A stretch of 64,000 nucleotides of DNA from Candidatus Bathyarchaeia archaeon (GTDB taxonomy: Archaea; Thermoproteota; Bathyarchaeia; Bathyarchaeales; Bathycorpusculaceae): NCBI GenBank assembly GCA_041447175.1, contig CP166960.1, forward strand, positions 1,566,519 to 1,630,518. The letters are read 5' to 3'. The notes beneath the pieces are model-generated. The model saw only the letters and a program-made list of their open reading frames with translations. It was not told the origin of the DNA and did not search any database. This document shows positions 1 through 64,000 of this stretch, in pieces. A program made the translations under genes and the position numbers. Position 1 is the stretch's first letter. Every line of letters begins with the position of its first letter.

Positions 1-511
1 CTGTGAGGGCAACTTCGGGGTCGTTGACGCGGGTTGCGCCTATGCCTCGACTGCCAAAAACGGGTTTGATGACGACATCGCCACCCAGTTCATTGAATGC
101 CTCCAAAGCCCAGTTAGCGCTCTCGGTTGCGAAAGTGCGCGGGACAGGCACACCGTTGTCTTCAAGAATGGAGAGTATATCGTATTTGTCGACGCAGTGT
201 TCGATGGCTTCTGTGGGGTTGATGAGGTAGAAGCCTTCGCGTTCCAGCTTATAGAGCATGTCCATACGGAACACGAGCTCTTCAAGACTTCCGCGTCCGA
301 TGGGGCGGATGAGCAAGGCGTCGAGGTCTTGGAGCAAATCTACATCTTGAAGGTTAATGTCTTTGGCTTTGAAGTAGGGTTTGCCTCCAAGCTGAGCGAT
401 TAGTCGGGGAAAAGTGAAACAAACATAAGGTATGCCGCGTTTGGTGAGTGATTCTCGGACTTGGGTGCTACTCCAAGCTTCCATGTTTCGTGTTGCTATT
501 CCAATCTTCAC
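1..511 (-). CDS. ATP-grasp ligase of the RimK/MptN/CofF family (3' part outside window)
   Basis: Read from a GTG at 511 on the minus strand, the frame stays open to the window edge (about 170 residues). The N-terminus (VKIGIATRN) and the segment PRTFATES...DVVIKPVFGSRGIGATRV match the pre-ATP-grasp and first ATP-grasp regions of the RimK-type family. In methanofuran-using archaea such enzymes add glutamate to tetrahydromethanopterin or coenzyme F420, or lysine to LysW. The C1 operon 4 kb away makes a pterin/F420 glutamate ligase attractive, but the substrate-deciding C-terminus is missing. A GGAG motif lies 8 nt before the GTG, which supports that start. Confidence 0.7.
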   Translation of the reverse strand, partial: MKIGIATRNMEAWSSTQVRESLTKRGIPYVCFTFPRLIAQLGGKPYFKAKDINLQDVDLLQDLDALLIRPIGRGSLEELVFRMDMLYKLEREGFYLINPTEAIEHCVDKYDILSILEDNGVPVPRTFATESANWALEAFNELGGDVVIKPVFGSRGIGATRVNDPEVALT

Positions 512-684
512 GTAGGGTTCTCCTGCGGACTTTATCCTTCAAAAATGCATTTGGTTTGGGCTCTTAAAGTTTCCGCGGGAAAAACCACGCTTGCGCCCGA
601 CAAGCTGCAATTATTAAATACAAAAATCAATATGCAGATAAAATTCTTATAGGGAGTTAGTTAAACTACAATAGAAAACTATTC

Positions 685-1194
685 GTGGAAAAGGGAAAGG
701 CTTTGGCGAAAACAGAAAACAAGTGCATCGTGATTCTGGCAGTTTTAGTGTTTACGTTAGCATTCATGGGGATAGGTGCCTTTGGGGTAGTACAGGTTAA
801 TGCTGAACCCACAGTATCGTTAAAGCTTCACAAGGACTTTGGGTACAGCAGCTTTGGCAACGACGCCCAAGGCAACTGGACAGTACAAGCCAACGTTTCA
901 GAAGACACCACACGGGTCGAATTCTACCTTGACGATGAACTGCAACTTGACGACACCCAGACACCATTTGCATGGTCCTACAACACCGATGAATTCCCTG
1001 AAGGTCTGCACACCCTGAAAGCGGTGGCTTACGACGCAAACGGAGACACTGCAGCCGCAGAAACCCAACAGAACTTTGTTCCATACCCAGAAGGCTTAAC
1101 GACAACTATCATAATCGTGGTTGTAGTAAGCATCGTGGCTGCGTTAATTGCCGCTATAGTCATGATGAGAAGAAACGACAGCAAAAAACACTAG
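685..1194 (+). CDS. Membrane-anchored extracytoplasmic protein with Ig-like domain
   Basis: 169 residues from a GTG start. A hydrophobic N-terminal segment (about residues 12-36) looks like a signal peptide or anchor. A beta-rich stretch follows with the pattern WSYNTDEFPEGLHTLKAVAYD, typical of bacterial/archaeal Ig-like folds. A second hydrophobic segment (about 138-160) ends in a basic RRNDSKKH tail, so the bulk should sit outside the cell. No enzymatic motif is visible. An AT-rich TATA-like stretch lies about 40 nt upstream (around 638-650). Its substrate or partner is unknown. Confidence 0.6.
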   Translation: MEKGKALAKTENKCIVILAVLVFTLAFMGIGAFGVVQVNAEPTVSLKLHKDFGYSSFGNDAQGNWTVQANVSEDTTRVEFYLDDELQLDDTQTPFAWSYNTDEFPEGLHTLKAVAYDANGDTAAAETQQNFVPYPEGLTTTIIIVVVVSIVAALIAAIVMMRRNDSKKH

Positions 1195-1205
1195 GCCAAC
1201 AACAG

Positions 1206-2126
1206 CTAGAACGGGTGAATGAAGGCAACCATTTGATGGGCGTTCTCAAATTTTGGCTCCAGCGGCAACTGCAGGTAGGCGCCGTTTTGGTTGAAGTAGG
1301 GTTCGCCTTTACGGCTAAACAACGTGAGCACTTTGCCGTTGTGGTTAATTTTGTAGCCTGCCTCAGCGGGTTCATGTCCCCGTATGAGAATCTGCGCATC
1401 TAACGCCCCCAGAACCTCCTCGGTGACTTCTTGGCCAAAAACGTAACCAGCCCCCCTTGGAGAAGTTCCTAAACGGCGGATTTGCTCGTCAGGGTCGCTC
1501 CAAAGCAACTCCTCAAGAAACGTCGCTTTGGGATACAGTTGTTGGGCGTTGGCGAGGTCTTGGAGACTTCGAAGGTTGTGGGGTAGTCCACCGTGAACCA
1601 TGAGGTAACGTTTCTCCACGTAAACCGCGACCTGCAAGTGACAAAAGAGTTCTGTGAGTCGTTGATACACGTCATAGCCGTTTTGCTTGAATTTGCGTTG
1701 CAGGTATTCGGGCAGGTCATGGGGAGAAGCCATCAAATCAGGGGGACCTTCATGATTTCCCTGCAACAACACAACTTGCAGGGGAAAAGCCAACTTAAGC
1801 TCAAGCACGCAGTAAATCAGCTCAGGCGACAAGGCACCACGGTCGCCGTAATCCCCCAAAAAAATCATCGACGCAAACTTGTCGCGTTCCAGTTTGTCAA
1901 GAAAACCGCTCTGCTCCAAAATGACGCGTAGACTGTCAAGGTCGCCATGCAAGTCCCCAACAACCAACGCCTCCCCCACGGGTTTGAGAGTGACCAACTT
2001 GCCCGTCACCGTTAGGTTTTCGGTGCTTTTTGGGTCGGAAAGTACGTGAATCGCTTTTTCTACTACTTCGAGGTAAGCGTTGGCTGCTGCGGCTTTGGAC
2101 TCCTGAATTATTTGTGGAAAATCCAT
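1206..2126 (-). CDS. PPP-family serine/threonine protein phosphatase
   Basis: 306 residues. All PPP metallophosphatase signatures are present in order: GDLHG, FLGDYGDRG, LLQGNHEG, VHGGLPH and IRGHEP, which supply the two-metal site and catalytic His. This is the archaeal relative of eukaryotic PP1/PP2A and acts on phosphoprotein Ser/Thr in the cytoplasm. It starts 9 nt after the stop of the coiled-coil gene at 2136-3389 on the same strand, so the two are probably co-transcribed. The coiled-coil protein could be a partner or substrate, but that is inference from position only. Confidence 0.9.
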   Translation of the reverse strand: MDFPQIIQESKAAAANAYLEVVEKAIHVLSDPKSTENLTVTGKLVTLKPVGEALVVGDLHGDLDSLRVILEQSGFLDKLERDKFASMIFLGDYGDRGALSPELIYCVLELKLAFPLQVVLLQGNHEGPPDLMASPHDLPEYLQRKFKQNGYDVYQRLTELFCHLQVAVYVEKRYLMVHGGLPHNLRSLQDLANAQQLYPKATFLEELLWSDPDEQIRRLGTSPRGAGYVFGQEVTEEVLGALDAQILIRGHEPAEAGYKINHNGKVLTLFSRKGEPYFNQNGAYLQLPLEPKFENAHQMVAFIHPF

Positions 2127-2135
2127 GTGGGGACC

Positions 2136-3389
2136 CTATTGGATTTGGATTTGTTTACCCATGAAACTGAGAACGTTTGCTTCTATGCTTTTCTTGAGGT
2201 GTTGCGCCCTGTCTTTAAGGTCTTGAGCTTGATTTGCCTTCATGCGCTCTTCATCCTCAATGCTGCCTTTTCGGACTTTGAGCGTTTCCATCTGCTGCGT
2301 AAGCAGGGTCAGGCTGTTTTTTGCCTCTTCCATTTGCGGCGAATCCAGCAGCTTCCGTTTGAGATTGGAGACATCAACGCACCGTTTGTGTAGAGTTGTT
2401 AAAGCTTCTGACTTGAGGATTTCGTCTACGTCTTGTTGGGCTTTACGTTGCTTGTCGGGTTTTAGCTTCAGCTTGTCTTCTGAAAGCAGGTTGGTGAATT
2501 TTTCTAAAATTCCCTTTAGCATGGGGCATCCTGGCTGCTCGGACACGATGGCATCAAAGGGGTTGTCCATGTAGAGCCCAATCATCTTTAACTCGTTAGG
2601 TGTTATACCGCCGCCTCCGCCGTACGTGGCTAATGCCTGCATTTTCAGAAAGGGCTTTTGCAGGTGCCGTAAAGTCTGTTTCAGCTCGTTGCTTAATTCA
2701 TCCACTTCAGCGTCAAAACTGCCCAGTTGCTCCAGCGTGTCATTGCCCTTAACTTGAGCCATTTTATGCTGCAACGCCTCAATTTCCTTCTCCAACAAAG
2801 AACGTTCCTCTTGCAGGTTTGATTGTTCAGTTTCGATGCCGACGATTTGCTGCTCAACGTTCTGCAGTTCAGCGATGAGTTGGTAGGTTTTCTCCAGTGT
2901 CTGGGATTTGATGTATTCTTTGGTTACGAATTCAATGAAGGCTTTGGCGGTGAACTTGGTTTTTTCGTAGGTGGCGAGGAATTTTCGGCGGTCCATGATG
3001 AAGAAGGGGCTGATTCGGGGGAACCAGTTGCGAACGTCGACTTCGATGACGGCAAGGGTTTTTTGGATTTCGTTGGCATAAATGTTGATGCTATCAAAGG
3101 AGACCTGGTCGGGGGCTTTGAGCTTCTTTAAGCGGTCCATGAAGATGCCGGAAAGTTTGTTGAGGGCACGGGCGCGGTTGTAAAGTTTCATGTTGCGTTT
3201 TTCGATTTCTTTTTGGCTGTTGTCGTTGAGCATTTTGCTGGCGTCACTGAGGCTTTGGAGGGCGTTTTGGGTTTCGTCACGGTGTTTTTGGGCTTGAGCT
3301 TGAACGGGGTTAAGGATGGAGCCTGTTTCTTGTTCAAGCCAAGTTTTGAGGCTGGAGGTGGAGAAGGTGGGTTGGGTCAAGGCGCTCAC
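2136..3389 (-). CDS. Coiled-coil protein of unknown function
   Basis: 417 residues, largely charged helical heptads with two strong coiled-coil stretches (about residues 30-90 and 170-260) separated by a more globular part (NWFPRISPFFIMDRRKF). No signal peptide or membrane segment is seen. It lies directly upstream of the PPP phosphatase gene with a 9-nt gap, which suggests one transcript. I do not recognise a family. The architecture could suit a scaffold or a regulatory partner of the phosphatase, but nothing in the sequence proves this. Confidence 0.7.
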   Translation of the reverse strand: MSALTQPTFSTSSLKTWLEQETGSILNPVQAQAQKHRDETQNALQSLSDASKMLNDNSQKEIEKRNMKLYNRARALNKLSGIFMDRLKKLKAPDQVSFDSINIYANEIQKTLAVIEVDVRNWFPRISPFFIMDRRKFLATYEKTKFTAKAFIEFVTKEYIKSQTLEKTYQLIAELQNVEQQIVGIETEQSNLQEERSLLEKEIEALQHKMAQVKGNDTLEQLGSFDAEVDELSNELKQTLRHLQKPFLKMQALATYGGGGGITPNELKMIGLYMDNPFDAIVSEQPGCPMLKGILEKFTNLLSEDKLKLKPDKQRKAQQDVDEILKSEALTTLHKRCVDVSNLKRKLLDSPQMEEAKNSLTLLTQQMETLKVRKGSIEDEERMKANQAQDLKDRAQHLKKSIEANVLSFMGKQIQIQ

Positions 3390-3777
3390 TGGTGATTATT
3401 TAGAGTTTGAAGTATTTATCAAATTTCCCAAGTTACAACTGCGAAATGAAATTTTTATGAATTTAACAGGAGGCGTTCTCCACGGCAGTACAGGTTTTCC
3501 TTCATACTATCGACTGCCGTTTTGAAAGCTAATCATTTTTTAAAAAAAGAAAAAGGTTAGGAGTTGAATTCAAGATAGTGGAAAACAAACTATGTTTGTT
3601 AGAGCAGATAGCAAGCCTGATCCCTGCAGCGGGAACGATTTTTGGCAATTGGATGTGCTTTTAGCTGAACCAGCGACAGAAAAAAAGACGCGTAAACCAC
3701 TGACGAAGAATAACTCCTTTTTTGGTAGCTACTCTTAAATAATTAGTCACAGCCATTACCAACAAAGATGACTCGAC
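3390..3777. other. Intergenic region between divergent genes
   Basis: About 390 nt without a convincing gene. The distal end carries the TATA box of the membrane protein gene at 3778. The rest is AT-rich and should hold the promoter of the minus-strand coiled-coil/phosphatase operon. No tRNA or clear hairpin was seen. Confidence 0.5.
3735..3742 (+). promoter_or_regulatory. TATA box of the membrane protein gene at 3778
   Basis: TTAAATAA lies 36-43 nt before the ATG at 3778, the right spacing for an archaeal TATA box with a short 5' leader. Confidence 0.45.
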
Positions 3778-4359
3778 ATGGACACTAAAAAACTAACCCT
3801 TGCAGTCATGATGGGCGCACTAGGAGGCGCGCTCTTCGCAATCTCGTACACAGTCGGACAATTCGCCCCTGGAATAGCATTAGACCTCTCCATTATCGCA
3901 GTAGTCATAGCGGGATTCTACGGAGGACCAACAGTAGGCTTCACTGCAGGACTCATCGCAGGCGTTTTGCCAGGAATCATGTTTGGTCCGTTGGGATTTG
4001 GGGGAGCGGTCGGACTTATTGGATTGCCACTTGGCAAAGGACTTTCAGGCATGACTGCTGGATTTCTCGCTAGAGCGTTTAAACTTGGGCAAAAAAATCC
4101 TTCACCCTATTCGCCTCTTTTGGGAATCCCCGCAACCTTTCTATCATACATTCCCGAAGGCGTATTCACCTATGCATACTTCATTTTGATAATGGGAGGG
4201 CTCAGCGGAGGAAATGTGTACATCTTCACTATACTGCCAAAAGCCTTGGTCGAAGTTACAATAGCAAGCATAATAGTCACTGCACTATTGTACCATAAGG
4301 GTTTCAACAGCTTCGTCAGAGCACACTTCACAAAAAACCCAAAAAAAGCAATAGCTTAA
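3778..4359 (+). CDS. Small integral membrane protein, ECF S-component-like
   Basis: 193 residues with about five to six hydrophobic helices rich in Gly and Ala. The pattern AGFYGGPTVGFTAGLIAGVLPG resembles substrate-binding S components of energy-coupling-factor transporters, which bind a vitamin or metal and dock to a shared ATPase module. No ECF ATPase or T-component gene is beside it, so the ligand cannot be read from context. It could equally be a member of another small membrane family. It is monocistronic, with its own TATA box upstream and a T-rich tract downstream. Confidence 0.55.
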   Translation: MDTKKLTLAVMMGALGGALFAISYTVGQFAPGIALDLSIIAVVIAGFYGGPTVGFTAGLIAGVLPGIMFGPLGFGGAVGLIGLPLGKGLSGMTAGFLARAFKLGQKNPSPYSPLLGIPATFLSYIPEGVFTYAYFILIMGGLSGGNVYIFTILPKALVEVTIASIIVTALLYHKGFNSFVRAHFTKNPKKAIA

Positions 4360-4376
4360 AAACAGAACTCGAGCCC

Positions 4377-4412
4377 ATTTCTTCTTTTTTTAAAAAGAAA
4401 CAATAAAAGAAA
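4377..4412. terminator. Bidirectional T-rich terminator between convergent genes
   Basis: After the plus-strand gene ending at 4359 there is a run TTTCTTCTTTTTTT. The following A-rich stretch reads as T-rich tracts on the minus strand just after the mch stop. Archaeal transcription typically ends at such T tracts. Confidence 0.5.
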
Positions 4413-4415
4413 AGC

Positions 4416-5381
4416 TTAGAAGCCCAGTGATTGGGCTAAAACGGTTGGGTTGATTTCGCCTGCCTTGAAAACCTTGCCCGTCTTTGCGTTATTCACCATA
4501 AGCACAGCGGGGGCAAAGAGGTTGTGGTCAATTTTGTAGAAGTCTTTGTCGGCTTCAAGGAAAATCTGCAGAAACGGTTTCCCGTAATCCTTGCTCATCT
4601 TGGATGGCGCCTGCTCCACGATTTTCTGCAACGCTGCCTCATCATCGGATTCGACTGTGCAGTAAACGGTGCCGCCATAAAGGATAGCGTCGTTTGTGCG
4701 TGCCATAGCAACCTCGAAGTCTTTGCCCTGCGGCGGAATCGGCGCGTAACCACAAGCGTACTTGATGGTTTTGGGGTCTAAGCCCAATGTGCGGAGCTTG
4801 TGGATGCCCACTTCAACGATTCGTCCAGTGACTTGAGTTAAGCCTGCGATGCTTGCTGTGGGAGCAACGACTGCAACGAGGTTTTCGGGCTTCACGTTAC
4901 ATGCAGTGGTGACTTTCTCAATAAGGGTGTCTGAGGGAAGCACGTTACTTTCCAGCGTCAGAACCGCCTTGTCGGAAGCGTCTTTGTAGCCGATTTCCTC
5001 AAAAACAGTCTTAGGCTTCAAAGCCAACGCGCGTGCGGGCCCTGAACCGATTGCGATGGAGCCAGCGGGTTCTTTTATCCGCCACCCAGCAAACTGTGAA
5101 CCTAATGCTGCAATTGCAGGGTGGTCTGTTGAGATGGTTATTGAAGGGAAGGTTAGGTCGCCGTAGGTTTTGAAGCCAAGTTGAGCTTTGCCAGCGCCAC
5201 CCAAACAGAGTTCAGTTAACATTTTTCCTGCTTGGAAACCACCAGGAACGTTGACCCCGGCGTCAATGATGGTGGCGCCTGCAGCAGATTTTGAGGCGTG
5301 CACTCCATAGAATGCTTGTTTATCTTGAAGTTTTTCGGACAGGTTCCACGCTAAACTGTTTACACTTAGGTTTTCGTGCAA
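4416..5381 (-). CDS. mch: Methenyl-tetrahydromethanopterin cyclohydrolase (Mch)
   Basis: 321 residues, the normal Mch length. It catalyses the reversible conversion of formyl-H4MPT to methenyl-H4MPT in the archaeal C1 pathway. Family hallmarks are present: the LGGAGKAQLGF region near residue 60, ILYGGTVYCTV, SKDYGKPFLQIFLEADKDFYKID and NLFAPAVLMVNN. It follows fwdC with a 12-nt gap at the end of the fwdD-B-A-C-mch operon. Ftr, which normally links Fwd and Mch, is not in the window. Clustering with fwd argues for use in CO2 fixation or formyl oxidation by the Wood-Ljungdahl methyl branch. Confidence 0.95.
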   Translation of the reverse strand: MHENLSVNSLAWNLSEKLQDKQAFYGVHASKSAAGATIIDAGVNVPGGFQAGKMLTELCLGGAGKAQLGFKTYGDLTFPSITISTDHPAIAALGSQFAGWRIKEPAGSIAIGSGPARALALKPKTVFEEIGYKDASDKAVLTLESNVLPSDTLIEKVTTACNVKPENLVAVVAPTASIAGLTQVTGRIVEVGIHKLRTLGLDPKTIKYACGYAPIPPQGKDFEVAMARTNDAILYGGTVYCTVESDDEAALQKIVEQAPSKMSKDYGKPFLQIFLEADKDFYKIDHNLFAPAVLMVNNAKTGKVFKAGEINPTVLAQSLGF

Positions 5382-5393
5382 GGTTGCTTGCTC

Positions 5394-6218
5394 CTAAAGG
5401 TACTTATCGTATACTGGACCTAATTGAGGATTGCTTGGTTTGGAGATGAATAGCTTGCCGGTTCCTTGTTGCGCTAAGTCGCCCAGAAACACGTAAAACG
5501 GTCCCTGCGCGGTTATTTCAGCGTCAACTTTCACTTTTCCCTTTACGGAGTCAACGGTGAAGCTGGGCATGATATCCTCAAGCAGGCCACCAACTATGAT
5601 TTTGCCGCCTGTCATGCAGGGAGCTAAACGTATGGCGCAGCCTTTCTCGATGTAGATGGTGCCGTTTGCCATGTGGTATCCGAGGAAGCGGCCAGCGTTG
5701 CCTTTAACTTTGATTACGCCGCCGTGCATGTAGCAGGCTGAGTCGGTTCCGATGTCGCCGTCAACAATGATTGCGCCTCCGCGCATGCCGACCTCGCTGC
5801 CCCGGTAAGGAGAAGCTACATAGTCACCCGCGTTGCCGTGAACTTCAATGATGCCACCTCGCATTTGGCTGCCTGTCCATCCGACGGCGTTACCGTTGAT
5901 TACGATTTTGCCTCCAGCCATTTTTTCGCCAGTGTGCATGCCAACATCGCCGTTGATGGTGATTTCGCCAGATTTCATTCCTTGTCCGATGCGTTTGACT
6001 TTGCTTACGTCGCCGTTGATGGTTATGTTGGATGTTCCGTCTTCGGTTTCTTCGATTTTGAAGAGGTCACAGAGCGTTAGCTGAGCGTTTCCTTCGGTGA
6101 GGTGTAAGTCAGCTATCTGCTCGAGGGTTTTTCCTTTGAATATGTCGGGGTTGATGCAGTCTGCTTGAACGGGCACGTCAAATTTTTTCAGTGGAGAAAG
6201 AACAATCATTTTAGACAT
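5394..6218 (-). CDS. fwdC: Formylmethanofuran dehydrogenase subunit C
   Basis: 274 residues. The middle of the protein is a right-handed beta-helix of G-x-x-x-G-x-x-M-x-x-G repeats (GQGMKSGEITINGDVGMHTG, SQMRGGIIEVHGNAG, YMHGGVIKVKGNAG), typical of FwdC and the glutamate synthase C-domain. In the Fwd complex it is a structural subunit binding FwdA and FwdB. Its start overlaps the fwdA stop by 8 nt, so translation is probably coupled. Length and repeats look normal. Confidence 0.93.
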   Translation of the reverse strand: MSKMIVLSPLKKFDVPVQADCINPDIFKGKTLEQIADLHLTEGNAQLTLCDLFKIEETEDGTSNITINGDVSKVKRIGQGMKSGEITINGDVGMHTGEKMAGGKIVINGNAVGWTGSQMRGGIIEVHGNAGDYVASPYRGSEVGMRGGAIIVDGDIGTDSACYMHGGVIKVKGNAGRFLGYHMANGTIYIEKGCAIRLAPCMTGGKIIVGGLLEDIMPSFTVDSVKGKVKVDAEITAQGPFYVFLGDLAQQGTGKLFISKPSNPQLGPVYDKYL

Positions 6219-7905
6219 CCGCCTTTACAGTTATTGGACTTGGAACCTTAATGCAGTGGTCAAACACGGGGTAGTTGTCGTATTCGATGGTCCAGTAGTC
6301 TTTGAACCGGCGTTTCATGTCTTCGTCAATGAGGCAGGGTTCGTTTGTGTCCACGTTAAGCCACATTGTTTTGCCGCTGGGGGTCTTGACAACCTCTCCG
6401 TCTTTAACCACAATTTGGCCGTCTTTAATTGTGTACGCCGCGCTGCCGAAAGCTGCACGGGCAGTCTTGTACTTCTGGGATATGTCTGTGGTTTCAGGGT
6501 TAATGTTGTATATGGCTACGTCGCCGTCGGCGCCAACACCCAGATGACCTTTATCTTTTAGCCCCAGAGCTTTGGCTTGACCAGCGCGGGTTACAATTGC
6601 TAATTCATACAGACTTAACTCGCGCTTAATCGAGGGCAGCAAGCTTCGGGCTTGGGCTTTCTTGTGGCACTTCTTAAGCATAGCCATGCGGGCTTTTCGG
6701 CTGGTGAGCCACGCCATGATTTTTGGATAAGCAAAGAAGGGCCCGCCGTTGGGGTGGTCGGTGGTCATGAAGATTTTCCACGGGTCTTCAATTAGCAACG
6801 CAAGCTCTAAACCGATTGACCATTGGACGGCGTTAACAGCGCTTGTGCGTTTATAATGCATAGGTATGATGCCGCCGCTTGTTTCAGTCTCGATGTCAGA
6901 GTTGACCCATTTGTGTCCGCTCAACTGGTAGAGGGTAAACTCGAAGGGACCGTCAGCGGTCATGGTTGTGGTTTCGGAGAATATGACTTGACCCATGTCG
7001 AAGGTCATATGGTTGTGGTTGTTGATGTATTTGGAGATTTCTTCCGCGGCGGATTTCATGTTGCCCCAACCGTCGCCAGCGAAACTGCTGAACTGCAGGT
7101 GGGTGATGTGCCCGACGGGGCGGTCGCCGGTGTAAATGTCTTCCAGTGCTTTCATTGTGTCTAAGGTGGTGGTGTAGTTGCCAGGCAATCCCAGATTGTT
7201 TGTGTGTAAGTGTATTGAGTGGGGCAGGTTAAGCAGCTTGTTTACTTTAGCTAAACCGCGCACTATTTCCCGCGGAGTGATGCAAAAGTTAGGCACTTGG
7301 TCATCGATGCTGTGAACGTTGCCGCCAAAGCCCCAGCTTTCTAAGCCGCCAGGGTTAACAATTTTTATGGCGTAGCCTTTGGTTGTACTCATCATCCACG
7401 CAACGTGACGTGCGCATTCCTCGATTTTGTCTTTGCTTAAGTATTCGAGAACAAACCACCAGTCCCCGATAAGGGGGTAGGAGGCTTTGTCCAGCATGGG
7501 TATGTCGTTGAGTTCTTCGTGAGTGTGTTTAGCCTCCAATGGAGCCATGGAGGGGTTCATGACGGTGGTGTAACCCATCTTTGCGTAACGATAACCTGTG
7601 GTGAAGGTTGAAGGAATCGAGTAGCCGACACCTGACCGGGTGAGAGCCGTTTTGCGCTCCACATCCTTAACGTGGTCTTCAGGACGAATCATGCGTCCAG
7701 TGTTAACTTCGCCACCTGCAATGTGGGTATGAATGTCCACAGCGCCAGGCATAACCGTTAAGCCAGAAGCATCAACAATTTGGGCGGTTTTCTCGTTCAC
7801 GCTCGCGACTATTTTGCCGTCTTTGATGGCTATGTCCATTTTTTCGCCGTTAATCCCGTTAATGGGGTCAAAGACGAAGCCGTTTTTTATGAGCATTTCA
7901 GTCAT
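6211..7905 (-). CDS. fwdA: Formylmethanofuran dehydrogenase subunit A (amidohydrolase)
   Basis: 564 residues. This is the amidohydrolase-fold subunit that joins formate to methanofuran, or hydrolyses formyl-methanofuran. The metal-binding motif HTHIAGGEVNTGR sits near residue 59. AIKIVNPGG around residue 160 supplies the probable carboxylated-lysine segment, and further His and Asp ligands occur at SIHLHTNN, GHITHLQF and TTDHPNGG. It starts one base before the end of the fwdB reading frame, so the two are tightly coupled. The sequence is complete with no oddity. Confidence 0.95.
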   Translation of the reverse strand: MTEMLIKNGFVFDPINGINGEKMDIAIKDGKIVASVNEKTAQIVDASGLTVMPGAVDIHTHIAGGEVNTGRMIRPEDHVKDVERKTALTRSGVGYSIPSTFTTGYRYAKMGYTTVMNPSMAPLEAKHTHEELNDIPMLDKASYPLIGDWWFVLEYLSKDKIEECARHVAWMMSTTKGYAIKIVNPGGLESWGFGGNVHSIDDQVPNFCITPREIVRGLAKVNKLLNLPHSIHLHTNNLGLPGNYTTTLDTMKALEDIYTGDRPVGHITHLQFSSFAGDGWGNMKSAAEEISKYINNHNHMTFDMGQVIFSETTTMTADGPFEFTLYQLSGHKWVNSDIETETSGGIIPMHYKRTSAVNAVQWSIGLELALLIEDPWKIFMTTDHPNGGPFFAYPKIMAWLTSRKARMAMLKKCHKKAQARSLLPSIKRELSLYELAIVTRAGQAKALGLKDKGHLGVGADGDVAIYNINPETTDISQKYKTARAAFGSAAYTIKDGQIVVKDGEVVKTPSGKTMWLNVDTNEPCLIDEDMKRRFKDYWTIEYDNYPVFDHCIKVPSPITVKADV

Positions 7906-9414
7906 TTAGTTAGCCTCCACTTTTGCGGCGCATTTGGTTTTTGGCGGCGCCGCGGCTGCTTTTTCAGCTTTAATTTTTCTGACTTCGGCAAGAATCCGTG
8001 TGAGCAATTCTTCGTCGTTAAGGACACCCTGTGGGGGCTCAACAACTTTTCTAAGCACTATGGGCACGTGGTCCATGCGGTAGGCGGTGCCTTCGTATTC
8101 GATGCCGCACCACTGAGTCGGAAACACAACGTCGCCGAGCCGTGAGATGGCGTTCCAGTCAGGGTTGATGGTGATTAGGGGGTGCTTCATCATGTTTTGC
8201 ACGGCTGCCTTGGGGAAGTGCGCGCCAGGGTCGGCAGAGATGACAAGAGTTGCATCGTTGTCGCCGCGACGTAGCACATCGATAGCGGTGTTTTCGCCGG
8301 GGTTATACTGGGGGTAGCCTTGGGAGAAGTCAAGCGCGTAAGGGTAGCCTGTTTGCCACGCGAAAACCACGTTGGCGCCTGTGACGTTGAAGTGTCCTCT
8401 CATGGGGGAGATGACGAATTTGGTTTTTTTGTTAAGGTCACGCGTCAAGGCAATGGCGATTTCGATGTTTCTGAATCTGCCCGCACTTGCGGTTAAGCCA
8501 AGCCCGAAGAATATGACGCCGAATTCACAGTTAACCAAGGCATCGGCGACTTCTTTGAGGTACTCAACTGGGACGCCGCCGACTTTGTCAACATCCAACT
8601 CCTGATCGTTAACAAGGCATCGGAGGGCTTGTATGATTTCGTAGTCCTTGTTAGGCTCCACCTGCACAAAATAATCCGCAGCTTCAGCAGTCATAGTTTT
8701 CCGCACATCAAAAACAATCATCTTACGCCCCATTTTTTGGATGGTTTGTGGGGGGGCGTCGACGACGCATGTTTGTGGACGGGGTGGAGGTTGATATTTC
8801 ATGAAGTGGCTTTGGCGGGCTGCTGCGGCGAGTTTTTTCTTTCCTGAGGTAGCTTTTATTTTTTGGATGTATTCTTTCCATTCGCTTTTCTCAAAACGCC
8901 CTTCACTAAAGTTAGTGTATCTTTCTACGTGTCGGGGGTGTGAAGCCCAGGGGTTGCATGCCCAGTAGACAATCAGGTCGGCGCGGTGGCGGATTTGCCC
9001 CAAGGTGCAGGTTGGGATGCCGATTTCTTGGGTAGCCATCACGGAGGGTCCGTGGCAGACGCTGCAGCAGTTGTCTAGTGCTGAGCCTAATTCTTCAGCT
9101 AACTCGACGCCTACGCGTTGGGCTTCGCTGGTTGAGCTGCTCCAGCCGAACAGCAGCGGGTACTTGGCGTCGGCGAGGATTTGGGCTGCTTTGTGAACGG
9201 CTTCATCCATAGAGACAGGGACTAATGTGCCGTCTTTTCGAATCATGGGTTTTAAAATTCGTTCTTCGCTGTTGTAGCCGTGAACCATTTTGGCTTCACA
9301 GACTGCACAGCCATTTTTCATTTTGACGATTTTGTTATCTTCCACGGTTACCTCAAGGTCGTCACAGAGGCAGCCGCATATTGGACAAACAATGGATTTT
9401 AGTTCGGTCGTCAT
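7906..9414 (-). CDS. fwdB: Formylmethanofuran dehydrogenase subunit B (Mo/W-dependent)
   Basis: 502 residues, longer than the usual 430 or so. It carries the molybdopterin/tungstopterin site that reduces CO2 to formate. A [4Fe-4S] motif (CPICGCLC, then GCAVC) is at residues 10-39, and the metal-ligand Cys120 lies in SVCHGPS. Some Sec-using methanogens have selenocysteine at that ligand position; here it is cysteine. About 50 extra residues (roughly 176-228, lysine- and proline-rich) interrupt the conserved core between the RHVERYTNF region and IVFDVRKT. There is also an alanine- and lysine-rich C-terminal tail. It overlaps fwdD by one base (TAATG). Confidence 0.95.
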   Translation of the reverse strand: MTTELKSIVCPICGCLCDDLEVTVEDNKIVKMKNGCAVCEAKMVHGYNSEERILKPMIRKDGTLVPVSMDEAVHKAAQILADAKYPLLFGWSSSTSEAQRVGVELAEELGSALDNCCSVCHGPSVMATQEIGIPTCTLGQIRHRADLIVYWACNPWASHPRHVERYTNFSEGRFEKSEWKEYIQKIKATSGKKKLAAAARQSHFMKYQPPPRPQTCVVDAPPQTIQKMGRKMIVFDVRKTMTAEAADYFVQVEPNKDYEIIQALRCLVNDQELDVDKVGGVPVEYLKEVADALVNCEFGVIFFGLGLTASAGRFRNIEIAIALTRDLNKKTKFVISPMRGHFNVTGANVVFAWQTGYPYALDFSQGYPQYNPGENTAIDVLRRGDNDATLVISADPGAHFPKAAVQNMMKHPLITINPDWNAISRLGDVVFPTQWCGIEYEGTAYRMDHVPIVLRKVVEPPQGVLNDEELLTRILAEVRKIKAEKAAAAPPKTKCAAKVEAN

Positions 9415-9821
9415 TACATTCCCTTTCCAAACTCTTTTTTGAGAAGCTCATTTAGGGTTAAAACGGTCTGATCGGGGGCGGGCTCCACATCCACGGGGAA
9501 CCCTTTGAACATGGGCATACCCATACTGAAGGTGTCATCTCCGCAAACAGCGTTTGCCCAAAGACCGCATGGTATGAAAACCATCCCAGGCATGGAACCT
9601 CGCGGAAATTTCCTTGCCTTCACCACAACTGAACCGTACTTGGAGGTTACTTGAACGTTGGCTCCGTTTCGCAAGCCAAGTTTTATCATATCTACTTTGT
9701 CCATAAAACAGACAGCGGCGCTGTCAAAGTATTCTTGGGAGCCTTTCCCCAGTTCTTTGCCTACGCCTTGATCTATTGTTCTGCCCGTGATTATAGTTGC
9801 ACGTAACTTTTGGTCTACCAT
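9414..9821 (-). CDS. fwdD: Formylmethanofuran dehydrogenase subunit D
   Basis: 135 residues, the first gene of the operon. It is homologous to the C-terminal molybdopterin dinucleotide-binding domain of formate dehydrogenases. Typical elements are TGRTIDQGVGKE near the N-terminus, a central GANVQVTSKYGSVVVKA beta-barrel, and GMVFIPCGLWANAV followed by FKGFPVDVEP. It completes the cofactor pocket of FwdB. The ferredoxin subunits FwdF and FwdG are not in the window, so electron delivery genes must lie elsewhere. Confidence 0.92.
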   Translation of the reverse strand: MVDQKLRATIITGRTIDQGVGKELGKGSQEYFDSAAVCFMDKVDMIKLGLRNGANVQVTSKYGSVVVKARKFPRGSMPGMVFIPCGLWANAVCGDDTFSMGMPMFKGFPVDVEPAPDQTVLTLNELLKKEFGKGM

Positions 9822-9985
9822 ACCCTTGACCTATCCAATAGAGATTTCAGTGGTCATATTTAAGAGTAAGTTCAAAAAACACGTAAAATTCAACATCAAA
9901 ATGTGTGCAAAACACTCAAATGCCACCACATTTTACCCCAGAAAACCCCGTTTCCGGTTTTTAGAAAACAAAGAAGGCTTGAAAG

Positions 9986-10357
9986 TTAGGTTAGTTTACC
10001 ATGTTCCGCATTGAAGGTAGCGTTGTAGGTTCTTTTGTGGGCGGCGCCAACTGCGAAAGTGACGTCGGGCAGAAACGTGACTCCCCGCATGCGTCTGAGG
10101 TCCTTGGTTGTGTCGGGTTCGGTGTCGTCAAACCAGCACATAACGTAGTGGTCTTGTTTGCCTTCGGGCGAAATGATATAGTCGGTGTCACCCATGAGCG
10201 TGAAGAAATCGTGGATTTTTCCGGCGAGTTTGCCGTCGTCAGATTTTGTGACCGCGAGCTGTTTTGCCCTAACGACCACGAATGGGTCTTGCTCGGGGTT
10301 AGTGGAGCGTTCCCTGAATATGCAGATGACGGCTTTGTTCCAAACAAAGTCAACCAA
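9986..10357 (-). CDS. Conserved-looking small protein of unknown function
   Basis: 123 residues, soluble, with no recognised domain. The composition (FRERSTNPEQDPFVVVRAKQ, DFFTLMGDTDYIISPEGKQD) looks like a genuine small alpha/beta protein. A good TATA box (10390-10397 on this strand) sits 33-40 nt before its start, which favours this strand over the overlapping plus-strand frame. It lies between the fwd operon and the selenium island, and nothing links it firmly to either. Confidence 0.6.
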   Translation of the reverse strand: MVDFVWNKAVICIFRERSTNPEQDPFVVVRAKQLAVTKSDDGKLAGKIHDFFTLMGDTDYIISPEGKQDHYVMCWFDDTEPDTTKDLRRMRGVTFLPDVTFAVGAAHKRTYNATFNAEHGKLT

Positions 10358-10389
10358 AACAATTCCTCAGTAAAATAAGTGCCCCGATG

Positions 10390-10397
10390 ATATATAA
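10390..10397 (-). promoter_or_regulatory. TATA box for the gene starting at 10357
   Basis: The minus strand reads TTATATAT about 33-40 nt upstream of the ATG at 10357, with a GC-rich stretch between. This fits a strong archaeal core promoter with a very short leader. Confidence 0.55.
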
Positions 10398-10490
10398 CAT
10401 TGATGCTGCAAGGGCACCAACAAGAATTGAGCTTGAGTGACCGCACCACATTAATTAGTTGAATGCGCTTGAAACAGTAGAGGGTTAAAC

Positions 10491-10817
10491 ATGAGTGAAG
10501 ACCAAGACTTTTTTGTTCCAGTTTTAGATGAAAAGGACCTACAAGAAGGCTCCATGAAACGCGTATCTGTGGAAGGCACCCCAGTTCTACTGGTTAAGGT
10601 TGCGGGAGAAATCTTTGCTATCGACAACCGTTGCCCCCACATGAGCTGCGGCTTTGACGGCGGCGAACTGGATGGCAACGTGATTATTTGTCCCTGCCAC
10701 GACTGGCGCTTTGACCTCAAAACAGGCTCCTACGAAGACCAACCTGAAATCAAACTGGTAAAGTTTCCGTGGAAGATTGAGTCAGGCAAAATCTGGGTCA
10801 AAGTCGACGAAGAGTAG
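10491..10817 (+). CDS. Rieske-type [2Fe-2S] protein
   Basis: 108 residues. The two halves of the Rieske cluster motif are present: CPHMSCGF and CPCHDWRF (C-x-H ... C-x2-H). This is a soluble ferredoxin-like Rieske protein, as in the small subunits of dioxygenase or nitrite-reductase-type systems, not a membrane bc1 subunit, since no transmembrane anchor is seen. It would carry single electrons in the cytoplasm. Its stop is 28 nt before the selenocysteine tRNA and no TATA box is evident between them, so the two may share a transcript. Its redox partner is not identified. Confidence 0.9.
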   Translation: MSEDQDFFVPVLDEKDLQEGSMKRVSVEGTPVLLVKVAGEIFAIDNRCPHMSCGFDGGELDGNVIICPCHDWRFDLKTGSYEDQPEIKLVKFPWKIESGKIWVKVDEE

Positions 10818-10845
10818 CCGCACAAAACGTTCTCTCCCGTTTGAG

Positions 10846-10936
10846 GGCGCTCTACAGTTAGGTGGTCCTATCACCGGACTTCAAATCCGGGGAGTCCGAT
10901 AAGGACTCGGGGTTCAATTCCCCTTGGGCGCCGCCA
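10846..10936 (+). tRNA. tRNA-Sec (anticodon UCA)
   Basis: 91 nt including encoded CCA. The anticodon stem CCGGA/TCCGG encloses a 7-nt loop with TCA at 10881-10883, reading UGA. The extra arm is long (GAGTCC/GGACTC with loop GATAA). The T stem has only 4 bp (GGGG/CCCC, loop TTCAATT) and the acceptor has 9 positions, with one T-T mismatch at the eighth. That 9/4 fold is the archaeal/eukaryal tRNA-Sec form. The D arm is long with a 4-nt loop TGGT and one mismatch. G2-C71 and C3-G70 type pairs, known as archaeal PSTK identity elements, are present, and the discriminator is G. A suppressor or serine tRNA would not normally have this combination. Confidence 0.93.
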
Positions 10937-10976
10937 CCACCCGTTTTATCCAAACCAGCATCTTATCAAAGCGGCA

Positions 10977-11918
10977 TCACTTTTCGTTCCCCAACTGGCA
11001 AACCGCTTGCGGGGGATTAGGATGCACGACGGTTTGTTCTTGGCAGAAATCCCAGAAAAGCTCCGCGGCTTTAAGCAGGCTTCGTTTAGGTCGGAGCAGG
11101 TAAAGTTTGCGTGTGGTGTTTACGTCTTCCAGTTTTTTTATCAAAACCAGCCCTGCGGCTTGAGCTTTGCGGGAAGCAATGGATGAGACAAGACTTATGC
11201 CTCTGCCCTCCGAAACCGCGGTTATGACTGATTCGGTGCTGCCAAGCTCAAGGGTAGTTTTCAACCCAGCAGGAGAGAAACCGGCGGATTCAATGATGCG
11301 CTCGATTTCGGCGCGGGTTCCCGAGGTTTCCTCACGGTTGATGTAGGGATAACGCAGAAGTTCTGCAAGTTTGACTGATTCACGTTTAGAAAGCTCATGC
11401 CCACAAGGAACGATAAGCACGAGTTCTTCTTGACCGATTTCGATGGCTTCAAATTTCTCGGTGTATCCCCGTATGCTACCCGTCGCAGCAAAGTCCACAT
11501 CGTTTGCCTGCAGACTCAAAAGGCTGGAAACGCTGTCTTCGGTTTTTATTTTGAATTTTACGTCAGGATTCCTTTTTTGGAACTCAGCAATTAAGCTCGG
11601 AAGCAGATGCTCTTCTGGGATGGTGCTGGCGGCAATTTTCAGAACCCCTGAAAGTTTATGCTTGGTTGAAGAGATTGAGGCTTTGGCGGCGTCTAAGTCT
11701 TGGAAGATTTTTTGGGCGGTTTCTTTTAGGATGAGTCCTGCTTCGGTGACTTCGACGCCTTTTACGGTGCGTTTGAGCAGTTGAGCATCAAAGTATTCTT
11801 CCAAGGCGGCGATATGGTTGCTGACTGTTCCTTGACTGGTTCGGAGTTCTTTGGCGGCAATTGAAAAGCTGCCAATTCGAGCTACTGCAAGGAAAGTTTT
11901 CAAATAATCCAATCGCAT
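10977..11918 (-). CDS. LysR-family regulator, probably selenium-associated
   Basis: About 313 residues from the ATG at 11918. An N-terminal winged helix (MRLDYLKTFLAVARIGSF...AAKELRTSQGTVSNHIAALE) is followed by a type-2 periplasmic-binding-like effector domain (VLKIAASTIPEEHLLPSLIAEF...). It is divergent from the yedE gene and would sit over the shared promoter. Comparative work on prokaryotic selenium genes described a LysR regulator near yedE/yedF, and this position matches. Control of the selenium genes, perhaps in response to a selenium or sulfur ligand, is therefore a reasoned inference. LysR proteins are uncommon in archaea, which suggests acquisition from bacteria. Confidence 0.88.
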   Translation of the reverse strand: MRLDYLKTFLAVARIGSFSIAAKELRTSQGTVSNHIAALEEYFDAQLLKRTVKGVEVTEAGLILKETAQKIFQDLDAAKASISSTKHKLSGVLKIAASTIPEEHLLPSLIAEFQKRNPDVKFKIKTEDSVSSLLSLQANDVDFAATGSIRGYTEKFEAIEIGQEELVLIVPCGHELSKRESVKLAELLRYPYINREETSGTRAEIERIIESAGFSPAGLKTTLELGSTESVITAVSEGRGISLVSSIASRKAQAAGLVLIKKLEDVNTTRKLYLLRPKRSLLKAAELFWDFCQEQTVVHPNPPQAVCQLGNEK

Positions 11919-11967
11919 CGTTCTGGCTTCCAACTCAATGTAAGTTACTTATTTTTTGGGTAACCGC

Positions 11968-11975
11968 TTATATAT
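11968..11975 (-). promoter_or_regulatory. TATA box of the LysR gene
   Basis: On the minus strand an ATATATAA-type stretch lies about 50 nt before the LysR start at 11918, in the divergent intergenic region with yedE. Confidence 0.4.
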
Positions 11976-12092
11976 TGTTCTCTTCTGATAACGATTTCGT
12001 ATTCTGAGTTTTCCCAAGGTTGATTCTTGAACGAATTGGCTGTATTTATTGTTTCATTTGGTCAAGTGTCACGCGCAACACATATCTATCAG

Positions 12093-12103
12093 AAATTTTA
12101 ATA
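12093..12103 (+). promoter_or_regulatory. Core promoter of the yedE operon
   Basis: AAATTTTAATA, preceded by TATCAG, lies about 26-36 nt before the ATG at 12129. The same 11-mer, also preceded by TATCA, occurs at 15560-15570 before the double-cubane reductase gene, which suggests shared promoter architecture. Confidence 0.5.
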
Positions 12104-12137
12104 CGCAAAATCAATATTCCAAAAGGGGATGTAGGAA

Positions 12138-12635
12138 ATCCAAAAAAACATACGCATAACGATAGTAATCGCTGGGTTAATCACCGGCGCTTTAGCAGCC
12201 ATAACTCAAGTTTCTTTCAACGTCCTACCACCATACGCATACGGCATATGCGTTGCATGCCACGCCAGAGACTTAATCAACTGGCTCGTCAACCAGGCCA
12301 CCGGCTGGAGCCTATCAGTTGCCCCTGTATCCGTTGTGGCACCCGTGTTAACTGTTGTGGGACTAGTTGTGGGTGCATACGTAGCATCAGCGCGTAACCA
12401 CGAGTTTAAACTCAAAACCACCAAACACCCCCTCACCTCCTTCATCTACGGCTTTCTCGTGATGGTGTTCGCCCTAATTCTGGGTGCTTGCCCACTCCGA
12501 ACCATCCTGCGCATCGCCTACGGTGACATAATCGCGGTGATTGGTTTTGCGGCCATAGCCCTTGGAGTGTTCATAGGCGCCGAACTCATCAAATGGAGCG
12601 CCCAACGGGGACTAAACAGCAAAGGAGGCATCTAA
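12138..12635 (+). CDS. yedE: YedE/YeeE-type selenium transporter, N-terminal half; start codon unresolved
   Basis: The frame encodes about 165 residues with four hydrophobic helices and the family motifs YGICVACHARDL and LGACPLRTILRIAYGD, whose cysteines are thought to handle Se or S anions. YedE is normally one protein; here it is two abutting genes. No ATG, GTG or TTG precedes the conserved YGICVACHARD segment in frame. The frame reads ATG-TAG-GAA-ATC from 12129, so the options are an ATC start at 12138 (GGGG 9 nt upstream), an amber codon read through after a real ATG, or a base error. A GTG at 12336 would remove the first conserved cysteine motif and is unlikely. Confidence 0.75.
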   Translation: MQKNIRITIVIAGLITGALAAITQVSFNVLPPYAYGICVACHARDLINWLVNQATGWSLSVAPVSVVAPVLTVVGLVVGAYVASARNHEFKLKTTKHPLTSFIYGFLVMVFALILGACPLRTILRIAYGDIIAVIGFAAIALGVFIGAELIKWSAQRGLNSKGGI

Positions 12636-13115
12636 ATGGGGCAAACTGAAATTCTGTTAGCAACTTTAGTGGCAGGATTAATCGTGGGTTACGTTGCTCA
12701 ACGAGCACGCATGTGCTTTGTCGGAGGAATCCGCGACTACATACTCGTAAAAGACACACACCTACTCAAAGCTCCACTTGCCTTCCTAGTCGGAGCCGTA
12801 GTCATCTTTGGAGTTGCCTCCCTGTTCTCCAGCGCCCCCCTCTGGCCCTGGGCAGTAAACAAAGCTTTGCTTCCAATTCCCGGCGCACCCCTCTCAAGCG
12901 CAGCCACCACACCCCTGTGGGTAAACGTGTTCCTTGCAGTTCTCGGCGGCGCAGGATTAGGATTGTTTTCGGTTTTGGCTGGAGGCTGCCCGCTTAGGCA
13001 ACATGTGATGGCTTCAGAAGGGGACAAAAGCTCAATGTCGTATTTGGCGGGTTTCTACGTGGGCGCCGTCGTGTTCACCGCGGTAATCTTGCCAATAATA
13101 ATTGACGTGTTATAG
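12636..13115 (+). CDS. yedE: YedE/YeeE-type selenium transporter, C-terminal half
   Basis: 159 residues. RARMCFVGGIRDYIL and LAGGCPLRQHVMASEGDKS are the second set of YedE signatures, with four to five membrane helices around them. The ATG follows the stop of the N-terminal half with no gap, and a GGAGG lies 7 nt upstream, so the two halves are made separately and presumably assemble. Fused YedE proteins associated with selenium metabolism are thought to import a selenium species. Sulfur import (thiosulfate or sulfite, as in YeeE) is the alternative, but tRNA-Sec, selD and the YedF-like genes favour selenium. Confidence 0.85.
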   Translation: MGQTEILLATLVAGLIVGYVAQRARMCFVGGIRDYILVKDTHLLKAPLAFLVGAVVIFGVASLFSSAPLWPWAVNKALLPIPGAPLSSAATTPLWVNVFLAVLGGAGLGLFSVLAGGCPLRQHVMASEGDKSSMSYLAGFYVGAVVFTAVILPIIIDVL

Positions 13116-13126
13116 GAGGTAGAGAA

Positions 13127-13351
13127 ATGAAAAAAGAAACTTTAGACCTAAAAGGCAAAACCTGTCCGTACCCTGTGCTGTTGACCAAAGAGAAACTTAA
13201 GAAACTCGCATCCGGAGACATCCTAGAAGTAACCGTGGACTATCAGCCCGCCAGAGAAAACGTGGAACGCGTTGCCAAAGCTGAAGGCAGCAAAATCGTG
13301 GAAGTCAGAGACGAAAAAACGCAGTTCACCATCGTCATTGAAAAGAAGTAA
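13127..13351 (+). CDS. TusA/SirA-like sulfur or selenium carrier
   Basis: 74 residues, normal for TusA. The family motif CPYPVLLTKEKL follows DLKGK, and Cys in CPYP is the residue that would carry persulfide or selenide. A strong GGAGGT is 7 nt before the ATG. It follows yedE by 11 nt, and TusA next to YedE is a known pairing in which the carrier accepts the imported sulfur or selenium. A second TusA gene lies at 15229, so the two may differ in partner. Confidence 0.92.
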   Translation: MKKETLDLKGKTCPYPVLLTKEKLKKLASGDILEVTVDYQPARENVERVAKAEGSKIVEVRDEKTQFTIVIEKK

Positions 13352-13372
13352 CCACGCCTGGGAGCGAATAGG

Positions 13373-13894
13373 TTGAATAGAGACAAAAGGGAACGCGCAA
13401 TTCTGTTGCTTAGAGATGTCCGCGAAAGCATAAAAGCTGAGCGGATACTCAAAGCAAAAAACTACGACGTAAAAGTAGTGGCGCCCCCAGTCGAAGTGAG
13501 AATCGGATGCGACTTAGCCATCGAAATCAACCTGGTGGACAGCTTTGGGATTGAAAACCTGCTAAAAGATAACCACATCAACCCAATCAAAGTGGTTCCG
13601 TTAAGCAACTTGGAGCTTAGGCCACTGGAAATCATCAAAGAAGTCGACCTTGATGACTACTTGATGGTGAAAGCGGGTCACATGAAGTTGACCTTCGAGA
13701 AGCAAAACGGCAAAATCGTAAACGTTTCAGGAGGCGGATGCCCCGACATCCCCTTTCTGGCGTTAAGCATGGTCGGTAAAACCTTGGAGGAAACACAGCG
13801 ACCTGACGAGTTGGGCTATACTCTTTGCGCGTTTATGCTGGAGAAAGCCTACGAAAGAGCACTACAAACCTACAGGAAGACCCAACCATGTTAG
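13373..13894 (+). CDS. DUF3343-like putative Se/S carrier protein with extra C-terminal domain
   Basis: 173 residues from a TTG with GGAG 8 nt upstream. The first 50 or so residues (AILLLRDVRESIKAERILK...VVAPPVEVRIGCDLAIEI) follow the DUF3343 pattern, including the single cysteine in a GC-x-L-A context. That family is described as putative Se/S carrier-like. The rest contains SGGGCPDIPFLALSMVGKTLEET and a helical end with another Cys. Its stop overlaps the next start by 7 nt, so it is coupled to the kinase-like gene. Role: probably thiol handling of Se or S between YedE/TusA and later enzymes, inferred from the domain and the neighbours. Confidence 0.7.
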   Translation: MNRDKRERAILLLRDVRESIKAERILKAKNYDVKVVAPPVEVRIGCDLAIEINLVDSFGIENLLKDNHINPIKVVPLSNLELRPLEIIKEVDLDDYLMVKAGHMKLTFEKQNGKIVNVSGGGCPDIPFLALSMVGKTLEETQRPDELGYTLCAFMLEKAYERALQTYRKTQPC

Positions 13895-14757
13895 TCATTG
13901 TTGGCACCGTACCCCTCAAAGACATGCCCCTGACCACGGACTTCTGCAAGTTTGACCACGAAAAACTCACCGTTGACGATGTTGATTTGCCGCTTATCAA
14001 CGGAACAAGCGCCTTGGTGGCAACTGCAGCCCAAACCTGCAGCGCCCTCAAAATCGAAAAGCCCTACGCCGTGTTGGCAGGCGACATAGGCACAGGGGAA
14101 GGAAGCAAGCTAATTTACAGGCACCTACGAGACACACGTATTCCCGCTGCAGAAAAAACCGTCATAGCAATGCACTACATCAAACCCAACGTGCTGTACG
14201 CCAAAGACGCCATCAAAACACTCCGCAGACGCCCCAACACCACGCTGATTGCCGACGCAGGCTCCCTGTACGTCGCCAAAGCTGCTGGACTTGCCAAAGA
14301 CTTTGACCTTTTCACGCCTGACCCTGGCGAAATGGCTTTTCTGGCTGACCCTGAAGCCATGCACCCCGCATACGTGCGCAGCTTCATTTTTGATGCCATA
14401 AATGATGTTCCCGCCTTGATTGCACAGGCGTACAAATACGGCAACGCTGCCAAAGCCTTGTTGGTGAAGGGCGTAACGGACTACATTGTTGACGACGGCA
14501 AAATCGTGGGTGAAGTGTCGCAACCAAGCATCCCCGCGTTGGAGGCAGTCGGCGGAACAGGCGACACCCTCGTGGGCATTGCATCGGCTTTGATTGCGGC
14601 GGGCTACGGCGTAACGGACGCTGCAGTCTTGGCTGCGAAGGCAAACAGGCTCATGGGCGCGTTGGCGAAGCCTAATCCCGCCACGAAGGTGTGGGAGATG
14701 ATTCGGTTCATCCCTGAAGCGCTGGAATCAGCTAGGAAAACGCAGACAGGCAGATAG
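13888..14757 (+). CDS. Ribokinase-superfamily protein, NAD(P)HX-dehydratase/carbohydrate-kinase-like
   Basis: 289 residues from the ATG at 13888 that overlaps the previous gene. The VGGTGDTLVGIASALIAAGYG motif near residue 218 holds the anion hole and catalytic Asp of ribokinase-like enzymes. VLAGDIGTGEGSKLIYRHL, DAGSLYVAK and TPDPGEMAFLAD match the YjeF C-terminal (ADP/ATP-dependent NAD(P)H-hydrate dehydratase) group. The usual YjeF epimerase domain is absent. Why such an enzyme sits inside a selenium/sulfur operon is unclear; it may phosphorylate another small molecule. Confidence 0.72.
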   Translation: MLVIVGTVPLKDMPLTTDFCKFDHEKLTVDDVDLPLINGTSALVATAAQTCSALKIEKPYAVLAGDIGTGEGSKLIYRHLRDTRIPAAEKTVIAMHYIKPNVLYAKDAIKTLRRRPNTTLIADAGSLYVAKAAGLAKDFDLFTPDPGEMAFLADPEAMHPAYVRSFIFDAINDVPALIAQAYKYGNAAKALLVKGVTDYIVDDGKIVGEVSQPSIPALEAVGGTGDTLVGIASALIAAGYGVTDAAVLAAKANRLMGALAKPNPATKVWEMIRFIPEALESARKTQTGR

Positions 14758-14825
14758 GTCAGGTCTGCGAAGTCTCATCTTTTTTGTTTGATGACTGTTT
14801 TGTTTGTAAGTGAGTTTGGATAAAA

Positions 14826-14832
14826 TTTATAT
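14826..14832 (+). promoter_or_regulatory. TATA box for the DsrE-TusA pair
   Basis: TTTATAT lies about 47 nt before the ATG at 14879 and follows a 65-nt spacer after the kinase-like gene, so a new transcript probably starts here. Confidence 0.4.
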
Positions 14833-14878
14833 CAGGAGCGCTAATAGTCTCTATCAGATACCTTAAAGAGGCTATGTT

Positions 14879-15229
14879 ATGGTTTCGTTCACAGTGTTGA
14901 TTAATGAAGCACCTATTGCTAAAGAACGCGCCTTCACTGCCCTCAGGTATGCAACCACCTGCGCACTTGAAGGACACGAAGTGAAAGTTTTCTTGATGGA
15001 AAACGGCGTGTACGTCGCAAAGAAAGGTCAAAACCCCTCCTCCGACGCACCCAACCTTATGGTTTACCTTGAAGAACTCCTAAAAAGCAATGTAGAAGTC
15101 AAAGCCTGTGTGGTCTGCTGCCAAGCTCGAGGATTAACCGAAAACGACCTAATTCCAGGCGTCAAAATCGCATCCATGCATGAACTCGTCGAATGGACCG
15201 CAACAACCGACAAAACCATAGTGTTCTAG
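14879..15229 (+). CDS. DsrE-family protein (YedF C-domain-like)
   Basis: 116 residues. The DsrE/TusD fold is indicated by the N-terminal strand VSFTVLINEAPIAKERAFTA, HEVKVFLMENGVY and the cysteine motif KACVVCCQARGL. Two adjacent cysteines (residues about 80-81) are candidate carrier sites. In bacterial YedF a TusA domain is fused to a DsrE domain; here they are two genes overlapping by one base (TAGTG) in reverse order. This supports a role in handing on reduced selenium or sulfur. A purely sulfur-relay role cannot be excluded. Confidence 0.85.
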   Translation: MVSFTVLINEAPIAKERAFTALRYATTCALEGHEVKVFLMENGVYVAKKGQNPSSDAPNLMVYLEELLKSNVEVKACVVCCQARGLTENDLIPGVKIASMHELVEWTATTDKTIVF

Positions 15230-15462
15230 TGATTGATTTGGAAAACGAGAAACTAGACGTGAAGGGCAAAGTTTGCCCCATGCCCATCCTTTTAATCAAG
15301 CGCAAACTGGAAACGGTGCAGACGGGACAAATTCTGGAAGTCAACGGCGATTGTGGTCCAGCGTTTGATAACGTGCAGCGGTGGGCAAAAAACGCGGGAC
15401 ACGAGATTGTTGAAGCCACCAAAAACGGCGTTGAGTTCAACATTAAGATAAAAAAGCAGTAA
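15229..15462 (+). CDS. TusA-like protein (YedF N-domain-like)
   Basis: About 77 residues from the GTG at 15229, which overlaps the DsrE stop. The CPMPILLIKRKLE motif after LDVKGK is the classic TusA helix start with the carrier Cys. It pairs with the preceding DsrE protein as a split YedF. An upstream ATG at 15193 in the same frame would add 12 residues inside the DsrE gene and is less likely. Confidence 0.88.
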   Translation: MIDLENEKLDVKGKVCPMPILLIKRKLETVQTGQILEVNGDCGPAFDNVQRWAKNAGHEIVEATKNGVEFNIKIKKQ

Positions 15463-15559
15463 ACGGCACCTCACCTTTTGCTTATTTGGGTGGTTTAGGC
15501 TGGTTTTGTGGGTCTGAATCACTCAACATTTTATTTGCTTTTTTAATGTATTTTATCAA

Positions 15560-15570
15560 AAATTTTAATA
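15560..15570 (+). promoter_or_regulatory. Core promoter of the double-cubane reductase-activase-selD operon
   Basis: AAATTTTAATA lies 40-50 nt before the ATG at 15610. It is identical to the element before yedE at 12093-12103, including the preceding TATCA and a following GCAA shifted by one base. Confidence 0.45.
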
Positions 15571-15609
15571 GCAACCTTCACGGTCAACAAACCAATAGGC
15601 AGTGTTAGT

Positions 15610-16902
15610 ATGGCACAAAAATACGTTGATTTATGGACAAGCCTAGGAATTGACCTAGAAAAACACAACCAGCTTCTAACAGTTTTACCCCAAATCTACA
15701 CCGACCTGGTTTTATCCCAGAAAAACAGACCCCAAAAAATGGATTACTTTGACTTTGTCATCTCCGAAATCCATGGGCTCCGAGTAGATGAACTGGATAA
15801 ACTCCGCAAAGAAGGCAACAAAATCATCGGCGCCTTCTGCCTCTACGCGCCTGAAGAGCTTGCATACGCAGCAAACGCCACCATGGTCGGCTTATGCGGA
15901 GGCGCAGACTTCTCCATCCCCGACGCTGAAGCAACCCTGCCCCGAAACATGTGCCCCCTCATCAAATCATTCTACGGCTTCAAAGTGGGCTTAACTTGCC
16001 CCTACTTCCAATGCTGCGACATGCTAGTCGGCGAAACCACCTGCGACGGCAAAAAGAAAGTCTACGAACTCCTCAACGAGCACACCCCAACCTACGTCAT
16101 TGAAGTCCCCCACAAACCCGACACCCCCCAAGGCAGAAGCCTCTGGCTTAAAGAGCTGGAAGAATTCAAAACCCAACTTGAAAAACTAACAGGCAACACC
16201 ATAACCGCTAAAAAACTCAAAGCCTCCATTGAACTCATAAACAACAAACGCAAAGCCCTCAAACGCCTCGCCGAACTCCGCAAAGCAACTCCCGCACCCA
16301 TCAGCGGCTTAGACGCCCTCATCGTGACCCAAATCGGCTTCTACGACGACGTGAAACGGTTCACCACCAAAGTCAACGAACTCTGCGACGAACTAGAGGA
16401 ACGCGTGAAAAACGGCGTCGGCGTCACCGACAAAAACGCGCCCCGACTCATGGTTTCAGGCTGCCCCATGGCAGTTCCCAACTGGAAGCTACCCAGCATA
16501 GCCGAATCCGCAGGCGCCTCCATAGTTGTCGAGGAAAGCTGCGTTGGAAGCCGATACTTCATGGACATGGTAGAACCCAAAGGTGAAAGCCTCAACGACC
16601 TGCTCGAAGCCTTGGTGGAGAAATACGCCAAGATTCCCTGCGCATGCTTCACCCCCAACGACGCCCGTATAGAAAGCGTAAACCAGTTAGCCAAGGACTT
16701 CAAAGTCGACGGTGTAGTCTACTACACGCTGCAGTTCTGCCACAGCTACAACGTTGAAGCCGTCAAAGTCGGCAAAGCACTCAAAGGCGAAGACGTACCG
16801 ATGCTGAAAATCGAAACCGACTACACAATGGAAGACGCCGAGCAAATCCGCACAAGACTAGAAGCCTTCCTTGAAATGATCAAAGGCAAACGGAAACAGT
16901 AA
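15610..16902 (+). CDS. Double-cubane-cluster reductase (HgdB/BcrC-like superfamily)
   Basis: 430 residues. It belongs to the 2-hydroxyacyl-CoA dehydratase/benzoyl-CoA reductase superfamily, but as a single subunit of the double-cubane cluster protein type. Cysteine motifs include MCPLIKSFYG, LTCPYFQCCDML, CDGKKK, SGCPMAVPNWK, EESCVGSRYF and QFCHSY. Such proteins receive electrons from an ATP-driven activase (next gene, 56 nt on) and reach very low potentials to reduce small molecules such as acetylene in vitro. Its natural substrate is unknown. The placement between YedF-like genes and selD suggests a low-potential reduction linked to selenium, which is only inference. Confidence 0.88.
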   Translation: MAQKYVDLWTSLGIDLEKHNQLLTVLPQIYTDLVLSQKNRPQKMDYFDFVISEIHGLRVDELDKLRKEGNKIIGAFCLYAPEELAYAANATMVGLCGGADFSIPDAEATLPRNMCPLIKSFYGFKVGLTCPYFQCCDMLVGETTCDGKKKVYELLNEHTPTYVIEVPHKPDTPQGRSLWLKELEEFKTQLEKLTGNTITAKKLKASIELINNKRKALKRLAELRKATPAPISGLDALIVTQIGFYDDVKRFTTKVNELCDELEERVKNGVGVTDKNAPRLMVSGCPMAVPNWKLPSIAESAGASIVVEESCVGSRYFMDMVEPKGESLNDLLEALVEKYAKIPCACFTPNDARIESVNQLAKDFKVDGVVYYTLQFCHSYNVEAVKVGKALKGEDVPMLKIETDYTMEDAEQIRTRLEAFLEMIKGKRKQ

Positions 16903-16958
16903 ATTCCCTCCTTTCTCCTTTTGTTTACTAAAATTAACTTCGGGTAGGTTGAATTTAT

Positions 16959-17732
16959 TTGGCTGTTGCAGGTGTTGATGCAGGTTCAGCGGCAACTAAA
17001 GCCGTAATTATCCAAAACCAAAAAGCAATCGCGCACGCAATTGTGCCCACAGGAGCCAACGGCAAAAACGCATCCACAAACGCCTTGGAAAAGGCGTTGG
17101 CTGCCGCAAATCTCACCCGCACAGACTTGCAGAACATCGTTTCAACAGGGTATGGAAGAAGAAACGTCGGGTTCGCCGAAAACGCAGTAACCGAAATCAC
17201 CGCTCACGCCAAAGGCGCCAAAACCCTGTTCCCAGCAGCAATGACCATAATTGACATCGGCGGGCAAGACAGCAAAGTCATCAGCCTTGACGAAGAGGGA
17301 CGCATAAACAATTTTGTAATGAACGACAAATGCGCCGCGGGCACAGGCAGATTCCTCGAAGTCATGGCGCGAACCATGGAGGTTTCTCTGCAAGATTTAG
17401 GCGAATTATCCATGTCTGCTGAGAAGCCCGCGAAAATCAGCAGCATGTGCACCGTGTTTGCCGAATCCGAAGTGGTCTCGCTCGTTGCCCAGGGCGAAAA
17501 ACGTGAAGCCATCATCGCGGGGCTGCATGAAGCCATATCTAAACGCATCTCGGGCATGGTGAAACAGGTGGGACTGCGACGCGAAGTAGTTTTCACAGGC
17601 GGCGTCGCCAAAAACGTGGGCATGAAAGCCAGTTTAGAGCGGGTTTTGGGTTTAAACATTAATATCCCCGTGGAGCCTCAGATTATAGGTGCCTTTGGAG
17701 CAGCACTAATCGCTGAAGAAGGCATCAACTAG
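16959..17732 (+). CDS. ATP-dependent activase (HgdC/BadG-type ASKHA ATPase)
   Basis: 257 residues from a TTG. The ASKHA phosphate-1 motif VAGVDAGSAATKAVII opens the protein. The cluster-binding cysteines lie in DKCAAGTGRFLE and SSMCTVFAESEVVSL, which form the shared [4Fe-4S] cluster of the homodimer. GGVAKNVGMKASLE is the adenosine motif. It would hydrolyse ATP to drive single electrons onto the double-cubane reductase encoded just upstream. It ends 24 nt before selD, so the three genes appear to be one transcript. Confidence 0.92.
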   Translation: MAVAGVDAGSAATKAVIIQNQKAIAHAIVPTGANGKNASTNALEKALAAANLTRTDLQNIVSTGYGRRNVGFAENAVTEITAHAKGAKTLFPAAMTIIDIGGQDSKVISLDEEGRINNFVMNDKCAAGTGRFLEVMARTMEVSLQDLGELSMSAEKPAKISSMCTVFAESEVVSLVAQGEKREAIIAGLHEAISKRISGMVKQVGLRREVVFTGGVAKNVGMKASLERVLGLNINIPVEPQIIGAFGAALIAEEGIN

Positions 17733-17756
17733 TAAAGTAACGATAGGCGAAAAAGT

Positions 17757-18776
17757 ATGGAGTACAGGCTCACCAAAGTTGTGCCAGTGCACGGATGAAG
17801 CTGCAAGCTCCCACAGTACCAGCTGGATAAACTTCTCAACCAGGCAGGCGTCACGGTTACGCCCTCCGATGAGTTGTTAGCTGGACCGTGGGAGAACGCC
17901 AGCGCCGTACAGGTATCCGAAGACGTTGCGGTACTCAACACGCTGGACTTTTTCACCCCCATCGTTGACGAGCCAGAAACACAAGGCAGAATCGCCGCCA
18001 GCAACGTCACCAGCGACATCTACGCCATGGCGGTCCCTAACATCGTAACGGTGCTGTCGATTATGGCGTTTCCCGAAAACATGCCCCAAGAACTCGCCGT
18101 GGGTATGCTTAAAGGGTTTGCAGATTTCTGCCGCGAAATGGATGCTCCTCTCATCGGCGGACACACCATCCGAAACCCATGGCCCATAATCGGAGGCGCA
18201 GCCACCGGCGTAAGCCACCCCAAAAAACTCAAGTACACCCGAGGCGCAAAACCCGGCGACGTACTCGTTTTAACTAAGCCCTTAGGCGTCCAACCTGCGA
18301 TGGCAGCGTACCGCATGCGTAAAGAAGAGGAAGGCAGAGAATTCCTCCAAGAAGTCCCCGCGGACTTGGTTGAAGCAGCGGTTTCGGGCGCCGTCAAATT
18401 GATGACGACTTCCAACAAGCCCGTTGCTGAGGTGATGCAGCAACTTCCCGTACACGCCGCCACCGACATCACAGGCTTTGGCTTAAAGGGGCACGCGGAG
18501 AACATGGCAAAACTGGGCGGCGTGAACATCTTCTTTGACCAGCTGGCGGTGGTTCGGGGGACGCCTGCGTTGGCAGATTTGCTTGGGTATTCGTTGTTTA
18601 CGGGGGAGGCGGCGGAAACCGCTGGGGGCATGTTGCTTTCGGTGGCAAAGAAGGATTTGGCGGATTTGCTAGATGCGTTAGAGAAGCGGAACGTGGACCA
18701 CGTTGAGGTGGGCTACGTGACAGCTGGCGAGGGCATCGTAACGGTTGCCAAGGACGCAAAAATCGTCGAAATCTAA
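17757..18776 (+). CDS. selD: Selenophosphate synthetase SelD, Sec-containing (in-frame UGA)
   Basis: 339 residues if the TGA at 17796-17798 is read as Sec14. The frame starts at ATG 17757 and reads MEYRLTKVVPVHG-U-SCKLPQY. The UGA falls exactly where SelD has its catalytic Cys or Sec, in the pattern G-C/U-x-C-K, with the essential Lys17. Downstream, NTLDFFTPIVDEPETQGRIA, SDIYAM and LIGGHTIR are SelD/PurM signatures, and the frame is otherwise open to 18776. A start after the UGA (17874) would lose the catalytic loop. The enzyme makes selenophosphate from selenide and ATP. The nearby tRNA-Sec supplies the decoding logic. No canonical archaeal SECIS was confidently found in the 3' region. Confidence 0.93.
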
Positions 18777-18810
18777 GCGTGAACCCTTTTTTAATCACAA
18801 AACTTGCTGT

Positions 18811-18857
18811 GTCTATTAGGCTGCAAATATTAATTGTATGCAGAACCTATAGAGGGG
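18811..18857 (+). repeat. Copy 1 of a 47-nt conserved element, downstream of selD
   Basis: Three blocks, GTCTATTAG (18811-18819), CAAATA (18824-18829) and a 21-nt block starting TATGCAGAACC (18837-18857), are shared exactly and with identical 4-nt and 7-nt spacers with the minus strand at 29913-29867 behind moeA. This copy begins 34 nt after the selD stop. The sequences outside the blocks differ. Its nature (small RNA gene, operator, RNA element or mobile remnant) is unknown. Confidence 0.7.
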
Positions 18858-18874
18858 AGGACCCTTACTGTAGG
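18846..18874 (+). other. Hairpin in the selD 3' region
   Basis: CCTATAG (18846-18852) can pair with CTGTAGG (18868-18874), seven pairs with one T-G. Inside, AGGG and CCCT pair around a GAGGA loop with a 2-nt bulge. GAA precedes the hairpin and A follows it, which recalls the GAA/A internal loop of archaeal SECIS elements. However, the upper stem is too long and no convincing lower stem exists. Reported as a candidate structured element, not as a SECIS. Confidence 0.35.
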
Positions 18875-18986
18875 ATTTCCAAGTTAAACGTGTTTACTGG
18901 ACAGTTGGACGGTTAGATTACCCATTAAAGGACCTACCAAATGCCGCTGTTGTTTGACCTCATGGTTGCTGAACGTGCGCTCGGCG

Positions 18987-19406
18987 TTAGGGCAGCTTTG
19001 TTACCCCTTCCACGTGGGCAAAGTGTTCATCGAACGAATAAAGCTCTTGTACGCCGTTTTGCTGCATTACGTCAACCGCCAAAGCGTCGTTAGCCTCAAG
19101 CTTTAGGTCCTCGCCTAACTCAACTGCCACAAAATACTGCTCACTGGAGACGCCCACAATTTTTAGGTTGTCCAACATGAAAAGTCCCCTCATAATCGTG
19201 GTTAGCTGTTCCTGCGGTAAGCCATGTTTAAGGATGTTTGCAACCTCTGAGAGGTGAACCACCGTAATTAGTGCTTCTTCTTTGCCTTCAAAGATGTTGG
19301 CGATTATTTTTTTGGCTTGCTCTTTCATCTGATGCTCTTTTTCTGACAGCTGCTTTTTGGGTTTGTAAAAAGCGTAAATGAAGACATTGGCGTCTAAGAA
19401 TCTCAT
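18987..19406 (-). CDS. PIN-domain ribonuclease, VapC-like toxin
   Basis: 139 residues. The PIN acidic residues are visible: Asp4 in MRFLDANVFIYAF, Glu in HLSEVANIL, Asp in ANDALAVDVM and Asp in LYSFDEHF. VapC toxins are Mg-dependent RNases that cut tRNA or rRNA. The start overlaps the upstream AbrB-like gene by 4 nt (ATGA), the usual antitoxin-toxin arrangement. The module lies between the selenium island and the Mo cofactor genes, with no visible link to either. Confidence 0.9.
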   Translation of the reverse strand: MRFLDANVFIYAFYKPKKQLSEKEHQMKEQAKKIIANIFEGKEEALITVVHLSEVANILKHGLPQEQLTTIMRGLFMLDNLKIVGVSSEQYFVAVELGEDLKLEANDALAVDVMQQNGVQELYSFDEHFAHVEGVTKLP

Positions 19407-19651
19407 TTGCCTGATGCCTCATAGAAGCGCTTTTCAAACTCGCTCCAGTTTCCTATGGCTTCCACGCCTAAGTCCACTTGGTCGAAGTATTTGGTGAGGT
19501 CAACTTGGCGTTTTGGGACGAGTTTTAGGTATCCTTTGCGTTTGATGACGAAGACCTCTTTGCTTTCGCCAAGCTCTGACTCTCGCCAGTCAGCAGGCAG
19601 GATAAGACGACCCTGTGAATCCATTTTTTTAACTTCAACCCCAGTTTCCAA
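19403..19651 (-). CDS. AbrB/SpoVT-type antitoxin, VapB-like
   Basis: 82 residues. MDSQGRLILPADWRESEL is the swapped-hairpin AbrB DNA-binding motif, and the C-terminal YFDQVDLGVEAIGNWSEFEKRF would wrap the toxin. The TTG start at 19651 is favoured because GGTGAT lies about 5 nt upstream. An ATG nine codons later would cut into the first beta strand. It probably represses its own promoter together with the PIN protein. Confidence 0.85.
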   Translation of the reverse strand: METGVEVKKMDSQGRLILPADWRESELGESKEVFVIKRKGYLKLVPKRQVDLTKYFDQVDLGVEAIGNWSEFEKRFYEASGK

Positions 19652-19790
19652 GCTTAATCACCATAAATTATGGTGTTGCTCCAGTAAAATAAGGTTTACC
19701 TACGTTGCGTTAAACCAATTAATAGGCTGAAAAACATAGGGGGATAGGGCTATAGCGAAACGTAGCTGACCTACCACGGGAATAGGCATG

Positions 19791-20882
19791 TTAGTATTTT
19801 GGGGGGTACCTGTCGGTGTATCCCGCCTTACCCATAACCCACGATTCACACCACGCCTTATCCGCCCACGCTCGCTCCGCAAGAAACCGCCGTCCGCCTT
19901 CAAAATGCATCTTCGCCTCTAACCGGTAATTCTCTGCTGCTGCCAAAAACGCATCTTTGCCCCGAAAATCCAGCTCCACCGCCTTTCCCACTTCACTCTG
20001 ATGTTGCGACCACGCAAGCAGGGTTTCGGCTTGGTTTTCGCGGCTAATTCCCGCCCAAAACGGCGAATGCTGCTTTTCCAACTCCGCCGCACAGGAAGCG
20101 AAGACAGTTTGGGCTTCCTCAAACTTGTGTCGCAGGCTTAACGCGGCGGCTTCTCTGAGGTGCCCAAGCTCTTGTAACGGAACGGCGCCCAAGGTCACCT
20201 TAAAGTCCTCTTTTATGGTGCCTTTAGCGAGGCGGGTGCGGAGCTTTGAGAGGTCTTCGTAGCGGTTAATGTTCACAAAGCTTTTCAGTTCAGGGTCCAA
20301 TGTGTGGATTTTGCCCACGGGAGATACAAACAGCACCTTTTCTGCGCCTCTTACCACATCGTCGGAGCGGGGACGCCTTAGGCGACAGAGGGTTTCCATG
20401 ATTTGTGTGGCGCTTTCGCGTTCCAGAGCCATGACGAGGGTTTCTATTCTACCGTTTGGCCACATCGGCACCGTAACCTGTGCCTGCGCATCTTCTGCAG
20501 CGTCAAAAAGGTACTGTGTGATTTTTGGGTTCATCAGGGGCATGTCACAGGGTAGAGTGATACAGTAATCTGCTTTTGCCGCCTTCAGCCCCGTCATTAT
20601 AGCCACGTTGGGACCGCTAACATGGCTGATTTGCTCGTCAACCGCAAACCCCACCTCACCCAAACTGTAATCCTTTAGAGTATAGACATAGTTGGCTTTG
20701 CGGGCTTCCTCATTAACACAAACCCAAACCTCATCGACCACTTTACGGGCGTTCTCCACCACATGCACCAGCATAGGTTTCCCTGAAAGCTCTGCCAACG
20801 CTTTGTCCCGCCATTCTCCTTGGCCAAGCTGGAATCGTCGGGCTTTTCCCCCTGCAAGAATCAGCGCAGCCCGTCGCGTCAC
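19791..20882 (-). CDS. MobA-like molybdenum cofactor nucleotidyltransferase with C-terminal helical extension
   Basis: 363 residues. The N-terminal 200 or so carry a nucleotidyltransferase fold: ALILAGGKARRF, KALAELSGKPMLVHVVE, and DYCITLPCDMPLMNP with the metal-binding Asp. The P-loop-like motif has an unusual insertion (RFQLGQGEWRDK) relative to LAGGxSxRxGxDK. The remaining 160 residues are helical and resemble a TPR-like region (REAAALSLRHKFEEAQTVFAS). MobA attaches GMP or CMP to molybdopterin. Together with the mobB gene that precedes it in the operon, it points to Mo/W dinucleotide cofactor synthesis for Fwd and other enzymes. Confidence 0.78.
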   Translation of the reverse strand: MTRRAALILAGGKARRFQLGQGEWRDKALAELSGKPMLVHVVENARKVVDEVWVCVNEEARKANYVYTLKDYSLGEVGFAVDEQISHVSGPNVAIMTGLKAAKADYCITLPCDMPLMNPKITQYLFDAAEDAQAQVTVPMWPNGRIETLVMALERESATQIMETLCRLRRPRSDDVVRGAEKVLFVSPVGKIHTLDPELKSFVNINRYEDLSKLRTRLAKGTIKEDFKVTLGAVPLQELGHLREAAALSLRHKFEEAQTVFASCAAELEKQHSPFWAGISRENQAETLLAWSQHQSEVGKAVELDFRGKDAFLAAAENYRLEAKMHFEGGRRFLAERAWADKAWCESWVMGKAGYTDRYPPKY

Positions 20883-20892
20883 GTTGCTTTCC

Positions 20893-21447
20893 TCAATCTT
20901 TTTTTGATTTAGCCGTGGTGTATTGCAAAATAAGCTGCAGCAGCTTTTCGCCCTCGGTCTTTAGGTCAATTATGGGAATTTTGAGCCAGCTTATCTGCGG
21001 TTTACTCTGAGAAATTACCCCTGTGACGGCAAGAATCGGCTCAGCAGTGCCCTCAAGAGTCCGCTTCAAGTTATCCTCGTCTTTAGCCGTGATTAACTTG
21101 GGAACATCTGGTCGCTTTGCGATTAGGCTGTGAAAGCCCTCAATGAAAATAATGTCCAACTGTTCCCGCTCAAGCAACCCGATGACTTGGTCTAAGTCGT
21201 TTAGAGCAGCTTCAGTTCTTTTCAATATGGCTATTTCTTCGGGGCTTATGGCGGCTATGACTTTTGCTCCTGCTTGGGCATACCTCCAGGTGTTGGTGCC
21301 CTCTTTGTCCATGGTGAAGCCTCTGTGGTGTACGTGTTTTATGGAGCCGATTTTGTAGCCTTGCGCAGAAAGATGAGAAATTAAATATTCAAGTGTGGTT
21401 GTTTTGCCCGAGCCGCTTGTTCCCACTGCAGCGATAACTAAAACCAT
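20893..21447 (-). CDS. mobB: MobB-like GTPase for molybdopterin-guanine dinucleotide synthesis
   Basis: About 184 residues from the ATG at 21447, which has GGAGTG 8 nt upstream; a longer frame back to 21543 has no support. GTSGSGKTTTLEYLI is the P-loop, KIGSIKHVHHRGFTMDKEGTNTWRYAQAGA the typical MobB segment, and IIFIEGFHSL the Walker-B-like strand. MobB binds GTP and assists MobA. It is 10 nt from the mobA-like gene in the same direction. Confidence 0.88.
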   Translation of the reverse strand: MVLVIAAVGTSGSGKTTTLEYLISHLSAQGYKIGSIKHVHHRGFTMDKEGTNTWRYAQAGAKVIAAISPEEIAILKRTEAALNDLDQVIGLLEREQLDIIFIEGFHSLIAKRPDVPKLITAKDEDNLKRTLEGTAEPILAVTGVISQSKPQISWLKIPIIDLKTEGEKLLQLILQYTTAKSKKD

Positions 21448-21585
21448 GCAGTCTACACTCCGACGGAAAACAGTCAAAAAGGGCTCTAATAAACACCGCG
21501 ATTCCGCAAACCGTCTTTTATGGTACTTCGCGGTTAAACTCAATCCATATTATCCAGTTTTCCCATCTTTTGGGCAGGTGCAATC

Positions 21586-22365
21586 ATGCCTAAAATTGTT
21601 GCGGTCGTCGGCGGAAAACACTCCGGAAAAACCACCATAATCGAAAACCTGATTCGGCAACTCAAAACCCGCGGTTACCGTGTGGGAACCGTAAAAGAGA
21701 TGGTGCGCATTCCCACCTTAGATACGCCTGAAACCGAAACCGACCGCTACACCACAGCAGGCGCCCAAACCGTCGTGGCAGTCCCGCGGGAAGAAACGGT
21801 GGTTTTCATCAAACGCCGCCTTGGCATAAATGAAACGCTGGATTACCTGCGCGACATGGATTTTGTGTTGCTGGAAGGCTTTGAAGCTGAAAAGACCCTG
21901 CCAAAAATAATCGCAGCCAAAACCGCGGACGAAACTGCCTCCTTCAATGATGGCTTAGCCATAGCAATTTCAGGCATCATCTCGGATTCACCAGAGGAAA
22001 CCAGCAAAGCCGCCACGCTTCAGATTCCACTGTTTAATGCTATCCGCGATGCCGCGAAGCTGGTGGAGGTTGTGGAGCAGAAAGCTTTTGCGAAGTTGCC
22101 TGCTTTGCCTCACTGCGGCGAATGCGGATACGCAAACTGCTATGAAATGGCTAAAGCGCTGGTTCGGGGGGACGCTGAGGCAAAGGGGTGTGTGTTGCCC
22201 AAAAAGGACGCTTTTGTTCTTGAGGTGAACGGGGTGCGTATTCCGCTTAAAGAGTTTCCGCAACGAGCTTTTCAGGGTGTGTTGGAGAATATGGTTTTGT
22301 CGCTTGAGGGGGTTCCTGAAATAAGGGAGATAAAAATTAAGTCAACCCGAAGGGAACCGTTTTAG
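21586..22365 (+). CDS. MobB-like protein with C-terminal Fe-S-type cysteine motif
   Basis: 259 residues. The N-terminal 165 are MobB-like: VGGKHSGKTTIIENLIRQL P-loop, RVGTVKEMVRIP, DRYTTAGAQTVVAVP. The C-terminal part contains PHCGECGYANCYEMAKAL...GDAEAKGC, the four-cysteine pattern of the [4Fe-4S] domain seen in RnfB and corrinoid proteins. The tail resembles a small beta domain (AFVLEVNGVRIPLKEFPQ). This fusion suggests redox- or metal-cluster-linked insertion of cofactor. It ends 4 nt inside the convergent gene's 3' end. The function beyond GTP binding is inferred. Confidence 0.78.
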   Translation: MPKIVAVVGGKHSGKTTIIENLIRQLKTRGYRVGTVKEMVRIPTLDTPETETDRYTTAGAQTVVAVPREETVVFIKRRLGINETLDYLRDMDFVLLEGFEAEKTLPKIIAAKTADETASFNDGLAIAISGIISDSPEETSKAATLQIPLFNAIRDAAKLVEVVEQKAFAKLPALPHCGECGYANCYEMAKALVRGDAEAKGCVLPKKDAFVLEVNGVRIPLKEFPQRAFQGVLENMVLSLEGVPEIREIKIKSTRREPF

Positions 22366-22865
22366 CGTGCTTCAATCACGGCGATGCCTCGGACCCACCG
22401 CTGCGCGAATTCGTCGTTGCCTATGATTAGCCGTATGGGTCCTTCGCCGCCTTCGGAAAGCGGCGTTAACGCTGAGCCGTCTTTTTCGTATGCCAAGATG
22501 GTGTGGGGGTTGTTTGCGTCTTGGAGGGGTATGGTTGCGCCGTAGCCGTCGGCTGCCTGCAAGTAAACGGAGGTGGCGTTGGGGGAGATGTGAGCTTCTT
22601 GCAGCACGGCGCTGAGGGGTACGCCTGTGTAGTTAAACACGCCGTTGTCTGCGACGTGGGAGCTGGAGCTTAAGGTTACCTGTATGGTGACGGTCGTGAA
22701 CGCTTTTAACTCGCTGTAAGTGAAGTTTTGGGGGTTGTCCACTGCACCTCTGACAAGGATGCTTCCTTCGACTCCAGCGTTTTGACGCATGTAGAAGTAT
22801 ACAGGTACTGTGACGGCAATCACAACAATTAACGCTGCTATGGCGATTTTGCTTGCTTTATTCAT
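22362..22865 (-). CDS. Extracytoplasmic molybdopterin-oxidoreductase-fold protein
   Basis: 167 residues. The N-terminal membrane helix (IAIAALIVVIAVTVPVYFYM) acts as signal or anchor. The rest follows the sulfite-oxidase-type molybdopterin-binding domain (VRGAVDNPQNFTYSELKAF, YTGVPLSAVLQEA, GEGPIRLIIGNDEFAQRWVRGIAVIE). The cysteine that ligates Mo in true oxidases is absent, so it may be a non-catalytic binder. It precedes nothing on its strand, and follows an ECF-type S component by 3 nt. A role in capturing a pterin, Mo/W or another ligand for that transporter is plausible, not proven. Confidence 0.72.
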   Translation of the reverse strand: MNKASKIAIAALIVVIAVTVPVYFYMRQNAGVEGSILVRGAVDNPQNFTYSELKAFTTVTIQVTLSSSSHVADNGVFNYTGVPLSAVLQEAHISPNATSVYLQAADGYGATIPLQDANNPHTILAYEKDGSALTPLSEGGEGPIRLIIGNDEFAQRWVRGIAVIEAR

Positions 22866-22868
22866 CTT

Positions 22869-23441
22869 TTAACCTTCGTTTACTCTTAACCCAAGTTTTC
22901 TTGTTCGAACCAGCAGCATGTTTGCAATGAGCCCGCCGATGCCGCCGCTTATCGCAGCAACCAACGCGATGAACAGCAACACATACTCAGGCAAAACCAA
23001 AATCAAACTGCCCACCAAAACCGTTCCCACAGCATTTGCCACTGCCCCAGCCCCCAAACAGCATCCCGCACAGCACGCCTTGTGCCGCGAAAGCAGGAAA
23101 AAGCCGTCGATGGCAAGACCCGGCGCCAAATAAATCACAAAGGACAGGAGCCCAAAGTTGCCAAACGGCAGCAACAAGCTAATGAAAGCTTGGGTCAAAG
23201 AAGTTACGGTGGCGGCGCCTGTTTTGCGCACAAACCCATACGCCATGACTGGCCACATCATGTAGATGCCGCCCGCCAACGCACCCGTCGGAATGTAAAG
23301 CGGACCCGCCAAAGTAGCAACCAACGGGTGAATGACGTTTTTGGTGGCTAAACCTAAACTGGCAAACAACGCCATCAAAACTAAGTCCACAGTCGCCCTC
23401 TTGCCCGCACTGGCACGCATGTTGACGGTTTTGATTTTCAT
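22869..23441 (-). CDS. ECF transporter S component-like membrane protein
   Basis: 190 residues with six hydrophobic helices (DLVLMALFASLGLATKNVI, AGPLYIPTGALAGGIYMMW, and others), similar to YkoE/ThiW-type ECF S components. A cysteine cluster HKACCAGCC lies on a loop near residue 125. The adjacent molybdopterin-fold protein and the ModE-like regulator suggest a molybdenum/tungsten or cofactor-related substrate. No ECF ATPase is in the window. Confidence 0.72.
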   Translation of the reverse strand: MKIKTVNMRASAGKRATVDLVLMALFASLGLATKNVIHPLVATLAGPLYIPTGALAGGIYMMWPVMAYGFVRKTGAATVTSLTQAFISLLLPFGNFGLLSFVIYLAPGLAIDGFFLLSRHKACCAGCCLGAGAVANAVGTVLVGSLILVLPEYVLLFIALVAAISGGIGGLIANMLLVRTRKLGLRVNEG

Positions 23442-23544
23442 GACACATTCGATGTTACAAACGTGTAATATCGTTGAAATAAACCTTCGCCCCGCCCAAA
23501 CCCTGCAGAACCATCAAAACGTGCACTTCGTATGCGTGTGTTGT

Positions 23545-23874
23545 TTAGGGGATTTTTTTCAGTGCCAAATCCAGTTCTGTCTGTGCTTTGCGGTATCGGG
23601 TGATGAGTTCTTTGCCGTAGGGGGTGATTTCTGAGAATCCGCCGCCTTTGGCGCCTCCGCGGGTTCGGTTCACTAAAAGTTGTCCGAGGCGTTTTTCGGC
23701 GAGCGTGATTCTGTGCAGGGCGTAGCGGTAGGACATTTTTAGGTTTTGGGCTGACAGGAGCATGGAGTGGGTTTTGTCGATTTCTTCGAGCAACTCTGCC
23801 AGTCCGTCCCCGAAAACTGATTCCCCTTCCTCGTTAATCATCCAAAGCTTAATGGCGTACTTCAAATCGCGCAT
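23545..23874 (-). CDS. ModE-like winged-helix regulator
   Basis: About 109 residues from the ATG at 23874. SYRYALHRITLAEKRLGQLL and RTRGGAKGGGFSEITPYGKEL match the LysR-like winged helix of ModE, which senses molybdate in bacteria. The molybdate-binding TOBE domain is missing, as in many archaeal ModE-like proteins. Its gene is the first of a minus-strand run with the ECF S component and the molybdopterin-fold gene. It probably tunes Mo/W uptake or cofactor genes. Confidence 0.82.
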   Translation of the reverse strand: MRDLKYAIKLWMINEEGESVFGDGLAELLEEIDKTHSMLLSAQNLKMSYRYALHRITLAEKRLGQLLVNRTRGGAKGGGFSEITPYGKELITRYRKAQTELDLALKKIP

Positions 23875-24150
23875 GGAAAACACTTCCCTGATGCATCACT
23901 TAGGTGGGAAAAGCAATTAAGGCTACCGCAAAAACGTGAAACGCAGCCTGCAGTATCTGGTTTTGATTTGAACCAGAAAAATCGGGGTTTAAAGGGGTTT
24001 TTGTTTGCTTGGGGGTGGTTGTGGCTTTTGTGTTTGTTTTGTTTTGGGGTTTTGCGTCGTGTTTGTTGGGCTTGGGGAAGGTTTTTATAAGTTAATTGTA
24101 TGTATTGTATATACACGTAAATATTGTATAGTTGTTGAGAGGCTGCCAAA

Positions 24151-25038
24151 ATGTCCAAACTCCAAACCCAAACCACCCAAATAATAACCAAAACCCACAA
24201 AATCCTCACCAAAACCCAACTCGCACCCCAAATCAAGCAAATAACCGTCACCGCCCCCGACATAGCCCAAAAAGCCAAAGCCGGACAATTCGTCATCCTC
24301 CGCGTACACGAAAACAGCGAACGCATCCCCCTCACCCTCGTCACATGGGACCCCGACCAAGGCACCATCACCCTCATTTTCCAAGAAGTCGGCTTCTCCA
24401 CCATAGAGTTAGGCAAACTTGAAGTCGGCTCCGAAATCCTCAACATCGCAGGACCCCTTGGAAAACCCAGTGAAATCAAGAACTACGGCAAAGTCGCCGT
24501 GGTCTGTGGAGGCGTCGGCACAGCTGCAGCGTACCCCATCGCCAAAGCCCTCAAAGAAGTTGGCAACACGGTAATCTCCATCATTGGCGCCCGCAACCAA
24601 GAGTTGTTGGTTTTGGAAAACGAAATGCGTCAAGTCTCCGACGAGTTTTACATATCTACTGACGACGGCTCCAAAGGACAAAAAGGCTACGTCAGCGACG
24701 TTCTAAAAACCCTAATCGACAAAAACTACGGGTTTGACTCAGTCTACGCGATTGGGCCCCCTATCATGATGAAAGTCACCTCCGACGTAACCTTGCCCTA
24801 CAAAATCAAAACCATCGTCAGTCTTAACCCCATCATGGTCGACGGGATGGGCATGTGCGGAGCTTGCCGCGTGGCGGTAGCAGACCAAATCCGCTTCGCC
24901 TGTGTAGACGGACCCGAATTCGACGCCCACCAAGTCAACTTCAAGGAGCTCATGCAGCGCCTCAAAGGCTACGTGGACCAAGAAAAATCCGCCAACCAAC
25001 CACACCACGGAGGGCAATGCACTTGCCACCAGCACTAA
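24151..25038 (+). CDS. NfnA/sulfide-dehydrogenase beta-type flavoprotein
   Basis: 295 residues. It contains an FAD-binding ferredoxin-reductase fold (FVILRVHENSERIPLTLVTWD), an NAD-binding part (VAVVCGGVGTAAAYPIAKAL) and a C-terminal [2Fe-2S] motif (MGMCGACRVAV...RFACVDGPEFD). A His/Cys tail (HHGGQCTCHQH) is unusual. This subunit pairs with an NfnB-like protein in electron-bifurcating NADH:ferredoxin:NADP or sulfide dehydrogenase complexes. The next gene starts 14 nt on and encodes that partner fused to an acyl-CoA synthetase. An AT-rich region with a TGTATATACA palindrome precedes the gene. Confidence 0.9.
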   Translation: MSKLQTQTTQIITKTHKILTKTQLAPQIKQITVTAPDIAQKAKAGQFVILRVHENSERIPLTLVTWDPDQGTITLIFQEVGFSTIELGKLEVGSEILNIAGPLGKPSEIKNYGKVAVVCGGVGTAAAYPIAKALKEVGNTVISIIGARNQELLVLENEMRQVSDEFYISTDDGSKGQKGYVSDVLKTLIDKNYGFDSVYAIGPPIMMKVTSDVTLPYKIKTIVSLNPIMVDGMGMCGACRVAVADQIRFACVDGPEFDAHQVNFKELMQRLKGYVDQEKSANQPHHGGQCTCHQH

Positions 25039-25052
25039 CGGAGGAAAACAAA

Positions 25053-28000
25053 ATGCAAAACCGTCTCCAAGCTGTTCCAATGCCCAGCCAAGAACCCAAA
25101 GAACGCATCCGCAACTTTACAGAAGTCGCTCAAGGCTACAGCGAACAAGACGCCTTAGCCGAAGCCAGCCGCTGCTTAACCTGCCCCAACCCCCAGTGTG
25201 TGAAAGGCTGCCCTGTAAGCGTTGACATACCTGCGTTCATCAAATTCGTCAAGGAACAGAAATACGACCAAGCCATCAGCAAAATAAAAGAGAAAAACAG
25301 CCTGCCCGCCATATGCGGCAGAGTCTGCCCCCAAGAGCTCCAATGCCAAAAGCAGTGCGTGCTGGGCAAGAAGGGCGAGTCCGTTTCGATTGGGCGACTG
25401 GAACGTTTCGTTGCAGACTATGAACTTAAAAATAGCCGTGCTGCCCCCAAATTGCCTGCGTCAAACGGCAGAAAGGTTGCTGTGGTTGGTGCAGGTCCCG
25501 CCGGCTTAACTGTTGCAGCGGACTTGGCTAAGCTGGGCTACAAGGTGGTGGTTTACGAGGCGCTTCACGTTGCAGGCGGCGTGCTGGTTTACGGCATCCC
25601 CGAATTCAGGTTACCCAAAAAGATTGTCCAAGACGAAGTCAACTACATCAAAAGCTTAGGCGTAGAACTACGCACCGACGCCCTCATCGGCAGACTCTTC
25701 ACCATCGAAGAATTGTTCAAGCAGGGCTTTGACGCTGTCTTCATCGGCACAGGTGCAGGGCTTCCCCGATTTATGGGCATACCCGGCGAAAACCTTGGCG
25801 GCATCTACAGCGCCAACGAGTTCCTCATCCGCGTTAATTTGATGAAATCCTACAAGTTCCCCGAATTCAAAACCCCAATCCGCATAGGCAAAAACGTGGT
25901 CGTCATCGGCGGCGGAAACGTAGCTTTGGACTCCGCCCGATGTGCCCTGCGGCTTGGAGCCGAACACGTCTGCATTGCTTACCGCCGTTCCCGTGAAGAG
26001 ATGCCTGCCCGACTGGAGGAAATTGCTCACGCTGAAGAAGAAGGTATCGTCTGCAAGTTCTTGGCTTCTCCGACGCGGTTTTTGGGTGACGAGAAGGGCA
26101 ACGTGAAGGGCATGGAGTTTATGACTATGGCTCTTGGGGAACCTGATGCTTCAGGCAGACGAGCCGCAGCTCCCATGCCTGGCTCTGAAGCAGTCATGGA
26201 TGTTGACACGGTGATTGTCGCCATAGGGCGAACGCCAAACCCCATTATCCAGAGCACGACCGCGGGTCTTCAAACCACCAGCAGAGGCATAATCATAGCA
26301 GACCCGAAAACTGGACAGACTAGTTTAGATGGGGTATACGCGGGGGGCGATATCGCAACTGGCGAAGCCACCGTTATCAGCGCCATGGGTTCAGGCAAAA
26401 CCGCCGCTCAAAGCATCCACAACTACTTGCAAAAAAAGCTGCAGCCCAGCATTGCCGACTCAGGCTTGGACAAAATCTTTAACCCCCAAAGCGTTGCAAT
26501 CATCGGAGCCAGTGACGAAAAAGAATCCGTAGGACACGCCATCATCCAAAACTTTGTCAAATCAGGCTACGAAGGCAAAGTTTACTTTGTTAACATGCGC
26601 AAACCCGAAATTTTGGGGGTTAAAGCTTTTCCCTCAATCAGCCAAGTTCCCGAAGCCGTTGACCTTGCCATCATCGCTACACCCGCCAAAACGGTTCTTA
26701 ACGTTCTGGAACAGTGTGGACAGGCAGGCGTAAAAGGCGTCATCATCGTCTCCGCAGGCTTCAAAGAAACGGGCAGTGAAGGCAAAGCTTTAGAGGAGAA
26801 GCTGTTCCAAGTCGCAAAACAGTACGGCATCAGAATCATTGGACCCAACTGCATCGGCGTAATTCACCCAAACGCCAAACTCAACGCCACCTTCATTGAC
26901 AAAATGCCCAAACCCGGCAACATCGCGTTCATTTCCCAAAGCGGCGCATTAGGCTCCGCCATTCTGGGCAGGGCAATTGACAAACACATCGGGTTCAGCA
27001 AATTCGTTTCAGTTGGCTCCATGCTTGATGTAGACTTTGGCGACCTCATCAACTACTTCGGCGCAGACCCCCAAACCAAAAGCATACTGCTCTACATCGA
27101 AGGCATAACCGACGCCCGCAAATTCATGAGCGCCGCCAGCCGCATAACCAAAACCAAACCCGTAATAGTTGTTAAAGCGGGGAAATTCAGCGAAACCGCC
27201 CAAGCCGTTGCTTCTCATACGGGCTCGCTTTCTGGCGAGAACCACATCTACGACGCCGCCTTCAAACGTGCGGGGGTGGTGCGTGTGGAGGAAATTGAGG
27301 ACCTGTTTAATGTGGCGGAGATGCTGAGTTCGCAGCCGTTGCCTAAAGGACCCAACCTGGCGGTGATTACTAACGCTGGGGGTCCGGGTGTTATGGCTAC
27401 GGATGAGTTGATTGCACAAGGCGGAAAAATCGCCCAGTTAAACCCAGAAACAATCAAGCGGCTGAACATGGTTTTGCCGCCTTTCTGGAGCCACGGAAAC
27501 CCCATTGATGTTTTGGGGGACGCCAAAGCTTCAAGATACAACGCGGCTCTTGGCGCGTGTTTGGCTGACGAAAACGTTGACGGAGTGTTGGTGATTTTTA
27601 CGCAGCAAATTATTTCACAACCTTTTGAAATTGCTCAGTCAATTGTTAAGTTAGTCAAACATGCCGAAAGCAAACCTGTTTTTGTTAGCTTTATGGGTGA
27701 CCGAATGCTACAAGACGCCAAAACCTTGCTTAACGCAAATGGCATCCCCACGTATCCGACGCCTGAGAACGCCGTTAAAACCTACATGAACCTGTACCGT
27801 TGCCAACGCAGCATCAACCAAACCGACGAGAAACCCCAAGCCAACCTGCAGCCTGAACAAGCCAAAGAATCAATTAACGGCATTTTCGCCAAGGTTGCCA
27901 GCGAGAACCGGGAAGTTCTGACCGAGTATGAAGCCAAGAAGGTTTTGAAGTGCTACAGTTTTCCAGTTTTGGAAACTTGGGTTGCAACCACCCCCGAGGT

Positions 28001-28631
28001 TGCGGCGGATCTTGCTGGGCAGATTGGTTTTCCCGTTGCGTTGAAGGTTTTGTCTCCGCAAATCACCCATAAGTCAGATGCAGGCGGCGTTGTCTTAGAC
28101 TTAAAGTCCGCTTCGGAGGTGAAGCAAGCCTTTGAAAAAATTCTGGCAAACGCCAAAGCATATAACCTCGACGCGAAGCTGCTGGGGGTTACTGTGCAGC
28201 CTATGGCCAAGACCAAAGGGTGTGAGCTTATCATAGGCGGAAAAACCGACCCCCTCTTTGGACCCACCATTCTTTTTGGCATGGGCGGGGTAGGCGTGGA
28301 ACTCTACAAAGACTACGCCATTGGGCTTCCACCTTTAAACAGGAACCTGATTCGGAAAATGCTTGAAGAAACCAAAGTCTACTGCCTCTTGAAAGGTTAC
28401 CGCAATGTGCCCCCGTCCAATCTGAAACTGCTTGAAGAGACATTGCTGCTTTTCTCCCAGTTGCTGGCAGATTTTCCGCAAATCAAAGAAATTGACATGA
28501 ACCCGCTGCTGCTCAACGAGAAAGAACTGGTGATTCTTGACGCCCGAATCCTAATTGACAAACACTTCACCTCCAAAAACTTCAAACCCTTTCAGCACAT
28601 GGCAATCAGCCCTCAACTCAGAGATAACTAA
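25053..28631 (+). CDS. NfnB/GltD-like flavoprotein fused to ADP-forming acyl-CoA synthetase (alpha and beta)
   Basis: 1192 residues from the ATG at 25053, which has GGAGG 9 nt upstream. Residues 1 to about 465 are NfnB/GltD-like: cysteine motif CLTCPNPQCVKGC, second set CGRVCPQELQCQKQC, FAD motif VAVVGAGPAGLT, NADP-type VVVIGGGNVALDSAR. From about 472 the alpha part of ADP-forming acetyl-CoA synthetase begins (FNPQSVAIIGASDEKESVG), with GPNCIGV and the His region ASHTGSLSGE. The beta ATP-grasp part (EYEAKKVLKCYSFPVLET...GGVVLDL...LFGMGGVGVE) finishes the protein. ACD makes ATP from acyl-CoA. The fusion couples redox and ATP chemistry in one chain; the acyl substrate is unknown. Confidence 0.93.
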   Translation: MQNRLQAVPMPSQEPKERIRNFTEVAQGYSEQDALAEASRCLTCPNPQCVKGCPVSVDIPAFIKFVKEQKYDQAISKIKEKNSLPAICGRVCPQELQCQKQCVLGKKGESVSIGRLERFVADYELKNSRAAPKLPASNGRKVAVVGAGPAGLTVAADLAKLGYKVVVYEALHVAGGVLVYGIPEFRLPKKIVQDEVNYIKSLGVELRTDALIGRLFTIEELFKQGFDAVFIGTGAGLPRFMGIPGENLGGIYSANEFLIRVNLMKSYKFPEFKTPIRIGKNVVVIGGGNVALDSARCALRLGAEHVCIAYRRSREEMPARLEEIAHAEEEGIVCKFLASPTRFLGDEKGNVKGMEFMTMALGEPDASGRRAAAPMPGSEAVMDVDTVIVAIGRTPNPIIQSTTAGLQTTSRGIIIADPKTGQTSLDGVYAGGDIATGEATVISAMGSGKTAAQSIHNYLQKKLQPSIADSGLDKIFNPQSVAIIGASDEKESVGHAIIQNFVKSGYEGKVYFVNMRKPEILGVKAFPSISQVPEAVDLAIIATPAKTVLNVLEQCGQAGVKGVIIVSAGFKETGSEGKALEEKLFQVAKQYGIRIIGPNCIGVIHPNAKLNATFIDKMPKPGNIAFISQSGALGSAILGRAIDKHIGFSKFVSVGSMLDVDFGDLINYFGADPQTKSILLYIEGITDARKFMSAASRITKTKPVIVVKAGKFSETAQAVASHTGSLSGENHIYDAAFKRAGVVRVEEIEDLFNVAEMLSSQPLPKGPNLAVITNAGGPGVMATDELIAQGGKIAQLNPETIKRLNMVLPPFWSHGNPIDVLGDAKASRYNAALGACLADENVDGVLVIFTQQIISQPFEIAQSIVKLVKHAESKPVFVSFMGDRMLQDAKTLLNANGIPTYPTPENAVKTYMNLYRCQRSINQTDEKPQANLQPEQAKESINGIFAKVASENREVLTEYEAKKVLKCYSFPVLETWVATTPEVAADLAGQIGFPVALKVLSPQITHKSDAGGVVLDLKSASEVKQAFEKILANAKAYNLDAKLLGVTVQPMAKTKGCELIIGGKTDPLFGPTILFGMGGVGVELYKDYAIGLPPLNRNLIRKMLEETKVYCLLKGYRNVPPSNLKLLEETLLLFSQLLADFPQIKEIDMNPLLLNEKELVILDARILIDKHFTSKNFKPFQHMAISPQLRDN

Positions 28632-28649
28632 AAGCCAACAAAAGTAGTT

Positions 28650-28682
28650 ACAGCTAGGCGTTAAAGCCAGCTGTTTTCTTTT
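28650..28682. terminator. Hairpin terminator between convergent genes
   Basis: CAGCT-A-GGC, loop GTTAAA, GCC-AGCTG, then TTTTCTTTTT. It lies after the fusion gene and before the 3' end of the PhoU-like gene. Confidence 0.6.
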
Positions 28683-28692
28683 TAGTCTGTTT

Positions 28693-29709
28693 TTAGGGTT
28701 CTATTTTGTAGGAGCGGTTGATGGCGATTTCTGCGATGTTTATGGCGCAGTGAGAGATTCTTTTGATGTTGTCTCGTATGGAGCAGATGGCGCAAACTAA
28801 CTCGGCGTTTTTCTGTTTTCCTGTGAAGGCTCGGGAGGCGATTTCTACGTCTATGCTGTCGATTATTTTTTTGTGTTTGAGTATGTCTACGGCGTAGGGG
28901 ACATCTTTTGTGAAGAAGGCACCCACCGCTTTGCCGTACAACTCAACCACTTCCACACCTGCCACCACAACAAGTTCCAGCACATCGTCTGGAATTTTGA
29001 GTTGGTAGCCGTCGAGCATGATTATGTGGCGGGCGATGTCAGCTGCGTAGTCGGCAGCGTGTTCCATACGGTAAACCAGCATCTGATGATCCATGCAATC
29101 CAAGGCGTCAATGTGCAGCTCGTTTGCCAAAACGGGGTCTTGGGCGGCGTTTCGCAGAATCCTGATGATAAAGAAGGCAAACTGGTCCACATCATCGTCG
29201 AGGGAAAACACTGACTTCGCCAAAGTCACGTCGTTATCACATACTGCCCTGATGGCGTCTTCGCACATGGAACGTGAAATCAGGTGCATCCTTTGAATCG
29301 CTTGGTCTAGGGAGGCTTGGGATTCGTCGGTTAAGCTTTGGATGTAGACGCTTTTGGAGTCAGATTCCATGACGCGCATGTAGAGCCTGCCGGTCATGTT
29401 GCGGACTGCCTTTATTTGGGGTACGGTGAAGACTTTTTCGGAAAGGAGTTTTATGCCTGAGTACCCGTTCAGGAAGGCGCCTAAGATTTTTTGGGTGATG
29501 AGAGTTTCGTCGTCGTCTTTGCCGATGTCTATGGTTATTTCTTGGGGTTCGTTTTTGTTTTGGTTGCTGGGGTAAACAATTAGGGCACGGTCGCGCTGGA
29601 TGGCGTAGGAAACGGAGTCACCTTTCTTTAGTCTGTTCATTTCCATCCAGTCTTTTGGCAAGGAGATGACCATGGATGATTTGCCCAGAGACATGATTTT
29701 GCGTTCCAA
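28693..29709 (-). CDS. AbrB-PhoU-type regulator
   Basis: 338 residues from a TTG; an ATG six codons later is an equal choice. The N-terminal 55 residues form an AbrB/SpoVT DNA-binding hairpin (IMSLGKSSMVISLPKDWMEMNRLKKGDSV). Two helical PhoU-like repeats follow (MHLISRSMCEDAIRAV, YRMEHAADYAADIARHI, AVGAFFTKDVPYAVDI). The archaeal family is usually annotated as a phosphate-uptake regulator, but no Pst transporter is nearby, so the ligand is open. A TATA-like TATATATTAG precedes it by about 50 nt. Confidence 0.85.
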   Translation of the reverse strand: MERKIMSLGKSSMVISLPKDWMEMNRLKKGDSVSYAIQRDRALIVYPSNQNKNEPQEITIDIGKDDDETLITQKILGAFLNGYSGIKLLSEKVFTVPQIKAVRNMTGRLYMRVMESDSKSVYIQSLTDESQASLDQAIQRMHLISRSMCEDAIRAVCDNDVTLAKSVFSLDDDVDQFAFFIIRILRNAAQDPVLANELHIDALDCMDHQMLVYRMEHAADYAADIARHIIMLDGYQLKIPDDVLELVVVAGVEVVELYGKAVGAFFTKDVPYAVDILKHKKIIDSIDVEIASRAFTGKQKNAELVCAICSIRDNIKRISHCAINIAEIAINRSYKIEP

Positions 29710-29866
29710 GCTTGTATCCTCACTATATCTACTGTGAGAGGTTAATACAAACTATTCTAATATATACCGTTAGTCCCTGCCCAAAACAGTTCATATCCCT
29801 TCAATTTTCCCAAATGATAGCCCAGCACCACAGGCAGTAGGTGAGTTACGTTTCGGGTAGCCTCTA

Positions 29867-29913
29867 CCCCTCTATAGGTTCTGCATAGATATGCTATTTG
29901 GATGCTAATAGAC
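29867..29913 (-). repeat. Copy 2 of the 47-nt conserved element, downstream of moeA
   Basis: On the minus strand GTCTATTAG (29913-29905), CAAATA (29900-29895) and the 21-nt block TATGCAGAACC... (29887-29867) repeat the selD-downstream element with the same 4-nt and 7-nt spacers. It begins 35 nt after the moeA stop and lies over 150 nt upstream of the PhoU-like gene. Beyond the block an inverted repeat GGGTAG-AGG-CTACCC follows, unlike copy 1. Confidence 0.7.
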
Positions 29914-29948
29914 GGCAAAAACTTGTATCGTGCATCACTTCAGTGAGG

Positions 29949-31220
29949 TTAGACTTCAATCTGTGTCAGTTCTAGCTTGTTGAAGAGGCAAACCTCAACT
30001 GTGTCACCTTTCTCCTTGTTGGTGTGGGGCGGAATTAGGGTGTACCCGTTGGATTTGACGATTGTTGTTAGGGCGCTTGAGCCTCCTGCTGTAGGCGTTG
30101 CCACCAGTTTTCCGTCTGCCCGCTTTAGGTGAACGAGCAGGAAGCGGAATTGAGGACCATTATGCACCTCTTCACCCAAGACGGCGGGAACCCTCGGAAC
30201 ACTTGAATCCGCAGCCAAACCCAAGTAGGCAGCTATTAGCGGAGCCATGAACAGGTAGAAGCCACCGATGCAGCTGCCGATGTGCCCAGGCAACATCACC
30301 ACAGGCTTACCGTTGACGACGCCAAAACCTGCGAGGGCTCCTGGACGCAGCGACACCCCCTGCAAGACGACGCCGGGGTTGCCCAGTGCGTTGATGGCGT
30401 CGGGCACAAAGTCTTTCACGCCCACGCTGGAGCCGCCGATGGTTGCCACAATATCTGCGGATTGGAGGGCTTGGCGGATTTTCTCCGTGACTTTGTCAAG
30501 AGCGTCAGGCATGATACCCATCAGCTTAGGTTCGCCGCCTAACTCTGAAACCAACCCCGCCACGACCAAGGCGTAATTGTTGGCGAAAATGGAGGGCTCG
30601 TTTTCGCGTTGTTTAAGCAGCTCATCGCCGCCCGAAATGACCGCGACGACCGGTTTCTTGAAAACGTCCACGCGGGTTAGCCTGTTGGAGGCAAGCAGCC
30701 CGGCGTCTTGGGAACGCAGAACCTGACCCTTCTTGAGAAGAAGGTCGCCTTTTTTCATGTCGTCACCCATCGGAATGAGCCCTTCGCCCTGCTTAATTTC
30801 CCTGACCACTTCCACGGTGTCGTCGCGGAGGCGGGTTTCTTCGACCTTCACCGAAGCAGAGGCGCCTTTGGGGATGGGTGCGCCGCAGGCAACGTAAACT
30901 GCTTCGCCGGGCTTAAGTTGCAGGGTGGTGGGGTGGTCTGGGGGAAACAGTTTACCCACGATTTTGAATGTTGCAGGCTTAGCTGGAGAAGCGGCTTTTG
31001 TTTCTTGGGGATTAAGGGCGTAGCCGTCGATGAAGGTTTTGTCGTAATCGGGAAGGCTCAAAACTGAAAACACATCCGTCGCCAAGACGCGCCCAAGACA
31101 CTGTTCCAGCGGGATGCTTTCGGTGCATGCTACGTTTCTGGGGATGCTTGTAAGCAACTTTTCCACAGCTTCGGTGGGGTTTGCCCGTTTGGGTAATCTG
31201 CGTATGTCAGGTCGATTCAT
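29949..31220 (-). CDS. moeA: Molybdopterin molybdenumtransferase MoeA
   Basis: 423 residues. MoeA inserts Mo or W into adenylated molybdopterin. Family marks include SVLSLPDYDKTFIDGYALNP, GEAVYVACGAPIPKGA, VISGGDEL, TIGGSSVGVKDFVPD and MLPGHIGSCIGGF, with a C-terminal domain IV beta barrel. It follows fdhD with a 39-nt gap, matching a cofactor-insertion operon. The reading frame is uninterrupted, so the conserved downstream element is not explained by a hidden UGA here. Confidence 0.95.
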   Translation of the reverse strand: MNRPDIRRLPKRANPTEAVEKLLTSIPRNVACTESIPLEQCLGRVLATDVFSVLSLPDYDKTFIDGYALNPQETKAASPAKPATFKIVGKLFPPDHPTTLQLKPGEAVYVACGAPIPKGASASVKVEETRLRDDTVEVVREIKQGEGLIPMGDDMKKGDLLLKKGQVLRSQDAGLLASNRLTRVDVFKKPVVAVISGGDELLKQRENEPSIFANNYALVVAGLVSELGGEPKLMGIMPDALDKVTEKIRQALQSADIVATIGGSSVGVKDFVPDAINALGNPGVVLQGVSLRPGALAGFGVVNGKPVVMLPGHIGSCIGGFYLFMAPLIAAYLGLAADSSVPRVPAVLGEEVHNGPQFRFLLVHLKRADGKLVATPTAGGSSALTTIVKSNGYTLIPPHTNKEKGDTVEVCLFNKLELTQIEV

Positions 31221-31259
31221 GAAGTCACCGTAACTGTAACTATGTATGTGAAAGGGGGT

Positions 31260-32057
31260 TTAGAAGAGTATCTTTTCGGGCGCGGAGTAGATGTTCATGC
31301 GTTTGCCCCGCACAAACCCCACCAGCCCCATGTTTGCCCTCTTCGCTGACACCACCCCCGACGAAAGCACCGCAGCCATCGAAGCCACAAGAGGAATGCC
31401 GACTTTGGCGGCTTTATAAATCATGTCTCCGGGCACGCGTCCCGTGATGGTCATGAAGCACTCGCCCAAATCCACATGGTCCAACACGGCGGTGCCGATG
31501 ACTTTGTCCACGGTGTTGTGTCTGCCCACATCCTCCGAAAACGCAACCAAGGACCCGTCGGTTCGGTAAATCGCCGAGTCATGCAGCCCGCCGGTTTGTT
31601 GGAAACCTTTGGCGCGTTTGTTCATGTCGTTGATGCAGTCAATGATGACTTGGGCTTTGACTTTGAAGTGGGAGTTGACTTTGGGGATGGTTTCTCTGCG
31701 TTCGTAGGGTGAGGTGCTGGCTTTTATGAGGGGAATTACGCGCCAGTGCACCCTTGAGTGCTTCATGCGTTCCTCCACATCTACATCGGAGTTGAGGGTT
31801 ATGCGGCAGGTGTAGGCGGCTTCGTCGACGGTTATCTGGGCGATTTCGTCTGCCGAACGCAAAACGTCCTCCGCCAGCAGGTACCCCACTGCCAACTCTT
31901 TGAATTGCAGGGGAGAGCACCAAATCACAAACGAGTAGGTGGTGTTCACAGAAATCTGCAGGGGCACTTCATCCGCCACGTAATCAGGTAATTGTTCCGC
32001 TTTGCCCGCGGCGAGGTCAAGTTTGAGGATGTCTACTTGACGCATACCTTTCAGCAC
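31260..32057 (-). CDS. fdhD: FdhD-family formate dehydrogenase accessory protein, catalytic cysteines not seen
   Basis: 265 residues. FdhD moves sulfur from a desulfurase onto Mo/W-bis-PGD of formate dehydrogenases. TTYSFVIWCSPLQFKELAVGYLL, FQQTGGLHDSAIY, FSEDVGRHNTVDKVIG and VPLVASMAAVLSSG are typical. The loop that in E. coli carries the C-x2-C pair reads TSPYERRETIPKV, with no Cys. Either the transfer works differently, or the protein is a carrier only, or this is a lineage variant. Context with moeA and the fwd operon suggests service to the formylmethanofuran dehydrogenase. Confidence 0.9.
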   Translation of the reverse strand: MLKGMRQVDILKLDLAAGKAEQLPDYVADEVPLQISVNTTYSFVIWCSPLQFKELAVGYLLAEDVLRSADEIAQITVDEAAYTCRITLNSDVDVEERMKHSRVHWRVIPLIKASTSPYERRETIPKVNSHFKVKAQVIIDCINDMNKRAKGFQQTGGLHDSAIYRTDGSLVAFSEDVGRHNTVDKVIGTAVLDHVDLGECFMTITGRVPGDMIYKAAKVGIPLVASMAAVLSSGVVSAKRANMGLVGFVRGKRMNIYSAPEKILF

Positions 32058-32112
32058 CTACCCTACCATGCCGGTACTGGAATATAAAGAACAAGAAGCA
32101 AAAGACGCAAAG

Positions 32113-33066
32113 TTATGGGCGGTAGCCGCTTAACGTGCCCAACGCCAAGGTTGCGGCAGTTATGTCAGCGGTGGTGCCAGGGTTGTAGTTGTTGCCACAT
32201 TCCCGAAGCTTGCGGTCAAAGAGCAAAATACTTTCCCTGCCTTTGGGAGTGTCTAAGCCGCCTAACTCGAGGACGTTTTTGGCGTCTTTGGAGACATCAA
32301 GGGTTTTTTCTAAGCCGACTTTTCGGGAGATGAAGGTGTCGGGGCGTTCGGAGAGCACTTTGAGGAAGGTGTGGGTGATGGCAGTGTTAAGGCACTTCTT
32401 TTTCTCGTACAACTGCTCCATCAGGTAAGGATAAGCCAATTCGAAAGCTATGGGAAAGTTGTTGACCCACTCATAGCAGATGTCATCGTAGCCAGCGCCA
32501 ATCTTAAAGACTTGGTAAAGCGAAACGTCCTCCTCGACAAGGCGAGTTTTGGAGTTGGCGTCGTTTACGTCTAGGTCAGGGGCGTCGTTTAAGCCACTGG
32601 GGCTGGCGATGGCGATTGCATCGTAGAGGTTCACGGCGTCCTGTGCCGTGGTGGATTCGACAGCAAGTTTCATGTTTGCCCGAAGCTGCTTGAGGTCAAA
32701 TTCGCCCTTCTCGCCTATTTGGGTCATGCCAGCCGCGACTGCCAAGGGGATAAAAAGCATCACAGTGCCCAGCAGGGTGTTGCCGCCGTGTTGCCATGCG
32801 TCTATGTCGGCGACGCAGTCGCGCATAAGTTCACCCATACCCGCTTGGTTGACTTGTAGTTGCCCGTTTTGGATGGCTATGCCTCGTTTGGCGGCTTCCT
32901 CAAATGAAGCGGACGCGGCCACGGCTGAAGCCAAGAAGTGTTCTACGCGGGTGCCTTCAAAGCCGACCACGAAGTTTACGTTGCCGGGTTTGTTGGCGCT
33001 GACTTCGAAGAGGATAGCCATTTCTAGGCATCGGGAGATGTGTTTTGCCTTGTTGAATTGGGCCAT
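32113..33066 (-). CDS. CitG/MdcB-like triphosphoribosyl-dephospho-CoA synthase family protein
   Basis: About 317 residues from the ATG at 33066. SRCLEMAILFEVSANKPGNVNFVVGFE and DIDAWQHGGNTLLGTVMLFIPLAVAAG match the CitG family helical core with its acidic metal-binding residues. CitG makes the prosthetic group of citrate or malonate lyase, but those lyases are not visible here. Archaeal homologues also occur with pterin and C1 genes. The true substrate is not resolved. Confidence 0.8.
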   Translation of the reverse strand: MAQFNKAKHISRCLEMAILFEVSANKPGNVNFVVGFEGTRVEHFLASAVAASASFEEAAKRGIAIQNGQLQVNQAGMGELMRDCVADIDAWQHGGNTLLGTVMLFIPLAVAAGMTQIGEKGEFDLKQLRANMKLAVESTTAQDAVNLYDAIAIASPSGLNDAPDLDVNDANSKTRLVEEDVSLYQVFKIGAGYDDICYEWVNNFPIAFELAYPYLMEQLYEKKKCLNTAITHTFLKVLSERPDTFISRKVGLEKTLDVSKDAKNVLELGGLDTPKGRESILLFDRKLRECGNNYNPGTTADITAATLALGTLSGYRP

Positions 33067-33172
33067 GAGTGCGCACCGTGGGTTATTGAGGCGCAAAAAA
33101 GGTTTATTAACGTTATGTAAAAAGGTACAAACACTTGAAGAACACTACAACCCCACTTCAGAAGGCAAATTT

Positions 33173-34195
33173 ATGCGTGCACGTGAAGGCGACCTCATCC
33201 AAACAGCCAACAACGTCATATTCGACGTAAAAGGTTTAGTTCACCCCCCAAACAAAATCTTGGCGTTTCCCCGATACATCCCCAGCCCCACAGGCAACCG
33301 CACCAGCAGCCAAGGCAACCTGTACGGCAAAGTCTACAACCTCGCCGAACGCTACCAATACCTAAAACAGAAAACGCCGCACCTGCTCGTGTTTGACCCC
33401 GTTTTCGGCGAAAATCTATGCGAAGTCTCAACCACCGAAATCACCAAACACTACAACCCCATCGAAGCCCTTGAAAAGCTGCGCCAAGCCAGCAAGCTGC
33501 AGCCACTGGAGCAGAAAGCTGTGGCGTTGGCGGAGGAGTTGCAGGAGGCAGCAGGGATTCCGTGGAGCAGCATAGGCATCTCAGGCTCAGTTATGGCGGG
33601 ACTGTTCACGCTGCAAAGCGACATCGACCCCCTCGTGTACGGCACAGAAAACAGCCGCAAAGCCTACGAAGCCATGGAGAGGCTGCAAAAAACGCAGACA
33701 TCACATTTCAAGGCATACACGCGCTCAGAGTTGCAGGCGCTCTTCGAGTTCCGTTCGAAAGACACCAAGATGAGTTTTGAGGACTTCGAACGCGTCGAAA
33801 CCCGCAAATTCTTCCAAGGCATGTACGATGGAACCGACTATTTTGTGCGGTTCGTCAAAGACTGGCAGGAAGTAGATGAACAGTATGGTGATGTGTGCTA
33901 CGAAAACTCTGGCTACGCCAAGGTCTCTGCCTTGGTGGTGGATGACTCCGAAGCATTGTTCACACCCTGCAGCTACAAGCTGGAAAAAGTGAAAATTTTA
34001 GAAGGTCCCCAACTGGAGCCCCTCACGGAAGTGGCGTCATTTCGCGGCAGATTCTGCATGCAAGCCAAACCCGGCGAAGCAGTTGTGGCGCAAGGCAAAG
34101 TGGAACGGGTCACCGACAAACGCAGCGGCAACAGCCACTACCGCGTCATAATCGGCAACCAACCCGCCGACTACCTCACCCTGTCACACGCGTAG
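33173..34195 (+). CDS. Nucleotidyltransferase-like protein, paralogue 1
   Basis: 340 residues from ATG 33173; the frame is open far upstream, but only this start aligns with the paralogues. The nucleotidyltransferase core motif G-S-x10-DxD is read in GISGSVMAGLFTLQSDIDPLVYG near residue 140. The N-terminal REGDLIQTANNVIFDVKG segment matches the same region of the two genes at 34184 and 35260. A C-terminal beta domain (GEAVVAQGKVERVTDK) may bind nucleic acid. The three genes form a local family; the role is unknown. Confidence 0.8.
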   Translation: MRAREGDLIQTANNVIFDVKGLVHPPNKILAFPRYIPSPTGNRTSSQGNLYGKVYNLAERYQYLKQKTPHLLVFDPVFGENLCEVSTTEITKHYNPIEALEKLRQASKLQPLEQKAVALAEELQEAAGIPWSSIGISGSVMAGLFTLQSDIDPLVYGTENSRKAYEAMERLQKTQTSHFKAYTRSELQALFEFRSKDTKMSFEDFERVETRKFFQGMYDGTDYFVRFVKDWQEVDEQYGDVCYENSGYAKVSALVVDDSEALFTPCSYKLEKVKILEGPQLEPLTEVASFRGRFCMQAKPGEAVVAQGKVERVTDKRSGNSHYRVIIGNQPADYLTLSHA

Positions 34196-35272
34196 GTCAG
34201 CAACTTTGAGCACTTGCTCATAGTAACGTGGACAGTAAGTCAGGGTTACCTGATAAAAGCTGCCGTTTTCCGATTGAACCTCTTCAAGGCTGCCCTGCAC
34301 GATTATGGTTTCGTCTTTGTGGGCTTGCAGGCGGAACTCCTCCATGTAGGAAACCACACGCACAGCCTCCAAAGCCTTCTTTGAACCAGATAAAACGTTT
34401 AGGGGTTCAATGCCGTAAACCGACGGAATATACGGAGCATCAGCATCTTCGGTCACGCGGGCTTTCAGGTTAACCCAGCCTTTGCGCACAATCTTGGTTT
34501 TAGAGTTGTATTCACTGTTGATTTCCTCCCAGCTCTTTACGGGCTCAAACTCGGCTTTTATGGTTCGCCCACTTTGGCGGTCGTCATATAAACCGTAGAT
34601 GAGTTTGCGTTTCTGGTGCCACAAGAACTCTCTGACGCTAAGATTCTTGAACCGCCATTTCTTACCATCCATCGCGGCGGAAGTTGAAAACTCGTTACGG
34701 AAACCCGAAAGCCCATCACTGTAAAGGTCGCCGAGGACTTCGCGCACTTTAGCGATTTCTTTGCCGCCATAAACCAGCAAATCAATGTCCGAATAGTCAG
34801 GATGATGGAACCCATGCAGCATGGACCCAAAAACGCCAAAATCCTTGATGGTTAACCCCGAACATTTGAGTGAAATTTCCAACACACGCTGAGTAGCCGC
34901 CACAAGGTCATCAGGAGAACCCTCAGCCGCCAACACCTGCAGCCGCCGCTGCGGCATCCTTGCCTCCGCGATGTCACCTTTCTTTATACCCACAACCTTA
35001 ACGCCCAACATCTTGTGGTCCAAGGTGTATTGGGGGTAGTTTTTGAAGACGAATTTCCAGCCTTCATCATCGTAGAATTTGTAGAAGACTTTCCCGCTGG
35101 TTCCACCGTTACGAAGCGCCCGCTTATCCTTGGAGTGAAAAATGTCGGCAGAAGCGTATTCGGCGTCGCATATGTAGGCGCCACGGGGGTGACTGTAGCC
35201 GAAAACGCGGAAAATCAAGCCTTCCTTGGTGAGGACGCCGTCGCGGTCACGCAGTTTCTTTATAGCGGCCAT
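34184..35272 (-). CDS. Nucleotidyltransferase-like protein, paralogue 2
   Basis: 362 residues. Core motif [25 protein letters not shown] near residue 150. The N-terminus [22 protein letters not shown] matches the other two copies, as does the C-terminal small beta domain ([18 protein letters not shown]). It overlaps the convergent paralogue 1 at its 3' end by 12 nt and paralogue 3 by 13 nt at its start, so it is coupled to paralogue 3 on the same strand. Confidence 0.82.
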
Positions 35273-36354
35273 ATTTGTTCTTCCTCAGACGTTGCTGTTC
35301 CAACCACAACCTGATACGTCGCCTCGCCTGTTTTAACAGACTCCACCTTTTCCAGCATCCCAGAAACTTTCACCTTATCACCAGTTCGGGCAACATTACG
35401 GTAACAGCCAATGTTGCTTAGGATGCAGCCGGGAACTTGGTCAAGAGGAAGCTGGGATTTCTCGTCCGCAGGCTCATAATCTTTAAGCCGGTATATCGCG
35501 GGGCGGTAAATTGCCTCCGTGTCATCACTAATCACACACTGAAACTTTACAGGCGTGGTAGGTATGAAGCGGTATTCACCATACTTCTCATACACTTCTT
35601 CAGGAAGCTTCCCAGCCGTAAACATCCAAATTTTATCCTTGTACTTGCCTTTGAATTTGCGGGCGCGGTCCAGCTTGTTGCCAAAAATATAACGCATAGT
35701 CCCAGCGTTCACCAGACGCTCAATGGTTTCTTCAACCACACGAAAGTTTCCAGTGCCGTAAACAACAAAGTCGATGTCGCTTTCTTCACTGTGCATGTTT
35801 AGCGCAATGGAGCCGTGCATGCCAAAGTGACTAAGACGAACACCAGACTCCTTGCTGAGCATGGTTATAAGCTCCACAGCTAAAGCTTGCATGCTATCGG
35901 GGCTGGGCAAAGCAAGGATGGTTTGCAAGCAGTCGCGGGGAACAAAAACTTCGGCGATACGTCGGATTGGGGCGCTGATGAGTTCCTTGTTGCGGAAGGG
36001 ACATAAGTAGAGGTAGTCGGGAAAGTTTTTCCGGAAGGTTTCAATGAAGGATTGATAGTTTTTGGCGGTGTAGAGTTTTTCGGCGCGGAAAAGTTTCTTG
36101 CCGCCAAACTGCCACGTCCGCTCAAGCATTTCCACGTGGAAGAGCTCTTGGTACTCGGCGGGGATATATTTAAGGAACGCGAACACGCGTCCGCCGGGAT
36201 GCTCGTAGCCAAGCGTGTTGAATATGAAGCCTTCATGGGTTACGAAAGTGTCTCCGTCTCGGGGGATCCAATTTTCTGTGGAAGCCGTTTTGATGCACCG
36301 CGTTAAGAAGACAAAATGAGGATTAAAAAAGCTATTGCAAACACATTCCGACAA
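35260..36354 (-). CDS. Nucleotidyltransferase-like protein, paralogue 3
   Basis: 364 residues from the ATG at 36354; the first 20-30 residues are doubtful, since homology to the paralogues begins near [19 protein letters not shown] (about residue 33). The core motif is [27 protein letters not shown]. The C-terminus again has a short beta segment ([19 protein letters not shown]). It is the first gene of a two-gene minus-strand unit with paralogue 2. Substrate unknown. Confidence 0.8.
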
Positions 36355-36473
36355 AAATTATCGACACACAATTAGGAAAAGAAAGCGCACTTCAAAAGAA
36401 AGCCCAAAGATTGGAACATCAACTACCTATCTGGTCTAAGGGCAGCCTAAAATAGGGAAGAGAAGGCAGCATC

Positions 36474-36905
36474 TTATACTGTTGCGGTTTTGTTCATCTT
36501 TATCTGCAAGGCAATTACCGCTGCACTAACCCCGACCACTACCGTTGCGCTCAAAAGAATAAACAGCCAGTTATGAGCCAGGAAGCTGCTTAACAGGTCG
36601 TTTCGATAGAAGCAAATCCCATAACCGCCTACTCCAAGCCCAGCCAAAAAAAGAGCCACCTTCAAAACGTCTAGCAGACGAATGTGGAAGGTTTCTGCCC
36701 TGAATCTTCGGTCCAGTCCGCCTGCAGCAAAAAGCAGCACAACTGAACCAAAACCAAGCAGGCAACCACGCCAGTTTCGGGTAAAGAAAGCAGCCAACCG
36801 TTCAGCGTTGGATGCATCGGGCAAGAATACCCACAGAAGAATCAGGATATGGAGCCTACTAGAAAGCCTGTGTCGAGTAGCTGCCCGTTTAAGGCTGGAC
36901 CCCAA
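36474..36905 (-). CDS. Possible membrane protein, upstream in-frame UGA
   Basis: 143 residues from a TTG. At least three hydrophobic helices are clear (CLLGFGSVVLLFAAGG, LLDVLKVALFLAGLGVGGYG, WLFILLSATVVVGVSAAVIAL). The same frame continues upstream through a single TGA at 36954-36956 into another open stretch to 37172. The first 30 residues here look non-conserved and the GC content is high. It may be a degraded or frameshifted gene, or a recoded one. No homology recognised. Confidence 0.4.
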   Translation of the reverse strand: MGSSLKRAATRHRLSSRLHILILLWVFLPDASNAERLAAFFTRNWRGCLLGFGSVVLLFAAGGLDRRFRAETFHIRLLDVLKVALFLAGLGVGGYGICFYRNDLLSSFLAHNWLFILLSATVVVGVSAAVIALQIKMNKTATV

Positions 36906-36953
36906 GTTCTGCGCCAGGGCACGGGTTTGTCGCCAGCTACCTGAAGGTCGGGG

Positions 36954-37172
36954 TCAGCGGTTTCCAGTAGCCCACGGGAGCGGGGAGGTAGGGTAGAGCC
37001 ATTCGCAGCCTCGGTCTTTCACCGTTGTAAGAGATTCTTGGAAAGAATGCAGGAACATGCCCAAGGAAACGAAGGGGTTGACCAAGAAGACGGCGATTAT
37101 GACAAAGAAATTGTGGAACAGGGAGCGATGAAGCTGTTCATCGCGATACTGCTTGATTTTCATGAACAGCAT
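36954..37172 (-). CDS. Small possible membrane-associated ORF
   Basis: 72 residues with one hydrophobic stretch (FFVIIAVFLVNPFVSLGMFL). It lies in the same frame as the membrane ORF at 36474-36905, separated by 16 codons after a TGA. The C-terminal part (CEWLYPTSPLPWATGNR) is low-confidence coding. It may be the N-terminus of a broken gene. Confidence 0.3.
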   Translation of the reverse strand: MLFMKIKQYRDEQLHRSLFHNFFVIIAVFLVNPFVSLGMFLHSFQESLTTVKDRGCEWLYPTSPLPWATGNR

Positions 37173-37427
37173 TCTCTGTCTAAATCAGGCAGAAGCGCCC
37201 CAAGGGCAACCAGAAGGGCAGGTCCGGGTTGACCAAACAGCAGAAAACCGAGGGCTAAAGAGAAAAAAAGATGCGTGTAGGTAAATTCACGAGTTTGTCC
37301 CCAACCGATATATCACCAGAAAATGAATTTCTAATTTTCGGTTAGGCTACCGCCCCTGAACGTTAATTGCCAGAAAAGCCATAAATCTTAAATTGCTAAA
37401 ACAAAAAGAGTAGTTAGAGTGCAATCC

Positions 37428-37901
37428 ATGAACGCAGAGTTATATCCCTATGTACTTTTTCTTCCAGGCGAAGAGAAAAACAAGGTTCTCAGCGCCATAT
37501 TCGGCTCCAAAGCCGCAGTTGACCTCCTCAAATTCGCCTTAGAGCAAGGCGTAGCCAAAAGCATCTACCAAAAAGACCTCGTCAAAAAACTCAACTTCTC
37601 CAACAAAACCATAATCGAAAACCTCAAAACCCTCACCAAACTCGGCGTTCTAAACGAAGCCATGGAAAAAAACGAAAAAGAAGGTCGAATCATCTGGGTC
37701 AAAGCTTACCAACTCACCGACCTAGGCAAATGGTTCGCGCTCCTCATGGCTGACGAAGAACAAATCAGCGAACGAGAGAAAGCCGAAATTATGCAGAACC
37801 TGTTCCGCATCTACGTAAAGATGGTCAAAGGCTTAGCGGAAGAGCTTCACATCGACAAACGCATGTTTGAAGACATATTCAGGGAAGAAATGCAATCTTG
37901 A
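37428..37901 (+). CDS. Winged-helix regulator-like protein
   Basis: 157 residues from the ATG at 37428. AVDLLKFALEQGVAKSIYQKDLVKKLNFSNKTIIENLKTLTKLG is a winged-helix DNA-binding segment. The acidic C-terminal part is helical. Its stop overlaps the start of the MobB gene by 4 nt, so the pair is one transcription unit. A role in Mo/W cofactor regulation is inferred only from that pairing. Confidence 0.75.
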   Translation: MNAELYPYVLFLPGEEKNKVLSAIFGSKAAVDLLKFALEQGVAKSIYQKDLVKKLNFSNKTIIENLKTLTKLGVLNEAMEKNEKEGRIIWVKAYQLTDLGKWFALLMADEEQISEREKAEIMQNLFRIYVKMVKGLAEELHIDKRMFEDIFREEMQS

Positions 37902-38419
37902 AAGTTGTCTCCATCATTGGCACCAAAAAATCAGGCAAAACCACAACCACCGAAAACCTCATCTCGGAACTCTCCAAACTCGGCTACAAAGTGGCAGCCA
38001 TAAAACACGTCCCCGAAAGAGACTTCACCCTCGACACGCCCGGAAAAGACACTTACCGCTTTGCCCAGCACGGAGCCAAAACCATTGTTGCGTTCTCCGC
38101 TAAAGAACTCACCACCATCGAAAAAATCCCCGCTGAAGAGGTTTCCTTTGAGAAACTTTTAGAGAAATGCGCAGGCAACGACATTGTGCTGGTTGAAGGC
38201 TTAAAACAGGTTATGGCAAAAAACCCCGCAATCCCCAAAATCTCTGTAGTTAAAACCAAAGAGGAAGCTCTATACGCCAAAGAAGCCTACACGCCCATCC
38301 TTGCCTTCAGTGGACCATTTAACACCAAAGAACTGGAGCCCAAAACCACCTACATCAATGCACTAACAAATCCGGACAAACTAGCCGCATTCATAGAAGA
38401 GCAAGTGCTCAAAAAATAA
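37898..38419 (+). CDS. mobB: MobB-like GTPase, third copy in the window
   Basis: 173 residues from a TTG overlapping the regulator. SIIGTKKSGKTTTTENLISEL is the P-loop, KVAAIKHVPERDFTLDTPGKDTYRFAQHGA the MobB core and IVLVEGLKQVM the Walker-B strand. It aligns with the copy at 20893, so multiple MobB proteins may serve different Mo/W enzymes. It is complete and of normal length. Confidence 0.9.
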   Translation: MKVVSIIGTKKSGKTTTTENLISELSKLGYKVAAIKHVPERDFTLDTPGKDTYRFAQHGAKTIVAFSAKELTTIEKIPAEEVSFEKLLEKCAGNDIVLVEGLKQVMAKNPAIPKISVVKTKEEALYAKEAYTPILAFSGPFNTKELEPKTTYINALTNPDKLAAFIEEQVLKK

Positions 38420-38550
38420 AAAATAGTGCTGTTGTTGGTGTGTGGGGTTTGGAGGCTTTTGAAGGGAGAAAGGGAAGCGTGCAAAAAGTGTGAGACGCCC
38501 CCAAACCTGTCCACCCAACTAGTTGCCGTGTGCCTCTTTTCTCCATATTT

Positions 38551-39729
38551 CTAAAGTGCTTTGAAAGCTTCAAACCAACGGGTATACAACGCCAGCATAT
38601 CCATGGAAACACTGGGTTTTCGCGCATCAAATATCTGTCTGAAATCATTCATGATTAAGGGTCTTGGCTTTGCGGCTTTGTCTAAGGCTTTGCCTGACTC
38701 GAAGAATTCTCCGATAAGGGAAAGCTGCGCTGACTGGCAAACGTCCCGTATGTCGCTGCCTGAGAAGCCCTCGCTAAGCCTTGCCAACTCATGCAGGTCT
38801 ACATCTTTTTCAGTCTGAAGGTTCCCAGTGTAGAACTTGAGCATGTTTACACGTGTATTGTGGTCAGGCAACGGCACCAAAATACGCTTCTGGAACCGGC
38901 GAATAAACGCCCAATCCAAATCCCAAGGCTTGTTCGTGGCGCCGATGACGTAAACGTGCAGTTGCTTGCCTTTGTCCATGATGCCGTCCATTTCTTTGAG
39001 GAACTGGTTCTTAACACGGATTTCGCCGCCCACCTCATTAGAATGAGTGCCCATCAGGGAGTCTAACTCGTCCACGAACACGATGGCAGGTTTACCATCA
39101 AGGGAGCTTTTACGTGCAGAACCAAACAGCTTCGCGACATTCTGCTCTGCCTCGCCCAGCCACTTGCTCATAATGGACGCCGCATCAATGCTGTAAAAGT
39201 TTCCATCTATCTCTGTGGCAACTGCCGCAGCCAGCAACGTCTTACCGCAACCAGGAGGACCAAAAAGCAGAATTCCACGCGGCCAACCCAACGGAAACAG
39301 GTCAGGCCGCTGCACAGGGTAAACAATAGCTTCTTTAACGGCTTTCTTGGCGGGTTCTAAACCTACAACTTCGTCCCACGTAACATGGGGCTTCTCCGTA
39401 ACTATGAGCTCTTCACCGTCGGGTTCGCCTGCAGGTGCAGCGCGTTCTACACCGTCTTCCTCGACTGTCTGCTCTTCCATCTCATGCCGCACACCCCGAA
39501 CCGAAACAGCACCCTGCAGGGCTTTAATTCGTTCTTGGTATGCGATGGCTCGTTGCACATAGACTTTGTTTAAGCCGTATTCCGGATAAAGTTGGACAAG
39601 TTGAAGCAGGCTTTCGATGGCTTTCTGGTACAGAGTTATAGCTCGGCCTTTGTTGCCTTGCTTGTCCATTTTCACGGCTTCTAATGCGTAAGCTGTTGCT
39701 ACTCTTTCAAGTTCTTGTGAAGCGCTCAT
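38551..39729 (-). CDS. cdvC: Vps4-like AAA ATPase CdvC
   Basis: 392 residues. The N-terminal 75 or so form a MIT-like helical domain (QELERVATAYALEAVKMDKQGNKGRAITLYQKAIE). A single AAA module follows, with Walker A FGPPGCGKTLLAAA, Walker B AIVFVDELDSL, and the sensor and arginine-finger region. It would disassemble ESCRT-III filaments during cell division. It lies 19 nt after the CdvB gene, last in the four-gene cdv set. Confidence 0.95.
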   Translation of the reverse strand: MSASQELERVATAYALEAVKMDKQGNKGRAITLYQKAIESLLQLVQLYPEYGLNKVYVQRAIAYQERIKALQGAVSVRGVRHEMEEQTVEEDGVERAAPAGEPDGEELIVTEKPHVTWDEVVGLEPAKKAVKEAIVYPVQRPDLFPLGWPRGILLFGPPGCGKTLLAAAVATEIDGNFYSIDAASIMSKWLGEAEQNVAKLFGSARKSSLDGKPAIVFVDELDSLMGTHSNEVGGEIRVKNQFLKEMDGIMDKGKQLHVYVIGATNKPWDLDWAFIRRFQKRILVPLPDHNTRVNMLKFYTGNLQTEKDVDLHELARLSEGFSGSDIRDVCQSAQLSLIGEFFESGKALDKAAKPRPLIMNDFRQIFDARKPSVSMDMLALYTRWFEAFKAL

Positions 39730-39748
39730 GTTTTCCCCTCTAATCGAC

Positions 39749-40657
39749 TTATTCTGGCGGTCTCAGTTCAATTTTTATACGTCCCTTGTTGCCTAAGCTT
39801 TCAAGGGCTTTCTCAATTTCCTTGTTTGAAGTGTTTAACTCACTGGAACAACGTGTAAGGTCTATTTCACCATTACTCTTACGAACGTACTCCAACAGCA
39901 AATCCTCAATTGAGGACTTATCAACGGTCAACGAGAACTCCTTGATTTCCTGTTTCCGATAGGAAAACGTGGTCTGAGGTGCACTCCGCGAGGAATCGAC
40001 CTTCGACTTACGTCCAACCGCCTGCGAATTCGAAGCCGACAGAGCAACAAGCTCTCTCACGGGGGCTGCTTTGGGTGCAACAGTGGCTTTCGGCTCCGTT
40101 GCAGGCGGTTCAGGCAGAGTATCGGCGAGTTTCTGCTCCAAGAAGTTTGAAACTTCTTTGAGGATTTCTTCGCCGCCCTCTGTTTTGTTTCCGACTGGAA
40201 TCACAGCGTCTGCATCAGAAGTAACTTTGGTGGCGTAAAGCGTCTCGCTGATGGTGGTTTGGACTGTGTTAAGCTCTGCGGACACGTCGGGTAACACTTG
40301 GAAAAGCTCCTGCGATACATTCTGCAACAGCTTCAACGCAGGCTTAAGGTCCACAACGATTTCGCTGAGTTCCTTGATGGTTTCAAGTCTAAGCACAACG
40401 CGTTCTATAGCTAACTGAACATTGTATAGAAACTTGAGTAGCTTACGGACTTCAGCGAGTTCATTAGCGCAAACCGACGCGCGTTCTTTGTTATTCTTTT
40501 TCAACGCGCTCATGCAGGTTTCGAAAAGCACTTTATCGCGTTCTTTAAGGCGGTAGCTAGCCTGCTCCAGCTTGTTTTGCTGAACTCGAAGCGTGTAAAT
40601 TGATTTAGTTGCTAGTTCTTTGACGGGAGGAGGAGCGTGGCGGGCTAAAACTTTAAT
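39749..40657 (-). CDS. cdvB: ESCRT-III protein CdvB with winged-helix tail; ATT start
   Basis: 302 residues if translation starts at ATT 40657. The frame has no ATG, GTG or TTG between an upstream TAG (40681) and a GTG at 40531. That GTG would cut helix alpha-1 of the ESCRT-III core. Upstream residues read KVLARHAPPPVKELATKSIY...LEQASYRLKERDKV, a normal ESCRT-III basic helix. GGAGGG sits 7 nt before the ATT, an ideal spacing. The C-terminus has a Pro-rich linker, a probable MIM for CdvC, and a winged helix (SIEDLLLEYVRKSNGEIDL) that would bind the CdvA tail. Confidence 0.9.
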   Translation of the reverse strand: MKVLARHAPPPVKELATKSIYTLRVQQNKLEQASYRLKERDKVLFETCMSALKKNNKERASVCANELAEVRKLLKFLYNVQLAIERVVLRLETIKELSEIVVDLKPALKLLQNVSQELFQVLPDVSAELNTVQTTISETLYATKVTSDADAVIPVGNKTEGGEEILKEVSNFLEQKLADTLPEPPATEPKATVAPKAAPVRELVALSASNSQAVGRKSKVDSSRSAPQTTFSYRKQEIKEFSLTVDKSSIEDLLLEYVRKSNGEIDLTRCSSELNTSNKEIEKALESLGNKGRIKIELRPPE

Positions 40658-40703
40658 TTTTGTTCCCTCCGCACCCTGCTATCTTTCCCATCTACTCTTC
40701 CGG

Positions 40704-41495
40704 CTATATTCCAGCCTTTCCGACTTCTTTGACGTAAACTACAACGGGGGGTTCTGGGAGCTCTGGCGCTTCAGGCTCTGGAGCTGCTACCGGGCGAGGT
40801 GATTCTTGAGCGGGTTCATTGTAAACTGGGGGTTTCTGTTCAGGCAATGGTTTTTGTTCGGGCAACTTGGGTTCAGCAACAACTGGGGATTCCCCGATGA
40901 GCATGTTGGAAAGCTTGGTCTTAATTGATTCCAAGTCAGCTTTTTCGGCGGCAGTACGTTTCAGGGTTTCCTGAAGCATACTAAAGCCGTTGCGGTATGC
41001 TTCGTCGTTGATTTTCCCGATTTCGTGCTCTAACTCCAAGTGTAAAACACCGTAGCTTAAAGCTTGAATTTCATCTTCACATCGGTTAATTCCCTGAGCG
41101 GCTTCGTCCAACAGCAGCTGAGCGTCTTTGCGCAGCTGGCTTAGGACTGTAGAGAAGTTGCTGTGGAGCTCTGTGTATAGAACTTGGGCGATTTTTCGTT
41201 TTTCAGCCAAGTCCTTTAGGGCTTTGTCTTTGCGCCATATAAACGGAATCTGGTCGCAGAAGATTGCGGCTTTAGCCTTAATTTTTGAAATGAATATGAC
41301 ATCAGCGCCATTGAATATGAGGTACTCCATGGGCTGCTTTGTGAATCTGCCATCGCTTTGTTCGATAAATGCTGCTTCGAACTTTCCACTTGGCGTGGTG
41401 GCGAAAGAGATTATTCTCCCAACTAAACGGCCGTATTCGTCTTTCACTGGTTTACCAATTGAAAGAAAAAGATTGGATGGGGATGTTTGAGACAT
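40704..41495 (-). CDS. cdvA: CdvA-like division protein
   Basis: 263 residues. An N-terminal PRC-barrel (SIGKPVKDEYGRLVGRIISF) is followed by a long helical coiled coil (about 90-200). A Pro/Glu-rich linker ends in PPVVVYVKEVGKAGI, a short strand motif like the CdvA peptide that docks on the CdvB winged helix. CdvA marks the division site on the membrane. It sits between the two ESCRT-III genes in the same operon. Confidence 0.85.
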   Translation of the reverse strand: MSQTSPSNLFLSIGKPVKDEYGRLVGRIISFATTPSGKFEAAFIEQSDGRFTKQPMEYLIFNGADVIFISKIKAKAAIFCDQIPFIWRKDKALKDLAEKRKIAQVLYTELHSNFSTVLSQLRKDAQLLLDEAAQGINRCEDEIQALSYGVLHLELEHEIGKINDEAYRNGFSMLQETLKRTAAEKADLESIKTKLSNMLIGESPVVAEPKLPEQKPLPEQKPPVYNEPAQESPRPVAAPEPEAPELPEPPVVVYVKEVGKAGI

Positions 41496-41509
41496 TTTTT
41501 ATCCTCCTT

Positions 41510-42175
41510 TTAGAATCCTTGTGTTGTTTGCTCGGTGCGGGACGAGGGCGCTGCGGGCATGCTTGGTGGCAGGTCGGGGAAGCGGTCTTTGATTTTTTGT
41601 TCTGCAACAGTTGCGGCTTCAGCAAGGATCTTGGATGCATCGTCGTTAACTGTGTCGAAGTTGAGGGTCATTCCTGAACCTTGTCCTGCTTCGATCATTA
41701 TTCCGCTGAGCATGTTGCCTATTTCTCCGAGTTCATTTTCTGCTTCGGGGAACACGCTGACTAATCCTGATCTGACGGACCGTAGAACTCCCACTGCTGG
41801 TCCCAGAGTGGAAACTACATCGCCAAGTTCTGATACTGTTCGTAATCTTAATGTTATTTGTTCAAGGGCAAGCTTCGCGTTAATGATTAATCTGGACATT
41901 TTCCGGACTTCAGCTAGTTCATTAGCAAAGACGTTTGCGCGTGCAGTGTCGTGTTTGGTGTAGGCGTCAACGATGCGGGCGAAGATTGCTTTGTCACGTT
42001 GGCTGAATCTGTCGGTTGCTTGGTCGAGTTTTTGGACTTGGAGATCAATACGTCTAACGGCGAAATCTAAACGTGGCTTCAGGGGGCCTGGTGGCTTCAC
42101 GGCGTCTTTTATGCGATTAGTGAACGGTGTTTCTTCCCGTTTACTTTCCCATTTTTTAGCGAACCTTTCAGACAA
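41510..42175 (-). CDS. Second ESCRT-III protein without winged helix
   Basis: 221 residues from a TTG. The core helices (VRRIDLQVQKLDQATDRFSQRDKAIFARIV, ANVFANELAEVRKMSRLIINAKLALEQITLRLRTVSELG) closely resemble the CdvB protein downstream. The acidic C-terminus ends in a short RFPDLPPSMPAAP motif that could be a MIM for CdvC. It is the first cdv gene and would co-polymerise with CdvB, as CdvB1/CdvB2 do in Sulfolobus. Confidence 0.88.
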   Translation of the reverse strand: MSERFAKKWESKREETPFTNRIKDAVKPPGPLKPRLDFAVRRIDLQVQKLDQATDRFSQRDKAIFARIVDAYTKHDTARANVFANELAEVRKMSRLIINAKLALEQITLRLRTVSELGDVVSTLGPAVGVLRSVRSGLVSVFPEAENELGEIGNMLSGIMIEAGQGSGMTLNFDTVNDDASKILAEAATVAEQKIKDRFPDLPPSMPAAPSSRTEQTTQGF

Positions 42176-42398
42176 TTCTATTCCTCCAACTACAGTGACT
42201 GCACAGAACTGTCTTATACATTGTTAATATGGCGTCAATATGCTCGTATATACGTAGGGCTATACGTGCCTGAAAAAAAGGGCTGGAGCTTTAATTATTG
42301 GAATAAAGCCGGAATAGCGCGCATGGAAATTTTTAACATAAACATGTTAGTTAGACTAAAGAGACCCATAGTGTAATTGCTATACAAAGGTGAAAACA

Positions 42399-42620
42399 AT
42401 GGGTGACAGATTAAAAGTATTCGGAATCATCGCCATTTTAGGGTTCATGGCCGGCGTCCTAGCACAACTCGCAGCAACCTACTTCATCCCGTGGATGATC
42501 TCTGTTCTGCCAATGCTTAGCGGTATCACGAGCTTTCTGATATCAGGTCTTGCCGGAGCATGCCTCACTGTTGGATTAGTCGGTGCATGGGCATACTTTA
42601 AAGGCAACCGAACAGTCTAA
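42399..42620 (+). CDS. Small two-helix membrane protein
   Basis: 73 residues from the ATG at 42399; a GTG nine bases upstream is an alternative. Two hydrophobic segments (FGIIAILGFMAGVLAQLAATYF and ITSFLISGLAGACLTVGLVGAW). It is followed directly by a strong hairpin terminator, so it is a single-gene unit. Family unknown. Confidence 0.6.
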   Translation: MGDRLKVFGIIAILGFMAGVLAQLAATYFIPWMISVLPMLSGITSFLISGLAGACLTVGLVGAWAYFKGNRTV

Positions 42621-42648
42621 AAAGAAAGCTTTAACCCACTTTCTTTTT
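42619..42648 (+). terminator. Hairpin terminator of the small membrane protein gene
   Basis: A perfect 10-bp inverted repeat, AAAAAGAAAG and CTTTCTTTTT with a 10-nt loop, begins inside the stop codon and ends in a T run. Confidence 0.65.
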
Positions 42649-42978
42649 AGTGTTCCACAGTATACTTCATGCCTTATTCTATCTTGTTTTTATCACTCTT
42701 TACTGCTTTTTTGAAAAAATATTAGTTGAATGGTTGTTGTGGACTCAGTAGCGGAAAAAGAGTTCATCCGCGGGCTAAGCGTCTCCGTACCTCGATATCC
42801 TCATTGTCCGAGTTACTCAGACAACAACGGCGCTTATTTGCATTTCTCAGCAACATTGGTCTGGATGCTCATGAGTAACCCAAAGAAGCATTGTGTTTTG
42901 GTGGGTAAAGCTTTTAGGAGATGTTTTTTGTTAGCTACACAGCCAATGGGCAGCAGCTTTTAATCAGGAGTCAAGAAA
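42649..42978. other. Intergenic region before the aldo/keto reductase
   Basis: About 330 nt. A 77-codon frame (42730-42963) exists but has no coding character. An AT-rich stretch near 42712-42725 could be a promoter. Nothing else is recognised. Confidence 0.4.
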
Positions 42979-44199
42979 ATGCAGTACCGAACAGTACCAA
43001 AAAACGGCGACAAACTCTCTGCGTTAGGTTTTGGAGCCATGCGATTGCCAGTAAAAGGGCAAAACATCGACGAGCCACGCGCGATAAGCCAAATTCGCTA
43101 CGCAATTGACCACGGCGTTAACTACCTTGATTCTGCCCCGCCGTACCATGGCGGCGAGAGCGAAAAACTGCTCGGAAAAGCCTTGCAGGACGGTTACCGC
43201 GCAAAAGTGAAAATCGCCACCAAACTCACCTCATTCATGTTAAGCAAAGCCGAAGACATGCAGAAAATGCTAAACACCCAACTGCAGAAACTCCAAACTG
43301 ACCACATCGACTACTACCTGCTGCATGGGTTGGAGGAACGGTCTTGGCGAAAACTTCAAGGCTTTGACGCTTTGAAGTTCTTGGATAAGGCTCAGGCGGA
43401 AGGAAAAATCGTTAACCAGGGTTTCTCGTTTCATGGGTCACTTAAAACCTTCAGAGAAATTGTGGACGCTAACTATTGGGCAATGTGTCAGATACAGTAT
43501 AACATTTTGGATGAGAACCTCCAAGCCGGAACAGCGGGGCTAAAATATGCCTCGTCCAAGAAGCTTGCGGTTATGGTTATGGAGCCGTTAAGGGGTGGAG
43601 CGTTGGCTTGCGACCCGCCCCGAGAAGTGAAACAGATTTATGACAAGACAGAAAAACGGCTGTCGCCTGCAGAGTGGGCTTTGCGTTGGGTTTGGAATCA
43701 CCCTGAGGTAACGGTGGTGCTTTCGGGCATGAACGATGAGAAGCAGATTGTAGAGAACATTCGAACTGCCGAAACAGCGTTGCCCAACTCCCTGAAAGCA
43801 GATGAATTATCCGTTATCGGAAACGTGGCAAAAGCTTACCGGCGGCTAACAAAGATTCCCTGCACGGGCTGCCAATATTGTATGCCTTGCCCATCTGGGG
43901 TAAACATACCCGGCAGTTTCCAAATATACAATGATATGTGCATGTTTGGGGATGAGCAAAAAACCCGCAGCAAGTACGCTATGATACTGATGGGTGGCTT
44001 ACATGGAAAACGTTCAGACCCCGCTCTGTGTCAAGACTGCAAAACCTGTGTGGAACGCTGCCCCCAACACATAGATATCCCCCAACAACTCAAACAGGTC
44101 GTCGAAAACATTGGCGGTCCAGAGACTGAGGCGATTTTTGCACGGCAAAAAAGTGCGCAACTACAAAAACCTGCAAAACCCATTAGAGAAAAGCCGTGA
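42979..44199 (+). CDS. Aldo/keto reductase with C-terminal ferredoxin motifs
   Basis: 406 residues. The TIM-barrel reductase (LSALGFGAMRLPVKG, GVNYLDSAPPYHGGESE, with catalytic Tyr and Asp positions) is followed by two cysteine clusters (CTGCQYCMPCPSGVNIPG and CQDCKTCVERCPQHIDIP), typical of ferredoxin-type 4Fe-4S centres. Proteins of this build are common in anaerobes and reduce aldehydes or ketones with ferredoxin-linked electrons. Substrate unknown. GGAG lies 8 nt before the start. Confidence 0.9.
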   Translation: MQYRTVPKNGDKLSALGFGAMRLPVKGQNIDEPRAISQIRYAIDHGVNYLDSAPPYHGGESEKLLGKALQDGYRAKVKIATKLTSFMLSKAEDMQKMLNTQLQKLQTDHIDYYLLHGLEERSWRKLQGFDALKFLDKAQAEGKIVNQGFSFHGSLKTFREIVDANYWAMCQIQYNILDENLQAGTAGLKYASSKKLAVMVMEPLRGGALACDPPREVKQIYDKTEKRLSPAEWALRWVWNHPEVTVVLSGMNDEKQIVENIRTAETALPNSLKADELSVIGNVAKAYRRLTKIPCTGCQYCMPCPSGVNIPGSFQIYNDMCMFGDEQKTRSKYAMILMGGLHGKRSDPALCQDCKTCVERCPQHIDIPQQLKQVVENIGGPETEAIFARQKSAQLQKPAKPIREKP

Positions 44200-44568
44200 A
44201 AAGAAGACCAGAGATATTTGGGGTCAGTATCCAAAGATTGTGCCTAAAATAACCAACTCAAGGGAGAAGTAGAACAGGTACAGTTTCTGCACTGGCACAG
44301 GAAGTCTGCCTAACGCGGGAATTACGGTTTCTTCCATGAAGTTATGTGTATTCAAGCTTGTGTTCAACCTGCCTAAAGGTTGGTTTCGCGTTTACTATGC
44401 CTGAAGTTGCTGCTGGATATACAGAAGGCGTTTAACCAACATGCAGAGACTACAACAGCAACCTGCTAAACTAACTTAAAGAATATAAAGATAGTAACCA
44501 AAAAAACCGCCAATTGATGTCAAAACCGAATTTTTCAGAGTCATTTGAAGAAAAAAACACCAAAACAC
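44200..44568. other. Intergenic region
   Basis: About 370 nt between convergent genes. A 37-codon minus-strand frame (44224-44337, MEETVIPALGRLPVPVQ...) with a hydrophobic end exists, but it has no ribosome-binding site or TATA box, so I do not call it a gene. The remainder is AT-rich with no clear structure. Confidence 0.35.
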
Positions 44569-45153
44569 TCACAAATTTGGCGGAACCCCAGCATCAAGTC
44601 GAGCTGTCTTTTTAGCAGCCAATTTTGACGACATAATCGCGAGAATTCCTGCAAGCACGGGCAACCAGTAGAAGCTTAACGCGTATTGTGAGTGGAGTCC
44701 CGATACATCCTCGGGTGTCAAACCGAAGCTGGCGGGTGAAAAGAGCCCCGCGATTGCTTTCTCTTGTGGAATTGGAGTTTGAACTATAGTGGCGCCTAAA
44801 CCTAAATAGAAAATGGGGCTGCATGCAAGGGCGATTATGCCTGAAAGAATCAGAAGTCGTTTGGCGGTTTTACCTGTTGCTAAGCTGCCTTTGATTGCCA
44901 AAATGCCTGCAGCCAGAATCATGGCGGTGGTTGCCCAGTTAAACCAGTAGGGCAGGATTTGCGTTTGGTTTACGCCGTTAGCTGTTCCAGTGAAGCCCCA
45001 AAAGTACAGTGAAACGCTGATTTGGTTAGAGAAGTCTTGCTGGAAGTTTGGGAAGGCTCCAGTGAGGTTGTAGAAGGAAACGGAAAGCCAAGGCAGCAAC
45101 AGACTTACAAAAAACAGCCCCGCAGAAAGCAAAGCCACCCAATTTTTCCTCAT
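44569..45153 (-). CDS. Four-helix membrane protein
   Basis: 194 residues with four hydrophobic helices (WVALLSAGLFFVSLLLPWLSV, WATTAMILAAGILAIKG, LLILSGIIALACSPIFYLG, ALSFYWLPVLAGILAIM) and one extracytoplasmic loop after helix 1 (NLTGAFPNFQQDFSNQISVS). No family recognised. The start is preceded by a hairpin that overlaps the ribosome-binding site (45156-45170). Confidence 0.65.
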   Translation of the reverse strand: MRKNWVALLSAGLFFVSLLLPWLSVSFYNLTGAFPNFQQDFSNQISVSLYFWGFTGTANGVNQTQILPYWFNWATTAMILAAGILAIKGSLATGKTAKRLLILSGIIALACSPIFYLGLGATIVQTPIPQEKAIAGLFSPASFGLTPEDVSGLHSQYALSFYWLPVLAGILAIMSSKLAAKKTARLDAGVPPNL

Positions 45154-45155
45154 AT

Positions 45156-45170
45156 TACCCCCGAGGGGTA
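45156..45170 (-). promoter_or_regulatory. Hairpin over the ribosome-binding site of the gene starting at 45153
   Basis: The minus strand reads TACCCC-TCG-GGGGTA directly before AT-ATG. The G run is the only Shine-Dalgarno candidate and would be paired in the hairpin, which could limit translation. Confidence 0.35.
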
Positions 45171-45245
45171 GTAGGGTGTTTTGGTATTAATTTCTTGCCC
45201 AGCTAGCCGAGGCAGAGAGTTGAAAAAGAAAGGAAGGAGGAGGCG

Positions 45246-46616
45246 TTATTTTCTTCGCCGCTGCAAAACAAACCCTATCACAGCAGCCACAACCAGAAAC
45301 ACCACCACGAAAATCAAGATGTTCATCCATGTGGGGAAACCTTCCTCTGGTTGTGGAGATGGAGACGGGCTGGGGGAGTTTGTTGCAGTAGGGGCAATTG
45401 TCGGGGTTGGGGTAGGGGTGGTGGTTGGCAAGGTTACTGCACCGTTTGCGTCGGTTTTTACCAGCCAAAAGTCTCCTTGTCCTGAGCCCGTGGCGTTAGT
45501 GTAGCCGCCTAATGTGTAGGTTCCGTCGCTGTTCTGGACCACCGCGCCAAGCACGTTCTGTCCTGATTCGCCGATGGTTTGGTTCCACTGCTGCACGCCC
45601 GAAGAGTCAGTTTTAACCAGCAAAGCTTTGGTTTGAGCAGGGTCTGCTGAATCGGTGACTCCAACGAGGGCGTAGCCGCCATCACTAGTTTGGATGCCGT
45701 TGAGGTTATCGCTGGTTACGGTTCCGCTATAAGTCTGAGTCCACTGCTCCTCGCCTGAACTGTCAGTTTTGAACAGCACAAATCTGTTTGCGTTGCCAAT
45801 TTGAACCGTGCCTGCCAGAGCAAAGCCGCCGTCACTGGTTGGGATGAGGGTGCTTGAAATGTAGTTGTTTGCGCCTCCGTAGGTTTGGTTCCACTGCACC
45901 GCACCTGAACTGTCGGTTTTGATAAGCCAAAGATTGGCTTGCCCAGAACCGTAAGAGTCAGAGTCGCCCGCTAATGCGTAGCCACCATCGCTAGTTTGAA
46001 CCACGGAGTAGACGGCGTCATTTTGGTCTGCACCGTAGGTTTGATACCATTCCAACTCGCCTGTGGAACTGATTTTTGCGAGCCATCCGTCACTTTGCCC
46101 TGCGCCGATAGTGTTTGATGCCCCCACTAAAGCGTAGCCGCCGTCACTAGTTTGGGTGATGCCGTAGGCGATGGCGGTGCCCAGTTCGCCGTAGGTGCTG
46201 TTCCAGCTGAGGTTGCCCTCGGCGTCGGTTTTGACAAGCCAAGCATAGATGCCGCCTTCGTCAATTGAGTAAGTGTAGCCGCCCAAGGCATAGCCGCCAT
46301 CACTAGTTTGCGTCAAAGTGTCGGATATGCCTTGTTCTAGACCGCTGTAGGTTTGGTTCCACTGCATCACGCCGTCGGTGTCGGTTTTAACAAGCCATGC
46401 GTTTACGATGCCTGAGCCGAAAGAGTTGGTGGTTCCCGTCAAAACGTAGCCGCCGTCACTGGTCTTAACCATGGCGTAGGCTTTGTCGGGGTAAGGTCCA
46501 CCGTAGGTTTGGCTCCACGTCGCCGAAGCAGCCTCGACGCAGGTGGAGGTGGAGAGCAGAAGCACAATTCCTGTCAGAACTAAGCCTAAAGTTACCATTG
46601 AGGGTCGGTTTGACAT
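45246..46616 (-). CDS. Secreted, membrane-anchored seven-bladed beta-propeller protein
   Basis: About 456 residues from the ATG at 46616, chosen because the signal segment (MVTLGLVLTGIVLLL) then starts near residue 7. Seven repeats of about 50 residues follow, each with QTYGG...TSDGGYALAG...WLVKTDSSGAVQWN, a blade pattern for a propeller fold. A Thr/Pro/Ser stalk (PTTTPTPTPTIAPTATN) leads to a C-terminal helix (WMNILIFVVVFLVVAAVIGFVL) and RRRK anchor. The protein faces outward and is probably a binding surface. Ligand unknown. Confidence 0.85.
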   Translation of the reverse strand: MSNRPSMVTLGLVLTGIVLLLSTSTCVEAASATWSQTYGGPYPDKAYAMVKTSDGGYVLTGTTNSFGSGIVNAWLVKTDTDGVMQWNQTYSGLEQGISDTLTQTSDGGYALGGYTYSIDEGGIYAWLVKTDAEGNLSWNSTYGELGTAIAYGITQTSDGGYALVGASNTIGAGQSDGWLAKISSTGELEWYQTYGADQNDAVYSVVQTSDGGYALAGDSDSYGSGQANLWLIKTDSSGAVQWNQTYGGANNYISSTLIPTSDGGFALAGTVQIGNANRFVLFKTDSSGEEQWTQTYSGTVTSDNLNGIQTSDGGYALVGVTDSADPAQTKALLVKTDSSGVQQWNQTIGESGQNVLGAVVQNSDGTYTLGGYTNATGSGQGDFWLVKTDANGAVTLPTTTPTPTPTIAPTATNSPSPSPSPQPEEGFPTWMNILIFVVVFLVVAAVIGFVLQRRRK

Positions 46617-46734
46617 TTTTGGTCTTGGGTGAATATGTGCTAGATGCATAAAAGGTTACGCCAAAATTACAACCAATTTCAGTTAACTGCATTAAACACG
46701 CAAAAGATGCATATTGCGTGGTTGGTGGCGTCGT

Positions 46735-46986
46735 TTAAAAGTTCCCAGAGGTGCTCCAGCTGCTGAGCGATTGAAGAACAAAGGAGTCACGGTGTTTGCG
46801 CAGCTCCAGTTTCCGTGTTTCGGCGACTGTTTTAAGGAAATTCAAAAAACCCTCGCCAGAGGTGTCCTCTGCTTTGATGTAGAGGAGGTAGCCTTGTTCT
46901 TTATTTTGAGAGTCAAATATGCTTAGTTTAGGCGGTTTGGACAGGTTTTTGCAGCAGAACGACCCAATAACGCGGTGTAGCTCCAT
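46735..46986 (-). CDS. Small hypothetical protein
   Basis: About 83 residues from the ATG at 46986; an earlier in-frame start at 47085 is less likely, as the extra residues look non-coding. LSIFDSQNKEQGYLLYIKAEDTSGEGFLNFLKTVAETRKLEL looks like a genuine alpha/beta protein. No domain recognised. It stands alone on the minus strand. Confidence 0.5.
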   Translation of the reverse strand: MELHRVIGSFCCKNLSKPPKLSIFDSQNKEQGYLLYIKAEDTSGEGFLNFLKTVAETRKLELRKHRDSFVLQSLSSWSTSGNF

Positions 46987-47168
46987 AACTTCTACGAAAT
47001 TCACGTAAGCACCAACTTTCCATTTTTGAATAACGCATGCAGAGAAAGCACTTAAAGGGTTGTGCCTGCACTGTTGCAACAACAAACATTTATCCAGACA
47101 CCTAACGAAGCCTTGCTTTTAGCAAGGCAAATAAGCAATATCACCATAAACAATACACAGGGAAATTT

Positions 47169-47498
47169 ATGACGGTATGGTTCTGTGTAAAAACCGCTGA
47201 AGAAGCAAACGTTGTCGGAGACGTAGTTTGTGCCTTCAACGTCTTTGAAGACTCGCACCCCAAAGGAAAATACACATGGGTCATGGAGAAAGGCGTTGGC
47301 GATGAGGAGTACTGGGAAATTAAAGGAAAATATGAGGCGCTGGGGGAACTCACTACCATAGCTTTAGTTTACCGTGAAGGCGACACCGTGGTTTTTGGGG
47401 AAGTGAACGATGATTTGGTGCCCAACTTTTTGGCGCCACTGCTGCAGAAGTATGGCTTTGACAACGTGAAGTGGATTGTGGCAACGTCTAAACGTTAA
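47169..47498 (+). CDS. Small hypothetical protein
   Basis: 109 residues. MTVWFCVKTAEEANVVGDVVCAF and VYREGDTVVFGEVNDDLVPNFLAPLLQKYGFDNVKWIV give an alpha/beta pattern without a known signature. It has no close operon partner. Function unknown. Confidence 0.6.
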   Translation: MTVWFCVKTAEEANVVGDVVCAFNVFEDSHPKGKYTWVMEKGVGDEEYWEIKGKYEALGELTTIALVYREGDTVVFGEVNDDLVPNFLAPLLQKYGFDNVKWIVATSKR

Positions 47499-47609
47499 AC
47501 CCCTTGTTCTAAGCCGCCACCGACTAAAGCAGCCGTGTAGTCTAAGCGTCGAACGATATGTTGACAAAGTTTATACAATAAAACGGTGTATTTTTTGAGA
47601 GACAAAACC

Positions 47610-48620
47610 ATGCGACGCCAAAACGCCAAACTGGGACCCATAAATTACCATTTAGTCGGCAAAAAAGTGGACCCCAAAATTTTAAGCCTATTTCCTTCGC
47701 TTAATCAGCAAAACGCCACAAACAACCCTGCTGAGAAGGATGCAATCCAACAAAAGTTAACCTGCATATACCTGCTTGGCAACTGTGGTTCAGCGCCGCT
47801 CGCCGAACTGGTAAATGCCATGCAGCTCCCTCGGGCAACCGTGGCAAACAACATTAAGAAACTGGTTTTGCTGGGGCTAGTCGAGGCGGTTAAGGCTAAA
47901 AAAATGGTCAAATATTCGCTAAGTACAGGTGGGGTTTTGGTTTTGGCGGCGTTTCGAGAATTCCAAGAGTGGAACAAAATCAAGACCGCCCTTTTGGGTG
48001 TTCCGAAAGCAAATGACCCCCTTGCATACACGTTGTTCACCATAGGTTACGCCTCGGACGGCAAACCTGAAGGCGTCTACAATGCCTTAGTTAAGTATGC
48101 ATCTCAAGGACACAGTTTAGAAGGCTTAGAGGTGGAGGTTGCGGCGGAGTCCTTGCTGAATTTTTACCGCGCCGACATGCGCGCCTCGGGTCCTACGCCT
48201 CCAAACTACCTGGGCGTGTTTAAGGAGTTTACGACAACAGGTTTTCAGGATGTGTTTCGCATGCTGCTGATGGCAATTAAGCCCACAGCAGAAGACTACA
48301 ACTGGCTGGTAGAGTTCTTCAACGAAGTCGCCGAATTCTACTACGACCCCTCACGAGTAGCCTACGTTAACCTTCTAAAAGAGAACAAACCGTTCAGGGA
48401 TAGGCTGGAGGAGTTCAAGAAGCAGCAGGACCAACTGATAAAGAAGGAGGGCTCCAACTTGGAGGTAACATTCTCGGTTCCCAGCGCGGGACTGCAAAAA
48501 ATAGACGCCATGCCGCCTCATCTGCGAGCAATGGGCATGCGGTTAATGCTGGAACCCATGAAATTCATTAACAAGGAACTGTGCGGCTTCTACTGGGAAA
48601 ACAAAAAAGAAGAAAAATAG
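47610..48620 (+). CDS. Winged-helix regulator with large C-terminal domain
   Basis: 336 residues from ATG 47610, which fits a TATA-like GTTTATACAATAAAA at 47567-47581. The HTH (APLAELVNAMQLPRATVANNIKKLVLLGLVEAVKAKK) covers about residues 62-100. The C-terminal part is helical with aromatic residues and may sense a ligand. It is convergent with the DUF2589 operon and ends at the base before that operon's last stop codon. Confidence 0.75.
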   Translation: MRRQNAKLGPINYHLVGKKVDPKILSLFPSLNQQNATNNPAEKDAIQQKLTCIYLLGNCGSAPLAELVNAMQLPRATVANNIKKLVLLGLVEAVKAKKMVKYSLSTGGVLVLAAFREFQEWNKIKTALLGVPKANDPLAYTLFTIGYASDGKPEGVYNALVKYASQGHSLEGLEVEVAAESLLNFYRADMRASGPTPPNYLGVFKEFTTTGFQDVFRMLLMAIKPTAEDYNWLVEFFNEVAEFYYDPSRVAYVNLLKENKPFRDRLEEFKKQQDQLIKKEGSNLEVTFSVPSAGLQKIDAMPPHLRAMGMRLMLEPMKFINKELCGFYWENKKEEK

Positions 48621-49127
48621 CTACTTTACGGCAGCGTCACTTATTTTTGCGCCTTCCGCTACTGCCCTGATGGCTTCCATGAAAGCCTGCGAAGGCGGTG
48701 TGGGAACCACAGTTATCCTGATGATGCTTGAGGACTCAGCCTTGTAAGAGTAAGTGTTCTGATACTTAGCATCCACCGTGGAGGCTTTGAACAGGTAATT
48801 TGCGCGGGCTTTCACGTTATTGACTGATTTGCTTGTAGAGGTGGTGTTTTTGTTGATGGAGATGGCTGTACGAATTTCGATAACGCCACTTTGAATGCTA
48901 AGCAGAGTCGGCAAAACACCGAAAGCCAAGGCGTTGCCTTTGATTTCGCGGTTTTCTTTTTTGTTTCCATCAAGGTTTTTGACGTAATTTATTGATATGT
49001 CGGTGCCAGCCAATTCTTCGATGCCTGCAATGAAGTCTTTGTTGGCTTCATTCTGGGAAGAAACCATCGCAAGCAACAGGTCACGTATCATTTCATCGAA
49101 ACTTATACCTTCTTCAGCCAAAGACAT
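48621..49127 (-). CDS. DUF2589-like protein B
   Basis: 168 residues from the ATG at 49127, with AGGAG 8 nt upstream. FDEMIRDLLLAMVSSQNEANKDFIAGIEELAG matches the DUF2589 N-terminal helices, and a beta-sandwich-like repeat of IEIRTAIS and ITVVPTPPSQAF forms the rest. It closely resembles the gene at 50153. It is the last of a four-gene run, 5 nt after the HhH gene. Function unknown in the family. Confidence 0.75.
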   Translation of the reverse strand: MSLAEEGISFDEMIRDLLLAMVSSQNEANKDFIAGIEELAGTDISINYVKNLDGNKKENREIKGNALAFGVLPTLLSIQSGVIEIRTAISINKNTTSTSKSVNNVKARANYLFKASTVDAKYQNTYSYKAESSSIIRITVVPTPPSQAFMEAIRAVAEGAKISDAAVK

Positions 49128-49138
49128 AGTCAAATCTC

Positions 49139-49885
49139 CTATTGGGCGCGGCTTTTGTCAACCAAAGTTTTGGCTGACTCCACCCACCTTGCTGAATCAT
49201 CAACTGATAACTTGAAGCTTTTAGGCACCTTAACTATCCCCTCTTTTACGGCGTTAGTCAAGATGGCGGTTAGCTCTTCGGGGGTGGCTTCTGCAAGTTT
49301 CTCTTTGGAATCAATCTTTGCGCCCACCACCAGCAACTCTGCAACTTGCTCGTCAACACCTTCTACGCCTGCGATGTTACTTTTCACCATCAACTTTGCC
49401 ATACTGATGAATTCAGTTGCTTTCTTGCTGGAAATCTTAGCTTTAGATAAGTCCTGCGGGGCTGCCAACGCCAAATCACTTACCGTGGCGATTCCAAGGT
49501 CGCGCAATTTGGCACCTAAAATTGGACCGATACCCTCAACAGATTCGACAGGACGTGTGCTTGATATGGGTTTAACCGCGAGCGGGATGGGGCGCAGAGT
49601 CAAGTTTAGGGTGCTCATCAAGTTGGGGTCAATTTCGCCTTGTTTTGTGGGCAAGGCAAACATGGTTTTTTCGCCTTCTTGGGTGACGACAGCTTTGAGT
49701 TGTAAGGTGAAGTCTGAAAGCACGAAGGTTGTGGAGCGTTCTTGGCTCATGGCAAAATCGTGGACGCGCAGAAGGTCTTTTTGCAGTGAGGTTATCAGGG
49801 TTCCTGAGTCTAATTTGGCTGCAAACCCAGTTGCCGCGGCAACCCTGTTTGCTGTAGAGGTTTTTTCATTTTTTTCATCAGACAT
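49139..49885 (-). CDS. Protein with N-terminal beta domain and helix-hairpin-helix region
   Basis: About 248 residues from the ATG at 49885, which has GGTGA 5 nt upstream. Residues about 45-105 (TFVLSDFTLQLKAVVTQEG...TLNLTLRPIP) resemble the small protein encoded just before it. VEGIGPILGAKLRDLGIATVSDLALAAP is a helix-hairpin-helix motif, followed by a second degenerate one (NIAGVEGVDEQVAELLVVGA). HhH motifs usually bind DNA or act as protein-protein joints. It overlaps the previous gene by 8 nt. Confidence 0.75.
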   Translation of the reverse strand: MSDEKNEKTSTANRVAAATGFAAKLDSGTLITSLQKDLLRVHDFAMSQERSTTFVLSDFTLQLKAVVTQEGEKTMFALPTKQGEIDPNLMSTLNLTLRPIPLAVKPISSTRPVESVEGIGPILGAKLRDLGIATVSDLALAAPQDLSKAKISSKKATEFISMAKLMVKSNIAGVEGVDEQVAELLVVGAKIDSKEKLAEATPEELTAILTNAVKEGIVKVPKSFKLSVDDSARWVESAKTLVDKSRAQ

Positions 49886-50153
49886 TTTTTTCACCTGGTT
49901 TTAATTTGAAGGTTAGTTTGAGTTCACTTTCCCCTTTGTCGCTGTAGTAGTTGGATTCTGCAGCGTTTGAGGGGATAACTTCCAGTCCGCCGTTATTGAG
50001 TACTGTACACTTTAGTTGTATTTCTATTTGAGGGATAGTAAAGGCGACTGGCTGGTCTTGGGTTGCTTGAGCGGCTTGGTCTAAGCCTTGGTTAGCTTGG
50101 TTGAGTAACTGGGAGATTACGGAAAAAAAAGTAAAAGGGGAAGACATTTTCAT
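49878..50153 (-). CDS. Small beta-domain protein, trypco2-like
   Basis: 91 residues. A short helix (VISQLLNQANQGLDQAA) leads to a beta domain (FTIPQIEIQLKCTVLNNGGLEV...GESELKLTFKLKPG). The layout resembles trypsin-co-occurring domains predicted in NTP-dependent conflict systems, though that is a pattern match only. The same domain recurs in the next gene. Start and preceding stop overlap by one base (TAATG). Confidence 0.65.
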   Translation of the reverse strand: MKMSSPFTFFSVISQLLNQANQGLDQAAQATQDQPVAFTIPQIEIQLKCTVLNNGGLEVIPSNAAESNYYSDKGESELKLTFKLKPGEKNV

Positions 50154-50674
50154 TACGACGATGGGGGTGTTTCTGCAGGTGCAGGGGTTGTGTCTTGGAC
50201 GATTTTGTCGATGGCTTTGACGAGCGGTTCTGGTGGCGGTGCAGGGGCAACTTTGATTTCGATGAAACTGGATGCTTCAACGGAGTAGGAGTATTTGCTG
50301 GAGTATTTCGCGTCGACGGAAGCAGAGAAGAATGCCCAGCCACCTTTAGCTTTAACCTGCACTGATGCCTCGGTCGTCCTCTGCATGGTGATTACCATCT
50401 TTATCTGGATGGTTCCGCTTTGGATTTGCAGAAGAGTAGGCAGAATGCCGAAAGCTAATGCGTTGCCAGAGATTTCTTTTTCTTCGTTTGAGTTGTCGCT
50501 GGTTTTGCGGTATTTAAGTGAAACCGGAGTGTCAACTAGGTCTTCTACGCCTGCAATGAAGGAAGAGTTTGCGTCGTTTTGGGCGGCAACCATGGCTAGC
50601 AGCAGGTTGCGAATCATTTGGTCAAAAGGCACGCTTGCAAGTTCTGTTCCGATTGATAGGGCTGACAATTTCAT
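50153..50674 (-). CDS. DUF2589-like protein A
   Basis: 173 residues. FDQMIRNLLLAMVAAQNDANSSFIAGVEDLVDTP and GNALAFGILPTLLQIQSGTIQIKM match gene B in the same positions, and a beta-sandwich end (SSFIEIKVAPAPPPEPL) precedes a Pro-rich tail. It is the first gene of the operon. The two DUF2589 proteins may form a hetero-oligomer. Function unknown. Confidence 0.75.
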   Translation of the reverse strand: MKLSALSIGTELASVPFDQMIRNLLLAMVAAQNDANSSFIAGVEDLVDTPVSLKYRKTSDNSNEEKEISGNALAFGILPTLLQIQSGTIQIKMVITMQRTTEASVQVKAKGGWAFFSASVDAKYSSKYSYSVEASSFIEIKVAPAPPPEPLVKAIDKIVQDTTPAPAETPPSS

Positions 50675-50981
50675 ACCTCGGAGTTGCTTTCTCGGTGTTC
50701 ATTCTATTTAACTATTGAGACAGCATATTTCTGTCAAACCTGCAGCACCGCATTGGGCAAAGATATATAAAAACTGTAGAAACGTCATGACGCATAAACA
50801 GAAGTATGGCGATACAAGATAAAAAGACAAAAAAACAGCAAAAACAACCCCAAACAACAAAATTTAGCGCACCACAGCTAAATAACGTACCATCCAAAGG
50901 CAAACTGTAAGTATCAATTTGACAACATACGCGCGAAGAAAAACAAAAAAACCCACCAAACCATAAGCAAAACGCAACAAA
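50675..50981. other. Intergenic region upstream of the DUF2589 operon
   Basis: About 307 nt. TATA-like sequence on the minus strand near 50765-50775 (TTTATATATC) is the likely operon promoter, about 95 nt before the first gene. No gene seen in the rest. Confidence 0.4.
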
Positions 50982-52250
50982 CTATGCAGCAGTTTCAGGT
51001 CTTCTTTTTTTAACCCAGTAAAAAACAGCACCCAACCCCAGAAACGCTACCCCAGCAAGCCACGAATTTGGCGCCGCAAAATAGATAAACACCAAAAGCG
51101 AAAGGCTGGAAACCAAACCAATAACCGAAATCACCCGTGGGTACCTACGATGCTTAAGCTTGAGCGCCGAGATGTTTGCCCACACGTAGCTAAAAAGCAG
51201 CCCAAACGTGCTCACCGCAATCACGCTGGTCAAGTCAGCAAACAAAACCACCACCGCCATAACCAATCCAACAATCCAAATCGCCACATAAGGCGTCCCA
51301 AACCGCGGATGCACCCTACCCAGCGCCGCAGGAAAATCGCGTCGGCGAGCCATGGAAAACGCCATCCGGGAAACCCCCAAAACCGCCGCCAACAAAACGC
51401 TCGCCGTGGCAACTGCGCCGCCAACTGCCAAAACCTGCATAGCCCAAGCGTTTCCCGAACCGCCCATGGCAACCACTAAGGGCGCATTGGATGAAGATAA
51501 CGGTTCGGCACCTACTAAACCAACTGCGACCGCGCCCACAAGCACGTAGATTACGGCGCAAATCAGCAACGAAAGCAGCACCGCACGCGGAACATTACGC
51601 TTGGCATCCTTAACTTCCTCCGCCAAAACGGCAACTCGGGGGAACCCACCGTAAGCAAAAAAGATGAAACACAACCCAAAAAGCATCCCTTCACTAAAGG
51701 GCGTAAAGGGCACAAAATTTTCCACCTCAACAAACATTAACCCATATGCAACAAAAAAGCCCAAAACTGCAATCTTCACCAAAACTAGCACGTTATTTAA
51801 AAAAGCGGACTGCCGCACCCCCACAAAATTCAAAGCCGTAAACCCCAAACATAACAGCGCTGCTATGACGTTGGCGGGTAAACCTGGAACAGCAGCACTC
51901 AGGTAGTAACCAAATCCCAGAGAAACCGCGGCGCCGCCAAAGGTGTTTGCAACCACCCACATCCAGCCCGTCAGGAAACCTGCAAACGGCGAAACCAGCC
52001 GTCGCGTGTACTCGTATGCTGCACCTTCGACGGGCTGCCAAGTTGTTAACTCCACAAAGCTTAGCGCCGTAAACAGCGCCAAAACTGCAGCCAACCCCAT
52101 CGAAACCACCAACGCCGAACCCGCATACCCCGCCAAAATGCCCGTTACAACAAAGATTCCGCCGCCAATTATGGCGCCAACGTTTATGCTTACGGCATCC
52201 CAAAGGCTCAGCGTAGGTTTAAGCTGACTGGGCTGATCCCTGTTTTCCAT
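50982..52250 (-). CDS. APC-family amino acid permease
   Basis: About 422 residues from the ATG at 52250, with twelve hydrophobic helices. LSLWDAVSINVGAIIGGGIFVVTG is the classic APC first helix with its broken substrate-binding turn. GAAYEYTRRLVSPFAGFLTGWMW and FIFFAYGGFPRVAVLAEEV follow in order. It would import amino acids or polyamines. It is monocistronic. An in-frame upstream ATG at 52274 is less likely. Confidence 0.92.
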   Translation of the reverse strand: MENRDQPSQLKPTLSLWDAVSINVGAIIGGGIFVVTGILAGYAGSALVVSMGLAAVLALFTALSFVELTTWQPVEGAAYEYTRRLVSPFAGFLTGWMWVVANTFGGAAVSLGFGYYLSAAVPGLPANVIAALLCLGFTALNFVGVRQSAFLNNVLVLVKIAVLGFFVAYGLMFVEVENFVPFTPFSEGMLFGLCFIFFAYGGFPRVAVLAEEVKDAKRNVPRAVLLSLLICAVIYVLVGAVAVGLVGAEPLSSSNAPLVVAMGGSGNAWAMQVLAVGGAVATASVLLAAVLGVSRMAFSMARRRDFPAALGRVHPRFGTPYVAIWIVGLVMAVVVLFADLTSVIAVSTFGLLFSYVWANISALKLKHRRYPRVISVIGLVSSLSLLVFIYFAAPNSWLAGVAFLGLGAVFYWVKKRRPETAA

Positions 52251-52543
52251 GCAACCACTGCTAAACAAATCCAACTTGCATAGCTATTAAAACCTTGGCT
52301 CTGTCCTTGTCGGTTCGTTTCTCCAATAACCTTCAACCTAGTGGGGTCCATTTGATTAAGAAGAGCATTGGCTTTAGCACTAAAAACAGATTTTCAGTTT
52401 AAACCTTCTGAGGATTGCGGAATAATTATTCGGACAAGAATAATGGGGTACACTAAGATGAAATGCAAGCAAACGAACTGACAACTGGAAGGAATATGGT
52501 CACCACTATACTTCTTCGTCATAATTTTGGAAAAGGTTGAGAA

Positions 52544-52882
52544 TTAAAGGTCTTTGCGTTCTTTTTGGAACTGTGCACCACATGCTAGCAAACTGCTCAT
52601 GTGGTTTTCTAGGTGGAATTTATACGCCTGAGCGTTCCCAATTTTTCTTGTAGGTACAACAAAGCCCATATCCACAAGTTTCTTCAACGCGTCTTTTGTA
52701 GTCTTGTAAGAGAGATTAGCTGATTCAGATAACATGGAGATGGTTTGCTCTGAATTCCCTACAATGTATGCTTGGTCGAAGAGTCTGGCTGTTGGTCCTC
52801 CGAAAATGCTTGAGAATGGCCCTCTTGTTGCATATTCCTCAGAGTCTGCCCTTTTCCCACTACGTTTCTGGATTTCTTGCAT
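52544..52882 (-). CDS. Small winged-helix regulator
   Basis: 112 residues. TISMLSESANLSYKTTKDALKKLVDMGFV is a winged-helix recognition segment. The N-terminal region is charged and the C-terminus short. It stands alone and may control a neighbour such as the small gene at 53003. Target unknown. Confidence 0.7.
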   Translation of the reverse strand: MQEIQKRSGKRADSEEYATRGPFSSIFGGPTARLFDQAYIVGNSEQTISMLSESANLSYKTTKDALKKLVDMGFVVPTRKIGNAQAYKFHLENHMSSLLACGAQFQKERKDL

Positions 52883-53002
52883 AACGCTTCAACCTCAGAA
52901 GCAGTTAGTATTTATTTACACTTAAAGTTTACTATTTACCAATAAGATTTTAAAATATTCCAAAGCTAAAACATTTAAACGGGTAGCGATAAATCCTCCG
53001 TT

Positions 53003-53350
53003 ATGCCACCAACCCTATCGTCCATGAAACCAGAGGAGCGTGAATACGTAGGTTTTATTTTAAATAAGTTATGGGTCAATAGGTACTGGTGTGGCGAAGG
53101 CAAAAATCAGCATTTGGGACACACTTCAATTGATAATGTACCGAAAGGAAAGTCTCGTAGCGAAAAAGGCGCTATCTTGGATGTTGTTGACGACTTAATT
53201 CGGCTTGGTTTTATATGTCCAGTTTCAGCCAATCAAGATAGACATGTTTGTGCAAGTAGAGCTCCCGAAAAGATAACAGATGCACTACCCATAGTTAATG
53301 AATATCGCATATCGGTAGGCTTGACTCCGCTATCAGAAAACGATATCTAG
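53003..53350 (+). CDS. Small hypothetical protein
   Basis: 115 residues. KPEEREYVGFILNKLWVNRYWCGEGKNQHLGHTSIDN and a C-terminal helical part (EKITDALPIVNEYRIS). Two Cys and several His are scattered but form no clear metal motif. A TATA-like ATTTAAA lies near 52972-52978, 25-31 nt before the ATG. Divergent from the winged-helix gene at 52544. Function unknown. Confidence 0.6.
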   Translation: MPPTLSSMKPEEREYVGFILNKLWVNRYWCGEGKNQHLGHTSIDNVPKGKSRSEKGAILDVVDDLIRLGFICPVSANQDRHVCASRAPEKITDALPIVNEYRISVGLTPLSENDI

Positions 53351-53538
53351 AACCATACACAGACGGCCTCTTAGTTTTCAGGTTAATCTAAGTAACCAAA
53401 TGGAGTTAATACAATAAGCATGCAAGAACACGCTCCAAATTGGAGCCCAACAAAAACATCACCCACGAAAATTACATAATCCTCCCACAGCCTGGAGTTA
53501 AGAATTAAACCTTGACCACAACAAACTGAAGAACCCTG

Positions 53539-56457
53539 TCACCGAGTCTTTTCCCTGTCACCCCAATACTCGCGTGTGCGCAGGTACTGGATTTTCGCCT
53601 TCAACAAGTCCGTGTAAAAGTCGTCTTGGTTGGGGTGCATTTTGCCCAGAATCCGTGACGCCGTTTCTGCACCCACCCCCTTCACCTGCAACGCCCTGAC
53701 GGCTTGTTTGCCGTAGCTGAGAATCAGGTCGGCTTTGCGTCGGGCTTGCGTAAGCTCCTTGAGTTCTTCGGGGCTGAGTTCGTCGCCGCGTCGGCGTTTC
53801 TGCAAATCCCGCTGCATTTTTTTGGGGTCTTGGCTAGGGTAAAGCAGTGTTAGCAGCCGCGAACCACAGTCCCCGCATTGCGGCTCATCAGCAAGCTTGC
53901 CCACACGACTTTGGGCTGTCCAGTTGCCGCAGTTCATGCATTGCAACGTCACCGTTCGGGCGTCTATGGCGTTTTTCATTCGGTCAATGTTGCTTAAAAT
54001 GACCCGTTCAGGAGCCATCAACTCGCTTATGTCGGCGTACTGCGCCAAAATGTGGTAAGCCAACGGTGTCGGCTTCTCTTTTCGCTTCAACGGTGAAACC
54101 GCAATTTTTCCCTCTTGAATCTCATGCAAAACCTGCTTAGCTTTGGTCAAATCAGCTTTTTCCAGCATCGCTTCCCGTAACGTTTCCTCATAAACAGGCG
54201 TATTCTCAAAGCTTGCCCGTAGTTTGGCTTGCCGCTCAGGACTCATGGTTTTGCCCCGTGGCAGGGCACCGAAGCGTTCGGCGACAAACTTCATTTTGTA
54301 GGCGAAGGGAAACTTGGCGTGCACGTATCGCTCAAACGCCGCATCAACTTGCTCGTCGGTTAAGTTGAAAAGGGTTTGGGGCAGCTCTTCAACTTCTCGA
54401 CGCGACAGCTTTCGGGGCGTCTCCACCAGAATGCGGTAGCCGTCTGCCCACCAACCCGTGATGACTTCGCGCTCTGAAAGCACCGAATCAAAAACTCCTG
54501 CCAACGTGCGGTTCACCACTTCCCCAAAGCACGCATGCATAATCAGGTATCGGTCGTAGGCTTCCAGCAAGATGCGGCTCTGCGTGGGTAGGGGTGCACC
54601 TTCTTTTTGGTGCTCGTCAATTTCTGTAACGGTTTCCATCAGCGTTGCTTTGTCGGTTTGCAACTCCGCAGCCAGTTCAGCCGCAACATCTTCCACGGGT
54701 TTGCCTTCTTTTAGGAGTTTGCCGATTTTTTCCCGTTCCGCACCTGTTTGCTGGGCTAAACCAAACGGAACAGGCAACATTTCTCCGTCCCAACCTGGAA
54801 TTGCGGCGAAGGGGTCTTCGGCGGGAACCACGTGTACAGTGCCTGTTTCTTCCTCTATTTGTACGATGCGCCAAACTTTGCCGCGTATAATAAAATGCAA
54901 GCCGACCCGCGCGTCTAACGCCATGAATTCGTCGCCTAACGTGCCGATTTTGCGGTCGCTGAGCACGTTTATGACGGGGTAGCGTCTTTCGTCGGGTATC
55001 ATACTAAGGTTGCCGTAGTAGTATTCACGGGTTCGGCCTGTTTTGCGCAAAACTTTGCCTTCTGTGGTTGTTTCTAGGCGTAGTTTGTGGAGGCTGGCTA
55101 AAAAATCTACCACTTCCACAAGTTGCTTTTCGCTCAGGTTGCGGTAGGGGTATGCTTGGTGCACGGTTTCTTCAAGCTGCTTTGCGGTGGTGGTTTGTTG
55201 GTCCATGAGCACGCCTGCAACTTGATGCGCCAAAACATCCAACGCATTCTCATGAATGAGCACGGGTTCGATGCGGTTGGCTTGGGCGTTTTCTACCGCT
55301 GCGATGGATTCTAAGGTGTCGTCGGGGTAAACCGTGACGAGTACGCCTTCGCTGAGCCGCTCAAGGCTGTGTCCGCTTCTGCCCACACGCTGAATTAAAC
55401 TGCTGACTTGCCTGGGCGACATGTACTGCACCGTCAAATCTACGTTGCCGATGTCGATGCCCAGCTCCAGCGTGCTGGTGGCGATGATGGCTTTAAGGGT
55501 TCCCACCTTGAAGCTGTCCTCAATGCTGACCCGTTCCTCCTTGCTCAGGGAGCCATGGTGCACAGCGATGTCGGGGCGGTTTAGCATGCTCATTTTGTGC
55601 CCCAACATTTCAGCGATGGTTCGGCTGTTAACAAAAACCAGCGTCGACTTATGCGTGTCGATTAGGTCTGTGAGGGCGCGGATTCTGGCTGCCGCTTCCG
55701 CGCTGGTCTCCAATTTCCCTGCAAGCTCAAAATCCTTCTCGGTCGGAGTGGGATGCTGCACCAGGTAGCGGTAGTTTTTGGCTAAAACCGCCTGCACCAC
55801 CGTAACTTCACGGCTTGTTCCCGCGATGAATTTGCCCACTTGCTCGGGGTTGCCAACTGTTGCCGACAAGCCGATGCGCTGAAACTCATGCTGTGCCGCG
55901 TCGAAAAGCCGCTCCAAGGCCAGCGTCAACTGAACCCCCCGTTTGCTTTCCGCCAAGTCATGCACTTCGTCAACGATGACACATTCAATGTTGGAGAGGT
56001 GTCTGCGCATTTGGCTACCGGGCAAAATTGCCTGCAACGTTTCGGGCGTGGTGACCAACATTTGGGGTGGTTGGCGGGCTTGTTTACGTCGGATTTTCAT
56101 TTCGGTGTCGCCGTGGCGCACATCCACCGAAAGGTCGAGTTGTTGGCTCCAGAAGGTGAGCCGTTTGAGCATGTCGCGGTTTAGGGCTCGAAGAGGCGTA
56201 ATGTAGATGATTTGGATGCCTTTGGGTTCGTGCCCTTGGGCTTTTTTCTCAATTAGCCTAGAAAAGACGGGGAGAAGTACGGCTTCGGTTTTTCCTGTAC
56301 CCGTGGGCGCAATCAGCAGGACGTTTTTGCCTGCTAAAACAGGGGGAAACGCCAAGGTTTGGGGCAGGGTAGGCTGGGTGAATCCTGCCTGCGTTAAAGC
56401 GTTTTGGACAGGTTTGGCAAGTGAACCGAAAACGGAGTTTTCCTTGGCGTTTTGCAT
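53539..56457 (-). CDS. Lhr-type superfamily 2 DNA/RNA helicase
   Basis: 972 residues. Motif I APTGTGKTEAVLLP, motif II VIVDEVHDL, motif III LSATVGN, and a C-terminal RecA domain ending with VQYMSPRQVSSLIQRVGRSGH. The Lhr winged helix and central beta-rich region follow. Near residue 860 lies a zinc-finger pattern (CMNCGNW...CGDCGSR). A final HhH segment (KGVGAETASRILGKM) could bind DNA. Such helicases unwind forked or RNA-DNA substrates in repair. Confidence 0.93.
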   Translation of the reverse strand: MQNAKENSVFGSLAKPVQNALTQAGFTQPTLPQTLAFPPVLAGKNVLLIAPTGTGKTEAVLLPVFSRLIEKKAQGHEPKGIQIIYITPLRALNRDMLKRLTFWSQQLDLSVDVRHGDTEMKIRRKQARQPPQMLVTTPETLQAILPGSQMRRHLSNIECVIVDEVHDLAESKRGVQLTLALERLFDAAQHEFQRIGLSATVGNPEQVGKFIAGTSREVTVVQAVLAKNYRYLVQHPTPTEKDFELAGKLETSAEAAARIRALTDLIDTHKSTLVFVNSRTIAEMLGHKMSMLNRPDIAVHHGSLSKEERVSIEDSFKVGTLKAIIATSTLELGIDIGNVDLTVQYMSPRQVSSLIQRVGRSGHSLERLSEGVLVTVYPDDTLESIAAVENAQANRIEPVLIHENALDVLAHQVAGVLMDQQTTTAKQLEETVHQAYPYRNLSEKQLVEVVDFLASLHKLRLETTTEGKVLRKTGRTREYYYGNLSMIPDERRYPVINVLSDRKIGTLGDEFMALDARVGLHFIIRGKVWRIVQIEEETGTVHVVPAEDPFAAIPGWDGEMLPVPFGLAQQTGAEREKIGKLLKEGKPVEDVAAELAAELQTDKATLMETVTEIDEHQKEGAPLPTQSRILLEAYDRYLIMHACFGEVVNRTLAGVFDSVLSEREVITGWWADGYRILVETPRKLSRREVEELPQTLFNLTDEQVDAAFERYVHAKFPFAYKMKFVAERFGALPRGKTMSPERQAKLRASFENTPVYEETLREAMLEKADLTKAKQVLHEIQEGKIAVSPLKRKEKPTPLAYHILAQYADISELMAPERVILSNIDRMKNAIDARTVTLQCMNCGNWTAQSRVGKLADEPQCGDCGSRLLTLLYPSQDPKKMQRDLQKRRRGDELSPEELKELTQARRKADLILSYGKQAVRALQVKGVGAETASRILGKMHPNQDDFYTDLLKAKIQYLRTREYWGDREKTR

Positions 56458-56583
56458 GTCTTGGTCAGGGGACTAGGCGTGAGGGCGGTTTTATCCTTAT
56501 CCATATCCAGACAAAACGCCGCTGTTCGTTGTCTTTGAAGGCATCACACCCAGCAGCAGACAAACATATGTTGACACGTTTCG

Positions 56584-56877
56584 TTAAGGGTGTGGTGCAG
56601 ACAGCAGTTTTATGCCCTCTGCTTCCGCCCATGCCTTCAGGGTTTTGGTGCGGATGTTGCCCATGCTGCCGACGCAGAGCATAATTGCCGCCATGTCCTC
56701 GTCTTTGGGAATCTCAACGACCATCACAAAATCGTATTCGCCCATGGTTAAAAATATCTGCATTTTTCCGCCTGCCTTCTCAATCATGCTGCGGGTTGTT
56801 TGGAGCCTGTCTGGCACGGAGGAGATGTTTTTGATGCCCTCGTTGGTCCAGTTTCCTAAAACAACAAAATTCTGCAA
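56584..56877 (-). CDS. GYD-domain protein
   Basis: 97 residues. FVVLGNWTNEGIKNI, FLTMGEYDFVMVVEIPKDEDMA and the small alpha/beta ferredoxin-like pattern match the GYD family, dimeric proteins of unknown role often found near stress genes. Start and length normal. Confidence 0.85.
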   Translation of the reverse strand: MQNFVVLGNWTNEGIKNISSVPDRLQTTRSMIEKAGGKMQIFLTMGEYDFVMVVEIPKDEDMAAIMLCVGSMGNIRTKTLKAWAEAEGIKLLSAPHP

Positions 56878-56959
56878 ACAAGTTCACCTACTAGTGGTCT
56901 GAAAGTTTTCAGAATAAAAGCATTATGGCATTCCTCTTATGCATATTTAAAAGGTGACG

Positions 56960-57730
56960 CTAGGCGCTTATTTTTGGTGGGGGTTTCACCCGTCGCCCCA
57001 GCTTAATCCTCAAGGCAATCCGATGCAGTTTACGCAGGGAATGCACCAGCTGCTCCACGTTGGGCGAAGCGGAGTATATGAGGGGGATTTGTTCGTATTC
57101 TGCCAGCTTAACCGCTTCCTCGTCAGGACGCACCCGATGAAAAACCACCACCCGCGGCTTCAAAGGGCTAACCCGAACAATCATCATAGTCAACGCAGGA
57201 TTTTCCACGTTTGTAAACACCAACGCCCGCTCCGTTGTTGCCCCAAACAACTGTGCATACTCCAACCCCGAAAACGCCTCCACAACCTTCTTGGCGTCCA
57301 CCACCGTGTAGCCTTCAACTTCCTTGACGAATCTTTCAGCGTCAACCACCACCTCGCCTTCGATGGCTCTGGACAGGTGCTCAACGCGCACGGGTATGGG
57401 AAACTCACGTAGGTCCACGATGGCCATGCTGGGGGAACTGGTGAGTTTAGTGAATTCACGGATAAAGCGGCTGCCCTTTGCCTCGTCGATGGCAAGCAGT
57501 GCCCAGACGAATCGGCGGATGAATTTTGCTCCGGGGCTTTTGCGTCTGCCGCTTTCGTAGTCGCTGATGACGGTGCTGCTGCTAAGGGACATTTTTTCGC
57601 TAAGGCTGATTTGGCTGACGGCAAAAAGTTCGCGCCATTTTTTCATGGTGGAGCCGGGTTTGCTGCTGAATATGATTTCTCCTGCGATTCTTCGGGCGAG
57701 AACTTCTCGTATGCTTGGCGAAATAGACAC
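56960..57730 (-). CDS. XRE-family archaeal transcriptional regulator
   Basis: 256 residues. The helix-turn-helix reads WRELFAVSQISLSEKMSLSSSTVISDYESGRRKSPG (about residues 32-68). The rest is an archaeal alpha/beta domain (VEAFSGLEYAQLFGATTERALVFTNVENPALTMMIVR) that may bind a small ligand. The start is monocistronic. Regulon unknown. Confidence 0.8.
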   Translation of the reverse strand: MSISPSIREVLARRIAGEIIFSSKPGSTMKKWRELFAVSQISLSEKMSLSSSTVISDYESGRRKSPGAKFIRRFVWALLAIDEAKGSRFIREFTKLTSSPSMAIVDLREFPIPVRVEHLSRAIEGEVVVDAERFVKEVEGYTVVDAKKVVEAFSGLEYAQLFGATTERALVFTNVENPALTMMIVRVSPLKPRVVVFHRVRPDEEAVKLAEYEQIPLIYSASPNVEQLVHSLRKLHRIALRIKLGRRVKPPPKISA

Positions 57731-57802
57731 AGCGTGACCTCAATGCATCCACTTCAGAAAGGAGGTATAAATCTGTAACGTTTTTCTGCGAAGCCTTAAT
57801 GA

Positions 57803-58714
57803 TTAGACTATGAAAATTAGCATGACGCCAACCACAATGACCACGGCGCCTAACACGCGGTTAAGGGTTGCTTTCTCATGAAACAGCATAAACCCTGCGA
57901 TGGCGCTAAACAGGGGCGTAACGGAGGAGATGGGCACGGCTACGGCTTCAGGGATGTTTAGAAAGCTGTAGTTTAGCAGAAACCAGCCTGCCCCATTTGC
58001 CACCAGCCCACCAATGCAGAGTTGGATTATGGTGCGGCGTTTCATCTTCAAGAAACCGCGGTTCTTGTCCAGTACAGGTGCAAACAGCGAAAGGAACAAT
58101 GCTATGGCAGCGACCCGCAGGGTTATCATGGCGTAGTTAGCGTCCAAACTGGTTGCCCCCGACAGGACTATGGCGGCGTCCATTAAGCTGATGCTTACGG
58201 ACCACATGATGGCTGTTGCTAGAGAAGCCGCAATGCCAGTTAAAGCCAACTTGCCTTTAAGCGGCAAAGAAACAGCGTCACGGTCGCGGCTCAGCAGCCA
58301 AATGCCCGCCACAATCACCACCGCACCAACCACCGCGGAGGCCGCCACGGGTTGCCCCAGAAAAAGTGTAGCCCAAAGCAGACTGAAGAGGGGGTAGCTT
58401 GCGGCTAAGGGAACCGCCACAGAAACACCCACGGAACGAAGCCCCACCATGTATAGCGTATCGGCGACGCCCAAGCCGACAACACCGCTGGCAGCCACTA
58501 ACCCAAGCACCGGAAGAGGCAAACTGGAGAGGGCACTCCATTTTCCAAGCGCCAACAAAACCAGCAGCATCACAAGAGCGTTAGTTGCGGACCGCACGAT
58601 GTTTGCGGATACGGGGCGGGTTTGGAACAGAGCCTGCCGGTACAATATTGGAGCTATTGCCCAGCAGAAAGCTGCGCCTAACGCTGCAAGTTCGCCCAGC
58701 ACAACCGCACTCAA
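57803..58714 (-). CDS. DMT-superfamily (EamA) transporter
   Basis: 303 residues with ten hydrophobic helices in two EamA repeats (ALGAAFCWAIAPILYRQAL, and VANGAGWFLLNYSFLNIPEAVAVP in repeat 2). Such proteins export or exchange metabolites. It is divergent from pyrF. No substrate clue. Confidence 0.88.
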   Translation of the reverse strand: MSAVVLGELAALGAAFCWAIAPILYRQALFQTRPVSANIVRSATNALVMLLVLLALGKWSALSSLPLPVLGLVAASGVVGLGVADTLYMVGLRSVGVSVAVPLAASYPLFSLLWATLFLGQPVAASAVVGAVVIVAGIWLLSRDRDAVSLPLKGKLALTGIAASLATAIMWSVSISLMDAAIVLSGATSLDANYAMITLRVAAIALFLSLFAPVLDKNRGFLKMKRRTIIQLCIGGLVANGAGWFLLNYSFLNIPEAVAVPISSVTPLFSAIAGFMLFHEKATLNRVLGAVVIVVGVMLIFIV

Positions 58715-58840
58715 AAGTTACCCCACAAACCTTCACGTAGAAGGGCATATATGAATTTCCAACGCAACGGGAAAACAGCAAGAGTTATAGGTTCAGCGTC
58801 TAACACTGAAGCGGTGCACAGCGTGTCGTTTAAGCATCAG

Positions 58841-59593
58841 ATGGAAGATAACTCAAAAAGCAAGCACTCCAGCATTGTGTTGGCGCTGGATTTTCCTTAT
58901 CAGAGCACACTGGAACGTGAACAACTGCTCACAAAAGCCAAGAACCTTTTGGATAGGGTTAGCCCCTATATTTGCGCGGTTAAATTTAACCATCACCTCA
59001 CGTTGCCACTTGACCTTTTTGGCGGCGTCCAAACCCTCATAAAAGAAGCCCACCGCCAAGGATTGCTTGCCATCATGGACTGCAAAATCAACGACATAGG
59101 CAACACCAACAACGTTATCGCTCAATACTACTTTGACGCGGGGTTTGATGCGGTTATAGCGAACCCGTTTGTGGGCTGGGAGGAGGGGTTGAAACCCATT
59201 TTTGAGGCTGCGGTACAGCGGCAAAGGGGCGTCATCTTGCTGGGGTATATGAGTCACAAAGGCGCCGCAGAAGGCTACGGACAAACCATACATGACGCCG
59301 AAACCAACGCAGAAACCAAGCAGTACTTAACGTTTGCGCGCAAAGCTGCCCGATGGAAGGCTGATGGCGTGGTGGTTGGGGCGACGGTGCCAGAGAAGGT
59401 TCGGGAAATGCGGTTTGTTCTGGGCGAGGCGGTGCCCATTTACGCGCCGGGCGTGGGCGCGCAGGGTGGTTCACCAGAAGACGCAGTGAAAGCTGGTGCA
59501 AAGTATTTGATTGTGGGGCGCGAAATTGTTCACGCAGAGAACCCTGCGCAGCGTGCAGAGTTGCTTAGACAGAAGGCAGAATCTGCAAGATAA
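58841..59593 (+). CDS. pyrF: Orotidine 5'-phosphate decarboxylase
   Basis: About 250 residues from the ATG at 58841; an earlier in-frame ATG at 58751 adds a non-conserved stretch. The catalytic D-x-K-x-x-D appears in AIMDCKINDIGNTNNV. VLALDFPYQSTLE opens the barrel, and APGVGAQGGSPEDAVKAGAKYLIVGREI is the phosphate-binding end. It makes UMP from OMP in pyrimidine synthesis. Confidence 0.9.
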   Translation: MEDNSKSKHSSIVLALDFPYQSTLEREQLLTKAKNLLDRVSPYICAVKFNHHLTLPLDLFGGVQTLIKEAHRQGLLAIMDCKINDIGNTNNVIAQYYFDAGFDAVIANPFVGWEEGLKPIFEAAVQRQRGVILLGYMSHKGAAEGYGQTIHDAETNAETKQYLTFARKAARWKADGVVVGATVPEKVREMRFVLGEAVPIYAPGVGAQGGSPEDAVKAGAKYLIVGREIVHAENPAQRAELLRQKAESAR

Positions 59594-59621
59594 AAGCGGA
59601 AAATAGAGGAAAAGGGGTTTT

Positions 59622-59777
59622 TTATCGGCCGCGTTTGTTTTCCCAGAGTTCTTTTTTGAGGAGGTCGCGGACGGCGCTACGGATCACGCTGCTGCGGCTT
59701 GGGTACATGTTTGACCGAACTAGTTCATCTAGGCCTTCGAGGTATGCTTCTGGTAGGAGGACGGTTACAAGTTTCAT
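59622..59777 (-). CDS. CopG/ribbon-helix-helix regulator
   Basis: 51 residues. MKLVTVLLPEAYLEGLDEL is the ribbon and first helix, and YPSRSSVIRSAVRDLLKKE completes a ribbon-helix-helix fold. Homodimers of such proteins bind operators. A TATA-like stretch lies about 40 nt upstream (near 59814-59820). Target unknown. Confidence 0.75.
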   Translation of the reverse strand: MKLVTVLLPEAYLEGLDELVRSNMYPSRSSVIRSAVRDLLKKELWENKRGR

Positions 59778-59922
59778 GAGATTCCCTCTTTATGTTAGCC
59801 ACATATACATGCGGCAAATATATAAAATTTAACCTAAAACATAACAAAACCTACAACGCCCAGAGCCCAAGGGAGAGGTTAAATTCTTGAACTCACCTAT
59901 TCCTACCGAGTGTGAATCAGCC

Positions 59923-60252
59923 ATGTTCAAGGTAAGAGTTAACAAAATCGAATCAACCCGCGACTTAGACGGCAACTTGGGCAAACGCATTGAACTAATC
60001 GAGGAACGGGAAATCTCAGGCAACAACTTCGTCATGCGCCCCCAAACCGACGAAGCAAAAATGATCCAAGATGTGCTTCAAGCCGTACAGCAACAGATGC
60101 CCATGTTCCCGCAGAAACAACAAATGTCCATGCCCAAGATTCTGCTGTTTTTAACGGAGCAGGAATACGACAGCTTAGGCATTAACTTCGATGTCAACCA
60201 AGTCTATGAAGTCACGCTGGCTAACCAAGGCATCCAATTCACGAAAGTGTAA
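59923..60252 (+). CDS. Small archaeal protein, arcadin-1-like at most
   Basis: 109 residues from ATG 59923; an earlier TTG at 59887 is an alternative. MFKVRVNKIESTRDLDGNLGKRIELIE and ILLFLTEQEYDSLGINFDVNQVYEVTL are alpha/beta segments. The build recalls arcadin-1, a partner of archaeal actin (crenactin), but no actin gene is near and I cannot confirm it. Its 3' end overlaps the convergent gene at 60175 by 78 nt. Confidence 0.6.
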   Translation: MFKVRVNKIESTRDLDGNLGKRIELIEEREISGNNFVMRPQTDEAKMIQDVLQAVQQQMPMFPQKQQMSMPKILLFLTEQEYDSLGINFDVNQVYEVTLANQGIQFTKV

Positions 60253-60588
60253 CAGCCGCTCCCGCACCTGCGTAAGCGCCGCATGCCGAGGATGAAAAGA
60301 CAACACAAACATCACGTTACTTATACTTGCTTGAATTTCCTCCTGATTGCCTAATTTGCCTTCATCGCAGTAGACGGGCACAGGCTCCTCACCGGCACAT
60401 TCGTAGTACACGCAGATGGCGTTGCTTCGGCTGGGCTGTTGATGGAAGTCGAAGTTTAGGTTGAGTTGGCTTGCCGTTTTTTCAGCGGCGTTTTTTACGA
60501 GTTGCAGACGCTGACGCTGGGTGGGCGTAGCTGCATCGGATGTGTAAAGGGCAAGGTTTCCTTGTTGAAGTTTTTTCATTTCGGTCAC
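60175..60588 (-). CDS. Small hypothetical protein
   Basis: 137 residues. AICVYYECAGEEPVPVYCDEGK and VMFVLSFHPRHAALTQVRERLLHF look like a soluble alpha/beta protein. No known domain. It overlaps the 3' end of the plus-strand gene ending at 60252 by 78 nt; both frames appear coding, so the overlap is real or one start/stop is misread. Confidence 0.55.
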   Translation of the reverse strand: MTEMKKLQQGNLALYTSDAATPTQRQRLQLVKNAAEKTASQLNLNFDFHQQPSRSNAICVYYECAGEEPVPVYCDEGKLGNQEEIQASISNVMFVLSFHPRHAALTQVRERLLHFRELDALVSQRDFIDLVDIEVNA

Positions 60589-60739
60589 CGATAAGGGGTT
60601 CGTCAGCGGATGCTTTTAATGTCCTTGTAAAGGCGACTTGCAGACACAGGAGAGAGGGTACTTAAACTGAAAAGGTTGCTACATAATGCAGCCACATCGG
60701 CTTAAATCCAGCCCGCATATAACTTGTCAAGGCGTCTTT

Positions 60740-61207
60740 ATGCAAACGCAAAGTTGGCAGCTCCCAAGCTGGTGGTATCCCCAAGGCAGGCACCCAAAAA
60801 ACGATGACGGTTACTTTGAAAACATGAGCCGCGTCATCTTCCAAGCAGGCTTAAACTGGACCGTCATCGATAAAAAGTGGGCAACCACCCAAAAAGCCTT
60901 CGCAGACTTCTCCATACCCAAAGTTGCCCAATTCACCCAAGCCGACCAAACCCGACTCAAGCAGGACTCAGGCATTGTGCGCAACAAAAGCAAAATCCAA
61001 GCCACCATCCAAAACGCCCAACAATTCCAAGAAATCCGCAGACAACACGGCTCGTTTAGGGTGTATCTTGAGGGGTTAGATAAAACCCGCAACTACGCCG
61101 CCGTGGTCAAGGAACTCAGCAGCCGATTTAAACGGCTTGGCCCCTCTTCGGCAAGCCTGTTTTTATATACGGTGGGCGAACCCATCAAACCTGAAGGCTG
61201 GATGTAG
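60740..61207 (+). CDS. 3-methyladenine DNA glycosylase I-like protein
   Basis: About 155 residues from ATG 60740; a start at 60686 adds a non-conserved stretch. FENMSRVIFQAGLNWTVIDKKW and AFADFSIPKVAQF match the Tag family core helices, where Glu and aromatic residues form the base pocket. KRLGPSSASLFLYTVGEP is the C-terminal match. It would excise alkylated adenine. The zinc-binding Cys/His set of bacterial Tag is not evident, so function is inferred from fold. Confidence 0.75.
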   Translation: MQTQSWQLPSWWYPQGRHPKNDDGYFENMSRVIFQAGLNWTVIDKKWATTQKAFADFSIPKVAQFTQADQTRLKQDSGIVRNKSKIQATIQNAQQFQEIRRQHGSFRVYLEGLDKTRNYAAVVKELSSRFKRLGPSSASLFLYTVGEPIKPEGWM

Positions 61208-61279
61208 CTACCACGTTTTGGTTTTCGTCGCCTTAATTAGGCAGCATGGGCACTGTTTTTACAAACGGAGTGAGGCACC

Positions 61280-61555
61280 GTTAAAACTCGAGTTCACATT
61301 TTCGTCAGCGGTAAAGTTCAAGGGGTCTTTTTTCGAGTTCGAACCATGGAAAGAGCCCTCCGACTGGACGTGAAAGGCTGGGTACGGAACTTGCCCGATG
61401 GCAGACTGGAGGCAGTTTTTGAGGGCGAAGAAGAACCCATCCAGAAGCTGTTGGAGTTCTGCAGGCGTGGACCCAACCAAGCTGTGGTGACCCGCTTTGA
61501 CATACAGTGGGAACCGTTTGTGGAAGAGTTTTCCACGTTTAAAGTGCGTTACTGA
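61280..61555 (+). CDS. Acylphosphatase with no canonical start codon
   Basis: 91 residues in the reading frame, normal for acylphosphatase. TRVHIFVSGKVQGVFFRVRTMERA carries the phosphate-binding loop with its catalytic Arg, and KGWVRNLPDGRLEAVFEGE the catalytic Asn. The frame has a TGA at 61271, then GGC-ACC-GTT-AAA, with no ATG, GTG or TTG before the conserved motif. GGAG lies 9 nt before the GTT. The first ATG in frame (61346) would remove the active-site loop. A rare start or a 1-bp sequence error is likely. Confidence 0.75.
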   Translation, partial: VKTRVHIFVSGKVQGVFFRVRTMERALRLDVKGWVRNLPDGRLEAVFEGEEEPIQKLLEFCRRGPNQAVVTRFDIQWEPFVEEFSTFKVRY

Positions 61556-61608
61556 GACTGTGGATTGTTTAAATGGCTGGGTGTTTTTTGTTTTGTGAGG
61601 AATTTGAC

Positions 61609-62145
61609 ATGAAGGTTTTGGGGTTAGTTGGAAGTCCGCGCCGAGGCAGCAACACCGACCTGCTGGTCAGCGCATTGCTCTATGGGGCAGGCGCAGCCAA
61701 CCACGACATTGACAAAGTGTACCTTTACGACGCAGACATCCAGCCCTGCGTGGACTGCCGAGCCTGCAAAAAAGGCACCCACCAATGCGTCATCGGCGAC
61801 GGCATGAAACAGCTTTACCCCAAACTGGAAGAAGCCGACGTTATCGTGTTTGGTACACCGCTGTACTGGTATGGACCCACCGCAAAAATGAAGCTACTCA
61901 TCGATAGACTCCGCCCCTACGTTGCTTCGGGGAAGCTGAAGGGCAAAAAAGCCGTGCTGATTGCGCCCTCCGAAGAAGGCTCAGAAGCCTGCGAATGCTT
62001 ATTGCAGATGTTTGACATGTCGTTGAGGTATTTGGGGATGGAGTTTGCAGAAAAAATTCGGGTAAAGGCATCAGAAAAAGCACAGGTTAAGGAGCAGCCT
62101 GAAGCGTTGGATAAGGCATTTGCATTTGGAAAAGCCTTAAAGTGA
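61609..62145 (+). CDS. Iron-sulfur flavoprotein/NADPH-dependent FMN reductase
   Basis: 178 residues from ATG 61609. LGLVGSPRRGSNTDLLVSALL is the FMN phosphate loop, and PCVDCRACKKGTHQCVI holds the compact cysteine motif for a [4Fe-4S] cluster. FGTPLYWYGPTAKMKLLIDR is the flavodoxin-like end. These proteins pass electrons between ferredoxin and quinone or oxygen-detoxifying systems in anaerobes. Confidence 0.88.
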   Translation: MKVLGLVGSPRRGSNTDLLVSALLYGAGAANHDIDKVYLYDADIQPCVDCRACKKGTHQCVIGDGMKQLYPKLEEADVIVFGTPLYWYGPTAKMKLLIDRLRPYVASGKLKGKKAVLIAPSEEGSEACECLLQMFDMSLRYLGMEFAEKIRVKASEKAQVKEQPEALDKAFAFGKALK

Positions 62146-62156
62146 AAAGGGAAAGA

Positions 62157-62612
62157 CTATGCACTTTTCTTGTAGACGCGAAAGTGGCTGTCGCGTCCCG
62201 CACTGACATATTCGCCGCCGACGCTGCGTACGGTTGAGGCGATTTTGGCGAAGTTCTCTGAACCCAAGAACTGTTTTGGTTTAATCATGACGTATTCGCC
62301 TTTGTCTTCGAAAAGCAGCAGGTTTGTGAGGTCTGGGGAAAACATCGTCCGTATGTCGTTAACATCCTGCGATTTAGCTTCGGGGGGGGCTTGCGGTGTG
62401 GATGCCGCGGAATGTAGAGGAGACTCTGAGGGGACAGGTCTGGGCGTGGGGGAAGCTTGGCTGCTGGTTATTTGGGCGACAGCCATGGATTTGAGGCTGG
62501 ACGAGACGGTTTTGAGGTCTTCAGAAACGTTCTTTAAAACCGAAAGGAGGTCATCGATTTTGTGAACCAAATCGTCCATTTTTTCTTTGTCCGCACTCAC
62601 ACCAGTCACCAT
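62157..62612 (-). CDS. Hypothetical protein with coiled coil and C-terminal alpha/beta domain
   Basis: 151 residues. A coiled coil (DDLVHKIDDLLSVLKNVSEDLKTVSSSLK) leads through a Pro/Ser linker to a compact end (LTNLLLFEDKGEYVMIKPKQFLG...GGEYVSAGRDSHFRV). The latter may be a small RNA- or DNA-binding domain, by likeness to basic residues only. Function unknown. Confidence 0.6.
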   Translation of the reverse strand: MVTGVSADKEKMDDLVHKIDDLLSVLKNVSEDLKTVSSSLKSMAVAQITSSQASPTPRPVPSESPLHSAASTPQAPPEAKSQDVNDIRTMFSPDLTNLLLFEDKGEYVMIKPKQFLGSENFAKIASTVRSVGGEYVSAGRDSHFRVYKKSA

Positions 62613-62676
62613 AGTTGAAAGTACTTAAGGTGCAGCTTATTATTTGAAATTTGCCATAGAAAAAGGCGCATCACTG

Positions 62677-63726
62677 ATGCTTGAGATTGATGGAAGCAAA
62701 AAAAGCGGAAGCGGAACTATACTGCGCTTAGCGGTGGCGTTAGCCGCCATCAAAGGTGAACCCCTTCACATAACCCACATCAGGCAAAATCGCCCCAAAC
62801 CCGGCTTAAAACCCCAACATTTAGAAGCCGTTTTGACCACTGCGAAGCTTTGCCGCGCTAAACTGAAGGGCGCCACGTTGGGGAGCAGGGAGCTCTGGTT
62901 TGAGCCTCAGGAAATCCGTGGCGGCACCATCCAAGCCGAAATCGGAACTGCAGGCAGCATTCCTATGCTGTTCATGACGGCGCTGCCTGTTTGCCTCTTC
63001 GCCAAAAACCCCGTGCAGCTCCAAGTCTGCAAAGGCGGAACCGACACCCTGCATGCCCCCACCATAAACTACTTGCGGCACGTGTTTTTGCCAACCCTCA
63101 GACACATGGGCGTGAAAGCCCAGTTGGAGGTACAGCGTTATGGGTATTTCCCGAAGGGCAACGGCGCCGCAAGCCTGAATGTGGAGCCAACGCAAAGTTT
63201 GCAGCCTCTTCAACTGGAAGAGTTCAGCAATCTGGCGGCGGTGAAAGGAGTTTCGGTATGTACGTTTTTGGCGGACCGAAAAGTGGCTGAGCGTCAAGCC
63301 GACGCAGCAACCCAGCGCCTCGCCATGGAAGGCTTCAAAGCCGACATCCAAGTTGTAAACGACACCTCCAACACCCTACAGAAGGGCAGCAGCATGGTGA
63401 TGTGGGCAGAAACCGACACGGGAGCAATCTTGGGCGCTGATGCCATTGGAGAATTGAAAAAAACTGCGGAAACCGTCGGAAACCAAGCTGCTGAAAAGCT
63501 CCTTGCCGAAATCTCGGGGCAGGCTACGGTGGACACGTTCTTGGCGGACATGCTGATTCCCTACATGGCACTGGCTAAAGGGGCCTCCGTGTATCTGACG
63601 CGAACTGTTTCGGAGCATTTGGAGACAAACATTTGGCTGGCTCAAGAAATCCTGGGCGTTCGCTTCAATGTTAATAGGGTCGGCGCCCTCTACAGGGTAG
63701 AAAAACAGGCGGAACCAGATGCCTAA
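62677..63726 (+). CDS. rtcA: RNA 3'-terminal phosphate cyclase
   Basis: About 349 residues from ATG 62677. LEIDGSKKSGSGTILRLAVALAAIKG and HITHIRQNRPKPGLKPQHLEAV are the RtcA opening. TAGSIPMLFMTALPV and YFPKGNGAASLNVEP follow. The adenylated-His region and end (LADMLIPYMALAKG) are present. It makes 2',3'-cyclic phosphate at RNA 3' ends. It overlaps the following gene by 8 nt. Confidence 0.92.
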   Translation: MLEIDGSKKSGSGTILRLAVALAAIKGEPLHITHIRQNRPKPGLKPQHLEAVLTTAKLCRAKLKGATLGSRELWFEPQEIRGGTIQAEIGTAGSIPMLFMTALPVCLFAKNPVQLQVCKGGTDTLHAPTINYLRHVFLPTLRHMGVKAQLEVQRYGYFPKGNGAASLNVEPTQSLQPLQLEEFSNLAAVKGVSVCTFLADRKVAERQADAATQRLAMEGFKADIQVVNDTSNTLQKGSSMVMWAETDTGAILGADAIGELKKTAETVGNQAAEKLLAEISGQATVDTFLADMLIPYMALAKGASVYLTRTVSEHLETNIWLAQEILGVRFNVNRVGALYRVEKQAEPDA

Positions 63727-64000
63727 AGAAGCCCCAAGCCTCACCGTGCCCAAAACGCTGGGTCAAAAAACCCTTAACTTAGCCAACAAACTGGGCTTAA
63801 CCGAAAAGCGGTTGCAGATTCAAAAAGGCGAAAACGGCAATCTCTTCATTCCGCTGGTTCGCAAACCAACCGAAAACGAAGCCGCAGAACTGCAGTTGCA
63901 GGTGCCCCAAGCCCAACTAACAACACATGTTTTTCCCGAGAAAAAACAGCAAGAAAAAACTCTCGCCGAAAGTCTCGCCGACCAGCTCCCACCCAACCTG
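63719..64000 (+). CDS. Trm5-like tRNA methyltransferase, N-terminal part (runs off window)
   Basis: 94 residues before the window edge, starting with an ATG that overlaps the rtcA stop. LTVPKTLGQKTLNLANKLGLTEKRLQIQKGENGNLFIPLVRKP matches the N-terminal domain of archaeal Trm5 (m1G37 methyltransferase). The SAM-binding part is outside the window. Assignment is moderate. Confidence 0.65.
   Translation, partial: MPKEAPSLTVPKTLGQKTLNLANKLGLTEKRLQIQKGENGNLFIPLVRKPTENEAAELQLQVPQAQLTTHVFPEKKQQEKTLAESLADQLPPNL

Follow-up and report, generated by a model that had tools for sequence, protein, structure and literature searches.

A UGA-containing selD gene of a Bathyarchaeia archaeon and candidate selenocysteine insertion signals within coding regions

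Results

The selenium island and its selD gene

The stretch of DNA analysed here (the window; 64,000 nucleotides from the genome of a Candidatus Bathyarchaeia archaeon, denoted G000) carries a selenium island that closes with selD. The following features were assigned:

10846..10932, + strand: tRNASec, anticodon UCA, one of two in the genome (ARAGORN; Rfam RF01852, 68 bits, gathering score 47)
10977..11933, - strand: selenium-metabolism LysR regulator (NF040786 LysR_Sec_metab, 250.4 bits, cut-off 250)
12336..12635, + strand: N-terminal half of a YedE-type selenium transporter, start uncertain with no clear ATG (TIGR04112, partial, below cut-off)
12636..13115, + strand: C-terminal half of the YedE-type selenium transporter (TIGR04112, partial, below cut-off; Pfam Sulf_transp)
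13373..13894, + strand: putative Se/S carrier protein (PF11823, 49.2 bits, cut-off 25)
14879..15229, + strand: TusD/DsrE-like protein (TIGR03012, below cut-off)
15193..15462, + strand: TusA/YedF-like sulfur/selenium carrier (NF008242 and TIGR03527, below cut-offs)
15610..16902, + strand: double-cubane-cluster reductase, HgdB family (NF040772, 508.5 bits, cut-off 350)
16959..17732, + strand: ATP-dependent activase of the double-cubane reductase, BadF/HgdC family (TIGR00241, 287 bits, cut-off 125; PF01869)
17757..18776, + strand: selD, selenide,water dikinase, 339 residues with one Sec (UGA) at residue 14 (NF010705, 342.7 bits, cut-off 291; TIGR00476, 256.3 bits, cut-off 125)
17796..17798, + strand: in-frame TGA at the catalytic position, HG-U-SCKLP, read as selenocysteine (TGA also in G059, G060, G061, G087, G186, G192 and G193; TGC or TGT in other Bathyarchaeia)

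An earlier sequence-only reading had proposed that the ATG at 17757 leads into the loop HG-UGA-SCKLP with its downstream lysine. Both the DNA, in which the codons around the UGA run GGA-TGA-AGC-TGC-AAG-CTC-CCA, and its translation bear this out. The frame proved to be open on both sides of a single UGA, as that reading had also stated: between the ATG start and the TAA stop at 18774-18776 it is interrupted only by the TGA of codon 14. The gene end at 18776 lies well past the position 17873 that had been given. With the UGA taken as Sec, the protein starts MEYRLTKVVPVHG-U-SCKLPQYQL; its alignment to NF010705 begins at residue 2, and its domains are AIRS and AIRS_C. The assignment as SelD is confirmed by two family models scoring above their curated cut-offs, NF010705 and TIGR00476. 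The expectation that gene callers would begin at 17874 was likewise correct, the mechanical ORF caller choosing the TTG at this position and reporting a product of 300 residues.

The YedE-type transporter is split into two ORFs (12336-13115), and the genes for the double-cubane reductase and its activase (15610-17732) lie directly upstream of selD. Relatives with a Cys-containing SelD, among them G026, G019 and G038 (loci L011, L012 and L017), retain much of the island, namely the genes for LysR, TusD, TusA, the double-cubane reductase and SelD. Retention of the double-cubane reductase in these relatives suggests a role of this enzyme in selenium or sulfur metabolism. Where tested, they contained no tRNASec above the cut-off; their SelD therefore probably serves another selenium use, such as selenouridine.

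UGA and Cys codons alternate at the catalytic position

Orthologues of SelD (E<=1e-30) were found in 32 of the 257 Bathyarchaeia genomes. The catalytic codon is TGA in all four same-genus genomes that have selD (G000, G059, G060 and G061), the three remaining genomes of the genus having no orthologue by score. Four distant Bathyarchaeia (G087, G186, G192 and G193), with SelDs 40-45% identical, also carry the UGA. The other orthologues have no stop at this codon, which is TGC or TGT in those inspected. A short SelD fragment in G035 (query residues 205-327) contains a TGA too, but this one does not correspond to the catalytic codon. In an alignment of Cys- and UGA-containing SelDs, the UGA occupies the codon of the catalytic Cys of the homologues, and the flanking codons are conserved on both sides. 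Recurrence of TGA at the same codon in SelDs of the genus and in divergent ones means that neither chance nor a sequencing slip accounts for it.

Genes of the selenocysteine machinery

The genome G000 is a single contig of 2,733,033 bases (2.73 Mb), estimated to be 97% complete. Its second tRNASec gene, at 2511500-2511586, is followed by SepSecS on the opposite strand and by a PSTK-aSelB fusion, a single ORF of 732 residues in which the PSTK part precedes aSelB. The PSTK part matches TIGR03574 with 146.6 bits (E=8.9e-43), under the cut-off of 290.5, and is fused to aSelB. In the second part, residues 277-721 align, over the full length of aSelB and with domain IV included, to residues 20-473 of the Methanococcus SelB structure 4ac9, and PF21440 (aSelB_III) is matched. 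A domain search of the PSTK-aSelB fusions recognised no bacterial SelB C-terminal (SECIS-binding) domain, and the fusion was the only SelB-family match above cut-off. G000 thus possesses tRNASec, PSTK, SepSecS, aSelB and SelD, the archaeal Sec-decoding trait. Since all of this machinery lies on the contig of the window, contamination is no explanation.

A test of 11 genomes gave tRNASec matches over the gathering score solely in the four same-genus genomes with UGA-containing SelD and HdrA. In G087 and G192, the PSTK-aSelB fusion and SepSecS adjoin selD. The archaeal genome G000 has a tRNASec gene in its selenium island as well as one next to SepSecS and PSTK-aSelB. G061 likewise carries two that exceed the Rfam cut-off, and a second one was predicted in G060 by ARAGORN. 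Near selD of G087 (C16:18008-18117, locus L087) there is a tRNASec-like match of 44 bits that is longer than normal, at 110 nt; it is perhaps an intron-containing tRNASec, and ARAGORN called no tRNA in this stretch. In G192 (L119 3478-4278), FdhD-like and MobA-like genes lie beside SepSecS and PSTK-aSelB, and no UGA-containing FdhA was found.

The 300-residue ORF from TTG 17874 would be in keeping with a UGA that is a true stop or is read through by a near-cognate tRNA, in a selD that is decaying or has a dispensable N-terminus. We regard this as very improbable, because the UGA stands at the catalytic codon in eight genomes, alternates there with Cys and has an intact frame and conserved codons before and after it, and because the genome encodes tRNASec, PSTK, SepSecS and aSelB.

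A second selenoprotein gene with two UGA codons

About 3-5 kb upstream of the second tRNASec gene lies a gene for an HdrA-MvhD fusion with two in-frame TGAs, in the contexts LDCSI-U-IEGP and FMCNW-U-GYAGAD (codons 212 and 682). It is one of a pair:

L026 4071-6590: HdrA-MvhD, Sec/Sec copy
L026 6848-9301: HdrA-MvhD, Cys/Cys copy

This arrangement recurs in G059, G060 and G061, the frame of the Cys copy of G060 being apparently broken in the MvhD part. Same-genus genomes without tRNASec above the cut-off have only the Cys copy. The Sec copies of the four genomes cluster as a single clade that lies outside the genus's Cys copies. Methanogens switch between Sec and Cys isoenzymes in dependence on selenium, and the HdrA-MvhD pair invites comparison with this behaviour. 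In the matched stretches of the [NiFe] hydrogenase large subunits of G000 and of FdhA-like proteins, no internal UGA was seen. When the window and related loci were compared with stops read through, out-of-frame shadow matches swamped the outcome.

Taken together, the UGA codon shared by relatives, the Sec machinery in the genome and an HdrA-MvhD gene with two further UGAs make the gene of the window, as judged from sequence, a well supported Sec-containing SelD. The proposal that the UGA encodes Sec at the catalytic residue, made originally from the window alone, has therefore gained support from the alternation with Cys among orthologues, from tRNASec, SepSecS and PSTK-aSelB, from the second selenoprotein gene and, among the genomes tested, from the restriction of above-cut-off tRNASec to those of the genus with UGA in SelD and HdrA. 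Sec would accordingly be inserted at this codon.

Synonymous codons are nearly frozen downstream of the UGAs

Synonymous variation and RNA structure were analysed in eight genomes, of which four are closely related. In selD, codons +1 to +13 after the UGA varied synonymously at 2/13 sites compared with 140/202 elsewhere in the gene (p=1.6e-4). The stretches that follow the UGAs of HdrA (3/13 vs 372/626 elsewhere; p=0.01) and MvhD (3/16 vs 372/623; p=1.2e-3) behaved in the same way, as did those of the distant SelDs (5/11 vs 137/151; p=5e-4). The homologous stretches of the Cys paralogues showed no freezing (p=0.63 and 0.98). When HdrA-MvhD of G000 was scanned blind, codons 213 and 685, right behind the UGAs at codons 212 and 682, were the starts of the two lowest among 206 scan windows, and in selD of G000, G059, G087 and G192 the scan window at the UGA was the lowest of the 102-106 along the gene (102 in G000). 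In single genomes, low-z scan windows also occur close to the homologous site of some Cys paralogues.

The frozen stretches contain predicted hairpins. In HdrA, GG.CCU-A-GGAUGG pairs with CCAUCC-U.AGG-UC around a loop that holds AGGUAUUA; three genomes have the identical hairpin and the fourth a slightly different one. The MvhD hairpin is formed by GCCGGC and GCCGGC with an inner CC-GAGCG-GG, and that of the distant SelDs by GCUCC.C.UAGGC-GAGA-GCUUA.U.GGAGC. The published bacterial model, bSECIS (PMC13188914, Fig 2A), has a loop of 3-9 nt with G in one of the first two positions, a distance of 16-37 nt from the UGA and an MFE <= -7.5. All 12 of these sites (8/8 in HdrA and MvhD, 4/4 in the distant SelDs) lie within its loop, spacing and energy limits, with its contiguous 4-bp upper stem left unenforced and spanning 1-5 bp in the passing sites. 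Of the synonymous recodings of these 12 hairpins, 97.5-100% are less stable than the native sequence. In the synonymous-null scan, the known SECIS of E. coli fdnG and fdhF did not stand out (z +1.6 and +1.1); the scan therefore marks unusual structure and not SECIS identity, and it was not used as a SECIS detector. No base pair had changed on both sides in the genomes compared, so that covariation gives no proof of the structures.

A predicted long-range stem in selD of the window

The four same-genus selD genes had no qualifying compact bSECIS hairpin. Their frozen stretch takes part in a predicted stem of about 100 nt:

17800..17903, + strand: candidate intragenic SECIS of selD, long-range stem (helices 17800-17803/17900-17903, 17808-17814/17888-17894, 17819-17824/17879-17884 and 17830-17832/17876-17878)

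The partner of CUCCCAC in this stem, GUGGGAG, lies 73 nt downstream; further pairings are CCAGCU/AGCUGG and GCUG/CAGC. Across the four genomes, 79 of the 80 pair cells hold standard pairs, compared with 24-60% when the partners are slid, and the alifold energy is -40.2 kcal/mol (z -5.3). Synonymous sites in the arms are variable at 4/22 positions vs 138/193 elsewhere (p=1.6e-6).

Freezing might also stem from recent common ancestry, gene conversion or limits on codon usage near the start, with Sec-SelD correct and no RNA signal present. The closeness of the four genomes would fit such an origin, as would selD codons 1-12 before the UGA, which are also identical in three of the four. Nevertheless, we consider this explanation improbable. 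The effect is seen again in the interior of HdrA-MvhD, at codons 213 and 683, far from a start; elsewhere in each gene, ~60-70% of the comparable sites are variable. The selD arms are frozen and codons +14 to +25 between them vary (4/5), and a separate SelD lineage shows the same effect.

Search for SECIS elements in the 3' regions

The 3' regions were searched for the published archaeal and eukaryotic forms. The eaSECIS model with its GAA_A internal bulge matched none of 12 regions. An eSECIS-like element (type I model; GA_[G/A]A core with an upper stem of 7-15 bp) was found in 3 of the 12, no more often than in shuffled sequence. None of the forms searched for occurred above chance. In Rfam, no SECIS family matched even at E<=10. 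The selD 3' regions of the four genomes had no conserved fold by alifold; by reading, a convergent gene in G060 seems to terminate ~42 nt past the selD stop. On the 3' side of Sec hdrA, a weak conserved fold (z -2.8) is present in the four genomes just upstream of the apparent promoter of the next gene.

Between the Sec and Cys hdrA copies, at about L026 6690-6760, there is a partly palindromic block conserved in four genomes, TTTTCCGTGAGAATTRTTG...AAGTAATGTTTATAT, which may serve the Cys copy as operator and promoter or may be a 3' RNA element. The block was considered as a 3' SECIS and set aside: a TATA-like box closely follows it, and same-genus genomes without the Sec copy do not have it, so that a promoter or operator is as likely. 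The window contains no second copy of the block.

These results bear on the possibility that Sec-SelD is correct and the SECIS resides in the 3' (or 5') UTR in a form missed by published models, the coding-region structures having another role. Such a location would agree with all characterised archaeal SECIS, which sit in untranslated regions, with the archaeal character of the Sec machinery and with the weak fold 3' of Sec hdrA. We nonetheless judge it unlikely, given that nothing common follows selD in the four genomes, that in one of them so little space separates its stop from that of the convergent gene, and that eaSECIS matched none of the 12 regions. Moreover, a separate frozen and structured stretch follows every one of the three UGAs, and a single 3' element would not need these.

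Discussion

A selD gene with catalytic Sec and an intragenic signal for each UGA is, with fairly high confidence, the best explanation of the data as a whole. In such a pathway, the PSTK domain of PSTK-aSelB would phosphorylate the serine on tRNASec, SepSecS would convert the phosphorylated serine to Sec using selenophosphate made by SelD itself, and the aSelB part would bring Sec-tRNASec to the ribosome. The UGA would be marked by an RNA structure in the coding sequence directly downstream, one per UGA, which takes the form of a long-range stem of ~100 nt in selD of the window and of compact hairpins in HdrA, MvhD and other Bathyarchaeia SelDs. The coding-region structures would then be the SECIS, and some part of the archaeal apparatus would recognise them; one may speculate that the PSTK-aSelB fusion itself takes part in reading them. 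We consider it likely that Bathyarchaeia place the SECIS inside the coding region right after each UGA, alongside the PSTK-SepSecS-aSelB pathway of archaea and eukaryotes.

If this is true, the rule that ties SECIS position to the domain of life is broken, and the position is not bound to the type of machinery, which bears on the origin of the 3' SECIS. A SECIS reader besides the C-terminal domain of bacterial SelB would have to exist in Bathyarchaeia, possibly within PSTK-aSelB, and these organisms would offer a separate system in which to seek the archaeal SECIS-reading factor. In practice, gene callers overlook Bathyarchaeial selenoproteins, and in-gene signals would go unnoticed when SECIS are sought in 3' regions.

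Comparison with known systems separates a familiar part from one that looks new in the literature covered: the Sec-SelD is of a known kind, and the in-gene signal is the new part. Nearly all archaea that use Sec have UGA-containing selD among their selenoproteins (PMC13188914). Like other Sec-containing SelD/SPS2 proteins, to whose family it belongs, the SelD of the window has Sec in place of the catalytic Cys and the conserved Lys after it; the protein itself is no different, and what differs is the Bathyarchaeia lineage and the apparent place of the signal. Nor is the machinery new, since the PSTK-aSelB fusion has been described in diverse Bathyarchaeota (PMC8762117). SepSecS, tRNASec and the single-ORF fusion are shared with that system, the fusion and SepSecS being present here in G000, G087 and G192. 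Beside the machinery described there stand here two tRNASec genes, Sec SelDs of two lineages and a two-UGA HdrA-MvhD with a Cys paralogue.

In the literature covered, archaeal and eukaryotic SECIS lie in untranslated regions, those of archaea in the 3' UTR or, in one methanogen gene, in the 5' UTR, whereas bacterial SECIS lie in the coding region (PMC13188914). The euryarchaeal SECIS and the eSECIS-like elements of Asgard archaea (PMC11881835, PMC11227280) serve the same task with the same kind of machinery in archaea; they are located in UTRs, and the eaSECIS and eSECIS type I models did not exceed chance in the 3' regions here. From the bacterial system (PMC13188914, Fig 2A), the one described here differs in its archaeal synthesis genes, in an aSelB without the bacterial C-terminal domains and in the long-range stem that takes the place of a compact hairpin in selD of the window. 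With bSECIS, on the other hand, the hairpins of HdrA, MvhD and the distant SelDs agree in loop size, loop G, spacing and energy, and the candidate signals as a whole share the in-gene position straight after the UGA, one per UGA.
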